Below, piece by piece: positions 1-64,000 of a DNA stretch of 64,000 nucleotides (its first letter is position 1; each line of letters starts with the position of its first letter). Source of the stretch: Psychromonas ossibalaenae ATCC BAA-1528. GTDB lineage: Bacteria > Pseudomonadota > Gammaproteobacteria > Enterobacterales > Psychromonadaceae. The position numbers and the translations under genes are program-made. The notes below the pieces were generated by a model. That model was not told the origin of the DNA. It saw nothing but the letters and a program-made list of their open reading frames with translations, and did no database searches. The stretch spans positions 1 to 64,000 of the forward strand of contig NZ_KB906989.1 of the NCBI RefSeq assembly GCF_000381745.1, written 5' to 3'.

Positions 1-324
1 CCTGAATTAGTAAAGCAAGAGTTATGGGGGATATTATTAGCGTATAACTTAATACGTTATCAAATGGTATTAATGGCAAAGTCACTCGATGGAATACATC
101 CTAACCAACTAAGCTTTCATGGTGCATCCATGCATATTATCTACGAGTTAACGATGTTGCCATTTTGCTCACCAGGAAATATCCCAAAGCATGTGATGAA
201 TATAACAAAAAGTGCGAAACAATTTGTTTTGCCAGCAAGGCGAGAGAGGCGTTCCCCCCGAGAATTGAAATGTTCAAAAAATGGCTACCCGCTTAAAAAA
301 AGAAATGCCGTTCACCTTAAGTGA
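1..324 (+). CDS. IS4-family transposase, C-terminal end only
   Basis: The frame is open from the first base of the window and closes at TGA 322-324, giving about 107 residues. It opens with PELVKQELWGILLAYNLIRY, which resembles the C-terminal helix of IS4-type DDE transposases just after the catalytic Glu region. The rest of the gene lies left of the window, so it cannot be judged whether the transposase is intact. The C-terminal tail is basic (ARRERRSPRELK), as is common in this group. The stop codon sits inside the hairpin at 304-332. Family assignment is from resemblance only. Confidence 0.7.
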   Translation, partial: PELVKQELWGILLAYNLIRYQMVLMAKSLDGIHPNQLSFHGASMHIIYELTMLPFCSPGNIPKHVMNITKSAKQFVLPARRERRSPRELKCSKNGYPLKKRNAVHLK

Positions 325-332
325 ACGGCATT
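304..332. terminator. strong hairpin, probable bidirectional terminator
   Basis: A perfect 12-bp stem (AATGCCGTTCAC at 304-315 pairing with 321-332) encloses a 5-base loop. Read on the minus strand, the stem is followed directly by a run of seven T (the A-run at 294-300), which makes it a good rho-independent terminator for transcription arriving from the cupin/phosphorylase genes. On the plus strand a weaker T-run follows at 346-350. Confidence 0.65.
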
Positions 333-350
333 AAGATAAACTGCCTTTTT

Positions 351-516
351 ATTATACTAATCCCACTAATTTAATGATCTATTTAGGCGTAGGGAAAATG
401 GATGAAAGCAAGGCATTGCTTGCAGTAACTAGTTGCTCTAATTACAAAATCGATAACGAAGCTAGCATTCATTTTAACCAGTATAAATGAATAGATAATT
501 AACGGATTTGGTATTA
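351..516. repeat. MITE-like element with terminal inverted repeats
   Basis: About 166 bp with no gene. The left end reads TTATACTAATCCCACTAATT and the right end, reverse complemented, reads TAATACCAAATCCGTTAATT, so the two ends form an imperfect inverted repeat. Both flanks also share ATCTATT-type sequence farther in. Short non-autonomous elements with TATACCAAT-like ends are common in marine gammaproteobacteria. It separates the transposase fragment from the minus-strand operon. A target duplication cannot be named with certainty. Confidence 0.55.
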
Positions 517-525
517 CTTAAAAAA

Positions 526-951
526 TTACGACCATAACGAGGTCGTTATTTTCAGCAGATCCTGACGAACACTGTCATCAATAATAATCGATGGTGAATT
601 AGCATCATTTGTATCACTATTTTCTACAATCAAAACTTTACCGTCTTCACTCAGTGTATGGGTATGGTAAATACCGCGCTTAATATTGTAGGTTTTGTTG
701 ATCTCCATATCCCAGCTGATTATGTCTCTTATACCACCCTGCTCATCAAGCTCCGCACAAAATAAGATGCACTTGCCTGATAACAGTATAAATACCTCGT
801 CAGTTTCGTTATGACACTGAAAGTTATCAATTTTATCAGCTTCTAACTCATCAATATAATTGAGCATTGCAACTCGCCATGCCTGAAAATCAACGACGGG
901 AGAATATCCCGCCGCATTAAATTCAGACACCTCTAACAGGTGACTATTCAC
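526..951 (-). CDS. small cupin-like protein, last gene of the sugar operon
   Basis: 141 residues. The centre carries cupin-type features: CHNETDEVFILLSGKCILFC, then NIKRGIYHTHTLSEDGKVLIVEN, matching the two conserved beta-barrel motifs with His/Glu metal-ligand candidates. There is no signal peptide, so it should be cytoplasmic. ATG 951 follows an AGGAG site, and the gene begins 8 bp after the phosphorylase stop, so the two should be cotranscribed. Small cupins next to sugar-uptake genes are often sugar-binding, isomerase-like or regulatory, but the function here is not known. Its transcript could end at the 304-332 hairpin unless the intervening repeat interferes. Confidence 0.75.
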   Translation of the reverse strand: MNSHLLEVSEFNAAGYSPVVDFQAWRVAMLNYIDELEADKIDNFQCHNETDEVFILLSGKCILFCAELDEQGGIRDIISWDMEINKTYNIKRGIYHTHTLSEDGKVLIVENSDTNDANSPSIIIDDSVRQDLLKITTSLWS

Positions 952-959
952 AGTAACTC

Positions 960-3900
960 CTAAGGTCTGTTCAGCAACATCGTTTCCGGAATAGAAACAG
1001 TAACCTGTTTAACACCACCGCTGCGAGAAAATATCTGGCGGCTAAGCATTGGATTAAGCGATAAGGAGTTCAGATGCAGCGATTCATTGTTTTCCAGTTC
1101 CACCTCTACCTTAGCGGCCCCTTCCTCCACTGTTTTATAAACAAAAGGAACTTGGCAGTAAGTAAATGCCAGTGTTCCTGCAGTAAGGCTGATACTCTGC
1201 TGTTCATTATTAAGGTTAATGAAATCGAATTGATCAGCAGCAGATAAAAACTCTGTTGGTTTAAGCAGAGAAGGTTTGAACTGAATTTGACCATCATCAA
1301 CCAGTAAACCTAATTCACCAAAGCGGGTCAGAATCTCTTCTTTTACCTGCCCGGTCATGCCAGGCTGCTGAGCACCAGCCTGTTTAGGCGTATGCGAATA
1401 CGGGTCAGTCGGGAAGGCACCGTAAACATCAGGGGTTTTATTAAAGCCGATACCAGCACGTACTTTGTAATAGTATTCAGCAAGTTTCTGTGTCGCATCA
1501 GACTCAGGGTTTAACTGCAATGCTGCAAAATAGTTTTCCTGAACAGCCAGTAATAACTTAGAGACCATATGCCAGTAAATAGAGCCCAGACCTTCATAAC
1601 CGAACATAGTGCCTGAACGACCAGTAAATGCCTGATGATTAAACACTTCTTCATAGCAGGCAAAAACGTCAGCTAAAGCTCCTGATTCGATATCCTGATA
1701 ATCCGATTTAACCGCATCTAATACTGTTGATAATACACCTGCATTTTCAAAGTTGGCGTTAAAGTGATAAGCCCCTTGTGCATCCATTTCGATAACGCGG
1801 CGATCCTCTTTAGCAAGCATCGCTTTAAGCAGCGGATTAGCCTGTACACGTGCTGCATCGATACTGTTTTTATCTGCAAAACGCGATAAATCACGATCCG
1901 GATAAAGCATAAATGTATTCTGATCTGCACGGAACATTTCGCTGGCATATAAGTTATCCAGTAAAGTAACAGCCTGCTCAGGTGATAATACACCGGCAGA
2001 CAAAACTGCCACCTGACCTTCGAGCATAGGATAAAGCAGATCAACATTTACACTTTCAGGCGTGTAGTTAATAATATTATAGGCATTGTACAGGCCGTCT
2101 TTACGCAGGTTAGTTTTAATACTTTGGTCAATTACCTGCAGACTAGCAGCCAGCATCTCTTTAATGAAAATACCGTCAAGACTTGTTTTCCCCGAGAAAC
2201 CGTTTTCATAAACAGCAGCTCGGTAGTCTGCTGATGCAGCAGCCAATTTACGCAGTACTTGATTTCGTTCTTCACTGCTGATATTTTCCAGCTCAAGCTG
2301 CACATTAGCCTGCTGCAGGATTTTCGAAGTACTAACAACCCACTCAGCCAGTTCCGTTGAAAGCTGTACATTACCCGTATTACCTTTTAATAGTTCTTGT
2401 AAAAAAGCAACATAACGGCGCATGTAATACAAGGTCACCATAGATAAACCAGTACCAACAATCGCATTATTAGCATCATTCCATTCTGGTCTCTGCGTAT
2501 TTAACCAGATTCCGCCGTCTACCACTAAGTTACCGAGTTTAGCCAGCAGAGGTACGAGTAGTTTCTCAGTTAAGTTAACCATATAAACATTATTATGCGC
2601 ATCTAATAATAAGCGCCCGTCACTACCAAACTCATTAACAAGATTCTCGATAAGAGCTTGTTTATCATCATTGAAGATAACGGTATTTTTAGCATCAGCA
2701 AATAGTTTTTCAACGCCTTCAATTTCATAGGGAACATTTGCATAACTGAAAATTTCAGCAGTTAATAACTTATTCAGTTCTTGAGGCTGGTATTTCTGAG
2801 ATAACTCTAAGAATTTAAGAAGGTAAATAATCTGATGATCACCCCAGTAGCCGATATTGCTCCAGGCATCGTCAGCTTCTAACAATTCCCAGTCAACCCC
2901 CGCTTTGGTGATACGGTAAGGATTGTAACCATCAACAGTCGATGCATTAACAAACTTAGAAATAAACGACTTAATGAAGTTAGGGTAACTAAGGCCCAGC
3001 GCTTCCCAGTTTTGGAAAATATCACGCCAGTTGCCCTGATATGAGAGCAGCCTGTCTCCGTTATCATCTTTCAGTTTAATTTCAAAATGGTTCCATGGAC
3101 GGCTTGGATCACCATGACGACGGCCGAAGGTTAACGGCAGGTATTCATGACAAAGACGCACAAGCTGCGGATCGTTCTGCTCAGCTGCAAGTGTGATCAG
3201 CTCCTGGTAGTCAATACGTTCAGGCAGAGCATCTGTAAATGCACTGCAGTTTTGCGCGACAACTTTATTTGAGCTGGTTAAGGTTTTTACAAAATCCTGC
3301 TTTTCTACCCAGTATTGATCAACAACCACGCCGCCGCGCATATTATTAAATAAAACATTTGCGTAGTGATGCACAGTTGTCTCTTCTTCAGCCGTTTTCT
3401 GGTAAGCATCACTGCCCGCCATCAGCATAATAAGATCCTGGTGGTTGGCTTCAATCGAGTGTTTAATATTACTCTTAACTGCAATGTTAGCCTGCAGATT
3501 TTGCTGCAGCGTCACAATATCACTATGTGTTTTATCAATATCTGCGATTATCTGCCAGCTGCTTTCTTGTCCACCATCAAGCTGACAATTTTTATGAATG
3601 AAATATGCGCCTCTTAAACCACGGCGTAAGGTTTCACTGCTGATCTGCTCACCACGACGGAAAGCACCAAGCTGTTCGCTTGACAATAAAATAGACCGGC
3701 AGTTTTCTACAACACTAAATACGGTTGTAGCCCGCAGTGACTCAGCCGGATCTGCGCGGTCACTTAACTTGGCATATAAACTGTATGTTGCCAGTGTCGA
3801 GTCTGGTAATAATTCATTCCATTTGTAGGCATCAAGTAACGCACTGCTGGTCTGCATCAGAGCAAGCGGCGCATTAGGCGGCAGAATATTTTGAATACCG

Positions 3901-4415
3901 TCAATAATTTCAAATTCAACAGCCTGCTGAGAATCATTTGTTACTGTCGAACTGCGTACAAAACCGTATTGTTCACTGGTTGCCCATTGGTATTGAAAAG
4001 TCAGTCCCAGATCAAAGTTAATTTCTTCAAAAATAATCTTATCGCCGGCAACATTTTTATAAAGGTTGCGCTGAACCTGATAAAGACTGTTATGCTGCAG
4101 ATTGAACGGTTCCCACTGTTTACCGCCGTTTTCTGTGAGTACTTTAACAATTGTTTTACTACCGGTATTTTCCGCACTCTCATGAATATAATCCACTGAT
4201 TTATATGGAAACAGTGCATTTTCCGGTCTGACTCTACCCGCAGATAAGCAGCCGCTGGATGAAATAAACAACCAGTGATCACTTGCCGATACAACACTGA
4301 TAAAAAATGGATTCATCTGATCCGCATTTTTGATCTGGTAGTATTTATCCCCGTCTATGGAAACAAATTTCCCCGATATATGGATCGATGAATTGTTACT
4401 ATTTTCGTTTGTCAT
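960..4415 (-). CDS. large inverting beta-glucan/cellobiose-type phosphorylase
   Basis: 1151 residues without a signal peptide, so cytoplasmic. It resembles GH94-clan inverting phosphorylases, which split beta-glucosides with phosphate to glucose 1-phosphate. The GNWRDIFQNWEALGLSYP segment and the later RPEWNDANNAIVGTGLS segment match conserved parts of the catalytic (alpha/alpha)6 barrel in this clan. The length exceeds cellobiose or chitobiose phosphorylases (about 800 residues) and better fits the GH149/GH161 beta-1,3-glucan phosphorylases or the 1,2-beta-oligoglucan phosphorylases. I cannot separate these by eye. It lies after the ABC importer genes and has its own upstream operator at 4431-4446. 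Inferred role: intracellular phosphorolysis of imported beta-gluco-oligosaccharides. Confidence 0.8.
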   Translation of the reverse strand: MTNENSNNSSIHISGKFVSIDGDKYYQIKNADQMNPFFISVVSASDHWLFISSSGCLSAGRVRPENALFPYKSVDYIHESAENTGSKTIVKVLTENGGKQWEPFNLQHNSLYQVQRNLYKNVAGDKIIFEEINFDLGLTFQYQWATSEQYGFVRSSTVTNDSQQAVEFEIIDGIQNILPPNAPLALMQTSSALLDAYKWNELLPDSTLATYSLYAKLSDRADPAESLRATTVFSVVENCRSILLSSEQLGAFRRGEQISSETLRRGLRGAYFIHKNCQLDGGQESSWQIIADIDKTHSDIVTLQQNLQANIAVKSNIKHSIEANHQDLIMLMAGSDAYQKTAEEETTVHHYANVLFNNMRGGVVVDQYWVEKQDFVKTLTSSNKVVAQNCSAFTDALPERIDYQELITLAAEQNDPQLVRLCHEYLPLTFGRRHGDPSRPWNHFEIKLKDDNGDRLLSYQGNWRDIFQNWEALGLSYPNFIKSFISKFVNASTVDGYNPYRITKAGVDWELLEADDAWSNIGYWGDHQIIYLLKFLELSQKYQPQELNKLLTAEIFSYANVPYEIEGVEKLFADAKNTVIFNDDKQALIENLVNEFGSDGRLLLDAHNNVYMVNLTEKLLVPLLAKLGNLVVDGGIWLNTQRPEWNDANNAIVGTGLSMVTLYYMRRYVAFLQELLKGNTGNVQLSTELAEWVVSTSKILQQANVQLELENISSEERNQVLRKLAAASADYRAAVYENGFSGKTSLDGIFIKEMLAASLQVIDQSIKTNLRKDGLYNAYNIINYTPESVNVDLLYPMLEGQVAVLSAGVLSPEQAVTLLDNLYASEMFRADQNTFMLYPDRDLSRFADKNSIDAARVQANPLLKAMLAKEDRRVIEMDAQGAYHFNANFENAGVLSTVLDAVKSDYQDIESGALADVFACYEEVFNHQAFTGRSGTMFGYEGLGSIYWHMVSKLLLAVQENYFAALQLNPESDATQKLAEYYYKVRAGIGFNKTPDVYGAFPTDPYSHTPKQAGAQQPGMTGQVKEEILTRFGELGLLVDDGQIQFKPSLLKPTEFLSAADQFDFINLNNEQQSISLTAGTLAFTYCQVPFVYKTVEEGAAKVEVELENNESLHLNSLSLNPMLSRQIFSRSGGVKQVTVSIPETMLLNRP

Positions 4416-4430
4416 AATTAAACCTAAACC

Positions 4431-4446
4431 AAGAAAGCGCTTTCTT
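4431..4446. promoter_or_regulatory. LacI-family operator palindrome before the phosphorylase gene
   Basis: A perfect 16-bp palindrome with core GAAAGCGCTTTC sits 16 bp upstream of the phosphorylase ATG. The central CG step and AA-GC-GC-TT arrangement are typical of LacI/PurR-family operators. The same core recurs before the binding-protein gene (10241-10252) and, with one change, before the GH30 gene (11943-11954). A second half-like GAAAGC follows at 4449-4454. Confidence 0.75.
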
Positions 4447-4531
4447 TTGAAAGCAAAAAAAACAGGTACCTAATACAGATAAACCAGGTGATCTGTGTAA
4501 GCACACAAAATTAAAATATAAAATTTACAAC

Positions 4532-5515
4532 TTAAATGTTGTGGCATCGGATGAAGTGATCATCTGCTATTTGAGTGACTTCAGGGAAGCTCTCATTACA
4601 GCAGTCTAATGCACGAGGACAACGCGCTGAAAACGGGCAGCCTTTAGTGTCCGGCTTCCACATTGGTATTTCGCCTTTTTTAGCACCCAGCTCTCGACGA
4701 CCGCTTTGACCTGCTTCCGGTACAGCAGAGAGCAGTAACTGCGTATAAGGATGCTGTGGTGTCTGCGTGACTTTGTCGCTGTTTCCCCACTCAACCATAT
4801 GCCCGACGTACATAACCGCCGTTTTTTCGGCGAAATATCTTGCCGTTGCAATATCATGGGTAATATACATAAACGAAATACCGTGCTTATCTTTAAGATC
4901 GGCCATTAAGTTTAAAATACCTAAACGAACAGATACATCGAGCATCGAGATCGGTTCATCGGCTAAAATAACTTCCGGATCTACTGCTAGTGCGCGTGCA
5001 ATAGCAACACGCTGTCTTTGCCCGCCGCTAAGCTCATGTGGATATTTTTCAGCCGTTTCAACAGCAGGAAACAACCCCACTAATTCAAGCAGCTCATAGA
5101 CCAGCTTGTCGATTACTTTTTTATCTGCACGCTTATGAATAAGCAGAGGGCGCGCAATATGATGATAAATCGAATGTACTGGATTAAGTGATCCAAACGG
5201 GTCCTGGAAGATCATCTGCACCTGACGTGCATATTCCAACGTACCGTGATCATCAATATACTGCTGCAGCGGTTTTCCTTTAAAGATAATATCGCCGCCG
5301 GTTTTTTCATAAATACGTGTTAAAACACGGGCACCGGTACTCTTACCAGAGCCGGATTCACCTACGATTGCCAGTGCTTCACCTTTGCGCAGATCAAATG
5401 ACACATCATTCACCGCACGCATATAACTGTTTTTACTGCTTGATTGTCCAATCGGAAAATCTTTAATCATATTTCTGACTGAAAGCACTACTTCAGGATT
5501 ATTTGTCGTATCCAT
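4532..5515 (-). CDS. ABC transporter ATPase, Opp/Dpp type (second ATPase)
   Basis: About 327 residues. Walker A is GESGSGKST, the signature is [15 protein letters not shown] and Walker B is VILADEPISMLDVS, followed by the switch His in YITHD. The C-terminal CPFSARCPRALDCC segment is the Cys-rich oligopeptide-ABC tail found in DppF/OppF-like subunits. I take ATG 5515, with AAGGA 7 bases upstream; ATG 5518 is the alternative, and a longer frame to 5560 has no good start. It pairs with the ATPase encoded just upstream to power the importer. Members of this transporter family carry beta-glucosides as well as peptides in several bacteria, which fits the neighbouring glycosidase genes. Confidence 0.88.
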   Translation of the reverse strand: MDTTNNPEVVLSVRNMIKDFPIGQSSSKNSYMRAVNDVSFDLRKGEALAIVGESGSGKSTGARVLTRIYEKTGGDIIFKGKPLQQYIDDHGTLEYARQVQMIFQDPFGSLNPVHSIYHHIARPLLIHKRADKKVIDKLVYELLELVGLFPAVETAEKYPHELSGGQRQRVAIARALAVDPEVILADEPISMLDVSVRLGILNLMADLKDKHGISFMYITHDIATARYFAEKTAVMYVGHMVEWGNSDKVTQTPQHPYTQLLLSAVPEAGQSGRRELGAKKGEIPMWKPDTKGCPFSARCPRALDCCNESFPEVTQIADDHFIRCHNI

Positions 5516-5525
5516 CATTGATTCC

Positions 5526-6482
5526 TTATAATTTGTGACATGCAGCGTGGTAATCCACATTCAGCTCAGCCAGCAGCGGATCTTCTTTCTTACAGATATC
5601 CATACAGTCTGCACAGCGGTCCTGAAAATTACAACCGGTAGGTAAACGCAGCAGATTAACCGGATCGCCTGGTATTCCGTAGAGACGCTCTTTCGGCCCG
5701 TGAATAGTCGGAAATGATGCAATCAAACCTTTGGTATAAGGATGAGAGGGCTTGCTGAATACTGTTTTAGCATCACCGATTTCAATCAGATTGCCCGCAT
5801 ACATAACACCAATGCGATCTGCAATTTCCCCCATTAAACTTAAATCATGACTGATAAATAATATTGAAAATCCAAACTTTTCTTTTAAATCATATAATTC
5901 ATTTAAAATTTCACGCTCTACGACCACATCTAAAGCCGTGGTCGGCTCATCCATAATGATCAGTTTAGGCTCCAGCGCTAATGCAATGGCAATAACAACA
6001 CGCTGCCTCATGCCGCCGCTAAGTTGATGCGGGAAACTTTTCAGACGATCACCATGAATCCCTACAATACCCAGCAACTCTTTGGCTTTTACAGCTGCTT
6101 GTTTAAAACTGATTCTTTTATGGGCTACGATTACATCGGTAAGCTGTTCACCAATAGTAATAACCGGGTTTAATGAATTCATTGCACTTTGAAAAACAAT
6201 GGAAACATCATTCCAGCGGAAATCACGCAGCTCTTTATCGGACATTTTTAAAACATCACGACCGTTATAAATGATTTCTCCCTCAGATATCAGTGCCGGC
6301 GCTTTATGTAAACGTGTTATTGCAAATGCTAAGGTACTTTTGCCGCAGCCCGATTCCCCTGCAATGCCTAATGTTTCACCTGGAGCAATCGTTAAACTAA
6401 CGTTGTTAACTGCTCTTGCTACACCATTTGCAGAAACGTAATCAACACACAGGTTATTAATTTCTAACAGTGCTTCTTTCAT
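5526..6482 (-). CDS. ABC transporter ATPase, Opp/Dpp type (first ATPase)
   Basis: 318 residues. Walker A is GESGCGKSTLA, the signature is LSGGMRQRVVIAIAL, Walker B is LIIMDEPTTALDV, and the switch His lies in FISHDL. The C-terminal CNFQDRCADCMDIC segment is the oligopeptide-ABC extension of DppD/OppD-like subunits. The ATG overlaps the stop of the upstream permease gene by ATGA, so translation is probably coupled. It acts at the inner face of the cytoplasmic membrane as half of the ATPase pair. The substrate is inferred from neighbours to be a gluco-oligosaccharide rather than a peptide. Confidence 0.88.
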   Translation of the reverse strand: MKEALLEINNLCVDYVSANGVARAVNNVSLTIAPGETLGIAGESGCGKSTLAFAITRLHKAPALISEGEIIYNGRDVLKMSDKELRDFRWNDVSIVFQSAMNSLNPVITIGEQLTDVIVAHKRISFKQAAVKAKELLGIVGIHGDRLKSFPHQLSGGMRQRVVIAIALALEPKLIIMDEPTTALDVVVEREILNELYDLKEKFGFSILFISHDLSLMGEIADRIGVMYAGNLIEIGDAKTVFSKPSHPYTKGLIASFPTIHGPKERLYGIPGDPVNLLRLPTGCNFQDRCADCMDICKKEDPLLAELNVDYHAACHKL

Positions 6483-7459
6483 AGTAGACCTCGACGTTTC
6501 ATTGTTTCTCTATTCATTTTTTTCCATAACTTCATATGCGGACCCGTTTTCAGTTTTGGATTACTGACCTGATCAATCGACATATTGATTAACGCGAGTG
6601 CACCGCCCGTTAACGCTAACGCAATTGCAGGAACAAGCATCTCCCACCATGCGCCGGTATATAAAGACGAAGAAACCTGTGCCCAGTAGAGCATTGACCC
6701 CCAGCTTACCTCTGTTGCATCACCTAAACCTAAAATCCCCAGACCCGCTTCGGCGCCCATTGCGTAGATTACTGTGCCGAGGAAACCACCAAACACAATG
6801 GAGATTAAGTTAGGTAGAATTTCAACTAGAATTATGCGTATTTTCGACTCCCCCATCACTTCCGCAGAAATTATGAATTCTTTGTTTCTAATGGCCATCG
6901 TTTGTGAGCGTATTACCCTTGCCCCCCACGGCCAGGAGGTAACACCGAGCAGTACCGTAATCACCATCGAACCAACCTGCCCGAGAAAGGCAGCCAGTAC
7001 AATCAACAGGGGCAGCTGCGGAAATACCAGGAACACATTTGTGACAAAGTTCATCCACTCATCAATCTTACCGCCTAGATAACCCGATGTAACACCGACT
7101 GCAATCGCGATAGTCATTGCGATAATGCCGGCAAAAAGTGCAACAGTGAGGGATTTCCTTGCCCCGTGAAGTACCTGACTATATACATCTCGACCATTTC
7201 GCGTTGATCCCAGTACATGCTCAGCATTTGGTGCGACATGCGGCCGGGCAACACGTTTCTCAGGGTTATGTGTCGTCAGTACCGGTGCAAATAAAGCACC
7301 AAGAAGAATTACGGTCATTAAAGACACACCAATAATGGCAGGCGGGTTACCGTGAAAAAATGCTTTAGTTTTTATCCATGCAGAGTGACATTTCTTTTTA
7401 AACTCGCTTTTATGGCCCGGTACAGGTGCATTTGCATCTGATGTAATTGAGTTATTCAT
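6479..7459 (-). CDS. ABC transporter permease, DppC/OppC type
   Basis: 326 residues. A cytoplasmic N-terminal tail of about 40 residues precedes a first membrane segment (IIGVSLMTVILLGALFAPVL). A periplasmic HNPEKRVARPHVAPNAEHVLGSTRNGRDVYSQ-type region follows (conserved GTDxxGRD-like motif), then five more hydrophobic segments with an EAA-like loop (AEVMGESKIRIILVEILPNL) that should contact the ATPases. This is the domain order of DppC-like permeases. The ATG at 7459 follows 9 bp after the preceding permease stop. It forms the heterodimeric channel with the product of 7469-8443. Confidence 0.88.
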   Translation of the reverse strand: MNNSITSDANAPVPGHKSEFKKKCHSAWIKTKAFFHGNPPAIIGVSLMTVILLGALFAPVLTTHNPEKRVARPHVAPNAEHVLGSTRNGRDVYSQVLHGARKSLTVALFAGIIAMTIAIAVGVTSGYLGGKIDEWMNFVTNVFLVFPQLPLLIVLAAFLGQVGSMVITVLLGVTSWPWGARVIRSQTMAIRNKEFIISAEVMGESKIRIILVEILPNLISIVFGGFLGTVIYAMGAEAGLGILGLGDATEVSWGSMLYWAQVSSSLYTGAWWEMLVPAIALALTGGALALINMSIDQVSNPKLKTGPHMKLWKKMNRETMKRRGLL

Positions 7460-7468
7460 ATCTATACC

Positions 7469-8443
7469 TTATTTAGAAATTCGAGGATCAAGCCACACAT
7501 AAAGCAGATCGGCTACAAAGTTGGCGGTAAGCACTGCAGAAACAAGAATCAGCAGGATTGCCTGAATAAGCGGATAATCTCGTGCCATAATGCCTTTAAG
7601 CAGAATATTTCCCAGGCCCTGATAGTTGAAGACTACCTCGGTCATAATTGACCCTGCGAAAGAGAAACCAATCGCCATCGCAATGGCAGTGGCTACCGGT
7701 AAGATTGCATTGCGGCCTGCGTAGCGGTACATCACTCGAAAACTGCTTAATCCTTTTGCTTCAGCCATGGTCACGTAATCTTCACCAAGAACATTGATCA
7801 TTGCATTACGCATGTTAAATACCCAGGTGGCAATGCCGACCAAAATCATTGAGCCCATCGGTAAAACCGCATGTTTTGCAACACTGCCGATAAATTCCAG
7901 AGTAAACCCAGGATCTATTGCCGGGTCATAAGTATATGCAAGCGGTAAAAGTTCCAGCTGTAAGCCGAAAAAGTAAAACAGCAGCAGTGCTGTTACGATA
8001 TATGGGAAATTACTAATAAAAGCTAAAAACGGCGGGACAAACTGTCCGAAGAATCCTTCGCGCCGGTATGATGAATAAGTTCCGATTGTCACCCCAAGAA
8101 TTAAAGCGACAATTAATGAGCCTAATGCTAAGAACATAGTCCATGGCAGCGACATACCGACAACGGTTGTAACATCGATAGGAAACATCAACACTGACGG
8201 TCCAAGATCAAGAGTGAAAACACTTTGCATGTATGAGAGGTATTGTTCAAAAACATTACCGTCTACAAAACCATACATCTCTCTTACCGCATCCATCTGG
8301 GCAGGATCCATTTTACCTTGTGCAGCAGCGAACAACGCATCAATAGGGTCACCGGGCATCATTCTCGGCAGCATAAAGTTAAATGAAATTGCTATCAGGA
8401 AAGCAGTGAAATAAAAGCTAAGTCGGCGTAATAAGAAACTCAT
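7469..8443 (-). CDS. ABC transporter permease, DppB/OppB type
   Basis: About 324 residues. The N-terminal membrane segment is followed by FMLPRMMPGDPIDALF, the conserved P-x-MPGDP motif of DppB-like permeases, and then by five further hydrophobic segments. The EAA-type loop AEAKGLSSFRVMYRYAGRNA precedes the last segments. I prefer ATG 8443 (MSFLLRRLSFYF), with a GGA-rich site upstream, over an in-frame TTG at 8455. The gene is separated from the binding-protein gene by a hairpin at 8462-8482, which is likely to make its expression lower than that of the binding protein. Confidence 0.88.
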   Translation of the reverse strand: MSFLLRRLSFYFTAFLIAISFNFMLPRMMPGDPIDALFAAAQGKMDPAQMDAVREMYGFVDGNVFEQYLSYMQSVFTLDLGPSVLMFPIDVTTVVGMSLPWTMFLALGSLIVALILGVTIGTYSSYRREGFFGQFVPPFLAFISNFPYIVTALLLFYFFGLQLELLPLAYTYDPAIDPGFTLEFIGSVAKHAVLPMGSMILVGIATWVFNMRNAMINVLGEDYVTMAEAKGLSSFRVMYRYAGRNAILPVATAIAMAIGFSFAGSIMTEVVFNYQGLGNILLKGIMARDYPLIQAILLILVSAVLTANFVADLLYVWLDPRISK

Positions 8444-8461
8444 AATTTTTTCCAATTGTTA

Positions 8462-8482
8462 AAGAGCCGCAGCGCGGCTCTT
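8462..8482 (-). terminator. intercistronic hairpin between binding protein and permease
   Basis: A perfect 9-bp GC-rich stem (AAGAGCCGC pairing with GCGGCTCTT) has a 3-base loop. On the minus strand only a short T-run follows, so it probably acts as a partial terminator or as an mRNA-stabilising barrier. That is the usual way in which binding-protein genes are expressed above their permeases. Confidence 0.6.
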
Positions 8483-8496
8483 TTGATAGAACTAGG

Positions 8497-10140
8497 TTAC
8501 TTGAGGTGAAGATTATTGATAATCAAGTTACGCTTGCCGCCGTCATACCAGACAGGCTGAACATAAGGATTTTCCTTGCTCGGCCAGCCGACTAACTTCG
8601 CAGTACTGTACTGGAACCAGGTTGCATTTGAGAATAATGGAATAAACGGTAAGTTTGCCGCCGTAAACTCCTGTAGTTCATCTAATATAGCCTGCTGTTT
8701 CTGCGCATCATTTGTTAGACCAAAGCTGTCAATCAATGCATCTATTTCTGGAGAATGCACGCCGTGACCTGCATGCCAGCTTTTACCTATCTGTGACGTT
8801 GAGAAATATGCCTGATAAGCCTCAATCGGATTTGTCGCAACCATTGACCAGTTAATTGACATTTTGTAATCACTGTCTTTTAATCCGCTGTCATAAACAG
8901 CCCAGTCAACAGTTTTAACGTTTGCTTTGATACCAATTTCTTCATAATACTCAGTAACCATCTGTACTACTTGAATCCAGTCGGTCCAGCCGTTTACAAC
9001 ATTGATGTCAAATTCAACTCTTTTGCCGTCTGTCATATCTCTGAATCCGTCTCCATCAAGATCTTTAAGACCTGCAGCATCAAGCAGCTGCTTGGCTTTT
9101 TCTGGATTGAATTTAGTAATATCCTTGTACTTTGCGGTTACATCCTTACTGATATAGGGTCCGTAAAGTTCAGCAATACCAGCAGCATTGAAGTTAGCTG
9201 TCGGATAACCGTAAGCGGCGATATCAACAATCTCTTCACGATCCAGTGCCATTGACAAGGCTTTACGCACATTCAAATCATCAAAAGGTGCTTCTTTAGT
9301 ATTTACATAAAGATGAATCGCATCATTAGCCGGATACCAGTAATGATTATTTTTAGGATCAGTGGCCACAAAAGTATTATCAATATCAGCAATAAAGTTA
9401 GAGCCCCAGTCAATTTCACCTTTCATTAATGCAGGCTGCACTTGTGAGTTATCGTTGTATGAACGGAATGTTATACAGTCAATATACGGGCGGTTAGGCA
9501 GGTAATAATTTGCATTACGACAAAGCTGCATCTGCTGCGGTTTGAGATATTTGATATCAGTCATCGGGCCGCTGCCGACAGGATTTGGATTAGTGAAGGT
9601 TGGTAAGTCTTTATCTGCAACTTTACTCCAGATATGCTCAGGTAAGATATGATATTTAGGCAGACCCCAGATAAATGTCGAATCTGCATTGTTCAATTTA
9701 AAAACAATTGTCTTAGCATCCGTCGCTGTGACGCTCTGCAGGTTGCCGGTTGTCCAGATCGCTTTCTGGTCAAATGCAGGTGTCGCCTTAGTCATTGTAA
9801 AACTGAATGCCACATCTTTGGCCGTTAACGCTTTACCGTCGGACCAGCTCAGGCCGTCACGAAGCTTAACAGTAATGGTTTTCAAATCTTGCGAATATTC
9901 AGCAGACTCTGCTAAACGGTATTCAACATTACCGGTCATGTTATTAAAAACCATCAGCGGCTCATACAGCACGCCTTCAAACAGTCCGCCGCTTGTATAT
10001 GGGTTGAAGTTCTCAACGAAACCAGTATTTATAATAGGAACGGTTAATGTTCCACCCTGTTTAATCTCTTCAGCCATAACACCGTTTGCTGATACCAGCA
10101 AGCCGCATACGATCGATGCTAAAATCTTTTTACTACGCAT
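8497..10140 (-). CDS. periplasmic solute-binding protein, SBP_bac_5 family
   Basis: 547 residues. A Sec signal peptide (MRSKKILASIVCGLLVSANG, cleavage near VMA-EE) is followed by family-5 binding-protein signatures: LYEPLMVFN near residue 80, LRDGLSWSDGKALTAKDVAFSF and VRKALSMALDREEI. There is no lipobox, so it is a free periplasmic protein. It is the first gene of the importer operon and feeds the two permeases downstream. Family 5 covers peptide, nickel and also cello- or chito-oligosaccharide binders; the phosphorylase and GH30 genes argue for a sugar ligand. Operator sites lie 100 and 34 bp upstream of the start. Confidence 0.88.
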   Translation of the reverse strand: MRSKKILASIVCGLLVSANGVMAEEIKQGGTLTVPIINTGFVENFNPYTSGGLFEGVLYEPLMVFNNMTGNVEYRLAESAEYSQDLKTITVKLRDGLSWSDGKALTAKDVAFSFTMTKATPAFDQKAIWTTGNLQSVTATDAKTIVFKLNNADSTFIWGLPKYHILPEHIWSKVADKDLPTFTNPNPVGSGPMTDIKYLKPQQMQLCRNANYYLPNRPYIDCITFRSYNDNSQVQPALMKGEIDWGSNFIADIDNTFVATDPKNNHYWYPANDAIHLYVNTKEAPFDDLNVRKALSMALDREEIVDIAAYGYPTANFNAAGIAELYGPYISKDVTAKYKDITKFNPEKAKQLLDAAGLKDLDGDGFRDMTDGKRVEFDINVVNGWTDWIQVVQMVTEYYEEIGIKANVKTVDWAVYDSGLKDSDYKMSINWSMVATNPIEAYQAYFSTSQIGKSWHAGHGVHSPEIDALIDSFGLTNDAQKQQAILDELQEFTAANLPFIPLFSNATWFQYSTAKLVGWPSKENPYVQPVWYDGGKRNLIINNLHLK

Positions 10141-10173
10141 TAAATAGTCCTTTTTAATTTAAGATAACCAGAA

Positions 10174-10185
10174 GAAAGCGGTTAC
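10174..10185. promoter_or_regulatory. degenerate operator-like site
   Basis: GAAAGCGGTTAC matches the 12-bp operator core at nine positions and lies 34 bp upstream of the binding-protein ATG. It could be a second, weaker site for the same LacI-type regulator, allowing cooperative or looping repression with the perfect site at 10239-10254. This is inference from similarity. Confidence 0.35.
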
Positions 10186-10238
10186 TTTTCGTCGTATGAA
10201 CAAATACTGTTCAGTCTCGTAAATTTAAATATCCGGCA

Positions 10239-10254
10239 AAGAAAGCGCTTTCTT
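10239..10254. promoter_or_regulatory. LacI-family operator palindrome before the importer operon
   Basis: The 16-bp sequence is identical to the palindrome at 4431-4446, with core GAAAGCGCTTTC at 10241-10252. It lies about 100 bp upstream of the binding-protein start. Finding the exact 16-mer twice within 6 kb and only at the heads of locus genes supports a shared regulator. Confidence 0.75.
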
Positions 10255-10472
10255 GAGGTGATACTATGCTGCGAAAACCACTGGAGCAACCTGATTTATT
10301 AGAAAGCTGTACTTCGATCACACTTACATAATAGTAGCCTATTCTCAGTACCGTCTTTTGTGCTTATTAGTAATTAAAATTAAAGATGAATAATCAATGT
10401 GTTAAATAAATTTAATAGGTGTTGCCGATATGGGTAGGAAAGAGGCAGGTAAACTGCACTTCTGATATTGCT

Positions 10473-10507
10473 AAAAAGCTCCTGAACTTAGGGTTTCAAG
10501 AGCTTTT
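10473..10507 (-). terminator. terminator of the GH30 gene
   Basis: On the minus strand AAAAGCTCTTGAA pairs with TTCAGGAGCTTTT around a short loop and ends in a T-run. It begins 13 bp past the GH30 stop codon. This closes the GH30 transcription unit before the promoter region of the importer operon, so GH30 appears to be a separate unit. Confidence 0.65.
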
Positions 10508-10519
10508 GGCTAGTAAGAA

Positions 10520-11875
10520 TTAAATAACCACAGTCTGAATAGATCTTGCAGGCAGAGAGATATAACAGCCCTTATTTATATTATGCAGCGCATAGATCAA
10601 ACTTTGTTGTGAATTATTGCACACAACAATGACCTTTTGTCCGTCAGGATTAATAAAGCCGGTTGTTTCGATAACGTCTGTTGTGCTGCACACAGCTATC
10701 CGCTTTGCACCTTTCTTTATAAATTTTGAAAAATGACCAAAGTAATAATATGAGGGGTTCAGAATCACTTGATTGTTAACCGTATCTCCAATAATAGGCG
10801 CGCTGCATAGGTTATTAACATGATTTGGTCCGCCGCTTTCATCAAGAAAAAGATTCCAGTCACACCAGGCGGATGTATTATGGTTCAAATCATTAATAAT
10901 TGAGTGTGCGTAACGTTCGCCGACCTTCCAGTCGCCAATATGAGGCCCCGCTTCCTGACAGCCTTCGGTAAACCATATTTTTTTATCCGGATAGACATCA
11001 TTGATCAACTTCAGATTCTGATAGTTGTCACCCATATACCAGTGAATACCGATACCATAGACATATTTACAGGCGGCTTTATCATCAAACATTTTCTGAG
11101 CCCGATCATAGGCTTCTGCGCGATTATGATCCCAGCAGACTAATTTGATATGCCCTAAACCCTGTTTTTCCAAAGTCGGACCAAGATAATCACGAACAAA
11201 ATCACGCTCTTCTTCCGAAGTATATACACATGAGTCCCATACCTGAGTCGCCGCCGGCTCATTCTGTATTGTCAGGGCAGATATTGTGATTCCCTCAGCC
11301 TGCATCGCATTGATATATTTACAATAATAGAGCGCCCATGCCTGACGGTACTGATCTTTTAATTTTCCGCCATTATTCATCTGCCCGTTAGTCTTCATCC
11401 ATGCAGGAGGACTCCATGGAGAGGAAAAGAGTGTTATTTCTTCTCCAGACAACTGCTTAGCCCATTCAATCATTGGAATAATCTGCAGCTTATCCCGCTC
11501 CAGGTTAAAACCTTTCAGTTGTGGATCTTCTATTTCACAACATGCCCAGTTTCCTAAAGAAAAGTCACAACTGTTGATATGGGTTCTGCAGAAGTTATAA
11601 CCGATCCCTTTGTGCGGATGAAAATATGCTTCCATCATCTGCTTCTGCTTATCAGGACTCATTCTATTAAGGACATCAGCAGCAGACTCGGTAAAAGCAC
11701 CGCCAAACCCTTCCCACTCCTGAAAAGTCTTTGATTCATCCATATAGATCTTATGCAGTTCACCTGCATCAGTGTAAGTAGTTATATCCTCCTGCTCATA
11801 ACCTTCGTGCAGATCAACGAGTTCTGTTTCACTCAAAAGTAAATTACTGCCTTTAACTGTCTGGTAAAGTTTCAT
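10520..11875 (-). CDS. GH30-family glycoside hydrolase (cytoplasmic)
   Basis: 451 residues from ATG 11875, which has a GGAG site 5 bases upstream; an in-frame TTG at 11899 lacks support. GH30 signatures: GFGGAFTESAADVL (about 57-70), SSPWSPPAWMKTNG, acid/base Glu206 in TIQNEPAATQ and nucleophile Glu304 in WFTEGCQE. The C-terminal beta-rich domain (about 370-451) is present. It looks like the glucosylceramidase/beta-glucosidase branch of GH30; some relatives cut beta-1,6-glucan. No signal peptide is visible, so it should act on imported oligosaccharides. Together with a beta-glucan phosphorylase it would suit branched beta-1,3/1,6-glucan fragments (inference). An operator-like site lies 68 bp upstream. 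Confidence 0.87.
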   Translation of the reverse strand: MKLYQTVKGSNLLLSETELVDLHEGYEQEDITTYTDAGELHKIYMDESKTFQEWEGFGGAFTESAADVLNRMSPDKQKQMMEAYFHPHKGIGYNFCRTHINSCDFSLGNWACCEIEDPQLKGFNLERDKLQIIPMIEWAKQLSGEEITLFSSPWSPPAWMKTNGQMNNGGKLKDQYRQAWALYYCKYINAMQAEGITISALTIQNEPAATQVWDSCVYTSEEERDFVRDYLGPTLEKQGLGHIKLVCWDHNRAEAYDRAQKMFDDKAACKYVYGIGIHWYMGDNYQNLKLINDVYPDKKIWFTEGCQEAGPHIGDWKVGERYAHSIINDLNHNTSAWCDWNLFLDESGGPNHVNNLCSAPIIGDTVNNQVILNPSYYYFGHFSKFIKKGAKRIAVCSTTDVIETTGFINPDGQKVIVVCNNSQQSLIYALHNINKGCYISLPARSIQTVVI

Positions 11876-11942
11876 TATTTCTCCAAGAGTCCAATGCAAA
11901 AGTAGAGGCAGTTTAAAGTATCAATTATTCAAAACCACAAAA

Positions 11943-11954
11943 GAAAGCGCTTAC
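11943..11954. promoter_or_regulatory. LacI-type operator variant before the GH30 gene
   Basis: GAAAGCGCTTAC differs from the perfect core at one position and is preceded by the same AA flank. It lies upstream of the GH30 ATG and links this gene to the importer and phosphorylase units. Confidence 0.65.
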
Positions 11955-12158
11955 AAAGATCTTCATCACACTTTATATTCATACAAAGCCACACTAAAAA
12001 TGAGGAAGAAATAATCACCATCGATAAATAACACGATGAAATCGTATGAAATGGCTGTTGGAAACATCGTTTGGGAGCTTTAATACAGGAGGAGTGTTTT
12101 ATACTAAAGGTGCTGCTAATGTTAGTCTTAAAGCCTTACACTCGGACTAAAAACCGGA

Positions 12159-12194
12159 AAATGTTCACCTATTTCAGGTGAACATTTCTTTTTT
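12159..12194. terminator. hairpin terminator between GH30 upstream region and RNase HI gene
   Basis: A 12-bp perfect stem (AAATGTTCACCT, 12159-12170, with 12176-12187) has a 5-base loop and a T-run on the plus side. A weaker T-rich tail follows on the minus side, so it can end the RNase HI transcript whose stop codon is about 30 bp away. The rest of the 11.88-12.22 kb gap holds the GH30 promoter region and no convincing gene. Confidence 0.6.
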
Positions 12195-12217
12195 ACTCAA
12201 CGAGAACGATACTATAT

Positions 12218-13000
12218 TTAGCCGTTTCTCATTGCTAAAACAGCCTGTATATTAACTTCCTCAGTATAGCGATTAAAAGCACATTCTTTGCTTTCAATCG
12301 CTAATATTGACATCCGGTCAGCTAATTCATTACCTTCAACACCGACATGACCATTCACATGCAGCACTTGAACCTTGTCTTTTAACTGCAGATACAACGC
12401 GAACATCTTCTGGATAAGCTTCAGATTTTTGATTTCACCGCCGGACTTTTTCCAGCCGTTCTTCTGCCAGTTAACCGCCCATTGGCTGATACACTTAATA
12501 GAATATTGTGAATCACAAAAAATGACCGCTGTTCTGCCTTTACCAATTTCAGCTTCAGCCATCAGCAAAGCCTGATGTAAAGCATTCAGCTCTGCTGTGT
12601 TATTGGTCCCCTGCGGGTTATATAAACCATACCACAGCTGATCCAAAACATTATCACGATATACAGCAATACCGGAGCCCGCTTCACCTGGGTTTGGCTC
12701 ACAGCCCCCGTCGGTGAATATTTTTGTATCCGTTAGCATAGCAGCAATTTCACCTGCTGTATAAGTTTTAACAGCCTGAGAAGATGTTTTTTTCCGAATT
12801 CCGGAAGCGCCTGAGGTACGGTTATTATCTGCAGGCGCGCTAAAAGATTTACCATTAAAAGCAGCCTGCGCTTCTACTGATGTTTTAAAGGACTTATATT
12901 TTGCACCGTTAAACTTATCCACCTGCTTTCTGCACGATTCCCAGTCAGTAAAAATGCCGGTTTCTCTGCCCTTCCATACTACATAATATTTTTTTGCCAT
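12218..13000 (-). CDS. rnhA: ribonuclease HI with N-terminal hybrid-binding (viroplasmin) domain
   Basis: 260 residues from ATG 13000, with GGAAG upstream; an in-frame GTG at 13027 is less likely. The N-terminal domain (about 1-50, KKYYVVWKGRETGIFTDWES) is the caulimovirus-viroplasmin-like RNA/DNA hybrid-binding fold. A poor linker leads to the catalytic domain with the four acidic residues in TDGGCEPNPG, NTAELNALHQ, FCDSQYS and GNELADRMS, plus the His in HVNGHVGVEG. It cleaves the RNA strand of RNA/DNA hybrids. This two-domain, eukaryote-like form differs from the single-domain E. coli RnhA, so a second RNase H gene may exist elsewhere. Confidence 0.88.
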   Translation of the reverse strand: MAKKYYVVWKGRETGIFTDWESCRKQVDKFNGAKYKSFKTSVEAQAAFNGKSFSAPADNNRTSGASGIRKKTSSQAVKTYTAGEIAAMLTDTKIFTDGGCEPNPGEAGSGIAVYRDNVLDQLWYGLYNPQGTNNTAELNALHQALLMAEAEIGKGRTAVIFCDSQYSIKCISQWAVNWQKNGWKKSGGEIKNLKLIQKMFALYLQLKDKVQVLHVNGHVGVEGNELADRMSILAIESKECAFNRYTEEVNIQAVLAMRNG

Positions 13001-13079
13001 TTTTAACTTCCAAACTCTTCGAGGCACTCAATTCAGACTGCTATTGTAGAAAAGAAACTGCGCCTCTCAAAAAGATAAA

Positions 13080-13316
13080 TCAGCGATATTCAATCGCGAC
13101 ACCGGTTTCCTGTGCAACGCTTTGTAACTGCTCACTACCATCCAAACATAAAGACCAGCTTATACCGCTACCGACAGCAGTGATAACATTAGCGCCACCG
13201 ATAAGGGTTATTTCGTCAACCTGAGCCTGCAGAGTAATTCTTGCTTCACCGCTCAGCTTGATCATGATTTCACGGTTATTAGCAATGATTTTTCCCTGAG
13301 TGAAATTAATCAGCAT
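13080..13316 (-). CDS. small DUF3389-like protein
   Basis: 78 residues, starting [20 protein letters not shown] and rich in beta-strand pattern ([20 protein letters not shown]). It resembles the DUF3389 family of Vibrio and Shewanella relatives, whose function is unknown. The start codon overlaps the pepT stop by 7 bases, so it is probably translated by coupling with pepT. No membrane segment, no signal peptide and no metal-binding motif is visible. Confidence 0.65.
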
Positions 13317-14548
13317 ACCGGTTTCTCTGATTCAGCAGTTATTTCAGCCAGTTTAACAATTACTTCAACAGCTTTGTGCATCGCATCAACACTGACAAAT
13401 TCATGAATACCGTGAAAATTATAACCCCCGGTAAAAATATTCGGACACGGCAGCCCCATAAATGACAATCGCGCACCATCTGTTCCGCCGCGAATAGGTT
13501 TTATATCCGGCTTAATATCACAAGCTATCATAGCCTGCTGTGCATACTCAATAATATGGGCAAACGGTTCAACTTTTTCACGCATATTACGATAACTTTC
13601 AGTGACTGTTATCTCAACAGAGCCTTTATCCTGAGCCTTGTTAATATCAGAAGCCAATCCCTTAATGAATTCAATACGTGACAGCTGCTGCTGCGCATCA
13701 AAATCACGAATAATATAGTTTAGTTCAGTTTTAGCGACAGACGCTTTCATATCCGTTAAGTGGAAAAAACCCTGATAAGCCTCTGTTGCTTCCGGCGTCT
13801 GCTCAGCCGGCATTTTTGAAATAAACTCAGCGGCAATAGTCATTGAATTAACCATTTTATTTTTTGCCGTTCCTGGATGTACATTCACCCCATTGCAGGT
13901 CACAACCGCAGATGATGCATTAAAGTTTTCATATTCCAGCTCACCAAGCGGCCCGCCGTCAATCGTATAGGCCCACTCAGCACCAAATTTTTCAACATCA
14001 AACAGATCCGCGCCCCGGCCGATCTCTTCATCCGGCGTAAAACCAATACATATATCACCATGCTTGATTTCAGGTCTCTGAATTAAGGTCACCACAGCAG
14101 TAATAATCTCAGCAATACCGGCTTTATTATCCGCTCCTAGCAGAGTTGTACCGTCCGTTGTTATCAGAGTCTGGCCGTGCAGTTCATTAAGATCGGGAAA
14201 CTGCTCCGGCGACAGAACATGCCCGCTAGTACCTAAAACTATATCCCCGCCCTGATAATGCTCAACAACCTGCACCTGAACATTTTCTCCCGAAGCATCA
14301 GGTGCGGTATCCATATGTGCAATAAAACCAATAGCAGGAACATCATAATCAATATTCGCCGGCAGTTTTGCCATTAAATAGCCCTTATCATCAAGCACAA
14401 CATCACTAAGCCCAAGGGTGATTAATTCCTGCTTCAGCATTTCAGCAAGCTTGAACTGCCCGCGGCTGCTTGGGCAGTCTGCAGATGTATGATCGGACTG
14501 AGTATCAACAGAAACATAATTAAGGAAACGCTGAATAAGATTTTGCAT
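13310..14548 (-). CDS. pepT: peptidase T (tripeptide aminopeptidase)
   Basis: 412 residues, the usual PepT length. Metal-site motifs of the M20 family are in order: [11 protein letters not shown] (His and Asp ligands), [13 protein letters not shown] (bridging Asp), [12 protein letters not shown] (catalytic Glu and ligand Glu), [17 protein letters not shown], and the C-terminal ligand His in [15 protein letters not shown]. It removes the N-terminal residue of tripeptides in the cytoplasm using two zinc ions. It is followed by the overlapping DUF3389-like gene. Start ATG 14548 is preceded by CCTCTC on the plus strand, that is GAGAGG on the coding strand. Confidence 0.93.
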
Positions 14549-14671
14549 GGGAGAGGTTCTTCTATTAATTGAGTGATATTCATTTTTGCTTATATTACAG
14601 ATAATTATATTGCGGTAAATCAGGTTAAGCGGTGTTTAAAGGCAGCCGTTCAAACTCTGTGCACTGTATTT

Positions 14672-15541
14672 TTATACCTTAACCGCTAGTTTAAACTCAC
14701 TGCGGTAAGCGCGTGGAGTAAGGTTTTTATATAACTTAAACTGACGGTTGAAATTAGCCTGATTTCGATAGCCAACTTTTTCAGCAATTAAACTAACCGC
14801 AAAGTTTGATGATGTAAGCAACTCCGCAGCATGGTTTAACCTCAATTTTTTCAGGTACGTTCCAAAGTTCTCGCTAAAATGCTGTTCAAAAATTCGATGA
14901 ATAGTACTTTCACTGCTGTACATAAACTCCGCAAGATCGCTGAGTCTGATAGGGTTATGAAAGTTATCTTCGATGTAACAACAGATTTTTTCTATTTTTT
15001 CTTTCTCAGTTTTATCCAGCTTGTTTTTTGGGGCAGCCGAAAAAGACAATAAGCTTTTACAGTTTTTGTCATTACACAGCGTATCCAGTACCTGCAGTAA
15101 TATTGTTAACTGGCCGATAGCAGAAATATTCAACATTTTATCTGCTAATTCAAATACCTTTTCCGCCGTTGCAGCAGAAAATAAAAGCCCTTTTTGAGCA
15201 CGTTTTAATAACGCATCCAGTTTTCTCAGCTCCACACAATTGAACATCATATCTTCAATCCAGCGGCGCTTGAACCAGAAAACATGTGTTTCACAGTGCT
15301 TCCCGGTATTTCCTATTGAGTTGAACGTATGCGCTATATCCGGAGCAATCAGGAGCAGGTGATTATGTTCAATATTACCCTGATAATGGCCGATAAAGAC
15401 CTGACCGGTAAAGTGGCGATGCAGCACCAGCTCAAACTCCTGATGAAAATGCCAGTCGCAGGGTTTATCCGACTCGGTGATCTTTTTATAACGCCAGGAC
15501 ATACCTAACCGCTGCGGCACTTTTTCAATTGTTGCTTTCAT
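14672..15541 (-). CDS. AraC-family transcriptional regulator
   Basis: 289 residues. The N-terminal half is cupin-like (DWHFHQEFELVLHRHFTGQVFIGHYQG), the usual ligand-sensing barrel. The C-terminal hundred residues carry two helix-turn-helix motifs: IRLSDLAEFMYSSESTIHRIF and VSLIAEKVGYRNQANFNRQFKLYKNLTPRAYR, the second being the AraC/XylS signature. The ligand is unknown. It is divergent from a tiny gene at 15726, and the shared 184-bp gap holds four AATAGTATT-like repeats that are good candidates for its binding sites. Confidence 0.88.
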   Translation of the reverse strand: MKATIEKVPQRLGMSWRYKKITESDKPCDWHFHQEFELVLHRHFTGQVFIGHYQGNIEHNHLLLIAPDIAHTFNSIGNTGKHCETHVFWFKRRWIEDMMFNCVELRKLDALLKRAQKGLLFSAATAEKVFELADKMLNISAIGQLTILLQVLDTLCNDKNCKSLLSFSAAPKNKLDKTEKEKIEKICCYIEDNFHNPIRLSDLAEFMYSSESTIHRIFEQHFSENFGTYLKKLRLNHAAELLTSSNFAVSLIAEKVGYRNQANFNRQFKLYKNLTPRAYRSEFKLAVKV

Positions 15542-15577
15542 TTTTCAGTCCCGATTTCAGCCTTCCCAGCATGCTTG

Positions 15578-15668
15578 AATAGTATTGGTTAATACCCTAA
15601 TAGTACTTAAAGATACAGATATTGAAAAGCAATGACGGAATAGTATTTATATTGTGCAGAATACTATT
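15578..15668. promoter_or_regulatory. four AATAGTATT half-sites in the AraC divergent promoter
   Basis: AATAGTATT occurs at 15578-15586 and 15639-15647, AATAGTACT at 15599-15607, and the reverse complement AATACTATT at 15660-15668. Starts are 21 bp apart within each pair, two helical turns, as expected for AraC-type dimers. One pair is direct and one inverted. The right pair lies about 60-85 bp before the tiny gene, where an activator could contact RNA polymerase. Confidence 0.6.
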
Positions 15669-15725
15669 AGTTAACTCTGCACTTATGGTTACAGTCAAGG
15701 CATCAACAACACCAAGGAGAAATTG

Positions 15726-15917
15726 ATGAAATCATTAAGCACTTATATTAAGCGTCATATCACACAAAACCGCAGAAACTGCCTGCTGCTGGTCATAAAA
15801 ACATATGGAGTCAACTACCCGGGCTTATGGCGATCATTCGGGTACAGTTCAGTACAGGACTATGAAAAAGATGTAACTCAACAACTGCATACAGATCTAA
15901 TAAGGGAGAATAAGTGA
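15726..15917 (+). CDS. unknown small basic protein (63 aa)
   Basis: 63 residues from ATG 15726, with a strong AAGGAG at 15714-15719. The sequence is basic at the N-terminus (MKSLSTYIKRHITQNRRN) with LWRSFGYSSVQDYEKDV near the centre, and it has no clear membrane segment or known motif. I do not recognise the family. The upstream half-site array and its divergence from the AraC gene suggest it is the regulated partner. It overlaps an 11-codon open frame at its end. It could be a true small gene or the remaining start of a lost operon. Confidence 0.5.
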   Translation: MKSLSTYIKRHITQNRRNCLLLVIKTYGVNYPGLWRSFGYSSVQDYEKDVTQQLHTDLIRENK

Positions 15918-15949
15918 ATCAAATAACAGTAAAAAGTGCCGGTGGTTAA
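15914..15949 (+). CDS. possible 11-residue mini-gene
   Basis: GTG at 15914 overlaps the stop of the preceding gene (GTGA) and has AGGGAG six bases upstream. It encodes MNQITVKSAGG and then stops. The coupling signal is good but the frame is very short. It may be a mini-peptide, or the decayed 5' end of a gene that once followed. Nothing else coding is seen up to 16077. Confidence 0.25.
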   Translation: MNQITVKSAGG

Positions 15950-16077
15950 TTATTTTTACGATTAGACTCCAATAACAGCACTGATTATTAATTTGTTTGT
16001 GGTTTTTAATGGTTATTTACATCTGCCTGTTTACAGATAGGCAGGCCTACACTTCCCTGTGCATAATTCATAAGAGA

Positions 16078-16386
16078 CTACGAAGTAAGGGCAATTTTTC
16101 GGGGGGTAAGATGATGGTAATGAAGCCAGTCATCAATATTATCGGCACTCAGAAATATATTAAGATCATCATATTCTGCGTCTGTAATTATTACTGAGTA
16201 AGATGCCAGCCCGACAATCATGACCTCATCCAGTTTTATTCCTGCTGTTACATTAGGACAGTTACCACAGGATATACGACACACTCTTTTTATCTCACAG
16301 CCGGCAGCTTTTTTTAAATCTGCTATCAGCCCCTTTGAAGACAACTCTTTATAGCTAAACACTCTGCTGTGTAACGGTTTTTTCAC
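16078..16386 (-). CDS. unknown 102-aa protein with cysteine cluster
   Basis: 102 residues from GTG 16386 with an excellent GGAGG six bases upstream. The middle has four cysteines in CEIKRVCRISCGNCPN (C-x6-C-x3-C-x2-C), which could bind a metal or form disulfides; there is no signal peptide. The C-terminal half is acidic (ITDAEYDDLNIFLSADNIDDW). I do not recognise a family. It stands alone, with no partner on the same strand. The start codon and site make it a likely real gene. Confidence 0.55.
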   Translation of the reverse strand: MKKPLHSRVFSYKELSSKGLIADLKKAAGCEIKRVCRISCGNCPNVTAGIKLDEVMIVGLASYSVIITDAEYDDLNIFLSADNIDDWLHYHHLTPRKIALTS

Positions 16387-16699
16387 AATAAACCTCCATA
16401 CAAAAGATAATTTATACTAAAACTCCGTAGTAATTAAAGCTCTTATTGCGGATATTTGCTACAATTTTTGCAATTATTTTTACAAAAAAAGTACATTTCC
16501 ATATCAAATAGTTTAGTAAAAGTGTTTTTCAAGTATCCGGATTACAGAATTGTATTTTCCCGCTCAGCCTGAGCCGCAAAATATCCATTCTATTTATAAT
16601 AAATTTGATAACAAAAATAATAACAACAATGATAACTTCATCACTGCCGTGTATATTAATAAGTAATACCTGTTTGTTTAAATTATTTAAGGAATACCT
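16387..16699. other. AT-rich intergenic stretch before pspB
   Basis: 313 bp without a coding frame. It should hold the divergent promoters of the 102-aa gene and of pspBC. I looked for the GG-N10-GC core of a sigma-54 promoter expected for a classical psp operon and saw no convincing match. No hairpin with a T-run is visible. Confidence 0.5.
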
Positions 16700-16921
16700 A
16701 TGGATTTTATTGTGGTCCCCCTGAGCATATTTTTAATTTTTGTCGCGCCACTGTGGCTGATCTTGCAGTACCGCAGCCGCAAACAGACCAATAAAGGTTT
16801 ATCAGAGAAAGATCAGGAGCACCTGCAGGCGCTAATTAATCGTACAGAACAGATGCAGAAGCGCATTAAAGCGTTAGAGCAGATCCTGGATAATGAAGCG
16901 CCGCAGTGGAGAGAAAAATGA
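16700..16921 (+). CDS. pspB: phage shock protein B
   Basis: 73 residues, typical of PspB. One N-terminal membrane segment (VVPLSIFLIFVAPLWLILQY) is followed by a basic stretch and a cytoplasmic coiled coil (EHLQALINRTEQMQKRIKALEQIL). PspB sits in the inner membrane with PspC, senses envelope stress and binds PspA to free the activator PspF. Here no pspA or pspF is adjacent. The stop overlaps the pspC start by ATGA. Confidence 0.9.
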   Translation: MDFIVVPLSIFLIFVAPLWLILQYRSRKQTNKGLSEKDQEHLQALINRTEQMQKRIKALEQILDNEAPQWREK

Positions 16922-17310
16922 GCAGAAAAAAACTCTATCGCGATCCTAAAAACGCTAAATTAGGCGGTGTTTGTGCAGGAATAGCAGAATACTTTTCCGT
17001 TGAAATCTGGCTGGTACGGCTTATTGTCGTATCCGCATTCTTATTCTCGGCTGGATTACTGGTCATTATCGCTTATATCGCGGCTTATTTTATATCAAAT
17101 AAAATGCCGGAAAAACGTGAATGGCGCCAAAGTATTTATCAGGCACACAATATTAAGAAGAAATCATGGCAGGCAGGCCGATCAGCTGAGCAGATATTAG
17201 AAAATGTAAGTCGTGAATTTGAAGATATGGACAAGAACATTCAGCAGATGGAGGCTTACGTTACCTCTTTTGACTTTAAAATGAATCGTGAATTTACAAA
17301 AAAACAATAA
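16918..17310 (+). CDS. pspC: phage shock protein C
   Basis: 130 residues from ATG 16918 (ATGA overlap with pspB); an in-frame GTG at 16906 lies inside pspB and is less likely. The PspC domain is at the N-terminus: LYRDPKNAKLGGVCAGIAEYF, then hydrophobic segments VRLIVVSAFLFSAGLLVIIAYIA. A C-terminal cytoplasmic helical tail (about 75-130) follows. It forms the membrane stress sensor with PspB. The absence of pspA next door means PspA is either encoded elsewhere or absent; this cannot be decided here. Confidence 0.9.
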   Translation: MSRKKLYRDPKNAKLGGVCAGIAEYFSVEIWLVRLIVVSAFLFSAGLLVIIAYIAAYFISNKMPEKREWRQSIYQAHNIKKKSWQAGRSAEQILENVSREFEDMDKNIQQMEAYVTSFDFKMNREFTKKQ

Positions 17311-17381
17311 TCTATTACCCGTAGGCCGGCATCTGCATAATCACAAATGCCGGTATAAAAGATCCAGCAGCTCACAACTAT

Positions 17382-18116
17382 TTATTGTTTGATGCCATAT
17401 CTGTCTAAAATTTCGTTAAATTTTCCATTACTTTTAATGGTGGCCAGGCCTTTATTAAAAGCGTCAGTCAACTCAGCCGCTCTTGGATTTGCCTTGCCCG
17501 AAGTGACATGTAAGGGATTAACTGAAAGCGCGCTGCTGGTGAATGAGAAATCTGCGACATTCAAACCTTTTGCAGTTATCGATGATTTAGCAACCAGCTC
17601 ATCTTCAAGAGTAAGATCGATGCGTCCTGCTTTTAGTTTCTTAAGGTTAGCAATCAGATCATTGGCTTCAGGACGTGAAAAGTTATCGGCATTTAGAAAT
17701 GCATCACCATAACCATAGCCCCTGACAATACCTATTTTTTTGCCGTCCAGACTGGACATACCGTCAAATTCAAAACTGTCATCTGCCTTTTTAATAAACT
17801 TAAGACTGTTTTCAAGATAGCTGTCGCTATAGGTTAAATAGTTCGTCCTCTCCTGAGTGAACCAGGTCGCAGGAAGAATATCAACACGCCCCTCTTTCAC
17901 TTCATTAAGCGCTCTTGACCAGGGCATTATTTTGAAGTTTACCTGGTAGCCCTGACTGGCAAATGCAGCAGTGACAATATCAATCGATATTCCCTGATTG
18001 TTAACAGCACCTTTCATGACAAAAGGAGGCCATGGATCCTGTGCGGCTGTAACGCTGCTCCCCCAGGCGATAGTCGAGCTTAACAGTGCTGCGATAAAGA
18101 CCAGAATATATTTCAT
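17382..18116 (-). CDS. periplasmic substrate-binding protein, SBP_bac_3 (PBPb) family, orphan
   Basis: 244 residues from ATG 18116 with AGAGG six bases upstream; a longer frame to 18170 runs into the intergenic region. A signal peptide (MKYILVFIAALLSSTIAWG) precedes the family-3 pattern: WPPFVMKGAVNNQGISIDIV, FKIMPWSRALNEVKEGRVDILPA, LDGKKIGIVRGYGYG and IDLTLEDELVAKSSI. No permease or ATPase gene is nearby. It lies directly behind the chemoreceptor gene on the same strand, so it may deliver its ligand to that receptor, or it may be a free-standing scavenger. The ligand is probably a polar amino acid or similar small molecule. Confidence 0.83.
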   Translation of the reverse strand: MKYILVFIAALLSSTIAWGSSVTAAQDPWPPFVMKGAVNNQGISIDIVTAAFASQGYQVNFKIMPWSRALNEVKEGRVDILPATWFTQERTNYLTYSDSYLENSLKFIKKADDSFEFDGMSSLDGKKIGIVRGYGYGDAFLNADNFSRPEANDLIANLKKLKAGRIDLTLEDELVAKSSITAKGLNVADFSFTSSALSVNPLHVTSGKANPRAAELTDAFNKGLATIKSNGKFNEILDRYGIKQ

Positions 18117-18138
18117 ATTAAACCTCTTTAATTTAATG

Positions 18139-19674
18139 TTAAGTACGGAACTTCGACATTTGATTGACAATATTATTGCTTAGCTTGAGCACTTCATCTG
18201 TCCGCTGCGCATTTTTAGCTGCTCCGTCGGATACCATATTAGATGCTTCAGAGGCTTCAACAATTGCCTGACTTATTTCTTCCACAGCCCGTTTCTGCTC
18301 TTCGGTTGCTTGAGAAATCTGACTGCTTTTATCGGATATATGCTCGATTAAACCACTGACTTCACTGACTGAAGACTGAGATTCACTGACTCTTTCGGCT
18401 GTTTTTTCTAACAGCTTAGCAATACGGGTAAGCTCTGCTTCTACGGACTTCGTCGCACTATCAAGAGAAGATATATTTTTTTGAATCTGCTCAGTAGACT
18501 CCCCGGTTTTTACCGCTAAATTCCGAACTTCATCGGCAACCACGGCAAAACCTCTGCCCTGCTCACCGGCACGCGCCGCTTCAATAGCTGCATTCAATGC
18601 TAACAAGTTGGTCTGCCCGGAAATATCGTTAATCACATTAAGAACCGTTGAAATCTTTTCACCTTCATTAACCAGTTTGTGCATTTCGGTGTTTACATGA
18701 TTCATCTCTTCGCGCATATTAATGATTTCCTGCGCAGAATTTTCTATTGCAACATACACTTCACCGGCAAGCAAAGTCGCGGTGGACGCTTCATCCGCAG
18801 TTTGCCCGGCAGTATCAGTCACGGTTCCAACTGAATGGTTAAGTTCTGTAGCAGCCGCTGCAACAGTGCTAAGCTGATGCTTCTGCTGACTTAATCGATC
18901 TGCACTGGCCCGTGCCATTTCACCACTGGCACTGGCTCTGTCTTCAAGCTGTCCCGATGACTCAGTGACTTCGAGCACAATAATGCGCAATGAAGCGGTA
19001 AATTCGTTGATACCTTCTGTTATTTCATGAAACTCTTTTAATTTAGCGGCTGGAATTTTATTCGACAAATCACCTTCACCCGATGCAAGATTTTGAATTC
19101 TTTCCGTCAGCTGGGTTAACGGCCTTAATACTGCAAATGCCAGCACCGCGATAATAAGCAGAGAAATAATAATGTCTAATATCAGCAGTTCAATAACACT
19201 ACGGTATAAAGATGCGCTTAATTTAGCTTCTAAAGAAGTAGTCTCAAAATAAACAATCACTTTTCCGACATCATTTTTTTCTTCATCTTCAATAAAAACC
19301 AGCGCTTCTGTGACTGAATTTTCTTCCGGGAAGAGTGAATTATCCGCAACGTCAACAGCAAGTTCATCTGCATTATCTGCATTAGGCATCAGAAACAATA
19401 CATCTGCATCTTGATTATCAATAATTTTAATTGCTGTAACCTCAGGCAATTTAAGCTCAGCAGAAATGGCTAAACGAGCAGTATCTAAATCAAAATCCCA
19501 TATTGCCCGAGGAAGGCTGACGGTCAGTCGACTTGCCGTATTTTCAATATCCACGTCCAGGCTGCTGTACAGGTCCTGTTTAAAGTCGTTATATTTAAGA
19601 TAGGATGAAAGCAGTAAAACAACCGTAACTGCGACGACAACCTGTACGACAAAAATAGCTTTAATACTTTTCAC
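18139..19674 (-). CDS. methyl-accepting chemotaxis protein
   Basis: 511 residues from GTG 19674, with AAGGA upstream. Order: membrane segment 1 (about 7-25), a periplasmic sensor of about 145 residues (26-172) of no family I can name, membrane segment 2 (about 173-195), HAMP ([21 protein letters not shown]), then the long cytoplasmic signalling coil. The hairpin tip [20 protein letters not shown] is the CheA/CheW contact. No C-terminal CheR-binding pentapeptide is seen. The binding-protein gene starts 22 bp downstream of its stop, an arrangement that suggests joint function in sensing. Confidence 0.92.
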
Positions 19675-19916
19675 AATAATTTCCTTTTGTAAATAAGCGC
19701 AAAAAAGGCTAGTTCCTAGACTTAAACGTAGTTATTAATATGAATTTTATCAATGTTGGTAGAGCCCTCAATTCAGTGATATTTACTTGACCCAAAACAA
19801 TAAAAAGTAGCAATGATCGCAATAAAAAAGCAAAATGAATCCGGCCTGCAGCAGTAACAGCAGCATCATATGAATTTACCGCTATCGAAGCGTATCAATC
19901 AGCAATGGAGCCCTAA

Positions 19917-20774
19917 ATGGCCAACATACTTTTACTCGCTAATCTCAATTGTGATCGTGTCCTGCAGTTAGATAAACCACTAACAACCGGCGGCCGCCAT
20001 CACTACCGCGATATGGGGCGTCGTTTAGGCGGAGGCGGCGCTAATACAGGATTAGGCCTGGTTTTTGCGGGACATCATGTTTCCCTAGTCAGTCAGATAG
20101 GCAATGACAAAACCGCAGACTGGTTATTAGCAGAAGCAAGTCTGAACGGCCTTGACTGTCATCTGTTACAGCGCAATGATCTGCTCACACCGGAACTGCT
20201 CCTGCTGATGACTCCCGGCGGAGAAAGAACGATTATCCGCCCGCAGCGTCCTCTTTTTACATTGGGTCAGGCACCGGATTTCTCACTCTGGAATGCCTTA
20301 TATATCAACTCTTCAGCAGTCGGCGCTGAAACCTGGGCTGAATCAGCGCTTGAACATACCCTAGTCGTAGCGCAGTTAAGTAAAGACGAACGCCCCCGCC
20401 CCTGTCATATATTAATATCTTCTAAATCAGATATGGCAGGACGCAGCTCAGACTGGGAAAATAATGCCGCAATATGGCAGTATGGTCAGCAGATTGCCGG
20501 CACCGCATTACGCTATTTTATTATTACCGATGGTGAGAATGGTGCAGTCGCCTATCAGCAGGACTCGCAGTTACATACTGCAGCAGTGCCCGCTGAAGTT
20601 GTCGACACCACGGGTGCAGGCGATGCATTTGCTTCTGGTTTAATCAACGGTCTTGCTGACGGGCAGGATATATCACAAGCAATGAAACAAGGTGCCTACT
20701 GGGCATCTATTGCAGTAGCCACCGACAGCTCGATTCCAGGTGAAGCACTGCAGAATTTTTTAAAAGCACTCTGA
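19917..20774 (+). CDS. PfkB/ribokinase-family carbohydrate kinase
   Basis: 285 residues. The N-terminal glycine-rich motif RRLGGGGANTGLGLVFAG and the C-terminal DTTGAGDAFASGLINGL (anion hole and catalytic Asp) are the two PfkB signatures. It should transfer phosphate from ATP to a sugar or nucleoside in the cytoplasm. The substrate is not evident; the middle is divergent from ribokinase and fructokinase. It stands alone on the plus strand, followed by the metNIQ promoter. The ATG at 19917 has a weak ribosome site. Confidence 0.85.
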   Translation: MANILLLANLNCDRVLQLDKPLTTGGRHHYRDMGRRLGGGGANTGLGLVFAGHHVSLVSQIGNDKTADWLLAEASLNGLDCHLLQRNDLLTPELLLLMTPGGERTIIRPQRPLFTLGQAPDFSLWNALYINSSAVGAETWAESALEHTLVVAQLSKDERPRPCHILISSKSDMAGRSSDWENNAAIWQYGQQIAGTALRYFIITDGENGAVAYQQDSQLHTAAVPAEVVDTTGAGDAFASGLINGLADGQDISQAMKQGAYWASIAVATDSSIPGEALQNFLKAL

Positions 20775-20834
20775 GCCCTTCGCAAAATGTGCGTCCCTTC
20801 CTATTTAACAGCAAAATTAGATGTTAACTAGTCG

Positions 20835-20896
20835 TTGACTTGGACGTCCAGACGGCTTAGTATCATCACATTACTTACTTAGACGTCCAGACGGCT
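20835..20896 (+). promoter_or_regulatory. metNIQ promoter with two MetJ operators
   Basis: Two copies of a 16-bp pair of met boxes (xGACGTCCAGACGGCT) are seen at 20842-20857 and 20881-20896, starts 39 bp apart. The first lies exactly in the 17-bp spacer between TTGACT (20835-20840) and TAGTAT (20858-20863), so bound MetJ would cover the promoter. Consensus met boxes are AGACGTCT. The site explains methionine repression of the transporter downstream. Confidence 0.85.
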
Positions 20897-20988
20897 TCGT
20901 AACTTTTCATTGTTTACGCTAAATCATCTGCTTTCTGTACGATGCAGACAGAAAAATCATGTCATTGTTAGCAAACTCAGGAAATTTG

Positions 20989-22023
20989 ATGATAGAAATA
21001 AAAGAAGTTAATAAGGTATTTTATCAGGGAGAGCGTGTTATTAATGCGCTCAGTGATATCAACCTTACCATTGCCCAGGGAACCATCTTCGGTGTTATCG
21101 GATCCAGTGGAGCAGGAAAAAGTACCCTGATACGCTGCGTTAATTTACTGGAGCGCCCGAGCAGCGGTAGTATCGTTGTTGATGGCATTGATTTAACAGA
21201 ACTTTCTAGCCAGGAGTTAACATTAAACCGCCGTAAGATCGGCATGATATTCCAACACTTTAACCTGCTGTCGTCACGCACAGTGTTTAACAATGTCGCT
21301 CTGCCTTTAGAACTGGCAGGCACGGCTAAAAATGAAATAAAAAGCAAAGTTGACGGGTTATTAGAGCTGGTCGGGTTAAGTGATAAAAGTGATACCTACC
21401 CGGCAAACTTAAGCGGCGGGCAAAAACAGCGTGTTGCCATTGCCCGGGCACTCGCTTCTGATCCGAAAGTATTGTTGTGCGATGAAGCCACCAGTGCGCT
21501 GGATCCGGCTACCACACAGTCTATTCTAGAGCTGCTTCGCAAAATTAATCAGGAATTGAACTTAACCATTTTATTAATTACCCATGAAATGGCGGTGGTT
21601 AAAGGTATCTGTTCTGAAGTTGCTATTATCGGCGATGGCAAGTTAGTTGAACAGGGTCAGGTCGGTGATATTTTTGCTCACCCGAAAACCGAACTTGCAC
21701 GTCAGTTTATACGCTCGACTCTGGATCTTACGATACCGGAGGATTACCGCTCACGTATGCAGACACAGCGCAGCAGCGGCAGTTATCCCCTGGTACGTTT
21801 AGAGTTTACCGGTGCATCCGTAGATGCCCCGCTAATCAGTCAGGTTGCACGACAGTTTAATATCGATATCAGCATTCTCAGCTCCAATATGGATTATGTC
21901 GGCGGTGTTAAATTCGGTCTGATGTTAGCGGAGTTTTTCGGAACAGAACAGTCGGCAGAGCAGGCAGTCGCTTTTCTGCATGAGCATAAAGTAGAAGTAG
22001 AGGTATTAGGTTATGTCGCTTGA
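20989..22023 (+). CDS. metN: methionine ABC transporter ATPase MetN
   Basis: 344 residues from ATG 20989 (AGGAAA five to six bases upstream), matching the E. coli MetN length; ATG 20959 would add ten unconserved residues. Walker [10 protein letters not shown], the [18 protein letters not shown] helix, signature [15 protein letters not shown], Walker [14 protein letters not shown] and switch His in LITHEM are all present. The C-terminal NIL domain (about 265-344) is the methionine-sensing regulatory domain. It drives import of D- and L-methionine with MetI and MetQ. The stop overlaps metI by 11 bases. Confidence 0.95.
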
Positions 22024-22699
22024 TTCAGTAATTAACTGGTGGGTCGATAATGAGCGCCTGGTGTATTTATTAATTGATGCACTTGGACAGACTTTAAGCA
22101 TGGTTTTCTCTTCGGGTTTTATCGGCTTTGCATTAGGTATTCCATTAGGTGTTTTATTACATCTGAGTAAAAAGAATGGTTTATTAGAAAATCATGTTTT
22201 AAACAAATCTCTGGGTATCATAGTTAATATCGGACGCTCAATTCCGTTCATTATTCTGCTGGTTGCAATCATCCCGTTTACACGTTTTGTAGTGGGGACT
22301 TCAATCGGTACAGCAGCAGCAGTTGTGCCGCTGACCATAGGTGCAATTCCATTTATAGCCCGTCTGGTTGAGGGGGCATTATTAGAAGTCCCGTCTGGTC
22401 TGGTAGAAGCAGCACAGGCAATGGGGGCCAAACCGCAGCAGATCATTACTAAAGTGCTGCTTCCTGAAGCACTGCCCGGCATTATTAATGCGGTCACCAT
22501 TACCTTAGTAACCTTAGTGGGTTATTCAGCAATGGCCGGCACCGTGGGCGGAGGCGGGCTAGGAGATGTCGGTATCCGTTATGGTTATCAGCGTTTTGAC
22601 GGAACCGTCATGTTTATTACTGTGGTTATCCTGGTAATTCTTGTACAAATAATTCAATCACTTGGTGATCATCTCGTTAAACGTGTTGATCATCGTTAA
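22013..22699 (+). CDS. metI: methionine ABC transporter permease MetI
   Basis: 228 residues. Five hydrophobic segments are seen, and the EAA loop [26 protein letters not shown], which docks to MetN, matches MetI. The conserved [18 protein letters not shown] segment is also present. Its start lies within the end of metN, so translation is coupled. It forms the homodimeric channel of the MetNIQ importer in the inner membrane. Confidence 0.95.
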
Positions 22700-22753
22700 A
22701 CCATTTTATTAAAACTAAAAAAATCAGGGCTTACCTTGAAAAGGAGAAATACC

Positions 22754-23569
22754 ATGACATTTAATCTTAAAAATATTTTCACTGTTGTAGGCTTGGCTTC
22801 AACACTGGCACTTGCCGGCTGCGGTGAAAAAGATGCAGTTGTTGATCAGAGTAAGATAACTATCGGTGTTATTGCCGGTGCAGAAGCACAAGTTGCAGAA
22901 GTGGCAGCCAAAGTAGCCAAAGAGCAATACGGTTTAGAAGTAAAACTGGTGACTTTTTCAGACTACATCACGCCTAATGCGGCACTGGAAGAAGGCTCTG
23001 TTGATGTCAATGCATTCCAGCACAAACCTTATCTGGACCAGCAGGTTCTAGATCGTAATTATAAATTTGCTGTCGCTGGTAATACTTTTGTTTACCCGAT
23101 TGCAGGTTACTCAAAAACAATCGGCTCGCTTGCTGAATTAAAAGACGGCGATCAGATTGCAGTACCAAGTGATCCGACAAATCTAGGTCGTGCTTTACTG
23201 CTTCTTCAGCAGCAGGGTTTACTGCAGTTAAAAGAAGGTGCAGACCTGACAGCAACGGTACTGGATATTGTCAGCAGCCCTAAGAACTTAAAAATAGTTG
23301 AGTTGGAAGCCGCACAGCTGCCGCGTTCTCTTGATGATGTCAGCCTGGCGATTATCAATACAACTTATGCCAGCAGCATCAACTTATCACCAGAGCGCGA
23401 CGGTATCTTTGTTGAAGACAAAGAGTCTCCTTATGTAAACCTGATCGTTGCTCGTGAGGACAACGTAACGGCTGAAAATGTAAAAGCATTTGTTAAAGCA
23501 TACCAGTCAGAAGAAGTTTACACGGCAGCTAAAGAAATCTTCAAAGGCGGCGTTGTCAAAGGCTGGTAA
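22754..23569 (+). CDS. metQ: methionine-binding lipoprotein MetQ
   Basis: 271 residues from ATG 22754, with AAGGAG upstream; the longer frame from 22736 has no ribosome site. The lipoprotein signal has lipobox LAGC. The NLPA-family body shows ITIGVIAGAEAQVAEVAA, VNAFQHKPYLDQQV and YASSINLSPERDGIFVEDKESPYVNLIV, as in MetQ. It is anchored to the outer face of the inner membrane and delivers methionine to MetI. A strong terminator follows 39 bp after the stop. Confidence 0.94.
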   Translation: MTFNLKNIFTVVGLASTLALAGCGEKDAVVDQSKITIGVIAGAEAQVAEVAAKVAKEQYGLEVKLVTFSDYITPNAALEEGSVDVNAFQHKPYLDQQVLDRNYKFAVAGNTFVYPIAGYSKTIGSLAELKDGDQIAVPSDPTNLGRALLLLQQQGLLQLKEGADLTATVLDIVSSPKNLKIVELEAAQLPRSLDDVSLAIINTTYASSINLSPERDGIFVEDKESPYVNLIVAREDNVTAENVKAFVKAYQSEEVYTAAKEIFKGGVVKGW

Positions 23570-23607
23570 TTAACCAGGCGGAATACAACACTGCAAAGCT
23601 AAATTAA

Positions 23608-23643
23608 AAGGGTTTGAACTACTAGTTCAAACCCTTTTTTAAT
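23608..23643 (+). terminator. metNIQ terminator
   Basis: AAGGGTTTGAA (23608-23618) pairs perfectly with TTCAAACCCTT (23626-23636) and is followed by a T-run. The A-run before the stem may let it also serve the opposite strand, ending the diguanylate cyclase transcript. Confidence 0.85.
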
Positions 23644-23660
23644 GAGCGCAATTATATGAA

Positions 23661-25430
23661 TTAAGATAAAGAACTGCAGACTCTATTTCGCCCTGAATCT
23701 TTAGCTTGATAGAGATATGCATCGGCTTGTTTAAACATTGATGATTCATCATGGTAAGGCTGCTCAATAATGCTGCTGAGACCGATGCTGACGGTAATTG
23801 ATAATGAACATTCTTTACAATTGAACTCTGTATTTTCAACCGTTTGACGCAGCTTTTCGGCGATTCTTAACGCTTCATCAATATTCGTATCAGGTAATAG
23901 CAAGGCAAATTCTTCACCGCCTACCCGCCCGAGATAATCAGATTTACGAACCTGGCTTTTGCAAATTTCCACAAACTTCTGCAGTACGAAATCACCACTC
24001 GGATGGCCGTAATTATCATTAACCAGCTTAAAGAAATCGATATCTAATAATAGTAAAACCAGATCATTTTTAGATTTAACGGCTTTCTGATAATCCAGCC
24101 TGAACAAAGACATAAACTGACGGCGGTTAAACGCCTTGGTCAGGCTGTCAATGGTTGCATGTTCGATTAATTCATTTTGTGTCTCGATCCGCGCTTCTAA
24201 TATATTATTTGCATAGTGTGCCAGAGTAACAAATTCTGAATATTTTAAGCTGTCTTTAACAATGAGTTTATTTTTAGTCGATGCAGATTTGAATACATGG
24301 ATAAAGCGCCGCATATCCCTTTCTAAGCTGTTTTTGAACCCTAGACCCACAATCAGGAATACGACTAATAAAAACAGCGTAATACTCATTACACCAAACA
24401 TAATACTCTGCAGTGATTTATCCATTTCTGATTCAAAATGTGCAATATATAAGTCGACCTCCTCGGTATAGGTGCCGGAGCCCACTGTCCATCCCCAGGG
24501 GGAAAAGAACTGTACGTAAGAAGTTTTAGTCGACACTTTATCAGTGACAGGATTCATCCACGAATATTGTACAAAACCACCGTACTGTTCATTAATCACC
24601 TTATTAATACTGGTCAGTAATTTGTTACCGCTGGTATCTGAAAACTCGGAAATATTACGGTGCTGCATACTAATCAGTTCGGGATGCGCAATAAATTTGC
24701 CCTGATTATCATACACAAAAATATAATCAGAACTTTCCCGCTTGAAATTAATTTTATCGAGAATACTCTGTTTAGTACGCAGCTCAATATCAGACTCATA
24801 TTCAAAACTGCCGATATACCAGCCGAGTGCTTTAAACTGTTTTATATAAATCAAAGCAGGCTGCCTGCTCTGGTCTGAGGTAATTAAATTTTCCTGCAGG
24901 AAAGCACGCCCCTGATGCTTGATTAAAGTGGTCATTTTTTTACTCAGCGGCTCTGAAAACTCACTTTTCTGCCCGCTTTTAGCGGTTCTTGAAATATCCA
25001 GCACAGGCGAACCGTCACTATTATAAATAAAATAATAACGCGGCTGGTCTCCGCCCCATCGAACGGGTGCTAATGCATTAACAACCGATTGTTTGATTTC
25101 TTCAAGTGAACTGTCTGCCCGGTTCTGAAAATAAATATTATCTGCAATTAATAATGCCTGTTCAACATGCTCCTGGAGGTCTGACTTAACCTGATTACGG
25201 TTGCTGTACCTTTGAAAGGTAATAAAATCGATCAGCTCCTGCACCTGGTCTTTAACATGTGTTTTTGTCGCTAATAATTGTGCATTACGAAGTTCATTAA
25301 TTTGCGTTCGATGATCTGATTTAATCATTTCAATATAATAAAACGAAATTGAAACCGAAGAGGTGATTATTAAAACTAAAATCACCGCTGTAAATCTAGC
25401 CAGCAAACTTTTATTTTTTATTTTATCCAC
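23661..25430 (-). CDS. membrane diguanylate cyclase with tandem Cache sensor
   Basis: 589 residues from GTG 25430. The first membrane segment (about 10-30) is followed by a long periplasmic region with two similar Cache-type modules: WGGDQPRYYFIYNSDGSPVLD then ALGWYIGSFEYESDIE, and SSDYIFVYDNQGKFIAHPE then PWGWTVGSGTYTEEVD. A second membrane segment lies at about 335-360. The GGDEF domain has the active motif GGEEF at 504-508 and an RxxD inhibitory site (RKSD, 495-498). It should make cyclic di-GMP in response to a small periplasmic ligand, with product inhibition. No EAL or other partner gene is adjacent. Confidence 0.92.
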   Translation of the reverse strand: MDKIKNKSLLARFTAVILVLIITSSVSISFYYIEMIKSDHRTQINELRNAQLLATKTHVKDQVQELIDFITFQRYSNRNQVKSDLQEHVEQALLIADNIYFQNRADSSLEEIKQSVVNALAPVRWGGDQPRYYFIYNSDGSPVLDISRTAKSGQKSEFSEPLSKKMTTLIKHQGRAFLQENLITSDQSRQPALIYIKQFKALGWYIGSFEYESDIELRTKQSILDKINFKRESSDYIFVYDNQGKFIAHPELISMQHRNISEFSDTSGNKLLTSINKVINEQYGGFVQYSWMNPVTDKVSTKTSYVQFFSPWGWTVGSGTYTEEVDLYIAHFESEMDKSLQSIMFGVMSITLFLLVVFLIVGLGFKNSLERDMRRFIHVFKSASTKNKLIVKDSLKYSEFVTLAHYANNILEARIETQNELIEHATIDSLTKAFNRRQFMSLFRLDYQKAVKSKNDLVLLLLDIDFFKLVNDNYGHPSGDFVLQKFVEICKSQVRKSDYLGRVGGEEFALLLPDTNIDEALRIAEKLRQTVENTEFNCKECSLSITVSIGLSSIIEQPYHDESSMFKQADAYLYQAKDSGRNRVCSSLS

Positions 25431-25627
25431 TTATTCACAGCCTGTTAGTTTTTAGCATGGATTTTGTGTCCGCTTTATATGGGCAGCAGCACGAAGTAAT
25501 ATAATAAATTAATTTGTCTGATATTTTCACTACGCAGGTCAATATTATTAATAACTGTTTGACTGCATTGACTATTCACAATGTCTGAATTTTTATAAGA
25601 GAATTTTAAAGACAGGCCGAGAGGTAC

Positions 25628-25664
25628 AAAAAAAGCCGCAGAATCATCTTAAGCAGCTTTTTAT
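25628..25664 (-). terminator. terminator after rlmM
   Basis: On the minus strand AAAAGCTGC and GCGGCTTTT form an imperfect stem ending in seven T. It begins about 30 bp past the rlmM stop. The plus-strand reading also ends in a short T-run. Confidence 0.6.
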
Positions 25665-25696
25665 CGATAAGAACTGTTTTACTTAGCTAGCTATTT

Positions 25697-26791
25697 TTAC
25701 TTGCCTAGCTGCTTACCCCAGACATTACCCTGCAGGCTGACATGCACAGTAATTTCTTCCCTGTCATGGTAGAGGTGCTTAGCCTGAAGCTGGTAACTCA
25801 GCCCCGCTTCCTCAAGCATATCCGTTAATATTTTTAAGTCTTCAGAAGCTTCCTGATAACGTTTTTTCATCGGTAACTTCAAATTGAAAATAGTCTCTTT
25901 ACACCATCCTTCAATTAACCATTTCGCCATCAGTTTCGCCACACGCTTAGGTTTTTCAATCATATCGCAGACTAACCAGTCGATGTTTTTACGCTCAGGT
26001 TCGTATTTAAATCCATCAACCATATAGTGCGTGACCTGACCGCTGTCCATCAGACTTTGTGCCATCGCGCCGTTATCAATACAGGTAACAAACAATCCAC
26101 GGCGAACCAGCTGATAGGTCCAGCCGCCCGGACAAGCACCCAAATCAACAGCGCGCATTCCAGAGTGCATTCGTTCTTCCTGCTCTTCCGGTGTCAGGAA
26201 AATCTGAATCGCTTCATCAAGTTTCAAAGTCGAACGACTTGGCGCTTCACTTGGTGAACGTAAACGGGCAATACCCATGTAAAATTCGCTGCGGTTATGC
26301 GGCACAGAAAAACCGATATAAGCCGACTGGTTATCTAAAAAGCATAAGTGATAACATAGTTTTTTACGGTTTTCTTTAGCCGTTAAACTATTCTGTTTCT
26401 TTAATGCCTGACGCAGGGGGACGGTAAATTTACGGCAGAAAGTAAGCAGAGGTTTTGTTTCATCACCTTCAGGCGTTTCTACGTAAAGATCACCGCCTAG
26501 CGGCATATTACGCGTTACTTCTAAAATAGGAGTGATACGATCATCCAGCGGTAAGTCTTCTACAAACGCTTTTACCGCAATTAACTGGCGGGAAAAAATA
26601 AGCTGTTTATAGTTGATGCTTTTTAATAAACCTTCCACTTCTTCCGGGTTATAACACTGGTAAAAAACATAACCGCTGTTACGTTTAGTCTTCACAAAAC
26701 CAAATACTTCTAAAGCGCCGGCTTTATCCTGTATTTCATTTGCACAGTCATTCTCAAAACCTGGACGACAATATAATAAAATTCCTAACAT
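25697..26791 (-). CDS. rlmM: 23S rRNA 2'-O-ribose C2498 methyltransferase
   Basis: 364 residues, the RlmM (YgdE) length. The N-terminal THUMP-like region begins MLGILLYCRPGFENDCANEI, and the Rossmann methyltransferase half has the SAM motif RAVDLGACPGGWTYQLVRRG and the catalytic K-D-K-E pattern, with the Asp in WLVCDMIEKP and a Lys in TIFNLKLPMKKRY. It methylates C2498 of 23S rRNA before ribosome assembly. ATG 26791 has AGAGG five bases upstream. Its first 14 codons and upstream region are copied at 26877-26966. In enterobacteria the gene neighbours ygdD, as here. Confidence 0.93.
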   Translation of the reverse strand: MLGILLYCRPGFENDCANEIQDKAGALEVFGFVKTKRNSGYVFYQCYNPEEVEGLLKSINYKQLIFSRQLIAVKAFVEDLPLDDRITPILEVTRNMPLGGDLYVETPEGDETKPLLTFCRKFTVPLRQALKKQNSLTAKENRKKLCYHLCFLDNQSAYIGFSVPHNRSEFYMGIARLRSPSEAPSRSTLKLDEAIQIFLTPEEQEERMHSGMRAVDLGACPGGWTYQLVRRGLFVTCIDNGAMAQSLMDSGQVTHYMVDGFKYEPERKNIDWLVCDMIEKPKRVAKLMAKWLIEGWCKETIFNLKLPMKKRYQEASEDLKILTDMLEEAGLSYQLQAKHLYHDREEITVHVSLQGNVWGKQLGK

Positions 26792-26966
26792 ACTTACCTC
26801 TGTTCAGACACAGCTGAACGTAATCTTTAAATTTTGTAACAATGATGAATGAAATTATTTCATTTGCCCGTCAATGCATTCTCAAACCCAGGACGACGAC
26901 AATATAATAAAATTCCTAACATACTTTGTTCAGACACAGCTGAACGTAATCTTTAAATTCTGCATT
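26749..26966. repeat. direct duplication of the rlmM 5' end
   Basis: The segment 26749-26838, holding the first rlmM codons, the ribosome site and upstream DNA, recurs at 26877-26966 with a few substitutions and small indels, offset by about 127 bp. The copy includes codons for CRPGFEN but cannot extend into a gene, so it is a non-functional duplicate lying upstream. It may duplicate the rlmM promoter. Confidence 0.75.
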
Positions 26967-27111
26967 TCCACGCAAAGCATAGGAATGAGATACAACGAAC
27001 TCTATTCAAGTCTGCATTCCCGCGCGGAGCATGGGAATGAGATACAACTAACTCTATTCAAGTCTGCATTCCCGCGCGGAGCATGGGAACGAAATAACCA
27101 ACTCTGGTTAG
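26959..27111. repeat. three tandem 52-bp palindromic repeats
   Basis: Units start at 26959, 27011 and 27063, each beginning TCTGCATT; the first two are 52 bp and the last is cut off at the DUF423 stop codon. Each holds an imperfect hairpin, CATTCCCGCGCGGAGCATGGGAATG. Such CATTCCC...GGGAATG elements are dispersed palindromes in gammaproteobacterial genomes. There are no variable spacers, so this is not a CRISPR array. Confidence 0.75.
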
Positions 27112-27488
27112 TCTGAGCTTTTAATATTCTTATAACTTAACAAACTCAGCATCAGTAACAGCCATCCGGCAATCAGCATCAGCCCGCCGATTGGCGTTAT
27201 CGCCCCGAGGATCTTAGTCCCGCTTAATACATATAAATACAAACTGCCGCTGAAAAAACAGATACCTGTTACAAAAGCAATTTTACTCGCTATTAATAAT
27301 CGGCTGGAGATAAAAACAGACAGTACACTTACCGCTAATAAGGCAATGGCGTGCAGCAGCTGATAAGTTACAGCTAACTGAAAGTATTCAACCTGTGCGG
27401 GAGTCGCCCAGGTGCCTAAACCATGGCTGGCATAAGCACCGCAGGCTACGCCTGACGCGCCGAATAACGACGCGATAATAATAAACAA
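27108..27488 (-). CDS. DUF423 inner-membrane protein (YgdD-like)
   Basis: 126 residues with four hydrophobic segments. The N-terminal GASGVACGAYASHGL and the central FFSGSLYLYVLSGTKILGAITPIGGL match the DUF423/YgdD family, small membrane proteins of unknown function. The next gene downstream on this strand is rlmM, the same adjacency as in E. coli ygdD-rlmM. The stop codon falls inside the last unit of the tandem palindromic repeat, so that array lies exactly in the intergenic spacer. Confidence 0.88.
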   Translation of the reverse strand: MFIIIASLFGASGVACGAYASHGLGTWATPAQVEYFQLAVTYQLLHAIALLAVSVLSVFISSRLLIASKIAFVTGICFFSGSLYLYVLSGTKILGAITPIGGLMLIAGWLLLMLSLLSYKNIKSSD

Positions 27489-27526
27489 ACGTGTTGTGTT
27501 ACTGATATACGGCTTATTGATAACAA

Positions 27527-29234
<1,708 letters not shown>

Positions 29235-29237
29235 GTT

Positions 29238-29624
29238 TTAGCCCACCATTAAAATTGCTTGTTTGGTCATCGCAAGCTGTCCAATATATACAATCCAGCC
29301 GAATGCGCCGATGAAAGTCATAAACTGCATTCTTGTGCGCGTTTTTTCATTTAATGCAACGTGTACCATCACTACATAGGCGGCAAATGCGCCCAGTTTC
29401 TCTAATACCCAATAGCTGTGCTCCTGCAGCGGATTAACCTGTAAAACCCCCATTAAGGCCACACCTAACAGCAGAACGGTTAAATTAGTATGCAGCAGTA
29501 CTTTTTTAAATACTGCTTTTTTAGCATTAGCATGCTTAGTTCTTAACCAGTAAAAATTTAATACAAAAAGAACAACCGCAAGCAATATAAAAATTAAATG
29601 GGTATGTTTTAAAATTGTGTACAT
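29238..29624 (-). CDS. sirB2: SirB2-family membrane protein
   Basis: 128 residues with four hydrophobic segments: HLIFILLAVVLFVLNFYWL, LHTNLTVLLLGVALMGVLQV, LGAFAAYVVMVHVAL and FIGAFGWIVYIGQLAM. This pattern and the LHTNLTVLLLG motif match SirB2 (YchQ), an inner-membrane protein of unknown function. It sits between prmC and sirB1 as in E. coli. ATG 29624 follows a GGAGAC site. Confidence 0.88.
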   Translation of the reverse strand: MYTILKHTHLIFILLAVVLFVLNFYWLRTKHANAKKAVFKKVLLHTNLTVLLLGVALMGVLQVNPLQEHSYWVLEKLGAFAAYVVMVHVALNEKTRTRMQFMTFIGAFGWIVYIGQLAMTKQAILMVG

Positions 29625-29654
29625 TCATGTCTCCTGACGTTTATACGTCATCTC

Positions 29655-30479
29655 TTATTTGAAAACAGCCATGGTAATACGATCGTTACCACCATAATCT
29701 TTTTTAGTCTGAACCTGTGAATAGCCGTATCCGTTTAATATTTCACGTACCGCAGCCCCCTGCTCAAAGCCATGTTCAATAATCAACATGGCCTGTTTTT
29801 TCAAATACTGCCGAGCCTGCTCAGCGATTAAGCGAATATCCGATAACCCTGACTGTTCTGCAACCAGCGCAGATAAAGGTTCAAAACGAACATCCCCCTG
29901 CTCCAAGTGATGGTCGTTTTGATCGATATAAGGTGGATTACTGACAATCAGATCAAACTCACCGCCGACATCTGCGAACCAGTCACTTTGTTTAAAGGTC
30001 ACATTCGCCATCTCTAACAGCTGTTTGTTTTCATTCGCTAAAGCCACGGCATCACGGCTGAAATCTATACCTAAACACTGTGCCTGAGGCAGTTCACTGG
30101 CTAATGCTAAAGCAATTGCGCCGGTGCCTGTCCCTAGATCTAATATATGCGCATCCTGCGGACAAAACTCAAGCGCAGTTTCTACTAATATTTCCGTATC
30201 TGGGCGCGGAATTAACGTTGAATTATTCACTTTAAGCGCTAACGACCAGAATTCGCGAGTACCGGTCAAATGTGCAACAGGCACCCCGTTAACCCGCTGA
30301 CTGATTAACGCTTCAAAGCGGCTTTTCTGTTCACGTGTTAAATCCCGCTCAGGCCAGGTCATCAGATAAACTGTTTCCTTAGCGAGTACAAAAGCTAACA
30401 GGACCTGTGCGTCTAATAATGCGCTGTCACTGTTAACTAATGTAAATTCTGCCCAGACTAATGCATCATCTATACGCAA
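29655..30479 (-). CDS. prmC: release factor glutamine methyltransferase
   Basis: 274 residues. The N-terminal helical domain is followed by VAHLTGTREFWSLALKVNNST, SAM motif ILDLGTGTGAIALALASELP and the catalytic IVSNPPYIDQNDHH. PrmC methylates the Gln of the GGQ motif in RF1 and RF2. The start is an unusual TTG immediately after the prfA stop codon (TAATTG), with AGGGTGA inside prfA as its ribosome site. Translation should depend on prfA termination, which couples enzyme to substrate. No alternative ATG lies near the conserved start. Confidence 0.93.
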   Translation of the reverse strand: MRIDDALVWAEFTLVNSDSALLDAQVLLAFVLAKETVYLMTWPERDLTREQKSRFEALISQRVNGVPVAHLTGTREFWSLALKVNNSTLIPRPDTEILVETALEFCPQDAHILDLGTGTGAIALALASELPQAQCLGIDFSRDAVALANENKQLLEMANVTFKQSDWFADVGGEFDLIVSNPPYIDQNDHHLEQGDVRFEPLSALVAEQSGLSDIRLIAEQARQYLKKQAMLIIEHGFEQGAAVREILNGYGYSQVQTKKDYGGNDRITMAVFK

Positions 30480-31571
30480 TTAGAAATCACCCTGTGCAAG
30501 TGCTGCTAATTTATCCGCTTGATCTTCTTGTAAAATCGGATCCAGCAGCGCATCCAGTTCACCTTCTAACACTTCATTTAGGCGGTAAAGCGTTAAGTTA
30601 ATGCGGTGATCACTTACACGCCCCTGCGGATAGTTATAAGTACGAATACGCTCGCTCCGGTCACCGCTGGCAACCAGGCTGCGGCGGATCGTCTGCTCTT
30701 CAGCCTGATTCTTTTCATCTTCCGCCTGCTGCAGACGTGCTTGTAAAACCGACATCGCCTGCGCACGGTTTTTATGCTGTGAACGCTGATCCTGACATTC
30801 TACTACTGTGCCCGTCGGTAGATGGGTAATACGGATAGCAGAATCGGTTTTATTAACGTGCTGACCACCCGCGCCCGATGCACGGAAAGTATCAACTTTT
30901 AAATCAGCCGGATTAATTGAAATAGCGTCGGCTTCTGGAATCTCAGGCATCACTACAACAGTACATGCTGAAGTATGGATACGCCCTTGAGACTCAGTTT
31001 CTGGTACACGCTGTACACGGTGACCACCAGACTCAAATTTCATAATACCGTAAGCGCCGTCACCATCAATTTTAGCGATTAACTCTTTATAGCCGCCCTG
31101 TTCACTGGCATTGGTATTCATCACTTCCATACGCCAGCCTTTTGTATCAACGTATTTGCTGTACATACGGAACAGGTTGCCGGCAAAGATAGCGGCTTCA
31201 TCACCACCGGCACCCGCACGAATCTCCAGATAACAGTTACGGTCATCATTAGGATCTTTTGGCAGTAATAATATCTGTAAATCATCAGATAATTTTTCGA
31301 CTGACTCTTTTGCTTCTTTGATCTCCTCTTTTGCCATATCACGCATATCAGGATCGTCATCTTCCATCATCATTTCAGCAGCTTCTAAATCTTCAACCGC
31401 TCCCTGGTAAGCCTGGAAACACAGCACCACAACTTCCAGCTGTGAATACTCCTTAGTTAGTTCGCGGTATTTGTTCTGATCACTAATTGTATCCGGATCG
31501 CCAAGCAGTGCCTGAACCTCTTCATAACGCTCAACAAGCCCTTCTAATTTGCTTACAATTGATGCTTTCAT
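30480..31571 (-). CDS. prfA: peptide chain release factor 1
   Basis: 363 residues, close to E. coli RF1 (360). The [18 protein letters not shown] segment holds the GGQ that triggers peptidyl-tRNA hydrolysis. The stop-codon-reading tripeptide is PET in [14 protein letters not shown], where E. coli has PAT. It reads UAG and UAA in the A site. It lies between hemA (111 bp upstream) and prmC (abutting). The [31 protein letters not shown] region matches the superdomain core. Confidence 0.95.
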
Positions 31572-31682
31572 ATTTGTTCTCTTCTTGTTTTATATTCTTT
31601 GCGCTTAACCAGACTTAAAAAGGCCCGACTAAGAAAATTTATTATTGTTATAGCGGTGACGTTTTGTCACCCGAGGGTAAAC

Positions 31683-32942
31683 TTATTCATCTAAATTGAG
31701 TCCTAAGGCAGATCGTAATATCTGCAGCTCATTATCATCACCCGAGCGGCTCACCTGCGTTAACGCCTGACTTGGATGATGAATTAATTTATTGGTTAAT
31801 TTAAACGCGAGTTCTTTTATTACCTTTTCCGGCTCACTGCCGTTGCTTAATGAAAGACTCGCTCGTTCTAATAACTGATCCCGCAATACCTCGCTGTTAT
31901 TACGGTATAAACGAATTGTTTCAACCGCTTTTAGAGACTCCATCCAATGCATAAAATCATTGATGCAGCCCTCGACAATTTTTTCAGCTTCAATGGCGGC
32001 TTCTTGTCTTGCCTGTTTATTTTCTTCAATAATGCCGTGCAGATCATCAACGCTGTAAAGATAGGCGTCATTTAGCTCGCAGACTTCAGCTTCAATATCT
32101 CGCGGTACTGCAATATCAATAAATAACATCGGCTGATGACGCCGGGTTTTTAAAGCCCTTTCAACCATGCCCTTACCAATAATAGGAAGCGGGCTTGCTG
32201 TTGATGAGATAATAATATCAGCATCCGGCAGGTGATTAGGGATTTCACCCAAAGTAATTGCCTGTGCATTAAACTGTTCAACCAGTTCCATAGCTCGTGA
32301 TAATGTACGGTTGGCAATAGTAATATTAGGAACTTCATGCTCAACTAAATACTTGCCCACCAGTTCAATGGTTTCACCGGCACCAATTAATAAAACCCGG
32401 CTCTGTGATAAATCACTAAAAATCTGTTTGGCTAAAGAAACCGCGGCAAACGCCACGGAGATAGCATTGGCACCGATCTGCGTTTCAGTCCTAACTCGTT
32501 TGGCCACAGTAAAGGTCTGCTGAAACCATTTATTAAGAATTTTATTAATGCTTTTCGCCTGACCGGCTGTCGCAAAGGCTTGCTTTATCTGCCCGAGTAT
32601 CTGCGGCTCTCCCAACACTAGCGAGTCCAGACCGCATGCAACACGAAACAGATGCTGCACAGCCTGTTCATTACTGTAACAGTACAAACTCTGGCTCAAT
32701 TCACTTTCAGCAATATCGTGAAACAAGCAGAACCATTGAATCACTTCCTGACAGCTTTCCTGATTCAGACTGCAGTAAATCTCAGTTCGGTTACAAGTGG
32801 AAACGATCACCGCTTCCTGCACAGAACTTTGCGCTAATAACTGCTGGTAAGCATCCAGTAAAAACTCGGGTGCAAATGCGACTTTTTCCCGCAGTGATAC
32901 AGAGGCAGTCTGATGATTAATTCCTAACGCAAATAGAGGCAT
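31683..32942 (-). CDS. hemA: glutamyl-tRNA reductase
   Basis: 419 residues. The catalytic Cys lies in VSTCNRTEIYC, followed by FRVACGLDSLVLGEPQILGQIK and the NADPH-binding RVLLIGAGETIELVGKYL. The C-terminal dimerisation helices are present. It reduces Glu-tRNA to glutamate-1-semialdehyde, the first step of tetrapyrrole synthesis. The adjacent prfA-prmC order is that of E. coli. lolB and ispE, often divergent from hemA in gammaproteobacteria, are replaced here by bamE. Confidence 0.95.
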   Translation of the reverse strand: MPLFALGINHQTASVSLREKVAFAPEFLLDAYQQLLAQSSVQEAVIVSTCNRTEIYCSLNQESCQEVIQWFCLFHDIAESELSQSLYCYSNEQAVQHLFRVACGLDSLVLGEPQILGQIKQAFATAGQAKSINKILNKWFQQTFTVAKRVRTETQIGANAISVAFAAVSLAKQIFSDLSQSRVLLIGAGETIELVGKYLVEHEVPNITIANRTLSRAMELVEQFNAQAITLGEIPNHLPDADIIISSTASPLPIIGKGMVERALKTRRHQPMLFIDIAVPRDIEAEVCELNDAYLYSVDDLHGIIEENKQARQEAAIEAEKIVEGCINDFMHWMESLKAVETIRLYRNNSEVLRDQLLERASLSLSNGSEPEKVIKELAFKLTNKLIHHPSQALTQVSRSGDDNELQILRSALGLNLDE

Positions 32943-33195
32943 TCAATAAATTCACAACACAAATTAAAACGATTTATACGAAAGTGGGAATTCTACGGAC
33001 ATTTAGGCAATATATAAAGAAATCGATTCGTCACAGCCATATTAAAGCTGTTTTTTTCATATATTAGTGTCTAACTGTGAACGAACAAAACAGAATCAAC
33101 AAATATCTGTCGTTATTTTTTTACAAGTCAGCGTGCCTTGGGTATTATCGACGCTCTGTATATCCACTCACTTGAATTAAGATGTTGTTAAAACC

Positions 33196-33639
33196 ATGCT
33201 TATTAAAAAAATCATAACCCCATTATTTTTAGTTTTCTCTCTGTCGGGATGTTCATTTCTTTACGATACATTTGTTTATCAGATTGACGTAACCCAAGGT
33301 AACTATATTGACGATGAAAAAGTAGACCTGGTCGAAATAGGTATGACACAAGAGCAGGTTATCTTTATTCTTGGCTCTCCGATGTTAATTGACCAGTTTG
33401 ACTCATCAAAATGGTATTACATTCGTTATATCAAACCCGGCGCAGAAGAAATTCAGCAGCATCAGGTTCTACTGACATTTGAGAATAAAGTACTAGTAAG
33501 TATGGAAAGGGAAGATACAATCGAAAACAATCCTCTACTTAAGTCAGGGCGTAAAAAAGCACCGAAACCATCGACGGAAAGCTCTAAAGGCGATACCGGC
33601 GAAGAAGCAAGATCTCCGGCTCCGATTATCGAAGACTAG
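33196..33639 (+). CDS. bamE: outer membrane protein assembly lipoprotein BamE (SmpA/OmlA)
   Basis: 147 residues. The lipobox LSGC gives a lipidated Cys19. The SmpA/OmlA fold follows: [36 protein letters not shown] (the conserved G-M-x-x-x-Q-V-x-x-L-G-x-P) and [10 protein letters not shown]. It is an outer-membrane lipoprotein that stabilises the BamACD complex. The C-terminal 30 residues ([15 protein letters not shown] onward) form a charged low-complexity tail. It converges with rnfH-ratA, its usual neighbours. Confidence 0.92.
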
Positions 33640-33655
33640 CGGATAAACCACACTC

Positions 33656-33698
33656 AAAAAAAAGGGCAGATAACTAAACGGTTATCTGCCCTTTTTTT
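33656..33698. terminator. bidirectional terminator between bamE and rnfH
   Basis: AAAGGGCAGATAAC and GTTATCTGCCCTTT form a 14-bp perfect stem with a 6-base loop, flanked by A8 on the left and T7 on the right. It serves both convergent genes. Confidence 0.9.
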
Positions 33699-33716
33699 AT
33701 CTATTCAAATAGTTTT

Positions 33717-34007
33717 TTATTTAGCAGTCATTTTAGCGGCCCGCAGTTTACGCATCTCTTTCGGATCAGCGATTAACGGCCGGTAAATTTCCACACGATC
33801 TCCGACTTTCACGACCGAGTCTAATTTCTCTGGGCGACTAAAAATCCCCACTTTTGCATCACTCACTTTAATTTCAGGAAAGTGCGCACAAATTCCTGAA
33901 AGTACAATAGCTTCTGAAATAGTACAGCCCTCTGAAACTAAAACAGACAATAATACCTGCCGGTCCGAACGACCGTATACAACTTCAATCTCGAATAAAT
34001 TATTCAT
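33717..34007 (-). CDS. rnfH: RnfH-family ubiquitin-like protein
   Basis: 96 residues from ATG 34007 with AGGAAA upstream; the longer frame to 34034 would overlap ratA without a ribosome site. It has the beta-grasp RnfH pattern: FEIEVVYGRSDRQVLLSVLV, then VGIFSRPEKLDSVVKVGDRVEIYRPL. This small protein (RatB) is paired with RatA in most gammaproteobacteria and its role is not settled. It starts 7 bp after the ratA stop. Confidence 0.9.
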   Translation of the reverse strand: MNNLFEIEVVYGRSDRQVLLSVLVSEGCTISEAIVLSGICAHFPEIKVSDAKVGIFSRPEKLDSVVKVGDRVEIYRPLIADPKEMRKLRAAKMTAK

Positions 34008-34014
34008 GCTTTTC

Positions 34015-34452
34015 CTAGCGGATCCCGTAAACAACTTTAGCGCGGTTTGAAAATGATTTTACCATAGAGCCGACTAACTCATTAAAAATACGTCCAAATG
34101 CTAATTCCACCAGTGAACTGCTAAACTCAAACTGCAGATCTAAACTTACTTTACAGGCTTTTTCATCAAGCGCAGTAAAGGTCCAGCCGCCGTTTAAATG
34201 CTTAAAAGGCCCTTCAACCAGTGCCATTATAATACTTCTGCCTTTCACCAGGGTATTTTCGGTGACAAAGGTTTTACTAATGCCGGCTTTGGATACCTGT
34301 ACCGATGCCTGCATAGCACCCTCACTACTCGACAAAATATTTGAATCAACACAACCAGGCAAAAATTCAGGATATGAAAGTACATCATTAACTAAGTGAT
34401 ACATTTCATCTGCACTGTACATCAGCAGCGCACTACGGGATACGTGTGCCAT
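34015..34452 (-). CDS. ratA: RatA-type START/COQ10-domain protein
   Basis: 145 residues with the polyketide-cyclase/START fold: VSRSALLMYSADEMYHLVNDVLSYPEFLPGC, KTFVTENTLVKGRSIIMALVEGPFKHLNGGWTF and LDLQFEFSSSLVELAFGRIF. In E. coli RatA has been described as the toxin-like partner that blocks 70S formation, while related proteins bind coenzyme Q. It is divergent from smpB with a 140-bp shared promoter region, a conserved arrangement. Confidence 0.92.
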   Translation of the reverse strand: MAHVSRSALLMYSADEMYHLVNDVLSYPEFLPGCVDSNILSSSEGAMQASVQVSKAGISKTFVTENTLVKGRSIIMALVEGPFKHLNGGWTFTALDEKACKVSLDLQFEFSSSLVELAFGRIFNELVGSMVKSFSNRAKVVYGIR

Positions 34453-34592
34453 TTGCCCTCCACACTAAAAAAGACGTCATATTACACCATCAATCCGCTA
34501 AGAAAAAATATTTCCCTATTTTCAGCCATAAATCAGCAACTTTTACACAAATGAAATAGCAATTTGAAATTGTCACTTTATAATACGAGGCT

Positions 34593-35078
34593 ATGGCTAA
34601 GAAAAAATCAAAAACTAAAAACAACGAAAATACGATTGCACGCAATAAACGTGCTAGTCACGAGTACCACCTGGAAGAACGCTTTGAAGCGGGTCTAGAA
34701 TTACAAGGCTGGGAAGTGAAATCGTTACGCGCGGGTAAAGCGAATATTGCCGATAGTTATATTTTCCTGAAAAATGGAGAAGCATGGTTATTAAACGCAA
34801 CGTTTCCCCCGTTAATTGCAGCATCATCACATGTAGTATGTGATCCTCTGCGTTACCGTAAACTACTACTTAAAAGACGCGAACTCGACAATTTAGTCGG
34901 TAAAGTGGAACGTCAGGGTTACTCTATTATCCCAGTCTCTTTATACTGGAAAAAAGCCTGGGTTAAAATTTCCTTTGCATTAGCAAAAGGTAAACAAGAC
35001 CACGACAAACGTACAGATGTAAAAGATAGAGAATGGAAAGTGCAAAAAGAACGCATGATGAAGCACAGCGTTCGATAA
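34593..35078 (+). CDS. smpB: SsrA-binding protein SmpB
   Basis: 161 residues. The OB-fold core shows [39 protein letters not shown] and the C-terminal basic tail [22 protein letters not shown] that enters the mRNA channel. SmpB binds tmRNA and is needed for trans-translation. The tmRNA gene follows 110 bp downstream, the normal arrangement. An imperfect hairpin (AACAAGAT...ATCTTGTT, 35093-35121) lies just after the stop. Confidence 0.95.
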
Positions 35079-35187
35079 ACAAGCAGTCAACTAACAAGAT
35101 GCAATGTAACGCTATCTTGTTGTTGAATGTTTTGTTAAACTTATTTCGTTAGACGATGTCATACTAATTGTCTAGTGTTATACCTGT

Positions 35188-35542
35188 GGGGATGATTTAG
35201 GACTCGACGAGATTCTTGAAACCCAAGGTGCATGCCGAGGTGACGGCTGGCCTCGTAAAAAGCCGTCAAAGTTATAGTTGCAAACGACGATAACTACGCT
35301 CTAGCAGCTTAGGCTAGCTAGCCTTCCACCCACGTTTCTCCTATGGGCAGGGATTCGGAAGGTCATTCACATTTGGATAGCGAGGGAACCTTGTTCGAGG
35401 GTGAACCGCGAAATAGTATCGGACTCGCTCTTTGCAATCCTGTCTGTCGGAGTGTCGAGAGTTAACTAAAAGATAGACTAAGCATGTAGTACCGAGGACG
35501 TAGGTTTTTCGGACGGGGGTTCGACTCCCCCCATCTCCACCA
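35188..35542 (+). ncRNA. ssrA: tmRNA (10Sa RNA)
   Basis: 355 nt with encoded CCA. The 5' end GGGGATG pairs with CATCTCC (35532-35538) to form the acceptor stem, with a G-T pair at position 3 and ACCA at the end. Conserved ACTCGACGAGATTCTTGAAA near the 5' end, and the 3' T-arm and acceptor region TTCGGACGGGGGTTCGACTC, match tmRNA. The tag frame at 35280-35312 encodes ANDDNYALAA and then TAG, beginning with the resume codon GCA. The 3' end coincides with the left edge of the prophage, so this is probably the bacterial attachment site. Confidence 0.95.
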
Positions 35543-35547
35543 CCTAC

Positions 35548-35585
35548 AAGGCCCTGTAATCAATAGGTTACAGGGCCTTTTTCGT
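35548..35585 (+). terminator. tmRNA terminator
   Basis: AAGGCCCTGTAA (35548-35559) pairs with TTACAGGGCCTT (35568-35579) and runs into a T-stretch. It starts 5 bases after the tmRNA CCA. Whether this DNA is chromosomal or brought by the phage depends on where the attachment core ends. Confidence 0.8.
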
Positions 35586-35618
35586 TTTAGTGACCACATT
35601 CTGTCCACCCTCAAAATT

Positions 35619-35816
35619 TTAAGTCACTTTATAACTCCCCGCAGAACTTCCAGAAGTAACCGGCACTTGTGCATTTCCTGTTATTTCATCAACAACTGCA
35701 TTAGCAATAGCTTCAGCAAATTTACTCGCCATCGCAAATTCACCATCAAGTACAAAGCCCTGGGCTTTTAACTCTGTTTCTAATTTTTCTTTTAATGAAG
35801 ATTTACTGAGCGCCAT
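35619..35816 (-). CDS. small phage protein at the distal end of the tail operon
   Basis: 65 residues from ATG 35816 with AGGGAAA upstream; the longer frame to 35912 overlaps the hub gene. The sequence begins MALSKSSLKEKLETELKAQG, contains FAEAIANAVVDEITGNAQVPV and ends in a Gly/Ser-rich tail. It follows the hub/spike gene directly and is the last gene before the tmRNA. Small proteins of this kind sit next to VgrG-like hubs in related prophages, but their function is not known to me. Confidence 0.65.
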   Translation of the reverse strand: MALSKSSLKEKLETELKAQGFVLDGEFAMASKFAEAIANAVVDEITGNAQVPVTSGSSAGSYKVT

Positions 35817-35817
35817 T

Positions 35818-37428
35818 TTATTTCCCTGAAAAAACGGTGGTTGATACATCCACATGTGGGCTACCTGTAAACGGACAAATAGTTGCCCCAGTACAGATAC
35901 CTGCCCCGCCATTTAATTTTATAGTTGCAGCGTCCTGGGTGATGTTTGCCGCAGTGATGCTTAAATCTTTTTCTATTGTTTGAATTTTATTACCCATCAC
36001 TTTTAATTTGTCGTCCAGGGTAACCACCACATTACGTAGTTTTCCAATGGTTGTGATGAGCTCTCCGGCAGTCGCCACCTGCATATTACCCAGTGAGCCG
36101 AGTGTTAAATCATCACCGGCTAATAAATCGATTGCACCCAGGGCTTCAATGACCTTTTGCCCGATAATCTCTTCAATACTGTGCTGACTAATAGTGAGAG
36201 TGTGTTTACCGAACTTACCCTGGTATTCATCGGCTTGGTGATGTTGTTTAAATGCTTGTTGGTTTTGGTGCTGGTCGGTTTGCTCGGTTGTATTACCTGC
36301 TGCGTCTGTCTTTTTACTGACTTCATTTCGCTGCTGTTGTAACTGTTCGCCTGGCTGTATATCTGGTAACGCGTAATCTCGGCCATAAACACCACGGATA
36401 ATAGGTAAATCGTTCCGGCCATAAGCAAAGGCGATTTCAACAATGGTCCCTTCAAGTGGATAAGCCAGTAAACCTGACTCGTGGCCAGACATATGCACCG
36501 GCATCGGAATTGATTTATAAACAGGTACATTTAAATCTGCCTGCAGGGACTCGGTCAGCAGTTGAATATCGATTGCATAACGCGGACGGAATGGATCGGC
36601 TATTTGTCCTGCGCTGGCATTATCTCGCACCGCTTCAACGCGCCCAAACTTAGGCAAATGGTTTTGCGTGGCAAGCTCCGGAAAGTGTTTTAGTATCTCA
36701 CGCTTTTTAGCCGGCACACTATTGGTTTGAGGTTCCCAGTAGGCGGTCATCTCATCGCCGATTAAATCTAACCGGGTAAGGCGTTTTTCAGTTAACTTTT
36801 CATCTTTGATTAAAGCGCCCGGTCGAAGCATTGGAAATGGAGCAAAAGTCATATTATCGCCGTTGGCCCTTGATGATAAATCCAGCGGCACGGTGACCGG
36901 CTTGCCATAGAACCGGCAGTCCTGGTAAGCACTGATATGCACGTTTTGGTCAGTATGTTGAAACCAGACTAAATCAGGCACCTTAAAAGCACGACCGATT
37001 TGCTGCAGACACTGGTATCCAGTTCCCTGGCTGACAAAGTTCGGGATTTGTTTATCGGTGTAATCCACTTCTTCCGGCAAGATAAACTGCAGTCCTGTTT
37101 TTTCGCCCAGTGCCGTTAATACTTCCCGCATAGTGGGGTGTTCAATACTCAGTGGCCAGCGGTTACTTAAAATGCCCACATTTTCTTTTACTGTGATTTT
37201 ATAGTGCCCGTTCTCTGCAGGTTGGACTTTTTCAATATACCCTTCAAGAAATGGCTTTAAGTTACTTTCATAACCGATATCAAAACGCACGGCCTGATGG
37301 GGTTCAGGTATAAATGTATCGGCAAGGGTAAAAATCGCCACACTGCCCAGGGATAATTTCAGACTGACCATGTGCGAGGCTAATGTTATTTCCTCACCGG
37401 CGATATAAAGACGTTTTTCTAATTTCAT
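35818..37428 (-). CDS. VgrG-like fused baseplate hub and spike protein
   Basis: 536 residues. Residues 1 to about 320 resemble the gpD/gp27-type hub: an N-terminal beta-barrel, then HPTMREVLTALGEKTGLQFIL and a second barrel. This leads into a gp5-like OB domain (GTIVEIAFAYGRNDLPIIRGVYG), a Gln-rich linker and a needle-like stretch (about 420-510). The last 25 residues, CTGATICPFTGSPHVDVSTT and following, look like a PAAR-type sharpened tip. P2 makes hub (D) and spike (V) as separate proteins, whereas here one chain appears to carry hub, spike and tip. The start overlaps the preceding gene by ATGA. Confidence 0.75.
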   Translation of the reverse strand: MKLEKRLYIAGEEITLASHMVSLKLSLGSVAIFTLADTFIPEPHQAVRFDIGYESNLKPFLEGYIEKVQPAENGHYKITVKENVGILSNRWPLSIEHPTMREVLTALGEKTGLQFILPEEVDYTDKQIPNFVSQGTGYQCLQQIGRAFKVPDLVWFQHTDQNVHISAYQDCRFYGKPVTVPLDLSSRANGDNMTFAPFPMLRPGALIKDEKLTEKRLTRLDLIGDEMTAYWEPQTNSVPAKKREILKHFPELATQNHLPKFGRVEAVRDNASAGQIADPFRPRYAIDIQLLTESLQADLNVPVYKSIPMPVHMSGHESGLLAYPLEGTIVEIAFAYGRNDLPIIRGVYGRDYALPDIQPGEQLQQQRNEVSKKTDAAGNTTEQTDQHQNQQAFKQHHQADEYQGKFGKHTLTISQHSIEEIIGQKVIEALGAIDLLAGDDLTLGSLGNMQVATAGELITTIGKLRNVVVTLDDKLKVMGNKIQTIEKDLSITAANITQDAATIKLNGGAGICTGATICPFTGSPHVDVSTTVFSGK

Positions 37429-37898
37429 AGGCCCGTTTCTTCTGCATCTTTAAGCGCCTGTTGATGGCGAGTATTTTGCTCCTGCGTAGCTTTTGTCTGC
37501 TCTTTTTTACGGTTTTCTTTCTGCTCAGCAACGCCGTTATACTCACGCAGTTCAAAAGAAACATTCCAGGCTAATAAGCTGTCATGCTCAGTGGCATTAA
37601 TACTGCCGGTGAATTTTGCCTGCCTGATTTTTAATGCAAGCGCCAATACATTACCCACACGGTAAACCTGGCGGTTATCATGTTTATCCTTTGCCGAGGC
37701 GAGTTGATACAGCAGGGTTAATATCCATAAGGATTTAAACGGAATAATCCCGGCAACGGATAGTTTCTTACCTTTATCCCCCTGCTCTGCCGTATCCGTG
37801 CCCGATGACTGCCCGCTCATGTCCTGGTCTTTAAGCTCCATTGACATGCCCACTGTCATGGCGTCGAGCTTTACGATTATTCCGTTTAAGCTGAGCAT
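37425..37898 (-). CDS. phage baseplate-region protein
   Basis: 157 residues. It begins MLSLNGIIVKLDAMTVGMSM, includes KLSVAGIIPFKSLWILTLLYQLASAKDKHDNRQVYRVGNV and ends in a charged, probably coiled-coil tail (EQKENRKKEQTKATQEQNTRHQQ). The folded part looks like a small beta-rich baseplate component acting with the hub encoded next. It overlaps both neighbours, so it belongs to the tail operon. No precise function can be given. Confidence 0.65.
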   Translation of the reverse strand: MLSLNGIIVKLDAMTVGMSMELKDQDMSGQSSGTDTAEQGDKGKKLSVAGIIPFKSLWILTLLYQLASAKDKHDNRQVYRVGNVLALALKIRQAKFTGSINATEHDSLLAWNVSFELREYNGVAEQKENRKKEQTKATQEQNTRHQQALKDAEETGL

Positions 37899-38782
37899 AA
37901 TAACTCCTCAAAGAATGTCAGTGGTGCGGCACTAAGCAGTAAACTGGCAATGGTATGTTGATTATTACCCGGTGCCGACGCTTGGCTTAACTGGGCGGCA
38001 ATACTTTCCGTGCTTCCACTGAGAGACATACTCCAAACGCTGCCGGTCAGGTTTTTCAGTGCGTTAACGGCCTCGCTTATTTCTGCCAGCTTGCTGGCAC
38101 GCTTAGTAGCTAAGACTTGTAATTTATCAATGACGTGATTTTTATCGTGGGCTAATGATTCAAGCGTCGCAACCTGCGCCCCTTGGTAATACAAGGTTTC
38201 TCGAAGAGGGCTCGCGTGTAAACTGCCTGCCGGTTTAAAGCGGGGCTGGCTAATAGATGCAGGCTGAAATAACTTATCCACTGATTGTGTGGATAACGCA
38301 GTGGACTGTCTGGCGACTTGTCCCCAATCAGGTAAAGGGAATACGCTCACCAGGTTATTTAAGACAGACGCAAACTGATTTAACTGCGATTCACTGACCA
38401 TAACAGCAACACAATAAAGTTGCCCTGCAGGGCGGTTTTTATCAACCTGGTCACGCAGTTTAGCAGCCAAACAGCTAACCGCTTGTTGTGGATTAAGGTA
38501 AGCACCGGACGCCTGCTGATCACCGACTTGAAACTGATAAGGTGAAGCTGTTAATACTACCCCTTGAGTTAATAACAAATCTAAATCATCGCGAAGCCCT
38601 AGCAATGCTTGTGCCTCAACGCTTAACGGGTGGCGCGTGTAATTCGCATCACTGATTAAAGGCGTTAACCGAGCAGTGGCCTCATCCATTATTGTACCAA
38701 CTTCTGTGGTCACCGTTTCAGCATCCGTTTGAATAGACTGAGCAACGCTTGGCCATGTGAGTGGTGAGTTAACCCAGTTCAT
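37886..38782 (-). CDS. phage tail/baseplate protein of unknown function
   Basis: 298 residues from ATG 38782, which overlaps the upstream stop by ATGA; the frame to 38812 would run into that gene. The sequence is mainly helical (LGLRDDLDLLLTQGVVL, ALSTQSVDKLFQP, INKLQVLATKRASKLAEI-like segments) with no catalytic motif. Proteins of this size lie between fibre and hub genes in HP1-like prophages of marine bacteria. Its place argues for a baseplate or initiator-complex part. Confidence 0.6.
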   Translation of the reverse strand: MNWVNSPLTWPSVAQSIQTDAETVTTEVGTIMDEATARLTPLISDANYTRHPLSVEAQALLGLRDDLDLLLTQGVVLTASPYQFQVGDQQASGAYLNPQQAVSCLAAKLRDQVDKNRPAGQLYCVAVMVSESQLNQFASVLNNLVSVFPLPDWGQVARQSTALSTQSVDKLFQPASISQPRFKPAGSLHASPLRETLYYQGAQVATLESLAHDKNHVIDKLQVLATKRASKLAEISEAVNALKNLTGSVWSMSLSGSTESIAAQLSQASAPGNNQHTIASLLLSAAPLTFFEELLCSA

Positions 38783-39711
38783 GCTATCTCCGGTAAAACC
38801 GGCCTGCCGCACTCAGGAAAATCATCTTGGAGCAGGTATTCATGAAGTAATTTACGCGCCATTAATAACGCGTAATATTCCCTTTTGCTATAACGGGTAA
38901 TGCGCAAAGCTGCATACTTATCTGGAATGTGTTTATCTTGAAGATAAGCGTTTAACATCTGCTGGATTACTGTTAACTGCGCAGTCTGCCACTCTTTTTC
39001 TTTTTTAATCCACACAGGCCGGTGGCGTATTTTGTCATATAGCCAGGTGCCGGTGATCTCATCCCAGGAATCAAACTCTTCTCGCTCAAGTAACGTATGC
39101 GTATCAGGAATAGGGCCTATCTTTTCAATTAAATAATCTTCCCCTCTATCACGGCTTTTTGCATAGGCCATTTTCCCACGGTGGTCTTCTATTAATACCC
39201 ACCCCTGCATTATCAATCGAGCAACAACCCCTTCAGATACTTCCGGTGGCGGCGTAAATGTATGATTATCAGGTAAATCAAAATTAAAATCACTGACTAA
39301 CAGCTCATTGGCTTTACGGTCCCAATAGGATTTACCCAGCTCAATATCATAAACCGTCCATTGCTCATCTTGATAGAGAACGGTTTGAGTATCACTATCA
39401 TGACGTGGAGGCGCTTCTGTAATAGCACCTTCAGGATAATAACCATCGGGCTCACCGATATAGTGCTTTTGGCCATGTTCGCTGTAAAACTCAAAGAATG
39501 TTTTATCTTCAATCTCATCCTCCCATGACTGCTTACCAACATTGTATCTAGCCGTCATGCCCGTTTTTGAAGGTGTATATATATCTTGAATACAGTCTGC
39601 CCCCAATGACGTACCAGCCACTACATACTCATCTTGGTTTTGAATCCACCATCCACTTAACGCGATACGGGAAACCGACACCACCGCTGATTCATTAAAA
39701 AATACTGTCAT
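38779..39711 (-). CDS. probable tail-fibre partner/assembly protein
   Basis: 310 residues. It follows the fibre gene with a one-base TAATG overlap, the classical place of a tail-fibre assembly chaperone. Its middle (EQWTVYDIELGKSYWDRKANELLVSDFNFDL-like, GYYPEGAITEAPP) resembles the short beta repeats in such chaperones. It is longer than P2 gpG (175 residues), and the N-terminal IYTPSKTGMTARYN part may be structural. No enzymatic motif is seen. It could alternatively be a fibre subunit. Confidence 0.6.
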   Translation of the reverse strand: MTVFFNESAVVSVSRIALSGWWIQNQDEYVVAGTSLGADCIQDIYTPSKTGMTARYNVGKQSWEDEIEDKTFFEFYSEHGQKHYIGEPDGYYPEGAITEAPPRHDSDTQTVLYQDEQWTVYDIELGKSYWDRKANELLVSDFNFDLPDNHTFTPPPEVSEGVVARLIMQGWVLIEDHRGKMAYAKSRDRGEDYLIEKIGPIPDTHTLLEREEFDSWDEITGTWLYDKIRHRPVWIKKEKEWQTAQLTVIQQMLNAYLQDKHIPDKYAALRITRYSKREYYALLMARKLLHEYLLQDDFPECGRPVLPEIA

Positions 39712-41966
39712 TATACTAGCCTCACTATCCAGTTGAATTTACGGTTTTTGATGGTGTTTTCTGTGCTGCCGAATGATGCAATCAACAGGGTATGCGCATG
39801 AGAGCCAATGGGAATACTATGCGTATGTCCAGAGTGCGAGCTACTGGCAATAAAGCTGCCACTCGATAATTCAGTTTCTTGTACGTAGCCACCCATTCCA
39901 TTGTCATCATTCCCACCGGTCATAGAATGTAAGTGGGCTCCGTCAAGCTCAGCCTCTTTAGTGCCGACATCAGTGCTGCCGACTGTTGAGCCCTCATGAG
40001 TATGGGAAATAACCTGATCTGCTTCATAAGCAAGCACTAGCTCTTCATCGGTTTTACCGACAACAGCAAGCCCCCTCATATCATCTAAAATACCAGTGGG
40101 GTAAGCCTCAGCAGTTTCAGGGTAAAGGTCAACATCAAATGCCTGCCCTTTCATCACGACAAAACCCTCCGGCGGTGTATCCGTTGGCCACGGCAGAGGG
40201 ACACCGACAGGGCAAGCTGAAGAGCTCGCCAAGTCATAGGCAGCTTTCACTGCGCTGGGAGTGGCGGCTAAGACCGTACTTGTTGAGCTAATGGAGGTCG
40301 ATAACTGCACCGCTCCTTTTTCTGTCGTTGATGCATCAGCAATTGACAGCGTTCGGTCAGCAGATAAATCACCGCCTCCCAGCAATGGACTGGTTGTGGC
40401 GATAGTGACTGTCTGCGCGACTTTACCGGCGGCGAGGTCGTAAGCGGATTTAACCGCACTTGGTGTGGCCGCTAAGGCAGTGCTTGTAGAATCAATGGCA
40501 GTCGATAACTGTGTGGCGCCATAAACTGTGGTGCTGGCAACCACATAAGTCCATTTTTCATTCGCAACACCTAGCGCTTCAACGCCTTTGTCATAGGCCG
40601 TTTTTACCGCCGTGGCAGTAGCGCTTAATATACTTGAGACTGTCGACACGGAATCGCTCAACTGCACCGCACCTTTCTGCTCAGTAGTACCGTCATCAAT
40701 TGACAAGGTTCGGTCAGTAGATAAATCACCACCTCCTTGTAATGGGCTGGTTGTTGCAATAGTTGTTGTTTGACCCGCTTGACCGGCGGCAAGGTCATAA
40801 GCGGATTTAACTGCAGTCGCTGTCGCTCCCAAGGTACTCGATACTGTCGATACTGAATCAGTTAACTGCACCGCACCTTTTTGCGCAGTTGTACCGTCAT
40901 CAATTGACAGAGTTCGGTCAGCAGATAAATCCCCGCCCCCTTGTAACGGGCTGGTTGTTGCAATAGTTCGACCAGCAAAGGCTTCACTGATTTTGTTAGC
41001 AATGCCGCGCCAGAACTGCGCTAGTTTCACATGCTTACTCTCGATTGACTCCTCATCAATATCACTGTCAGTGGCAGCGTTATCCTGCCGTTCGAACGAA
41101 GGGGAGCCACCTAAAAAACGTGTATCGGTGATATTGCCTTCTTCATCAATCTCAGCAATGTGCGTCACGTAATGCGCATATCCATCTTCATCAATATAAT
41201 CAACCAGATCGTCTGTCGATGAAATAAGTTTAACCACAGTGCCCCACTGACTGGTCACCAGCCCCTGCCAGCTGGCATCCACATAAATTCTGCTGGGCAT
41301 TAACACATCAATAATAGGCATATCGGTTTTACTAGCGCAGCGCAGGCCCCCTACATACCCGACACCTTTCGTGGCGGTGTAAACCGTTAGTGCATTGTCC
41401 GTCACCTCTTTTTTAGTTACCTTAAATCCGTCATTGATAAAGGAAGCAGCGTAATAATGGTCAACATTGCTTAAACGCGCAGCGTCATCGATACCGAACA
41501 GGCGTGCGGTAAAATCAATCTGCCAAGTGGATGCATCAACATGAATTTCAGTCAGCTGTTTTGCGCCGCTATAACTCATCATGATTGAGCGGGTGATGGC
41601 ATTACCGTTCTGCTCACCGATAATCGTTTTTAGTTTATGAACGATCGGGATATGACTGATAGCAGCCAGTACGTCTGAGCTTTTATTGCGCAGTCCAATC
41701 CAGTTAAAATCAAAGTCGCCGATGCTGGTATCCATTATTAATGAATAAACCACCGCATTAGGATTGACATAACCTGTCTGGCTGACATCACTGATAAATA
41801 CAATATGCTCTTCATCCGGCAGCCCTTCTTCTGGGTCAACCGGCACGCTCGGATCTTGCCCTGGTATATTGGCCAGTACAAACTCATCAAGTATAACCGG
41901 CAGGCCTAATGCTTCCTGCTCCGCTTTATACGCTTCAAACGCAAGTGTAATAATGGTGTTTGACAT
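39711..41966 (-). CDS. phage tail fibre, collar-domain type
   Basis: 751 residues. The N-terminal 170 or so (VYSLIMDTSIGDFDFNWIGLRN, VHKLKTIIGEQNGNAITRSIMM) match the DUF3751 tail-collar fibre anchor. The centre (about 330-580) is built of repeats: three copies of ATTSPLxGGGDLSxDRTLSI and four of a KGAVQL...ATAVKxAYD-type unit. The C-terminal part has a tail-collar segment (PLPWPTDTPPEGFVVMKGQAFD) and His-rich HTHEGS, HLHSM and HSGHTHSIPIGSHAHT motifs that may bind metal as in trimeric fibre tips. It should recognise the host surface. Confidence 0.85.
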   Translation of the reverse strand: MSNTIITLAFEAYKAEQEALGLPVILDEFVLANIPGQDPSVPVDPEEGLPDEEHIVFISDVSQTGYVNPNAVVYSLIMDTSIGDFDFNWIGLRNKSSDVLAAISHIPIVHKLKTIIGEQNGNAITRSIMMSYSGAKQLTEIHVDASTWQIDFTARLFGIDDAARLSNVDHYYAASFINDGFKVTKKEVTDNALTVYTATKGVGYVGGLRCASKTDMPIIDVLMPSRIYVDASWQGLVTSQWGTVVKLISSTDDLVDYIDEDGYAHYVTHIAEIDEEGNITDTRFLGGSPSFERQDNAATDSDIDEESIESKHVKLAQFWRGIANKISEAFAGRTIATTSPLQGGGDLSADRTLSIDDGTTAQKGAVQLTDSVSTVSSTLGATATAVKSAYDLAAGQAGQTTTIATTSPLQGGGDLSTDRTLSIDDGTTEQKGAVQLSDSVSTVSSILSATATAVKTAYDKGVEALGVANEKWTYVVASTTVYGATQLSTAIDSTSTALAATPSAVKSAYDLAAGKVAQTVTIATTSPLLGGGDLSADRTLSIADASTTEKGAVQLSTSISSTSTVLAATPSAVKAAYDLASSSACPVGVPLPWPTDTPPEGFVVMKGQAFDVDLYPETAEAYPTGILDDMRGLAVVGKTDEELVLAYEADQVISHTHEGSTVGSTDVGTKEAELDGAHLHSMTGGNDDNGMGGYVQETELSSGSFIASSSHSGHTHSIPIGSHAHTLLIASFGSTENTIKNRKFNWIVRLV
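40225..40985. repeat. internal repeat block of the fibre gene
   Basis: Three near-identical DNA segments encode ATTSPLQGGGDLSADRTLSI-type units (near 40340-40400, 40690-40760 and 40890-40965), each linked to an AVKSAYDLAAG unit. Similarity at DNA level makes recombination by unit loss or gain likely, a known route to fibre variation. Confidence 0.7.
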
Positions 41967-41983
41967 GCTCTTCCTCTACTTTG

Positions 41984-42556
41984 CTATTCTTCTAATATTG
42001 CGACGTGGCATTGATGATCCCAATCCATCGGTGCCACGCTCATTTCTAGGCAAACCGGAGCAATCACTTCAAATTCATAGCGCCGACATGTTCGTCCGTA
42101 ACTCCTGATAATTTCATCCAATAAAGCAGCATCTTCGGTCAGCTGAGAATCATCAACACGTATTGAGATAATGTCCCAGTCACGCCCAGGTAACCGCTCA
42201 TCAATTTCAATAAAGCCCACGCCTAAACGCTCAAAAATCTGAATAAATCCGGCAACACTACCGGCATCTTTAGCATTAACGACCGCATATTTAACCCGAA
42301 TACGAAACAGGGAAAGCGGCTCATCCTCAAAACGGCTGATATCTCTGTCCCACGCCATTAAATTAAGCATGGATTCACTGCAGGTTAATGCATCCGCCTG
42401 ATGCAATGGGAAGAGCAGCCAGCCATTGATTAAACGAAAAAACTGATGAACACCTTTTGATAAAAAGTACGGCTCGACTAACTGCGGTGATATGGTTTTG
42501 CCGTCCTGCCACCATGGAATAATGCTTTTGGGTAATATCGGCAGTTTCTTTAACAT
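41984..42556 (-). CDS. phage tail protein I-like baseplate protein
   Basis: 190 residues. The segment LNLMAWDRDISRFEDEPLSLFRIRVKYA and its place between the J-type gene and the fibre gene identify it as gpI-like. gpI joins the baseplate wedge with J and W. It starts one base before the J stop ends (TAATG). It has no membrane segment. Confidence 0.78.
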   Translation of the reverse strand: MLKKLPILPKSIIPWWQDGKTISPQLVEPYFLSKGVHQFFRLINGWLLFPLHQADALTCSESMLNLMAWDRDISRFEDEPLSLFRIRVKYAVVNAKDAGSVAGFIQIFERLGVGFIEIDERLPGRDWDIISIRVDDSQLTEDAALLDEIIRSYGRTCRRYEFEVIAPVCLEMSVAPMDWDHQCHVAILEE

Positions 42557-43755
42557 TACATCTCCTCGCTAACAGATAAAGTGCTTAGCCTCGGCTGCTC
42601 TAGCGCGCTGATAATGTCCTGCTGCACTTCGCCGTCAACGATGAATAATATTGATGTAACAGGCGCCATCGCATTGTGAATTTCACGGCCCATCTGCGAT
42701 AAACTAAAACGGCTAAGCGGCAGCGTGCGGGTCATATCAGTAAAGCCCTCTGTTTCACGAAAAGCAGCACGAATGCGCTGCTCAACTTCCGTGAGTTGAA
42801 TAATGGTTTCCTGCTCTGTTAAATTTTCAACCAGTACCACGGTCGCCGTCACTTCATGGTATTTATCCGGGATAGCCTCACAAATCATGATATCGCCGTG
42901 CCCGTGGTGGCCATCATTCATAATATGCTGATTCAGTTCATCAAGTGTCGCTTGGGGTGTTTCCCCTACTTCCATTAAAATATAAGCAATGGCAGAGCCT
43001 GGCGTAATATCGCCGGTGTTTAAAAAGAAAACATGATCGCTTCTAATACCGGCCACACTGGCAATAATGGAGCGGTAGGCATCATCAATATGCCAGCTTC
43101 CGGCACTGGTAAAGGCATTCTGAAGTCTCAGTGCCAATGCCTCATCGGTTTCAGCGTTCGCGCCCAGGCGGGTTATCCAGTCAGCTTCATTAACCGCGGC
43201 GATAATGCCAGGGAGCTCTACGGGAATAATATTAAAATACCCCGCCGGTAAGTTATATGCACTGCCGGCCTCTACTGCCTGTGTCAGTACCTCGCCGGTA
43301 AGTTGCCCTGCATCAACCACCGTGTCGCTTAACACCTGCACCTGGTATATCACCCCGTCAATCGGTAGCGTTTGAATAATTGCCCCTTGCACAATCGTCA
43401 CGGCATCATCTGCATTAGCTTTAGTAAAAGTGATATTCCCCTGCGTTTTTTCCGCTTCTTTTACGCTGACGTTAAGCTCCCAGGCTTTAAGCTCAAGTGC
43501 CCACCGCGCTGCAGTGGCGACAAACATATTCGGCAGTACAAAACCGGCTAACAACCCTCGGACAAGCCACACCGCAGGCGTGACAACAGCCGCCCGTACC
43601 CAACTCCAAAACGGCGACATCTGCGAGTCATTAGAAAGGTGACAGCCTGCATCAACCACTTCTGTCTGCAACTTTTCTGCAAGCGCCTCGGCGCTGGTCG
43701 GAATACCAGCCTCATTTAATATCTGCTCAAAATCAGCGTCTGGTCGTTGATTCAT
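42556..43755 (-). CDS. baseplate J-like protein
   Basis: 399 residues with the Baseplate_J arrangement: an N-terminal helical part (VRAAVVTPAVWLVRGLLAGFVLPNMFVATAARWALELKAWELN), then beta-rich ITFTKANADDAVTIVQGAIIQ and RLQNAFTSAGSWHIDDAYRSIIASVAGI with GSAIAYILMEVGETP. It forms the wedge arms of the contractile-tail baseplate. It overlaps W upstream (ATGA) and I downstream (TAATG). Confidence 0.87.
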   Translation of the reverse strand: MNQRPDADFEQILNEAGIPTSAEALAEKLQTEVVDAGCHLSNDSQMSPFWSWVRAAVVTPAVWLVRGLLAGFVLPNMFVATAARWALELKAWELNVSVKEAEKTQGNITFTKANADDAVTIVQGAIIQTLPIDGVIYQVQVLSDTVVDAGQLTGEVLTQAVEAGSAYNLPAGYFNIIPVELPGIIAAVNEADWITRLGANAETDEALALRLQNAFTSAGSWHIDDAYRSIIASVAGIRSDHVFFLNTGDITPGSAIAYILMEVGETPQATLDELNQHIMNDGHHGHGDIMICEAIPDKYHEVTATVVLVENLTEQETIIQLTEVEQRIRAAFRETEGFTDMTRTLPLSRFSLSQMGREIHNAMAPVTSILFIVDGEVQQDIISALEQPRLSTLSVSEEM

Positions 43756-44084
43756 CTGTTAACCCTTATTTCCCCAGTCGGCCCATATTCATAGGCATCG
43801 GCTGTTAATATTATTTCGCCGGCTTGCCGCTCCGTGGCCGTTGCACTACCGGGCGTGATACGAATATCCAGCTCGGTTAACTGCTCTATCTGCACCAGTA
43901 CATCAGCCCGTAAGGCCGGGTTTCTTTCACCAATTAATTCACGGGCGAGTCCCGACTCCATAATGGCGTGTTTAATATCCTGCGAGATGCTGTACAAATC
44001 ACTGCATTCCAACGGCTGCTGTCCCGCATCTATTTCCCAGCCGCCATTCATTACTTGTAAATCAATGTACTTTTTATCCGGCAT
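43752..44084 (-). CDS. gpW/gp25-like baseplate wedge protein
   Basis: 110 residues from ATG 44084 (MPDKKYIDLQVMNGGW); ATG 44093 is possible. The body SISQDIKHAIMESGLARELIGERNP and VLVQIEQLTELDIRITPGSA matches the gp25/W lysozyme-like wedge family, in which catalytic residues are lost. It lies inside the usual W-J-I block. It overlaps the end of the tape-measure gene. Confidence 0.8.
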   Translation of the reverse strand: MPDKKYIDLQVMNGGWEIDAGQQPLECSDLYSISQDIKHAIMESGLARELIGERNPALRADVLVQIEQLTELDIRITPGSATATERQAGEIILTADAYEYGPTGEIRVNR

Positions 44085-46251
44085 TGAGTTCATCCCACTG
44101 CGCTAACTGATCCGGTGTAAATGCATTTTGTGTGGTGATAAACACATCGCCATACTGGCGCGTGACCGTTGGTTTAGCTTTATTAACGGTCGTGACATTG
44201 GATACCATCCCTTGAGGTAACTGTGTTTGATTTTGCGGCAGCTGATAAGGCGTAACACTAGGCAGTGACTCATCAGAAGTTAACGAGGTATTTTCAAAGG
44301 CAGGCATTGCGTCCATGGTATCCACCACCGGCGACGTGACATTCACCGCTTGAATCTGCTGGGCAATATCAACATCAGGGGTGCCAGGCTGCGCGAACGA
44401 CGACATTTCAGACGCTGACGGCATCACAGGCACTTCAGGGATAAGCGGTATTTTTGGTGTTTCAGGCATGAACGGCTGTGCAGTGTTTTCCATCATTGGC
44501 ACAGTTTCAGGCGCCGTAAAAGACAACATGGGAGGCACTTCACCGGCCTTTATCTGACTAGCTGATGTCAACGCAGGCGCTTCAAGCTCCGGTGAATCAA
44601 TTGAGGCCATGGCAGGGCTTAGCGGGGGAAGCTCTGTCTGCGTGACCATTGATAACATGGCGGGTATCTCTGTGGTTTGCGCTTGTTTTTCAATATCAAT
44701 ACCAGGTGCCTGCGGCAACTCGCCCGCTTTAAAGTCGATATCAACACCCGGCACTTTATTAAGCATACTGATAACCCAGTCAATGGTATCTGCTAAGTAT
44801 TTGAAAACCGCAGTATCACCAAACGAGGCTTTAAGCTCATCCCACCAGTAAATGGCCGCACCTACGATGGCTATCAAAGCAACAAATCCTGCCACTACCC
44901 AGGTGATGGGGCTAGCCCATAATGCAGCGTTAAATAACCAGGCTGATGCGGTCATTAAAATGGTTTGAATGCGAAGCAGTTTAAAGACGCCGCTTAATGC
45001 CGTCATTGTCAGTGCCCAGCCGGCTGACATCATCTGCCCGATACCCATAGCAAGCGACAACACTGCCACCACACCCGCAAGGGAAATACCAGCAATGGCT
45101 GCATACCCCATGATTTCACCTAATATCGGGAATTCATGGATCCAGGTAGTCAGCACCGTAATACCATCAATCATTGATGCAACAAGCGTATTGATTGACG
45201 GTAGTACAGCGCCAAACACAGAAGCGCGCACCGCAAAGAAAACAGCCTCTAAACGTTCCCACTGGTCAGTCATGGACGCAGCCATTTCTTCGGCTTTGCT
45301 CATTCCCTGAACCTGCCCTAATGCGTCAATGTTTTGAGCAAGACCTGCGGTATCTGCCATCAGCAGTTTAATCATGCCAACGGCTTCCTGCGTGCCGAAT
45401 GCCTTAGTCAGCTCTGCTGATTCAGCCACACTGATAGTCTCGCCATAACGTCCCTTTAACTGTTCTAAAATATCAATCATCGGCAGCATCTGTCCCTGGC
45501 TGTCCGTAAAGCTCATGTTTAATTCATCTTGCGCTTTGGCAACACCATTTAAAAATGCACGGTATTTTGTGCCTGCTTCACTGCCTGACATGGTCGCTTG
45601 TAATGTACCAAGTATCGCCATCTGCTCGTTCATGCCGATACCCACAGAAGTCGCTTCTGCGCCAATACTGGTAAATGCACTGCTCATCTCAGCGCCTGTT
45701 GTTTTAAACATCTGCACCGCACTGGCCGTCATGCCGGCAACCTGCTCAACCCATTCCCCCCTCCCCATTTCTGCAGCTTGATTTTTAAAGATGCCGTACA
45801 TGGTGCCCATGTAATTGGTAATGGTGCCCGTATCCGCTTTAGTCGCGGCCGCCAGTACCCCTGATGCTTTTGTAAATTGTGATAACTCATCACCGCTAAG
45901 CCCTGCAATGGCAGATTGAATATCATAGGAAGCAGCGACAAACTCTTCAGCGGATTTACCGTATTCGACAGAGAAATCAAGCGCCGTCGCCTGCAGCTGC
46001 TTTAATGCTGCATCGGTCACCCCCAACGATTTGACCTCCCCAATTTTTCTGTCCATTTCAATGGCCGGCATTAATGCATTTTGAATAGCAAAGCCTGCCG
46101 CCACCAAACCTGCACCACCACTGGCCATATTAGCCATGCCCTGACGACCGGCATCAACAGTGGTCTGCATTTGCGCAGTGATCCCCTGCAGAGGTTTAGT
46201 TACCTGGTCAATCAGTGCCACGGTCATTAACAATCTGTCTTGAAAACTCAT
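44074..46251 (-). CDS. tail tape-measure protein, TP901-type
   Basis: 725 residues. The N-terminal 330 or so are the TP901 core (MTVALIDQVTKPLQGITAQ, EFVAASYDIQSAIAGLSGDEL, EAGTKYRAFLNGVAKAQDELN). Several long hydrophobic segments follow (IMGYAAIAGISLAGVVAVLSLAMG, WVVAGFVALIAIVGAAIYWW) that may enter the host membrane during DNA injection. The C-terminal third is Pro/Met/Glu-rich and of low complexity (PMMENTAQPFMPETPKIPLIPEVPVM). The ATG overlaps the frameshift extension stop by ATGA. Its length sets tail length. Confidence 0.88.
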   Translation of the reverse strand: MSFQDRLLMTVALIDQVTKPLQGITAQMQTTVDAGRQGMANMASGGAGLVAAGFAIQNALMPAIEMDRKIGEVKSLGVTDAALKQLQATALDFSVEYGKSAEEFVAASYDIQSAIAGLSGDELSQFTKASGVLAAATKADTGTITNYMGTMYGIFKNQAAEMGRGEWVEQVAGMTASAVQMFKTTGAEMSSAFTSIGAEATSVGIGMNEQMAILGTLQATMSGSEAGTKYRAFLNGVAKAQDELNMSFTDSQGQMLPMIDILEQLKGRYGETISVAESAELTKAFGTQEAVGMIKLLMADTAGLAQNIDALGQVQGMSKAEEMAASMTDQWERLEAVFFAVRASVFGAVLPSINTLVASMIDGITVLTTWIHEFPILGEIMGYAAIAGISLAGVVAVLSLAMGIGQMMSAGWALTMTALSGVFKLLRIQTILMTASAWLFNAALWASPITWVVAGFVALIAIVGAAIYWWDELKASFGDTAVFKYLADTIDWVISMLNKVPGVDIDFKAGELPQAPGIDIEKQAQTTEIPAMLSMVTQTELPPLSPAMASIDSPELEAPALTSASQIKAGEVPPMLSFTAPETVPMMENTAQPFMPETPKIPLIPEVPVMPSASEMSSFAQPGTPDVDIAQQIQAVNVTSPVVDTMDAMPAFENTSLTSDESLPSVTPYQLPQNQTQLPQGMVSNVTTVNKAKPTVTRQYGDVFITTQNAFTPDQLAQWDELNAG

Positions 46252-46436
46252 TTTTTAAATAATTTTCCTATGGCATTAGCGACGGCTATTTCTTGGCGTT
46301 TATAAAGGTGTGTGTCTAACCACATGGCGCGAGCAAGGTTTTGCGGCTGGTCATCCTCATTGGGCAGAAGATGACGACGCAGGGTGAGAGCTTGTTCATA
46401 AGGGTTTTTATCAATTCGCCCCACCCGCTCGGTTAG
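46248..46436 (-). CDS. -1 frameshift extension of the tail assembly chaperone (E' part)
   Basis: An open frame without its own start, 62 codons, beginning at the slippery site and encoding LTERVGRIDKNPYEQALTLR and onward to AIGKLFKK. It is read only if ribosomes slip back one base on A-AAA-AAC (46442-46436, minus strand) just before the stop of the gene at 46433-46714. The fused product would be about 155 residues. Its TGA overlaps the tape-measure ATG. This is the E/E' (G/GT-like) arrangement of tailed phages. Confidence 0.85.
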   Translation of the reverse strand, partial: LTERVGRIDKNPYEQALTLRRHLLPNEDDQPQNLARAMWLDTHLYKRQEIAVANAIGKLFKK

Positions 46437-46714
46437 TTTTTTAAGCTAACCTTAATACCGCCCTTAGCACCTTTGTTAACTTCCATGAACAGCTCCATGA
46501 TTAATCCAGGTACCGTGTCTAATAGTTCAATTAACGTGTCTTTCTGCAAACTGTCGACCGTACGCGTTAAGAAGGTATACGCCGGGGCGACTTTGTTATC
46601 CGGCATGAGCTCATTGGTGTAGTTGTTATGGTCAGTTACGGTAGGCGTGAAGTTAAGCTCAGTACTGCCGACTCTGACGACGATAATTTTTTTTGCTGTA
46701 TTTACTGGTTTCAT
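46433..46714 (-). CDS. tail assembly chaperone (gpE-like)
   Basis: 93 residues. It lies directly before the tape-measure gene, as P2 E does, and its last codons TTA-AAA-AAC-TAA contain the frameshift heptamer. The sequence FTPTVTDHNNYTNELMPDNK and TLIELLDTVPGLIMELFMEV resembles HP1-type chaperones. It should coat the tape measure during tail assembly. The inverted repeat GGTTAG...CTAACC (46450-46431) surrounds the slippery site. Confidence 0.82.
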   Translation of the reverse strand: MKPVNTAKKIIVVRVGSTELNFTPTVTDHNNYTNELMPDNKVAPAYTFLTRTVDSLQKDTLIELLDTVPGLIMELFMEVNKGAKGGIKVSLKN

Positions 46715-46950
46715 GCGTTCTCTCTTCTGTTTAATGTTTCATAAATTCGGTTAAATCCCGTTTCCATCTGACGCTCTAGGCGCTCTGCATGGTCTTTGAA
46801 CTCATCTTTCGTCACGTAGCTTTCTGCTACATGTGTTTTAAACTCAGATATTTCTTTGTTTAATGAAAAAAACTTAGCAATTAATGTGGTCATCAATACC
46901 GTGACAAACATCGCCACAGCGATAAATGCTTTGATTACCGTCGGATCCAT
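46711..46950 (-). CDS. small membrane protein with coiled coil, lysis region
   Basis: 79 residues from ATG 46950 (ATGA overlap with the upstream gene, AGGAGA upstream). One N-terminal membrane segment (VIKAFIAVAMFVTVLMTTLIAKFF) precedes a charged coiled coil (FKDHAERLERQMETGFNRIYETL). The topology fits an inner-membrane spanin-like or holin-accessory protein, but no lipoprotein partner is seen. Its function is inferred from place only. Confidence 0.6.
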   Translation of the reverse strand: MDPTVIKAFIAVAMFVTVLMTTLIAKFFSLNKEISEFKTHVAESYVTKDEFKDHAERLERQMETGFNRIYETLNRRENA

Positions 46951-47195
46951 CACGTCTCCTTTTGTGGCTGGGTTAAAGGCACTTCTTTTAGCCGTTTTCC
47001 CTGCAGTGATAAAACGATGTCGTCTACAGTTCCCTGCACAACATCATTGGAAGATAAGCTTTTTAAGGTTTCTAGCCCCCCAATAATCAGGCGGGTAACA
47101 AAGCGTTCAGCCATCACATTCCACGCCATTTTAAACAGCATTCCCTGCAGAATTTCCCAGATTGTTTTACCTAAAATAGAGATTAAAAAATGCAT
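46950..47195 (-). CDS. small hydrophobic/amphipathic phage protein, holin candidate
   Basis: 81 residues. It begins MHFLISILGKTIWEILQGML and is hydrophobic or amphipathic over its first 40 residues, then polar (SNDVVQGTVDDIVLSLQG). Adjacent to the DUF5675 gene and the membrane coiled-coil gene, it is a candidate holin or lysis accessory. It does not match a holin family that I can name. Confidence 0.5.
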   Translation of the reverse strand: MHFLISILGKTIWEILQGMLFKMAWNVMAERFVTRLIIGGLETLKSLSSNDVVQGTVDDIVLSLQGKRLKEVPLTQPQKET

Positions 47196-47207
47196 ATTGA
47201 CTCCTTA

Positions 47208-47630
47208 CTAATCTTTGATAATGGTTAATTGCGCAGGCAAGCCGCCAAGCTCATTCATGAGCACATCAAAAGCATCGCCTGAATGCGTCACACACCATTC
47301 ATCATCCAAAAATCCAAAATCAAGCCCCGGTGACAGACAACCAAGCAACTCTGAGGGTTTATTGGCCGGGTGAATCAGGCAGGCAGTACGCAGACTTGGT
47401 CCGTCAATCGTCACGCCTAATGTAGCGGCAACCAGCGCATAACAGTCGCCATACTTAGGGCTGTTATGCGGCACGATTAAATAACTTCCCTCCGGTACAC
47501 AGGATTTAAAGGGCTCGTTATTACGCCATTCTCGCTCAACCATGCGACAGACTTTGCTGCTGTCTGCGCGGTGCATCGTTGAGTAAGTCCCGTGCTCAAA
47601 GTAACGCCGTTTTAAAATAAAATGTTTCAT
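47208..47630 (-). CDS. DUF5675-family protein in the lysis position
   Basis: 140 residues from ATG 47630 (ATGA overlap); a TTG at 47633 is less likely. Key segments are FKSCVPEGSYLIVPHNSPKYGDCYAL and ACLIHPANKPSELLGCLSPG, the DUF5675 pattern with a His, a Cys and glycines arranged like the H...GC motif of L,D-transpeptidases. No lysozyme or other endolysin is visible in the tail/lysis block, so this protein may act on peptidoglycan. That is inference from position and motif shape. Confidence 0.7.
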   Translation of the reverse strand: MKHFILKRRYFEHGTYSTMHRADSSKVCRMVEREWRNNEPFKSCVPEGSYLIVPHNSPKYGDCYALVAATLGVTIDGPSLRTACLIHPANKPSELLGCLSPGLDFGFLDDEWCVTHSGDAFDVLMNELGGLPAQLTIIKD

Positions 47631-47839
47631 CAAATCCCCTGCTCGGACAGCGACTGACAGCTAACACATAACTGACAACCTGGTACTGCAAACCGGCGGG
47701 CTGCCGGGATAGCTTCATCGCACAAAGTGCAGTTGTGTGCACTGGTAATAAATGTGTTTTTACTGCTCTGTTGATGACGATTAATGAGCCTTTGTGTCTG
47801 GGCCATTTCATGCTCACTGGCGCGGTCTAAATCATCCAT
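47630..47839 (-). CDS. TraR/DksA-type C4 zinc-finger protein
   Basis: 69 residues. The motif CTLCDEAIPAARRFAVPGCQLCVSCQ (C-x2-C-x17-C-x2-C type) is the TraR/DksA zinc finger. TraR-like proteins enter the RNA polymerase secondary channel and mimic DksA with ppGpp. In P2-group phages one such gene is common between tube and lysis genes. It is coupled to the downstream DUF5675 gene. Confidence 0.82.
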   Translation of the reverse strand: MDDLDRASEHEMAQTQRLINRHQQSSKNTFITSAHNCTLCDEAIPAARRFAVPGCQLCVSCQSLSEQGI

Positions 47840-47841
47840 AT

Positions 47842-48294
47842 TTAAAAGAGGCCCCGCGTATCATTTTCACTCAAATAGGGAATACCGTTAATACTGACAA
47901 AATGCGGACTGGTGACAAAGCCTTTGAGTTTACGGGTGGTTTTATCCGCGCTTTCAGGATCAACACTGATTAAATCTGAGATAACCAGTTTCACGCCGTA
48001 CAGCTCAACCTTGTCTTCATCGCTGCCGTTGTTTGCATAGAACTGGCAGTCATGCGGGGCAATTTCCCGCCAGCTTCCTGCCTCGCGGGCCTTTTGCTGG
48101 AGCTTACGAAAGTTGTTTAAATCCAGCTCATATTCTGTTTCACACTGGGCGCTGCCGTCGGTGTAACCATCTGTTACCCCGCGAGTCAGTGCCACGGCCG
48201 ATTCATCACTAATGGTGGCCGTCGCCGACTTCACATGCACCATGACGCCAAGAATCGTGACGTCAAAATTACGACCGGTAAATCTCGCAGTCAT
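47842..48294 (-). CDS. tail tube protein, DUF2597 type
   Basis: 150 residues. FTGRNFDVTILGVMVHVKSATATISDESAVALTRGVTDGYTDGSAQCETEYELD matches the HP1-type DUF2597 tube proteins rather than P2 FII. It lies directly after the sheath gene, as expected. It polymerises into the inner tube of the contractile tail. Confidence 0.83.
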   Translation of the reverse strand: MTARFTGRNFDVTILGVMVHVKSATATISDESAVALTRGVTDGYTDGSAQCETEYELDLNNFRKLQQKAREAGSWREIAPHDCQFYANNGSDEDKVELYGVKLVISDLISVDPESADKTTRKLKGFVTSPHFVSINGIPYLSENDTRGLF

Positions 48295-48297
48295 CGG

Positions 48298-49431
48298 TTA
48301 TTCTCCTATCCGTTGATTAAGCATGATGCCCACGGTAATTTTCACCGGGCATTCATAAGGGGTGACAGCCATTAGAATTTCTATTTCTTCGCTGTTAATC
48401 CAGGTGATAGTAATGTCCTCATCCAGAGGCGGTTTAATCTCGCCTGGAAATACATAATCACCAATGATGGTACTGACCGACATCTCACGTAAATCCTGGC
48501 TGAAATACAGTTTTGCAGAGGCGATACTGCCGGGGGTGGAATTAAGCTCTCGGTCTCCTAAGCGCGCAATAGCTCGGATGCGGACTTTACGGGCAGCCTT
48601 CATTGCAACGCGGATATGGCGGATATCTTGAAAATCCCCGCCGGCCACATCAAGCGTGCGCCCTGTTGTCCAGTACTGGCCGTCATAGTCTGGATACCAC
48701 ATCGGTACCGCATAACGGTTTGATTCGAGTGTTTTTAAATAGGCAAGCTCTAACGGCGCCCCGTCAACATCAACGGCAAGCTCTGTGCTGCCTAATACAC
48801 TGCCGGTTTTAACGCGAGCTGGAGAATCGGCAATGGATACTTCTTGATTGGCTAAGCGACCGGCATAAATGCCAATGGTTGAACTGTCGGTATGTACCAG
48901 CGGGACAACCGTCACGTATTCACTGGCCACCGAATCCTGCATGGAGACAGTAGCAGTTACCCACTGCGACCAGGTCTGCCCGCTCTCATCACTGGTATCA
49001 ATGTAAGGGCAGCAGCAGATAGCGAAAGTTTCGCGGCCAAGTTTGGCTTTTAATTCATTGCGTAAAGCGGCTGCATCTTCAAAGAGCTTTTTATCTTCCG
49101 CTGGAAAGTCTAAAACAAAGGCCTCAAAGCTCGATGTTTCATTGGCTTTACTGACCGCATCCTGCCAGTTATCCCCCTCTTTTAAAATCATGACGCCAGC
49201 GGTCCAGCCTTGCTTGCCGTTAAGCTGCGCTGCTTTCATCGTGGTCATCAATGAGCACCCCGCATCACTCAGGGCTTCATCTAAATCACTGCTGTTATCA
49301 ACCATGATAAGGTCGCGTTTTGCCCCTTCGTTTACATCACCGTAGCCGACAAATAAAAAATGAAATTCAACGCCCGGGATTGACCCGTTCATCATATTAG
49401 ATATGTTAATAATAACTTCTGGAAACGCCAT
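48298..49431 (-). CDS. tail sheath protein, DUF2586 type
   Basis: 377 residues. The N-terminal GVEFHFLFVGYGDVNEG, the central VEAFVLDFPAEDK-like region and the C-terminal YFSQDLREMSVSTIIGDYVFPGEIKPPLDEDITITW match HP1-type sheath proteins. It forms the contractile sheath around the tube encoded next. It is shorter than P2 FI (396 residues). ATG 49431 has a clear GGAGCA site upstream. Confidence 0.82.
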   Translation of the reverse strand: MAFPEVIINISNMMNGSIPGVEFHFLFVGYGDVNEGAKRDLIMVDNSSDLDEALSDAGCSLMTTMKAAQLNGKQGWTAGVMILKEGDNWQDAVSKANETSSFEAFVLDFPAEDKKLFEDAAALRNELKAKLGRETFAICCCPYIDTSDESGQTWSQWVTATVSMQDSVASEYVTVVPLVHTDSSTIGIYAGRLANQEVSIADSPARVKTGSVLGSTELAVDVDGAPLELAYLKTLESNRYAVPMWYPDYDGQYWTTGRTLDVAGGDFQDIRHIRVAMKAARKVRIRAIARLGDRELNSTPGSIASAKLYFSQDLREMSVSTIIGDYVFPGEIKPPLDEDITITWINSEEIEILMAVTPYECPVKITVGIMLNQRIGE

Positions 49432-49458
49432 TGCTTTGCTCCTGTTTAACTATATTCG

Positions 49459-50160
49459 TTACTGCCTGCCGTAATTCAGACTCTGGAAAGCACGTCCCCA
49501 TGCTTTAGTGGTTCTTTCTCTATCGGCCCCTAAAAAGCGGCGTGACGGTGTTTTTATCTGCCAGCTTTTTTTATGAGGCGGCATTAACCCCCTATCCCGC
49601 AGGTAACCAAATGCCCCCTGCACCTCTTCGGTAGTGAAGTTCTCAACCATAAACTTAACCGTGGGGACTCTTTTCTTTCCCCTTGGGGCATTAGGATTCA
49701 TGCGCCTTGCGTATATTTCATACCCCAGTGCTTTAAGTGTTTTAGCCTGCGCTCTTGAGCACCCTTCAGGTTGATTCTTTTTATAATGGTCCCTATCAGC
49801 CTTTGCCGTGACTGTGCTTCCTTTGCTGTGCCGGCTGCCGACCACGCCTGCATGTACCCGGTAATTACCTCTTTTAAGCGTGATATCAGCATGATTTTCA
49901 TCAGAGCTGCCGCTGACGATAATGTGCTGGCGCAGACCAAGGAGCATTTTAGGCTTTCGCTTAGTGCGCCTTTTCTGCCTTTTAGCCCACTTACTGCCCT
50001 CCGGCGTCTGCTGGCGTGTAATGTTCTGCCTGGAGGCTGTCGCTATATTGGCTGCCACGCGCCTAAGCAGGCGCTTTCTCTTTTGTGGGGGAAGCGCTAT
50101 CGCTTTAGCAATGTTTTCTACCTGTTTTAATGTCTTCTTATTAAAACTAATTTTTATCAT
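49459..50160 (-). CDS. phage virion morphogenesis / tail completion protein (gpS-like)
   Basis: 233 residues, strongly basic. The N-terminal half (NIATASRQNITRQQTPEGSKWAKRQKRRTKRKPKML) matches the phage morphogenesis (gpS) family with the conserved Q-x-x-P-x-G-x-x-W motif. The C-terminal half is longer than in P2. It overlaps the R-like gene upstream (ATGA). It acts in joining head and tail. Confidence 0.78.
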   Translation of the reverse strand: MIKISFNKKTLKQVENIAKAIALPPQKRKRLLRRVAANIATASRQNITRQQTPEGSKWAKRQKRRTKRKPKMLLGLRQHIIVSGSSDENHADITLKRGNYRVHAGVVGSRHSKGSTVTAKADRDHYKKNQPEGCSRAQAKTLKALGYEIYARRMNPNAPRGKKRVPTVKFMVENFTTEEVQGAFGYLRDRGLMPPHKKSWQIKTPSRRFLGADRERTTKAWGRAFQSLNYGRQ

Positions 50161-50660
50161 GATGGCGTTTGTGTATTAGCTATCACCACATCACCATGCA
50201 CTGCTGTCCATATCTCATAAGGTGCTAAAGACCAGCGACTGCCCTGCCAGTAAATTGGCCCTGCATCATCGGGCACCACCATCACCGGCTCAATAAATTC
50301 AATCTCTAAATGCATCAACACAGTGGTTTCACTCTCAGATTCCACATCAAAAACCGGATCGTTTAATTCAAACTCATCACGGTGCTGGTCGTTGTCCATT
50401 ATCCAGGCCATGACGTTGGCAATAATCACCGCCGGGTCAACCTGCTGAAAGGGAAACCGCTCAAACGTAAATAACGCGCTGTAGGAGATATAGCCAATAT
50501 CGTGGCCACGGCCTTGGTTTTTAGCGCCTATTAGCATCTCTACATCTTCCATCCAGCATTCAATATGTTTGTGCTGGCGCTCAGGTGTCACTTTTTTAAG
50601 GTGCCCCAATAACCCCTGCAGGTAATAACCGGCATCTGTTTGGCTTAATGGCGAACTCAT
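50157..50660 (-). CDS. tail completion protein (gpR-like)
   Basis: 167 residues. Place between L- and S-like genes and ALFTFERFPFQQVDPAVIIANVMAWIMDNDQHRDEFEL resemble the P2 phage tail completion protein R. No membrane segment. Both ends are coupled by ATGA overlaps. It should be part of the tail terminator. Confidence 0.75.
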   Translation of the reverse strand: MSSPLSQTDAGYYLQGLLGHLKKVTPERQHKHIECWMEDVEMLIGAKNQGRGHDIGYISYSALFTFERFPFQQVDPAVIIANVMAWIMDNDQHRDEFELNDPVFDVESESETTVLMHLEIEFIEPVMVVPDDAGPIYWQGSRWSLAPYEIWTAVHGDVVIANTQTPS

Positions 50661-51121
50661 AACAGCGCTACCCCTGCTCTGCCTTCTCCTTTTATCGCCC
50701 GAACATGCTGCTGGCTTTCCGTTAATAGTTGGTCGCGCATGTCGATATGACTGGTTGCAACGTTCTCACCCGCATCCTTCATCTGCGTGGTGGCATATTC
50801 AGGTAATAACTCTGATTTTGTGCGGGCAAATACCGCTTTCTCATACAAGATAACCAGCAGGTTTTTATCACCGATTTTCGGCTGACCGACCACGTCCTCG
50901 GCTTTTTCAATACCTGTGGCTTGATAAGCTGTTTTGACCTTGACCAGCTCAATATTAATCTGGGCAATGGAAGCTGCGACTGAATAAGCGATAGACTCTT
51001 TGTCCATTTCCAGCGGTACACCACGGCGTTTTTCAAAGTCGCCCGCGTTTAAATCCGGCCAGAAACCATCATTTTCGATAACAGTGTCTTGATATTCCGG
51101 TTTTACCTGGCCGTTAAACAT
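50657..51121 (-). CDS. head completion protein (gpL-like)
   Basis: 154 residues from ATG 51121 (AGGG about 8 bases upstream); ATG 51127 and a longer frame to 51154 are possible. The sequence GFWPDLNAGDFEKRRGVP and ESIAYSVAASIAQINIELVKVKTAYQ matches P2 gpL/HP1 head-completion proteins. It binds the portal after packaging. It lies after the terminase endonuclease gene, with a 120-bp spacer. Confidence 0.78.
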   Translation of the reverse strand: MFNGQVKPEYQDTVIENDGFWPDLNAGDFEKRRGVPLEMDKESIAYSVAASIAQINIELVKVKTAYQATGIEKAEDVVGQPKIGDKNLLVILYEKAVFARTKSELLPEYATTQMKDAGENVATSHIDMRDQLLTESQQHVRAIKGEGRAGVALL

Positions 51122-51241
51122 ATCCATTTCCCTAATAAGTGCGCCTCTGGCCACTGGCTTAAGGATTAAGCATCGTCATTAATGGCGTGCTCATCCTCGC
51201 CAGCCGAGGCGCGGTGGCGTAGGAGCTTTTACAATACGAAT

Positions 51242-51955
51242 TTACAAGTTCGTGCCGTCGATTAAGGCGCGCATGCGCTGCTCAATTTTATCCAGGTGCG
51301 TAGTAACTTGTGCTTTCGGGCTTTGGTTTTCAGCTTCAATTAATAACGCTTTTGCTTTTTCGAGTGTTTCAATATCCCCCACTGAAGACGCCTTGGCTTT
51401 GCCGGTTTCATCACGCAGTAACTGCAGACCGGCAAACTTGTACCACTTGGCCGTTAACTGCTCATTGATGCGCCACTCTGTTCGAACCTTGTCAAACACC
51501 TGGCTAAAGAACGGCTCGATTGCATGGCCTTGTGCCGACATACGCTCACACCATTTCAATACTTCATCACTACAGAACGTGGCAAAGTCGCGTTTAAACC
51601 GCTGTGGTGTATCAAGCTCTCGCTCAATCGCTTTATCACACCAGTTAATCGCCGTTTCTAAATCGTCGATATCAAATAACCAAACAATCATGATGGCGAA
51701 TAACGGGTTATCAAAACGCGCATCGCTTGCGATATATTGCTCAACTGCCATGCGGTACTTAGGCACCAACACATCACGTTTATGTGTCACTTTGTCTTCA
51801 AGGCGGTTAAAGCCTTTTAGTTCTTTTTCATCATTCGCGAGTTCAGCGAGTAACAGGTGCAGGCTTTTAGGCTCTGCCCCGCAAGGCTGATGGTGACCTT
51901 GTTCACTCTGCTGTTTTAATTTATTGTGACGTTGACGCCTGATTGCACTGACCAT
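51242..51955 (-). CDS. terminase endonuclease subunit (gpM-like)
   Basis: 237 residues. It shows the P2 gpM pattern: KRDVLVPKYRMAVEQYIASDARFDNPLFAIMIVWLFDIDDLETAINWCDKAIE. gpM cuts at cos together with gpP. It lies between capsid and head-completion genes as in P2. The basic N-terminus (AIRRQRHNKLKQQ) may contact DNA. Confidence 0.85.
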   Translation of the reverse strand: MVSAIRRQRHNKLKQQSEQGHHQPCGAEPKSLHLLLAELANDEKELKGFNRLEDKVTHKRDVLVPKYRMAVEQYIASDARFDNPLFAIMIVWLFDIDDLETAINWCDKAIERELDTPQRFKRDFATFCSDEVLKWCERMSAQGHAIEPFFSQVFDKVRTEWRINEQLTAKWYKFAGLQLLRDETGKAKASSVGDIETLEKAKALLIEAENQSPKAQVTTHLDKIEQRMRALIDGTNL

Positions 51956-51963
51956 AAAAACTC

Positions 51964-52977
51964 CTATTCGTCCGGCGGTGTAACAGGCCCGATAACAACC
52001 TCTTCAATAGCAGCGAATTTATCAAAATCGCCTACGGCATAACCTTCCATGCGCAGGTATGAAGACTCATATTGCTTGCGGTCTTCTTCATTACGCGACT
52101 TGCGCCACTGCGTGCCTTTCTGCGTTAAAATCTGCAGGTTCTTTAAGGAGGTTACCCAAATAGCCGTCGCTGGAAAAAATGGCGGTGTGTAGGCTTTTTT
52201 ACCGTCAATCGTTTTAGCCAGTGACTGTGCTGCTTTATGCTCCGTCGGTGTATTAGCGGATTCCAGTAAGCGGTGCGACTCAGCCGCCACTAAATCACGG
52301 CCGACCAGGACGACTAAATCGGGATCCCCTTGATACACTTCATGAATAACGTTATTCACTAAATCGTTCACCACGGAGTCCAGGTTCTTATAGGAATCTT
52401 CAGTCTCGCCGGTGGCATCAAGCACGACAGAATCAATCACTTGCCCAGGCGCTTTTTCTTTCACAATGGTTAACCAGCCTTTGTTGACATCTTGACCAAG
52501 CGGGTTATTTTCAGGATCGGTTGTCTCAGCAACACTGGTACCGTTAAAACCAATTCTGAGCATGTCGAGTGCGAAGTTACGCGTAATAGAGGCATTCATT
52601 AACTTAACGAATTCACCGGCATTACCCGCGTTCGCCCACTGCGTTAAGGTGACCCAGGTAACCGCCGCCCCAGAGTCCGTTTCAACGAGTAGATAAGTAT
52701 TACCGTCAATGCCCAGCTGAGCAGTAAAACGGCCGTTCTTTTTACGACCGGTTAAAAGTCCACCGGTACCCACATCAACCACCTGACCGGTAATTTGGTC
52801 AACTGAAATCATAGAAATGCTTGATAAAAAACCATCAGAATACTGAATCGCCTGACGCAGTTTTGTTTCCATCGGCGGGGTAACTGAAAACTGTTTCGTT
52901 ACATCGATAACACCGGCAGCTTGTGCCAGAGCAACGGAGTATTCATTTAAATATTTACTGGCTAATGCATTAAACAT
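51964..52977 (-). CDS. major capsid protein (gpN-like)
   Basis: 337 residues. It has the P2-type capsid pattern: an N-terminal helix (NEYSVALAQAAGVIDVTKQFSV), VGTGGLLTGRKKNGRF, the DMLRIGFNGTSVAETTDPENNPLGQDVNKGWL segment and LVGRDLVAAESHRLLE. The P2 homologue has an HK97-like fold and is trimmed by the gpO protease. It starts with a one-base overlap after gpO. Confidence 0.9.
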   Translation of the reverse strand: MFNALASKYLNEYSVALAQAAGVIDVTKQFSVTPPMETKLRQAIQYSDGFLSSISMISVDQITGQVVDVGTGGLLTGRKKNGRFTAQLGIDGNTYLLVETDSGAAVTWVTLTQWANAGNAGEFVKLMNASITRNFALDMLRIGFNGTSVAETTDPENNPLGQDVNKGWLTIVKEKAPGQVIDSVVLDATGETEDSYKNLDSVVNDLVNNVIHEVYQGDPDLVVLVGRDLVAAESHRLLESANTPTEHKAAQSLAKTIDGKKAYTPPFFPATAIWVTSLKNLQILTQKGTQWRKSRNEEDRKQYESSYLRMEGYAVGDFDKFAAIEEVVIGPVTPPDE

Positions 52978-53864
52978 TAAATTGCCTCCACGTTGGTTTC
53001 ACCGGCACCTTCACCACCAGGTCGTTGACCAGGTACTTCGGTTGACAGCTCATTGAACTTTGTTTCTAACCCATTCACTTTTTCAGTTAGCGGCTTAAGC
53101 TGTTTGGCAAGCTCGCTGCTGAACTGCGCTGCTGAAAACGCTTGTGGCTTTTCTTCTGCAGGCGTTTCAGTTTCAGCCACGGCTTCGGTCTGACTGAATT
53201 TTTGATTTAACTCAGCCAGTAAATTTGTTTTAAATTCACTGAAATGCATCTGCATCTCTTGTGCTAATTCTTCTTTAGTCACGTCGGTTTCCTCTGGTTC
53301 AGGGATTGTTTGGTCTTCCGGCAGCGAGCCACCAGACTGGAAATATTGAGCGAGGGTGGCAATGGCTTTAGTGATTGGATTTTGTTGAGAGAAGCATTCT
53401 GAGAATTCAATCTCTTCGAGTTGGCTGCACTCAATGTTTTTTTCATCACCGCTGCCTGTTGAGAATTTCAAACGGGTTGTGCCTGTTGATGCTGGGGAGT
53501 CCGTCACCGCAAGCCCCATTAAGTAACACGTCCCCTGGCCTTTATAATCAGGATTAGGCTCGATGGAGGTAAACAGCTTCTGCTCATTCGCGTTAGCTTT
53601 TAAAAGATGAGTATTCGGCGTAATTTTGGCAAAGAGGCGTAATTTACCGCTTCGCTTTTCAGCCTTTAACTGCTCAACAACACCCCAGTTATTCCCCTCG
53701 AATTTCCCCCAGTTTGAACGTTGGTGCTCCGGCCAGATTAATGCGCTGTACTCATCATGCGAATAAGTATCAGCCATTTCATTAATCCAGTTAGCAGTGA
53801 TAGCACGACCGTCAACGGTTGCCCCTTCTGTTGCTACTATTTTCCAGTCACTCTTTTTTGCCAT
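52977..53864 (-). CDS. capsid scaffold/protease (gpO-like)
   Basis: 295 residues. The N-terminal protease part includes EHQRSNWGKFEGNNWGVVEQLKAEK and CYLMGLAVTDSPASTGTTRL, where the Ser in TDSPAS is the P2 gpO catalytic position. The C-terminal 130 residues are acidic, helical and Gln/Glu-rich, the scaffolding part. It shapes the procapsid and then cleaves itself and the capsid protein. It is the first gene of the leftward late operon. Confidence 0.87.
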   Translation of the reverse strand: MAKKSDWKIVATEGATVDGRAITANWINEMADTYSHDEYSALIWPEHQRSNWGKFEGNNWGVVEQLKAEKRSGKLRLFAKITPNTHLLKANANEQKLFTSIEPNPDYKGQGTCYLMGLAVTDSPASTGTTRLKFSTGSGDEKNIECSQLEEIEFSECFSQQNPITKAIATLAQYFQSGGSLPEDQTIPEPEETDVTKEELAQEMQMHFSEFKTNLLAELNQKFSQTEAVAETETPAEEKPQAFSAAQFSSELAKQLKPLTEKVNGLETKFNELSTEVPGQRPGGEGAGETNVEAI

Positions 53865-54067
53865 TACCCTGGGCTGCCTTTTTAAAATTGATGTCAGTCA
53901 ATGTCTCTTTGTAAGGGCAACAATACGCCTTTGAACGGGGCTGGTCAGTCACGGCGCTTCCGACAAATTCCGATTTAACCGTTCTCGGAATTAATCGGAA
54001 TTTTCTTTAAATATTTGGGGTTTTTCGGGGGGTATGATGAAGACAAATACATTAATAAAGAGTGAAA
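53865..54067. promoter_or_regulatory. divergent late promoter region with inverted repeat
   Basis: The 203-bp gap separates the leftward scaffold gene from the rightward terminase gene and must hold both late promoters. It includes a perfect 10-bp inverted repeat, AATTCCGATT at 53966-53975 and AATCGGAATT at 53993-54002, with 17 bp between. A TGT-N12-ACG element at 53910-53927 is near the TGT-N12-ACA consensus of Ogr-type activators. Either could be the activator site. Confidence 0.5.
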
Positions 54068-55834
54068 ATGGCCTATTCCCCGGAAATAAAACAAGCGGCA
54101 AGAGCGTTATATTTAAAAGCCTGGACACCAAAAGAAATAGCCAAAGAGCTGTCCCTTGCCAATGAGCGTATTGTTTATTTCTGGGCGGATAAGTACGGCT
54201 GGCGTGATATGCTGCGAGAGCATACGGTGGATGAAGCTATCTCTACCCGCATTCAAGCATTACTTGAGATTCCAGAGCCCACTAAACCACAATTAGATTT
54301 GTTAGACCGTTTAATCGGTCATCATGTGAAGCTAAAAAAACAGCGTAAGCAGGATGAAAAACCAAGTGGTGATAATGACCATCAAGCCAGCAGTAAACCC
54401 AATAAATCTAACCGTGGAAAGTCATCGAATAACGACAAGAAAAAGAAGAAAGGCAAAAATAACATTGAGCATATAGCGACTGATAATTTTAATGGTTGGA
54501 ATGCCTCTTTATTTAAGTACCAGATAAAAATGCGCAATAACATCGGTCAGCGCATTCGTAACATCCTTAAATCCAGGCAGATTGGTGCCACCTATTATTT
54601 CAGCGGTGAAGCCTTAGAAGATGCGATTTTAACCGGTGATAATCAGATATTTCTTTCCGCATCACGCAACCAGGCGGAAGTGTTCCGCAGTTATATTATT
54701 GCCATCGCCAAAGAGTTTTTAGATATTGAATTAACCGGTAACCCGATTATTTTATCCAACGGCGCTGAGCTGCGTTTCTTATCAACCAACAGTAAAACAG
54801 CGCAAAGCTACCACGGGCATGTGTATGTGGATGAGTACTTTTGGATCCCCAAATTTGAAGAATTAAACAAACTAGCCTCTGCCATGGCGACCCATAAAAA
54901 CTGGCGTAAAACCTACTTTTCAACGCCCTCTTCAAAAACACATCAAGCCTATCCATTTTGGACCGGCGACAGCTGGCGACGCGGTAAAGACAGTCGCGCT
55001 AATATTGATTTCCCCACCTTCAAAGAGATGCAAGGTGGCATCGTGTGCCCGGATAGGCAATGGCGTTACATCGTCACTATTGAGGATGCACTCGAGGGTG
55101 GCTGTGCGTTATTTGATATTGATGAACTACGTGATGAATACAGCCATGCAGATTTTCAAAACCTGTTTATGTGTGTATTTGTCGACGGTGCAACATCCGT
55201 CTTTCAATTCTCACATCTTGAACGCTGTATGGTTGATATGGCGCATTGGCAGGATGTTAAACCCAATGACAAACGCCCCTTTGGTCATCGTGAAGTCTGG
55301 CTGGGGTACGATCCGTCACGTACCCGGGACAATGCCTGTTTAGTTGTTGTTGCCCCGCCGATTGTCGCCCCGGAAAAGTTTCGCGTGTTAGAAAAGCATT
55401 ACTGGAAAGGCCTTAACTTTCAGTACCAGGTCGCGCAGATAGTCAACGTCTTTACGCGCTATAACGTCACCTATTTAGGCGTGGATACCACCGGTATCGG
55501 GGCCGGTGTTTGGGATTTAATCAGTAAAAAATACCCGCGGGAAGCCCACGCGATTCATTACAGCAACGAAAGTAAGAACCGCTTAGTCATGAAGATGATA
55601 GACGTCGTTGAAGGTAACCGCCTGCAGTATGACGCCGAGCATAAAGATATATCAATGGCGTTTATGGCAATCAAACGTGCGGCAACGCATTCTGGTAATG
55701 CCATGACGTTTAAAGCAGAGCGCAGTGAATTAACCGGCCATGCTGATGCTTTCTGGGCTATTTCACACGCACTCATTAATGAACCTTTGGATTATAACGA
55801 CAAACCCAAATCAACATGGAAAACCGCCACATGA
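54068..55834 (+). CDS. terminase ATPase subunit (gpP-like)
   Basis: 588 residues from ATG 54068, with AAGAG five bases upstream. The N-terminal winged/HTH segment ([20 protein letters not shown]) is followed by a basic linker, the ATPase part [20 protein letters not shown] (Walker-A-like), [17 protein letters not shown] (Walker B) and the nuclease-like region [18 protein letters not shown]. It powers DNA packaging. It is divergent from the capsid operon, as in P2. Its stop overlaps the portal start by ATGA. Confidence 0.9.
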
Positions 55835-56871
55835 CAGATATTCAAGTAACAACGACCGAGTCCCAAAATAATGAAAGCGTCATGTTCAGCTTTGGTGAGC
55901 CCGAGATAATGAACAAAGACTTCACTAACTATGAATACAGTGAGCTTTTTTACAATTATGCTGAAGATTATTGGGAGCCGCCGCTAGACCGAAAAGGACT
56001 CAATAAATTAACCAGGGCGAATGCTTATCACGGCTCTATTTTAATGGCACGACGAAACATGATTGCGGGCCGGTATCAAAAAGGCGGCATGACAAAGCAG
56101 CAGATGCAGTCCTGTGTACACGACTTTTTAGAATGCGGCGATGCCGGTATCCTTAAATTAAGAAATCACTTCGGTCAAGTTATCGGCCTGCACCCGCTGC
56201 CTTCAATGTATCTGCGCAAAAATAAAAAAGGCGATTTCTGGCTGCTTGAGCGTGATGATAAAAAACGTAAATACAAAAAAGAAGATGTGATTTTTATTAA
56301 GCAGTATGACCCGGTTCAACAGGTTTATGGCGGGCCCGATTATTTAGGCTGTGTGCAGTCAGCATTGTTAAGCAATGATGCCACCACTTTTAGGCGCCGT
56401 TATTACAAAAACGGGCTGCATATGGGCTTTATTTTCTATGCTACGGATCCGAATTTAAGCAAAGAGGATGAAGAAGATTTAAAAGAAAAAATGACATCAA
56501 GCCGAGGAGTCGGAAATTTTCGCTCTATGTTTGTGAACATTCCCAATGGTAAAGAAAAAGGTATTCAGCTGATCCCCGTTGGTGATATTGCCACCAAGGA
56601 TGAATTTGAGAATATAAAAAACATTACCGCACAAGAAGTCCTCACCGGCCATCGCTTTCCTGTCGAACTGGCGGCCATTATACCTAATGGCGGTACACGT
56701 GGTGACCCAATCAAATTTAACTACGTGTATAACGAAAATGAAGTGATCCCCGCCTGCCAGATTTTAATGGACTCCATCAACAGTGACCCGGAAATCCCAA
56801 AACACCTGCAGTTTGAGTTTGATATAAGCAATGAAATGGCAGCCCCTGGTACAACAAGCTTAAATCAGTAA
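55831..56871 (+). CDS. portal protein (gpQ-like)
   Basis: 346 residues from ATG 55831 (ATGA overlap with terminase). PBSX/P2-type portal motifs: [56 protein letters not shown] and [18 protein letters not shown]. It forms the dodecameric entry ring of the capsid. It is the last gene of the rightward unit and is followed by the 0.7-kb non-coding stretch. Confidence 0.92.
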
Positions 56872-57605
56872 GTAAAAAAAGACCCCTACATCGTAGCAGA
56901 GGCCAAAGTAAGTGGCTACTAAAGACCACTTGCCTTAATGATAGACAATAATTATATTTAATCAAATAAACATCTTTGATTTTGATATATTTATATCTCA
57001 ATTAGCGGTGATATTTTTGAAATAAAATGAAATTCTTGTTTAGGCCTGAAATTCTCTTCAGGCCCCATAAACACTGGCCTGCGCGATCCTTTTCAGATCT
57101 TGCAATTTCAACGAGATCTTTCCTAAAAAGCCACGGAAAATTTAAAATACATTACTTATCAGCACCTTAAATATAAACAAGCGATTTACTGACTGCATGT
57201 TTTTTCAAAAAACTGAAATTTATTTCAATTTACGAAATTTTATATCGGGCAAAATAAGCGTTTTTAAGCGATCTTTAAGATCGCAAAGCCCCGCACCATA
57301 TAAGGTCTGAACACCCGTATGAGGTTACACTAGCCCCCTTAAATTTCATGAATTCAAAACTGAAAAAAAAACGCATCACAAACTGCGCAGGTGTGTGAGG
57401 GGTGTGCGTTTTCCGTGGCGTAGACTCTCCCTTCCGTGAGTCCGTCAGAATTATTTATAACATTTTTGGCGCGAGAATTTTGGAGGGTGCAGTCATTCGA
57501 CGACTTAACCAGGGCGGTAAACAATGATGAGATATCAATACGTTATAGCTGTACATAAACACAGCGCATATCATATACTGGGGAGGTCAGTCAGTGAGGT
57601 GTCTT
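56872..57605. other. non-coding 0.7-kb stretch, cos candidate region
   Basis: No convincing gene. It holds a perfect 8-bp hairpin GGCCTGAA/TTCAGGCC (57043-57064), a 17-bp palindrome GCGATCTTTAAGATCGC (57268-57284), several more GATCTT words at 57090-57120, and a G-rich stretch (GCGCAGGTGTGTGAGGGGTG at 57389-57408) beside GGCGTAGACTCTCCC. In P2 the cos site lies just outside the portal gene, so the G-rich part is a cos candidate. The palindrome could be a regulator site. Confidence 0.45.
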
Positions 57606-57857
57606 ATGAGAATTCTTTGTCCGGAATGCGGTGAAAAAAGCAGTATCCAGAAGTCCAATAGAATATCGTTAGGGTATTCAGATTTATATTGTAGTTGTCA
57701 TGACCCAGAATGTGGTCATTCCTTTGTTATGAACCTGTCGTTCAGTCACACATTAAGCCCGTCTGCTAAAACGTCTACCCAGTTAGCTTTTGAGTTATTA
57801 AAAACGTTAGCCCCCAGTCAGCAACAAGAGCTTAAAGCACAACTTTCTTTGCTTTAA
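57606..57857 (+). CDS. Ogr/Delta-type late gene activator
   Basis: 83 residues from ATG 57606 with GAGG six bases upstream; the GTG at 57594 is less likely. The zinc-finger pattern CPECGEKSSIQKSNRISLGY then YCSCHDPECGHSFV matches Ogr/Delta/B proteins, which bind upstream of P2 late promoters and contact the RNA polymerase alpha subunit. It is at the usual place beyond the portal gene side. Its C-terminal 30 residues are helical (TQLAFELLKTLAPSQQQELK). Confidence 0.87.
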   Translation: MRILCPECGEKSSIQKSNRISLGYSDLYCSCHDPECGHSFVMNLSFSHTLSPSAKTSTQLAFELLKTLAPSQQQELKAQLSLL

Positions 57858-58001
57858 TAAACAACTTCCATTAAAAAGCCCACTTAATTGTGGGTAACAC
57901 TGTTGTTAACGCCTCAAACACCGGTTTGGTAAAATTGGTGGCTTTTTTGGAACAAAAAAGATGATAGCTTTACCAAGTCCGCGTGCTTTGATTTGTTAAA
58001 T

Positions 58002-58625
58002 TTATCGCGCTATACCCCAAATTTGTCCTTGAGGTGTTTGGCAAAAACACTGCGAGCCTTTTGATATTTGATTAAAAAGCTGACAAGGACCGTAATTCGT
58101 GGCGCAGAAAGTGGCGGGAAGAAATGGAGTAAAATCAAAATTCACCTTTCCGCATCTCGCTATTGTTTGAGCTCTTTCTAATCCTGAAGGGTAATTACCT
58201 TGCATATAAAGCCCCTGACTTGCAAACTGGCGAATTGTCCTGTCGAGATCGGCATAGTTCTTACTGCGACTCAACGCACGTGCTGCCCAGCAGTCAGACT
58301 GTAGCTCTTGATCCCTAGTGGCCCAGAACTGTGTTTTTCTAAACCACATTCCTTGAGGGGTAACATGACCATTCATGTGATGTCCACACTCATGCGCTAA
58401 AGTAAACACTCTAGACATACTCCAGTTACCTAAAACACTTGGATCTGCATATATAACCGGCCCTATCTGGTCAATTGACGCAGAAGCTCCTTGAGGATTA
58501 CTTACAGAAATAACCCTAATACCACAAAATTGATCCCAACCAGAAAACATAGCAACTTGGGAGTTGGCTGTTGATGCAAAGAAACATGCCAATAGAAAAA
58601 TAAATATAAAACTTCGAGCTTTCAT
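58002..58625 (-). CDS. secreted zinc metallopeptidase-like protein (phage cargo)
   Basis: 207 residues. A clear Sec signal (MKARSFIFIFLLACFFASTA, likely cleavage near ANS-Q) precedes a short gluzincin-like core: LAHECGHHMNGH gives His78, Glu79 and His82, and DQELQSDCWAARAL gives the third ligand candidate Glu107. This spacing recalls the neutral zinc peptidase family of YpfJ. The C-terminal part has six cysteines, likely disulfide-bonded. It lies in the cargo site between Ogr and replication genes and has no role in the phage particle that I can see. It may be a periplasmic or exported effector or a lysogenic-conversion factor. Confidence 0.7.
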   Translation of the reverse strand: MKARSFIFIFLLACFFASTANSQVAMFSGWDQFCGIRVISVSNPQGASASIDQIGPVIYADPSVLGNWSMSRVFTLAHECGHHMNGHVTPQGMWFRKTQFWATRDQELQSDCWAARALSRSKNYADLDRTIRQFASQGLYMQGNYPSGLERAQTIARCGKVNFDFTPFLPATFCATNYGPCQLFNQISKGSQCFCQTPQGQIWGIAR

Positions 58626-58653
58626 TTTTATACCTCTATCTTATAAAGTTAAA

Positions 58654-59469
58654 TTAGCTACCACAGTTTGCAGTGGCTCCAATCAGGAATTTTGACTGAG
58701 CAACCAACTGATTCTTAACTGGACTATTAGGGATTTGGGGTAATAGTAGCCTTACAGCATCAATTTTTTCTTTGGCTGCTTTACAATCTCCAAAGCCTAC
58801 CTCCACCTGAGCCCACTGAAGATATGTGTTGGCGTTTGTCACTAATTTTTTAAATTCAATTTCTCCAGAAAATTTTGGGCCTAAATAAATATTGGCAGCT
58901 TCACCCATCATTTTTCTCGTTTCAATGACGTTTCCCTTTATCATATATATCCCTGCAACAGCCCTAAGCGATCCGGCGGCAATAGTGGAGTCCGTTGCTC
59001 TGGAATAACTCAAAAGATATGCCTCAAGTGCCTCGTCATACATATATGAACTGCTCAGTGCTTGGCCTATAGCCATATACTCAACATCCAAAACAGTATT
59101 TTTTCCAAATAAGCTACTTTCTAGTCTATTAATTACAGCGAGGGCCTGCTGGGATAAAATGGAGTTTTTGGTATTGTATTGAGCGGAAAGGGCTGAAATA
59201 GTATTAGAATCATTTGCATATTTTTTTGTGATTTCTGCGAAATCTTCATTCATTTTTACTATTTCGCTAATAATAGTTCTTAGCTCTATTCGTGACGCCA
59301 AATAGTCATCATGAGAACCTTTTATGTAAGACGTTAATGAAGTAAATACTGTAAAGACAAGTGCTACTAAGGGAATTAATATTGATACATTTCGATACCA
59401 TAAAAGCTTTTCTTTTTTTTGAGTACTATCTGTTTCTGCTATTGTTGTAATATTATCTTCCATTTTCAT
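58654..59469 (-). CDS. membrane-anchored helical (TPR-like) protein (phage cargo)
   Basis: 271 residues. A cytoplasmic N-terminus of about 25 residues, one membrane segment (VSILIPLVALVFTVFTSLTSY), then a long helical periplasmic part. Residues of the second half look like TPR helices (EYMAIGQALSSSYMYDEALEAYLLSYSRA, TYLQWAQVEVGFGDCKAAKEKIDAV). No enzyme motif is seen. It is followed 28 bp later by the metallopeptidase gene on the same strand, so the two probably form one operon. I do not recognise the family. Confidence 0.65.
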   Translation of the reverse strand: MKMEDNITTIAETDSTQKKEKLLWYRNVSILIPLVALVFTVFTSLTSYIKGSHDDYLASRIELRTIISEIVKMNEDFAEITKKYANDSNTISALSAQYNTKNSILSQQALAVINRLESSLFGKNTVLDVEYMAIGQALSSSYMYDEALEAYLLSYSRATDSTIAAGSLRAVAGIYMIKGNVIETRKMMGEAANIYLGPKFSGEIEFKKLVTNANTYLQWAQVEVGFGDCKAAKEKIDAVRLLLPQIPNSPVKNQLVAQSKFLIGATANCGS

Positions 59470-59495
59470 TGACCCTTTCTTTATTTACGAAATTT

Positions 59496-59755
59496 AACAT
59501 CTTATTAGACGAAATAATTCCATATTTACGGTGGGAACACGGAAAACAAGCAATACTGAAAATTAATAGTATCAAGCCTTGCCTTTTGCTTTAGTAAATG
59601 AAAAACAAGACTTGACGCTATTTGTAGCTAATCTCATTTACTATGTTAGACACAATCTTAAATATAACTATTACACTCTATTACACCATCAGAATCTAAA
59701 AGGACTAACATCTTATTAGGTGGAATTTTTCCGTATTTATGGTGGAAACACGGAA
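59496..59755. repeat. two 49-bp direct repeats flanking an AT-rich spacer
   Basis: Copies at 59496-59544 and 59707-59755 agree at 41 of 49 positions with no gaps, both starting AACATCTTATTAG and ending AACACGGAA. Each contains an inner TTCC...GGAA inverted half. The first lies just upstream of the cargo operon and the second just past the end of the early operon. The 162 bp between holds no gene. Confidence 0.75.
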
Positions 59756-59781
59756 TTATTTACAGGGTAATTTTGAATGTT

Positions 59782-59994
59782 TTAGTAAACAGTTATGTAC
59801 TCCCCATCAAGCCCTTCCGTACCAATATTCAAACACCGTTCAACCTCTTCGGCCCCAATCTTAGAGAGGTTTTTATCAACAATTCGGCCCCCAACCTTCA
59901 ACACTTCATCGACAGTTAACGGCTTTGTTTCAAGATTAGGGATCCATACAACTATTAAAAGTTGTTTTGCTACCTTAATTTTTTTAACTCGCAT
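59782..59994 (-). CDS. small phage protein after the replication gene
   Basis: 70 residues, beginning MRVKKIKVAKQLLIVVWIPN. It is a mixed alpha/beta sequence with an acidic C-terminal half (KIGAEEVERCLNIGTEGLDGEY). It starts 3 bp after the stop of the upstream small gene on the same strand. No motif is recognised. It is probably a phage accessory gene at the end of the early operon. Confidence 0.5.
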   Translation of the reverse strand: MRVKKIKVAKQLLIVVWIPNLETKPLTVDEVLKVGGRIVDKNLSKIGAEEVERCLNIGTEGLDGEYITVY

Positions 59995-59997
59995 TGA

Positions 59998-60258
59998 TTA
60001 ACCTTTCCGGTTTGCATAGGCGTTATAATTAGACTTACTTGATTTGTCTTCTTTCCACCTCTCACGTTCAGCATACGGTAAAGAAGCGTTACTCGGTTTC
60101 AACTTAAACTCTGGCTCGGGGTGCCTACTAAACTCTCTTTCCAGCCTATTTATCCGCTCAACTGTAGGTTCCAAATTATGCTTAATTAGGTAATTATTAA
60201 CTAAACTATTTACATATATTCCATTCTCATCGTAAAAACCATAATCAATATCTTTCAT
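59998..60258 (-). CDS. small phage protein overlapping the replication gene
   Basis: 86 residues from ATG 60258 (GTG 60261 possible). It is polar: DIDYGFYDENGIYVNSLVNN, then NRLEREFSRHPEPEFKLKPS. The start lies inside the end of the replication gene, which suggests coupling. The function is unknown. Confidence 0.55.
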   Translation of the reverse strand: MKDIDYGFYDENGIYVNSLVNNYLIKHNLEPTVERINRLEREFSRHPEPEFKLKPSNASLPYAERERWKEDKSSKSNYNAYANRKG

Positions 60259-62785
60259 CACCTTTTACCCCTGCTTTTGTCTCAATTAACTCAATATTTT
60301 TCTTTTCAGCCCACGCTTTCACCATGGCTAAACGGCTAGCAGTGTTTACCTCAATCGAAAGCAGTGCTTCGTGGTCTACCGATGGATCACAATTAAAATC
60401 ACAGCCATAGTTATGCAATGCACTGTAACTGGTACGCCAGCCTGAATCCCGATAGCACAGTTTTAACTTGTCCCCACGTTCAGCTAAAGCTTCGTCTAAA
60501 TTCTTCATATCATAAATACGATCTTTTCTTGATTTATGCTGATGCTCAGGCAAAAATTCATTACTTCCTAGTTTTCTAGCCTTTGCGGGTGTATTAATTA
60601 AATCTTCAATGTACACATATGAAAGATCACGCACATCTTCCCAAATATCGACCGAATATAACCCTCTATCTAGATATGACTGCTTCAATTTGGCTTTTCT
60701 TTGCCGCTTTATGTCACCCTTAACTGTTGTTTCAAGAACCAGGGTTGAACCCAGTAGAAAACGCTCAAATTCAGGTACTGAAACAGACTCTCCTTTCTGC
60801 TTAAATTCTGACCACAACCCTAATATTTCTGCGTCCACGAGACGTTCGCGTACAGTTATTGACAGAACTCCAAGGGAAAAACTGTCGTTTTTCTCAAGAG
60901 CCGCCACACTTCCTTTCTTCACTATCGACCAATTACCGTCATGTGTAATCATCGTTAATGAACGGCAAGAAAGACCTTTTAAAACCTTAACAGCCTCGCC
61001 GTTATCATTAACTTTTGGGCAATAAGCTATCTGCACAGGTCTATCACTGCGCTTACAATGCAGTCCGCCCATCGCATCAATAAACATGCTCCAGTTACCG
61101 GCATCGGCGGCAAAGCGCACCAACTCTACCGGATCTTTTTCGCGCTTTAAGGTGAAAAAATCTTTAATCTCAGGAGTGTATTTTTCACCAGCTTCTTTCG
61201 CTTGCTCCTTAGCTGCTTTCACAACAGGATCCTGCTCTAGGCGCCTTGATTCACGGTAGACAGTAACGGGAGGACCGCCTATCTGCTGAAACTGACGAAT
61301 ACGATGGAGCTTTGACCACGCACAGGCGGCAAAGGCCAGCTTGTTTGCAGGCTCACCATCTTCAACATTTTCCACCTGATAACCATCCACATTTTTAGCA
61401 ATATATTTGGCGATATAAGCAGTAGCACTGCCAAACTTTTCATCAATACGCACATATTTCACACGTTTCTCTATGCGCTCAGTCAGAGGAGTAATGAGCT
61501 GCTTCTCATCAAATTCACTTAGCTCTGGAAACCAATATTCCTTAGATGCTTTTCTTACAACCAGCTTATTCCATGCATCAAACTCATCATTATTTGCATT
61601 CAGCTCTTCACGGTCGGCCTGGGTGAAATAATCAGAAATAACAAAGCGGATAAACTGCTCTTGTTCCGGTTTAAAGAAGAAAAGTGCATGCCAGTGTGGT
61701 GCTGCATCATGGTGGGGTTCACACACTCGAAAGCCGGCTAATTGAATACCGTGATTACCCAACTTAGTACGGACCCGTTTCCAAACTGAATTTAAGTAGT
61801 CCTGCGTTTCTCTGGGTGAGGCACCTTTGTATTTGGGATTGTCAGAAACCTTGCCATTGGCTTTGGTTCTGCAGGGGTGATATTGCGAGGGGGCGGTAAT
61901 AGTGAAAAAGCCACCGATTAAATTATTCTGCTTCGCCCAGTTTTCAAAACCGCGCATTCTTACCATTAAATCATGACGGCGCAGTTCAGGATTAGCAATT
62001 GAGCCTTTATATATATCAAGCATTTCATGCTCTTCGCCCGTTACGTCATTACGAACAATCATGCTTTCCAGCATATCCATATTGGCAGCATGTCTTGCGT
62101 GCGCATCTCGTAATGCCTGCTGGCTAACGTAATTAGAAACACCTTTGCGAACATAACCACGTACTATCTGGCAATGTTCGCAAAACTGTCTATATGCATT
62201 CTCAATCTTATCTTTCCACCACTTAACATCTACTAAACGTTTAACATGACAATCCGCCTTTGCTTGCTCTTTTCGCGCTTCAAAAGCATCCTCACCTTCA
62301 TTCTCTTCCTGCTCTAAATGCAGACAAGGTAAATGCACGATAAATCCCCATTCATCAGCAACCGTCTGAGTTGCTTCTACACGTATTTTTGGGGAGATGC
62401 CCGAGCCTTTCATATCAACCATGGTTTGCAGGCATGCTTCAGCATGAAACACAGCCTGCATTTCTCGTCCGGTTTCAGTGGCTAATAAGCGCAGGTCAAC
62501 AGGAAAACTTTTAACTGAACGTTCAACGTTTGCAACTACCTTGCGAAACCAAATATTAGCGCTGCGTGCAGTGCCCTTGTTGGTCATGTGGTAATCCCAT
62601 TTTTTGACATACTGCTTATAAACAGAAGCAGCTAACTCAACCGGCAGACAGGCATTAAGTTTTTCAACAGCAAACTTTTCACAAATACTCCACTGACTTT
62701 GAGTTCCACAATGGGCGTTTTCTAATGTTTTTTCAGGGAGTTCTTGAAAGGCAAGTTTATACAAGGCGACCGCCTGTGAATGCAT
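60245..62785 (-). CDS. phage replication initiator, HUH endonuclease (gpA-like)
   Basis: 846 residues, near the P2 gpA length (761) but longer. The HUH motif is HWH at 364-366 in HHDAAPHWHALFFF, and the paired tyrosines are Y457 and Y461 in TAYIAKYIAKNVDGY, matching P2 gpA Tyr450/Tyr454. It should nick the phage origin, usually inside its own gene, and start rolling-circle replication with the host Rep helicase. The ATG at 62785 lies inside the upstream gene (29-base overlap) and has a weak ribosome site. Confidence 0.9.
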   Translation of the reverse strand: MHSQAVALYKLAFQELPEKTLENAHCGTQSQWSICEKFAVEKLNACLPVELAASVYKQYVKKWDYHMTNKGTARSANIWFRKVVANVERSVKSFPVDLRLLATETGREMQAVFHAEACLQTMVDMKGSGISPKIRVEATQTVADEWGFIVHLPCLHLEQEENEGEDAFEARKEQAKADCHVKRLVDVKWWKDKIENAYRQFCEHCQIVRGYVRKGVSNYVSQQALRDAHARHAANMDMLESMIVRNDVTGEEHEMLDIYKGSIANPELRRHDLMVRMRGFENWAKQNNLIGGFFTITAPSQYHPCRTKANGKVSDNPKYKGASPRETQDYLNSVWKRVRTKLGNHGIQLAGFRVCEPHHDAAPHWHALFFFKPEQEQFIRFVISDYFTQADREELNANNDEFDAWNKLVVRKASKEYWFPELSEFDEKQLITPLTERIEKRVKYVRIDEKFGSATAYIAKYIAKNVDGYQVENVEDGEPANKLAFAACAWSKLHRIRQFQQIGGPPVTVYRESRRLEQDPVVKAAKEQAKEAGEKYTPEIKDFFTLKREKDPVELVRFAADAGNWSMFIDAMGGLHCKRSDRPVQIAYCPKVNDNGEAVKVLKGLSCRSLTMITHDGNWSIVKKGSVAALEKNDSFSLGVLSITVRERLVDAEILGLWSEFKQKGESVSVPEFERFLLGSTLVLETTVKGDIKRQRKAKLKQSYLDRGLYSVDIWEDVRDLSYVYIEDLINTPAKARKLGSNEFLPEHQHKSRKDRIYDMKNLDEALAERGDKLKLCYRDSGWRTSYSALHNYGCDFNCDPSVDHEALLSIEVNTASRLAMVKAWAEKKNIELIETKAGVKGDERY

Positions 62786-62996
62786 CGAGAATATTCACAT
62801 CACAGTCAGCCAAATACATCACAGCAAAATAGAGTTTATCCAACACCGGCACACTCATTTCACTCACACGTAACTGCGCCACATGTTTAGGTAAGTCGCC
62901 CTGCTTGCAGATATAGGCTTTTTCATGCTCAGGTAAATCATCCCAAGCACCAGGACGAACTTTTAACACCAATTTTTTAAGGTATTTCTTAGCCAC
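62757..62996 (-). CDS. small early phage protein
   Basis: 79 residues from GTG 62996. It contains GAWDDLPEHEKAYICKQGDLPKHVAQL and DKLYFAVMYLADCDVNILDA. It is coupled to the replication gene by a 29-base overlap. Its function is unknown. The upstream stop is 6 bp away. Confidence 0.6.
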   Translation of the reverse strand: MAKKYLKKLVLKVRPGAWDDLPEHEKAYICKQGDLPKHVAQLRVSEMSVPVLDKLYFAVMYLADCDVNILDAFTGGRLV

Positions 62997-63002
62997 TGAA
63001 AC

Positions 63003-63293
63003 CTACCCAAAATCACTAAATGAAAGTTTGTTAAACATATTAGCGGCACTCTGAATACGTTTGATGGCATTAAAGATTGCCTTACGCGTATCAGGCTTCA
63101 TTTCTGACAAAGGCTTATCAGCAAGCTGACTCTGGAACCCTGCTTCTTTACAAAACATGACTCGCTCTTTTGAGGTTAATGAGTTCCACATATTTTCACC
63201 GTAATTAATGGTGTTCTGTGAGCTCATCATTGCGTGAATTTGCGTGAGGTGCTGACTTGCGACTTCTGGCGAGGCTACATTGTTAAATCTCAT
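63003..63293 (-). CDS. small early phage protein
   Basis: 96 residues, mainly helical: NMWNSLTSKERVMFCKEAGFQSQLADKPLSEM then RKAIFNAIKRIQSAANMF. The ATG overlaps the upstream stop by ATGA. SKERVMFCKEAGF resembles the HEKAYICKQGDL segment of the next gene and the RFERRAFIEAVS segment of the gene at 63697, so these small genes may be related. Function unknown. Confidence 0.6.
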   Translation of the reverse strand: MRFNNVASPEVASQHLTQIHAMMSSQNTINYGENMWNSLTSKERVMFCKEAGFQSQLADKPLSEMKPDTRKAIFNAIKRIQSAANMFNKLSFSDFG

Positions 63294-63694
63294 ACTGCCC
63301 CCATCGCTAAATCTTTTGCATCAGCAACCAGCTCTATTAATAAATCTTCCAGTACCTTTAACTGCTCCAGCGACGTTGGTTTATCCAAATAAATTTCCTC
63401 AATAAAAACCACATTCGGATTTTTATAATCGGAGTCGGCAGGTTGAACACGCACATTAAGCTTTTTAACATGTGGTGAATATGAGGTCTGGATATGCAGT
63501 ACTTCAGCATTCAACATCGCTAGCGTCATAATGGAATTCACCATACTGTAAACCGCCTCCTCACTTTCACTGTGCGTGTTCACTGTCGGCACTGCTTTTA
63601 CATTCGGCTTTGTACCACCTTTAGCAAAAACTAACCCCATGCCAGGTAACATGGCGCTGTGGTTTGTTGTTAGATTATTATTTTCTACTCGCAT
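63290..63694 (-). CDS. early phage protein of unknown function
   Basis: 134 residues. It includes SMVNSIMTLAMLNAEVLHIQTSYSPHVKKLNVRVQP and LDKPTSLEQLKVLEDLLIELVADAKDLAMG. No motif is recognised. It is coupled to the next gene by ATGA and starts 2 bp after the gene upstream stops. It is part of the early operon leading to the replication gene. Confidence 0.6.
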   Translation of the reverse strand: MRVENNNLTTNHSAMLPGMGLVFAKGGTKPNVKAVPTVNTHSESEEAVYSMVNSIMTLAMLNAEVLHIQTSYSPHVKKLNVRVQPADSDYKNPNVVFIEEIYLDKPTSLEQLKVLEDLLIELVADAKDLAMGAV

Positions 63695-63696
63695 GA

Positions 63697-63852
63697 TTAA
63701 ACTCCTTTCAGTAGTGGACGTTTCAGTGCCGATGATAAATTAGGTGATACCGCCTCAATAAAGGCGCGACGTTCAAAACGGCTCAATGCCATAATTAAAA
63801 TAAACGGGGCTGTTGCACCCATTTTTAAAGCTGTGCTATATTCGTTGGACAT
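63697..63852 (-). CDS. small early phage protein
   Basis: 51 residues from ATG 63852 with GGAG eight bases upstream; the frame to 63912 includes unlikely upstream sequence. MSNEYSTALKMGATAPFILI is followed by ALSRFERRAFIEAVSPNLS. It is the first gene of the early run in this window, and the 150 bp to the window end may hold its promoter. Function unknown. Confidence 0.55.
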   Translation of the reverse strand: MSNEYSTALKMGATAPFILIMALSRFERRAFIEAVSPNLSSALKRPLLKGV

Positions 63853-64000
63853 GATTGAGTCTCCAGATAAAGTTATGTACGTGATAATCAGAGTTACAGC
63901 TCTGGTTATCACACTCTCCTCACCTTATTATTTACTTCCTAAACACTCCCTAAGTTAATCCCGGTGCACCATTGGTAATGACAAAATCTGTTGCCATAGA

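Follow-up and report, generated by a model that had tools for sequence, protein, structure and literature searches.

The lysis enzyme of an HP1/K139-type prophage in Psychromonas ossibalaenae is, we propose, a protein of family DUF5675, which stands in the place of an endolysin and is predicted to have an L,D-transpeptidase-like fold. We consider this reading highly likely; peptidoglycan cleavage is inferred, no activity has been shown, and our confidence does not extend to the bond that would be cut. The reading rests on the position of the gene, its exchange with known endolysins, the failure to find another endolysin, the fold of the models and a set of invariant residues. Because the protein combines the position of a lysis enzyme with the predicted shape of an enzyme acting on cell-wall peptide bonds, it is probably what bursts the host.

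The prophage lies at ssrA and spans approximately 35,543–74,119 of contig C23, with its right end outside the window (the whole stretch of 64,000 nucleotides that was analysed). The features that matter here are as follows.

35188..35542, plus strand: ssrA (tmRNA gene), left end of the prophage
46433..46714, minus strand: tail assembly chaperone (HP1 orf26 type, Phage_TAC_10; PF10963, 6.1e-15), downstream slot boundary
46711..46953, minus strand: 80-aa protein with one TM segment and a coiled coil (phrog_7885, 3.3e-26), putative accessory lysis protein
46950..47195, minus strand: 81-aa protein (phrog_21044, 6.8e-36), candidate holin
47208..47630, minus strand: DUF5675 protein, 140 aa from ATG (PF18925, 9.9e-19; phrog_1501, 2.9e-33), proposed endolysin
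47337..47390, minus strand: proposed active-site stretch of DUF5675 (R81, 47388-47390; H87, 47370-47372; C98, 47337-47339)
47630..47839, minus strand: TraR/DksA-type C4 zinc-finger protein (PF01258, 1.6e-9; TIGR02419, 5e-18)
47842..48294, minus strand: tail tube (HP1 Orf24, DUF2597; PF10772 (Phage_HP1_Orf24), 1.1e-48), upstream slot boundary
C23:73000-73992: integrase, in the right part of the prophage, outside the window

All four ORFs that the first-pass annotation had placed between the tube and chaperone genes (TraR finger, DUF5675, 81-aa and TM-coil proteins) were confirmed on the minus strand. It had called the 81-aa protein hydrophobic, but this is only moderately so: its maximum 19-residue Kyte-Doolittle mean is 1.40, versus 2.24 for the 80-aa protein. 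The start codon of DUF5675 is most likely the ATG at 47630 rather than the TTG at 47633, which is also possible, and the protein has no hydrophobic signal segment. Its match to PF18925 scores 67.7 bits against a gathering score of 26.7 and aligns residues 7-129 with profile positions 2-112 of 114.

The earlier statement that there is no classical endolysin held up, as the remainder of the prophage yielded neither a lysozyme nor an amidase. No known endolysin emerged when 39 ORFs were compared with Pfam and 19, most of them among the 39, with PHROGs, or when 82 endolysin queries, including an SLT-like enzyme and Mu gp22, were run by tblastn in six frames; some small ORFs (for example 35619-35912, 97 aa, and 59782-59994, 70 aa) fell outside the profile scan. 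PF00959 (Phage_lysozyme) has no match anywhere in the host genome. Among records with DUF5675, which may be fragments, PF00959, PF01510, PF08291, PF01464 and PF05257 each matched none of 23, PF00959 none of 11 more, and PF13539 none of 25, 14 of which belong to the 23. GH19 (PF00182) is not excluded in such records because its control was silent, and the lambda-R-like class, which has no Pfam match, was probed by tblastn only, in the window's prophage, a C29 stretch and 11 DUF5675 loci. Where the gene table of a DUF5675 phage record was covered wholly or mostly (six records), no gene bears the name endolysin.

In relatives, the slot between the tube and chaperone genes is a lysis cassette. Seven of 115 tube-bearing loci were dropped for want of a chaperone within the fetched DNA, and the remaining 108 reduce to 84 distinct slots because some contigs had been fetched twice. 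DUF5675 is present in 18 slots and exactly one of six other endolysin classes in 64 (GH24, lambda-R-like, CHAP, M15 and one weak SLT-like, assigned by Pfam and annotation); two slots have neither and none has more than one class. These counts come from sequence clusters and were confirmed by tblastn with single representatives. The empty slots are of two types, L012/L019/L093 and L013/L018/L092, from Vibrio sp. and V. ruber. One locus taken for a DUF5675 slot, L059, carries the SLT-like enzyme instead (hmmscan E 0.035; 7.4e-4, below cut-off, in its genome), hence the total of 18. Fisher tests on the slot table give 2e-16 for exclusion and 1e-14 for spanins, but its rows are related, so we place weight on the tree and on the swaps between near relatives.

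One swap is between L081, with a holin-GH24-Rz block, and L083, with DUF5675 and two small genes; identity between the two is 96.6% across 5,631 bp on the upstream side and 95.6% across 3,483 bp on the downstream side. Sharp swaps were likewise seen in five of six other pairwise comparisons, with flanks 78-90% identical; the comparison of L029 with L017 gave only scattered identity of 65-69% and no clean breakpoints. The breakpoints place the left edge of the exchanged block at the 3' end of the TraR gene. On a tree of sheath plus tube sequences, the DUF5675 label changes eight times, and at least five changes are forced by strongly supported branches. This was a quick tree covering 81 of the 84 slots, and some long branches may be misplaced (L058 with the L052 group, L053, L057, L110). 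That DUF5675 sits in place of an endolysin, as had been suggested from the window alone, is thus supported by exchange with known endolysins at the same slot, also between near-identical relatives.

By tblastn, seven of the 18 DUF5675 slots have the 81-aa type and the other 11 a GTA_holin_3TM-like protein (a relative of the L017 protein), which occupies the place of the 81-aa protein in these sister cassettes. The L017 and L067 members match PF11351 (2.3e-13 and 1.7e-12), the L052 member does not, and no Pfam family matches the 81-aa protein of the window. Both partners are kept across enzyme swaps: the GTA_holin_3TM-like protein accompanies M15_3 (L029, L108) as well as DUF5675, and the 81-aa type accompanies either DUF5675 or an SLT-like enzyme, the latter in phage yong1. 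This pairing, together with replacement by the GTA_holin_3TM-like protein, indicates that the 81-aa protein behaves as a partner. Look-alikes of the 80-aa protein occur in both DUF5675 cassette types, and the protein itself has a weak PHROG spanin match (E 0.02). Rz/Rz1-like clusters, a label of our own based on sequence and annotation, occur in none of the 18 DUF5675 slots versus 60 of the 64 slots with other enzymes.

A small TM gene is also common beside DUF5675 more widely. Using 134 of 156 unique proteins, we found that the gene following DUF5675 encodes a small TM protein in 82 of 126 loci, whereas the background frequency is 147 in 1,336 genes. After redundancy reduction, such a gene lies at -1, +1 or +2 in 16 of 22 clusters, and at +1 or +2 in 12; outside HP1-type phages it is absent from +1/+2 in 29 of 87 loci. 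Most commonly, DUF5675 is a stand-alone gene of approximately 140 aa, and a small TM gene comes after it. Two scans of viral contigs, possibly overlapping, yielded 276 and at least 530 confirmed DUF5675 candidates, and 67 annotated phage records include phages of Vibrio, Alteromonas, Rheinheimera, Cellulophaga, Salinibacter and Pseudomonas. In the Mu-like phages martha 12B12 and ZX4290, DUF5675 has the late activator on one side and DUF2730/TerS on the other. The gene order of Pseudomonas phage pf16 places it amid baseplate genes, flanked by those annotated as hub/tail lysozyme and as baseplate wedge, so that some family members may be virion proteins; PF00959 finds no match in pf16 despite the annotated tail lysozyme. 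A viral structure library also contains DUF5675 within phage proteins of very large size, for example in Ralstonia phage RP31, and a structural match from phage cr116_1 named 'L,D-carboxypeptidase/transpeptidase', for which no paper was found.

The first-pass annotation had compared a His...Gly-Cys motif in DUF5675 with that of L,D-transpeptidases. The quoted motif, IHPANKPSELLGC, is present, with His87 and Cys98 encoded at the positions given above. Arg81, His87, Gly97 and Cys98 appear in every one of 157 aligned rows, always with the arginine six residues ahead of the histidine, and the rows diverge to about 25% identity with the window protein; invariance of Cys98, His87 and Arg81 at this distance argues for catalysis. 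The YkuD motif, given in the part of an LD-transpeptidase review available to us as HG(S/T)-X10-(S/T)XGC-hydrophobic-R, is not met as a whole. The His-Cys distance is 11 in 133 rows and 19 in 24, versus 16 in that motif; a serine or threonine three residues before the cysteine occurs in only 31 of 157 rows, and an arginine two residues after it in none, versus 10 of 12 YkuD rows. At E up to 1 the window protein does not match the YkuD profile (PF03734), and hhalign against 12 YkuD rows gave 18.7% probability (control, 0.2%) and E 0.0013 over only 18 columns. The likeness stands for the histidine, the Gly-Cys pair and the fold predicted in two models, but not for the YkuD profile or the full motif.

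A structure comparison with YkuD-type folds, proposed from the window alone, gave L,D-transpeptidase-like matches for both AlphaFold models of DUF5675 (pLDDT 95.2 for the window protein and 90.8 for a second model). In VIA, a second look restricted to the list from Foldseek, the top 15 rows for the window model and the top 12 for the second were all LD-transpeptidases, LD-carboxypeptidases, DpaA or Tlde1a, with Z of 5.6-9.9 (next row 2.7) and 8.0-11.0 (next row 2.4). VIA itself cautions that a match with Z under 8 may reflect no more than a common arrangement; nine of the window model's 15 rows fall below 8.0, whereas all 12 for the second reach 8.0 or more. Foldseek alone found no match to DUF5675 in the PDB (best E 0.24, unrelated). 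The L,D-transpeptidase-like fold, a beta-sandwich catalytic domain, is assigned from predicted models only, and no solved relative was found by sequence: the single protein matched no solved-structure sequence at E up to 10. Nine profile matches to factor X light chains among solved structures, at E 0.64 or worse, were taken as chance.

Under the endolysin reading, DUF5675 would be made in the cytoplasm and pass the inner membrane through a holin, probably the 81-aa protein, whose identity as the cassette's holin is inferred, with help from the 80-aa TM-coil protein. The periplasmic role of DUF5675 would be that of a cysteine peptidase with an L,D-transpeptidase-like fold: Cys98, activated by His87, would attack the meso-DAP carbonyl in the third position of a stem peptide. 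Water rather than another stem would resolve the acyl-enzyme, so that cross-links would be opened, not made. There is an about even chance that the bond cut is meso-DAP(3)-D-Ala or another at that L-centre, which is itself an inference. Precedent for cutting such a bond is scarce: according to the available part of the LD-transpeptidase review, two C. difficile enzymes, but no others of YkuD type, were found to have LD-endopeptidase activity. We also consider, with low expectation and by analogy with DpaA, that a loose leaving-group preference at the meso-DAP L-centre might let DUF5675 open both cross-links and lipoprotein-peptidoglycan tethers. One enzyme would then serve as endolysin and partly as spanin, which would explain DUF5675 cassettes without Rz/Rz1.

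An important caveat is that fold alone shows no function; Tlde1a, for example, exchanges D-amino acids besides cutting. DUF5675 might modify the wall without lysis, by D-amino acid exchange or by 3-3 cross-links against superinfection, and leave the role of endolysin to an unrecognised cassette gene such as that of the 81-aa protein. Transpeptidases and exchange enzymes do have this fold, and two cassette genes have no known function. We nevertheless find this unlikely: either DUF5675 or one other endolysin class, never both, fills 82 of the 84 slots; the 81-aa type partners an SLT-like enzyme and is replaced by the GTA_holin_3TM-like protein in sister cassettes; and the arginine two residues after the cysteine of most YkuD rows is missing throughout the family.

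The pf16 gene order and the very large proteins such as that of RP31 would suit a virion-associated hydrolase for DNA entry, with lysis brought about by something else, but DUF5675 occupies the lysis slot and is swapped with holin-GH24-Rz blocks, the Mu context points the same way, and the commonest form is the small separate gene followed by a TM gene; we regard this as quite improbable. Small phages can lyse by a wall-synthesis inhibitor or membrane disruptor. Such a gene in a cassette without Rz/Rz1, beside a DUF5675 that is no longer an enzyme, seems hardly credible given that Cys98, His87 and Arg81 are kept in every row. The preferred reading remains DUF5675 as the endolysin.

DUF5675 likely marks a new phage endolysin class, and the idea of a new type of wall enzyme in a lysis cassette, raised by the first-pass annotation, gains from the slot exchange and the predicted fold. 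The word new needs care, since PhaLP, a database of phage lytic proteins, lists the YkuD domain in 10 proteins according to the passage covered here, in which PF18925 is absent; the domain is already known among phage lytic proteins, whereas DUF5675 is far from PF03734 by sequence. The portions available of a gut-phage survey and a virome paper mention, respectively, a GH25-YkuD protein and YkuD among endolysin domains, and those of a mycobacteriophage review held nothing pertinent to YkuD or transpeptidase endolysins. Within the passages covered, no paper linked DUF5675 to lysis, and those that mention the family gave no function. If correct, our reading would supply a role for a Pfam 'unknown' present in hundreds of viral contigs and explain the missing endolysin names in six DUF5675 phage records. 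Beside the glycosidases and the M15 and CHAP peptidases/amidases of this slot, a cysteine L,D-peptidase fold would then count among its endolysin chemistries. The near-isogenic swaps make the endolysin claim directly testable by complementation.

The strongest fold matches of the window model include the L,D-carboxypeptidases Pgp2 (Z 9.9, rmsd 3.2, 116 aligned), Bd1075 (8.4, 3.2, 108) and Csd6 (8.3, 3.5, 116); for Pgp2 the second model gives 11.0, 3.0 and 117. All three are bacterial proteins of about 270-320 residues with extra parts. Identity is 9-10%, rising to 21-22% when Pgp2 is compared with the second model. Tlde1a, a small antibacterial T6SS effector with the same type of fold, compares at Z 8.4 (rmsd 3.1, 108 aligned). 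Its published R115, H121 and C131 parallel R81, H87 and C98, with arginine and histidine six apart in both and histidine and cysteine 10 versus 11 apart; this matching is by spacing, without an inspected superposition, and Tlde1a differs in its delivery machine, disulfides and capping subdomain. DpaA (LdtF) shares the fold at Z 7.8 (rmsd 3.1, 111 aligned; second model 8.3, 3.7, 122). The review, as far as covered, describes it as a YkuD-type amidase that releases Lpp, a hydrolase rather than a transpeptidase, without a conserved transpeptidase arginine. It is, however, a cellular enzyme that cuts a protein tether, and its missing arginine has not been shown to be equivalent to that missing in DUF5675. 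In Mu, the gp22 endolysin and gp23 spanin stand at the place held by DUF5675 in the Mu-like Vibrio phages; no sequence relation of gp22 to DUF5675 was seen, its tblastn search being blank in 11 DUF5675 loci. Compared with the HP1/K139-type cassette of holin, GH24 endolysin and Rz/Rz1, the DUF5675 cassette differs in its enzyme fold and holin candidate and lacks a recognisable Rz/Rz1, but it lies in the same place between the same flanking genes, and K139 shares even the TraR gene on its left.

The slot between the tail tube and tail chaperone genes of HP1/K139-type phages is a lysis cassette. An annotated endolysin or lysozyme gene is found on the downstream side of this tube gene, ahead of the chaperone or next tail gene, in HP1, K139, phiO18P, ValB1MD-2, SI7, phi3 and 1.202.O, and a holin or spanin is annotated alongside in all of these except ValB1MD-2. 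The first-pass annotation had suggested a lysis cassette in this gap of the window, and the relatives bear this out. Its gene arrangement, with a TraR-type protein, a DUF5675 protein and proteins of 81 and 80 amino acids between tube and chaperone, is also confirmed:

46433-46714, tail chaperone gene, slot boundary
47208-47630 (-), DUF5675 (PF18925) gene, 140-aa protein
47842-48294, tail tube gene, slot boundary

Tube-gene loci were collected from viral contigs, genome contigs and annotated phages; 115 loci had the tube gene, 108 of them also the chaperone, and these gave 84 distinct slot sequences. The slots carry GH24 (33), DUF5675 (18), lambda-R-like (17), CHAP (8), M15_4 (3), M15_3 (2) or SLT-like (1) enzymes or none (2), and none of the 84 has two classes. 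These counts come from sequence clusters, and tblastn with single representatives gave identical numbers. Labels are from Pfam, except that the lambda-R-like group, so called for its likeness to lambda R, lacks a Pfam match and was labelled via the phiO18P endolysin annotation; the SLT-like label is weak. In six loci (L012, L013, L018, L019, L092, L093) the slot lacks both enzyme and TraR, and these phages must either have lysis genes elsewhere or be defective. In five loci (L055, L115, L116, L121, L135) the slot includes a DNA methyltransferase gene, which in phiO18P (L055) lies between holin and lysozyme.

The enzyme is exchanged between close relatives. On a sheath and tube tree the DUF5675 label requires eight changes, and at least five are forced by strongly supported branches, with the caveat that this is a quick tree of 81 of the 84 slots in which some long branches are unsure. 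Loci L081 and L083 share 96.6% identity over 5,631 bp upstream, ending at the TraR 3′ end, and 95.6% over 3,483 bp downstream, starting at about the chaperone start; between these flanks, holin-GH24-Rz in one locus stands against DUF5675 plus two small genes in the other. Similar swaps are seen for L068/L070 (89.6% and 88.8%), L086/L085 (86.9%; 85.6% and 88.3%), 1.202.O against L052 and L061 (82%; 79-81%) and yong1 against L061 (80%; 78%). No edges are visible for L029/L017, a pair too far apart.

Slot partners are retained when the enzyme is exchanged. A GTA_holin_3TM-like protein accompanies M15_3 in two slots and adjoins DUF5675 in 11 of 18; PF11351 matched two members tested, but not that of L052. 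In the remaining seven DUF5675 slots, including that of the window, its position is occupied by the 81-aa type, which also accompanies the SLT-like enzyme of yong1. Rz/Rz1-like genes are found in none of the 18 DUF5675 slots, compared to 60 of the 64 other enzyme-bearing slots (60 of 61 with GH24, lambda-R-like, CHAP or M15_4). Because they are also missing from both M15_3 slots and the single SLT slot, their absence is a property of the cassette type and does not prove that the enzyme is special. Spanins seem to move jointly with the holin type.

A tmRNA gene lies at 35188-35542 (ARAGORN), and the sequence from 35543 onward is found again at 74119 of contig C23 (NZ_KB906989.1; 75,005 bases, of which the window covers 1-64000), beside a tyrosine integrase gene (C23 73000-73992). 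This recurrence places the prophage at about 35,543-74,119, extending past the window end. Pfam and PHROGs profiles identify its genes for capsid, scaffold, terminase, portal, gpA, sheath, tube, baseplate and repressor, and the phage belongs to the P2-related HP1/K139 type. A second DUF5675 copy, 91% identical, is on contig C29. The repeat (35543-35912 and C23 74119-74488) includes a 97-aa ORF, followed after the second copy by an ORF that we take to be PAAR-like, and there may be a second, tandem prophage at the contig end. Near the Ogr-type gene, 58002-58625 (-) and 58654-59469 (-) encode a protein whose N-terminus is hydrophobic and which has a HECGHH zinc-protease motif (phrog_87 metallo-protease, 5.9e-8) and an adjoining protein with a TM-like segment; this pair is probably a moron. 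Outside the window, C23 65909-72782 (L008:2909-9782), flanked by repressor and integrase, encodes an HNH protein, a 210-aa protein without Pfam match, a 758-aa protein with two HATPase domains, an N6 methylase-like protein, a GNAT-like protein (below cut-off) and DUF4760; this block has the look of a defence island or a moron region.

A lysozyme or amidase gene elsewhere in the prophage would have spoken against the first-pass reading, and none was found by Pfam, PHROGs or tblastn. No endolysin was detected by Pfam profiles on 39 prophage ORFs, by PHROGs on 19 ORFs (mostly among those 39), or by six-frame tblastn of the whole prophage with 82 endolysin queries (81 from slot relatives plus Mu gp22). 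Positive controls were found for GH24, lambda-R-like, CHAP, M15_3 and M15_4, though the SLT-like query had none. PF00959 has no match anywhere in the 5.2-Mb genome. Across DUF5675 records, some of which are possibly fragments, PF00959, PF01510, PF08291, PF01464 and PF05257 were each absent from 23 of 23, PF13539 from 25 of 25, and PF00959 from all 11 more distant phages. The same runs on eight control phages were positive for PF00959 in three, PF08291 in one, PF05257 in one and PF01464 in one (below cut-off); PF01510 was positive only in named control genomes, and PF00182 is outside the elimination because its control was silent.

DUF5675 relatives from two scans (276 and at least 530 stretches; 80 loci kept from each) gave a 157-row alignment, in which the window protein is present twice (once as L014). 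N38, S43, Y50, R81, H87, G97 and C98 are identical in all rows. This invariance is partly by construction, as S43 and Y50 were in one search pattern and H87 in the other, but neither pattern contained R81, G97 or C98. The window protein (pLDDT 95.2, pTM 0.89) and a distant member from L281 (pLDDT 90.8, pTM 0.82) are both predicted by AlphaFold to adopt an L,D-transpeptidase-like fold. The window model matches such structures at Z 9.9 (Pgp2, rmsd 3.2, 116 aligned) to 5.6, next 2.7, and the L281 model at Z 11.0 (Pgp2, rmsd 3.0, 117 aligned) to 8.0, next 2.4; neither has a match above Z 2.7 outside this fold. H87 and C98 are at strand ends in the window model (strands 84-86 and 99-102), consistent with the fold, although coordinates were not inspected. 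The proposed motif likeness to L,D-transpeptidases holds for the predicted fold and for the His and Gly-Cys, kept in 157/157 rows, but not for details of YkuD (PF03734): the His-to-Cys stretch is shorter in 133/157 rows, and an Arg at the second position past Cys, present in 10/12 YkuD rows, occurs in 0/157. The spacing resembles Tlde1a (R115, H121, C131).

In the available parts of the sources, known enzymes of this fold carry out transfer, exchange or hydrolysis at meso-DAP(3), with LD-carboxypeptidase and Lpp-releasing activities reported and LD-endopeptidase activity only for two C. difficile enzymes. Since lysis by a phage enzyme requires cross-link hydrolysis, the simplest reading, inferred rather than observed, is that DUF5675 would cut at the meso-DAP(3) carbonyl within a cross-link. 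Its hydrophobicity maximum is 1.03, with no segment of TM strength, and therefore a holin is needed; the GTA_holin_3TM-like protein or the 81-aa type are candidates through which it may reach the wall.

Other phages offer a comparison. In Mu the gene order is C, gp22 endolysin, gp23 spanin, gp24, DUF2730, gp26 and terminase; in the corresponding region of the Mu-like phages martha 12B12 and ZX4290, DUF5675 is downstream of the late transcriptional activator (with one intervening ORF in martha) and is followed by a zinc-finger protein, DUF2730 and small terminase. A TM-helix protein directly follows DUF5675 in 1.206.O, 137E35-1 and phage Virtus. Among 134 loci, the next gene encodes a TM protein under 250 aa in 82/126, against 147/1,336 background genes, and one is at +1 or +2 in 47/47 HP1-type and 58/87 other loci. 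A counter-example is Pseudomonas phage pf16 (L042), in which DUF5675 is among baseplate genes, directly after the hub/tail lysozyme gene; the family may also be a virion enzyme.

The literature mentioning DUF5675 gives no function in the portions available, and no link from DUF5675 to this lysis role was found. YkuD itself is already listed among lytic domains of phages, and one structural relative is named L,D-carboxypeptidase/transpeptidase in a viral structure library. Hence the suggested ‘new type of wall enzyme’ is new only in part. The cassette would be a holin-endolysin arrangement of the ordinary sort, and its proposed endolysin, whose activity is inferred, belongs to a hitherto unrecognised family with a fold rarely listed for phages.
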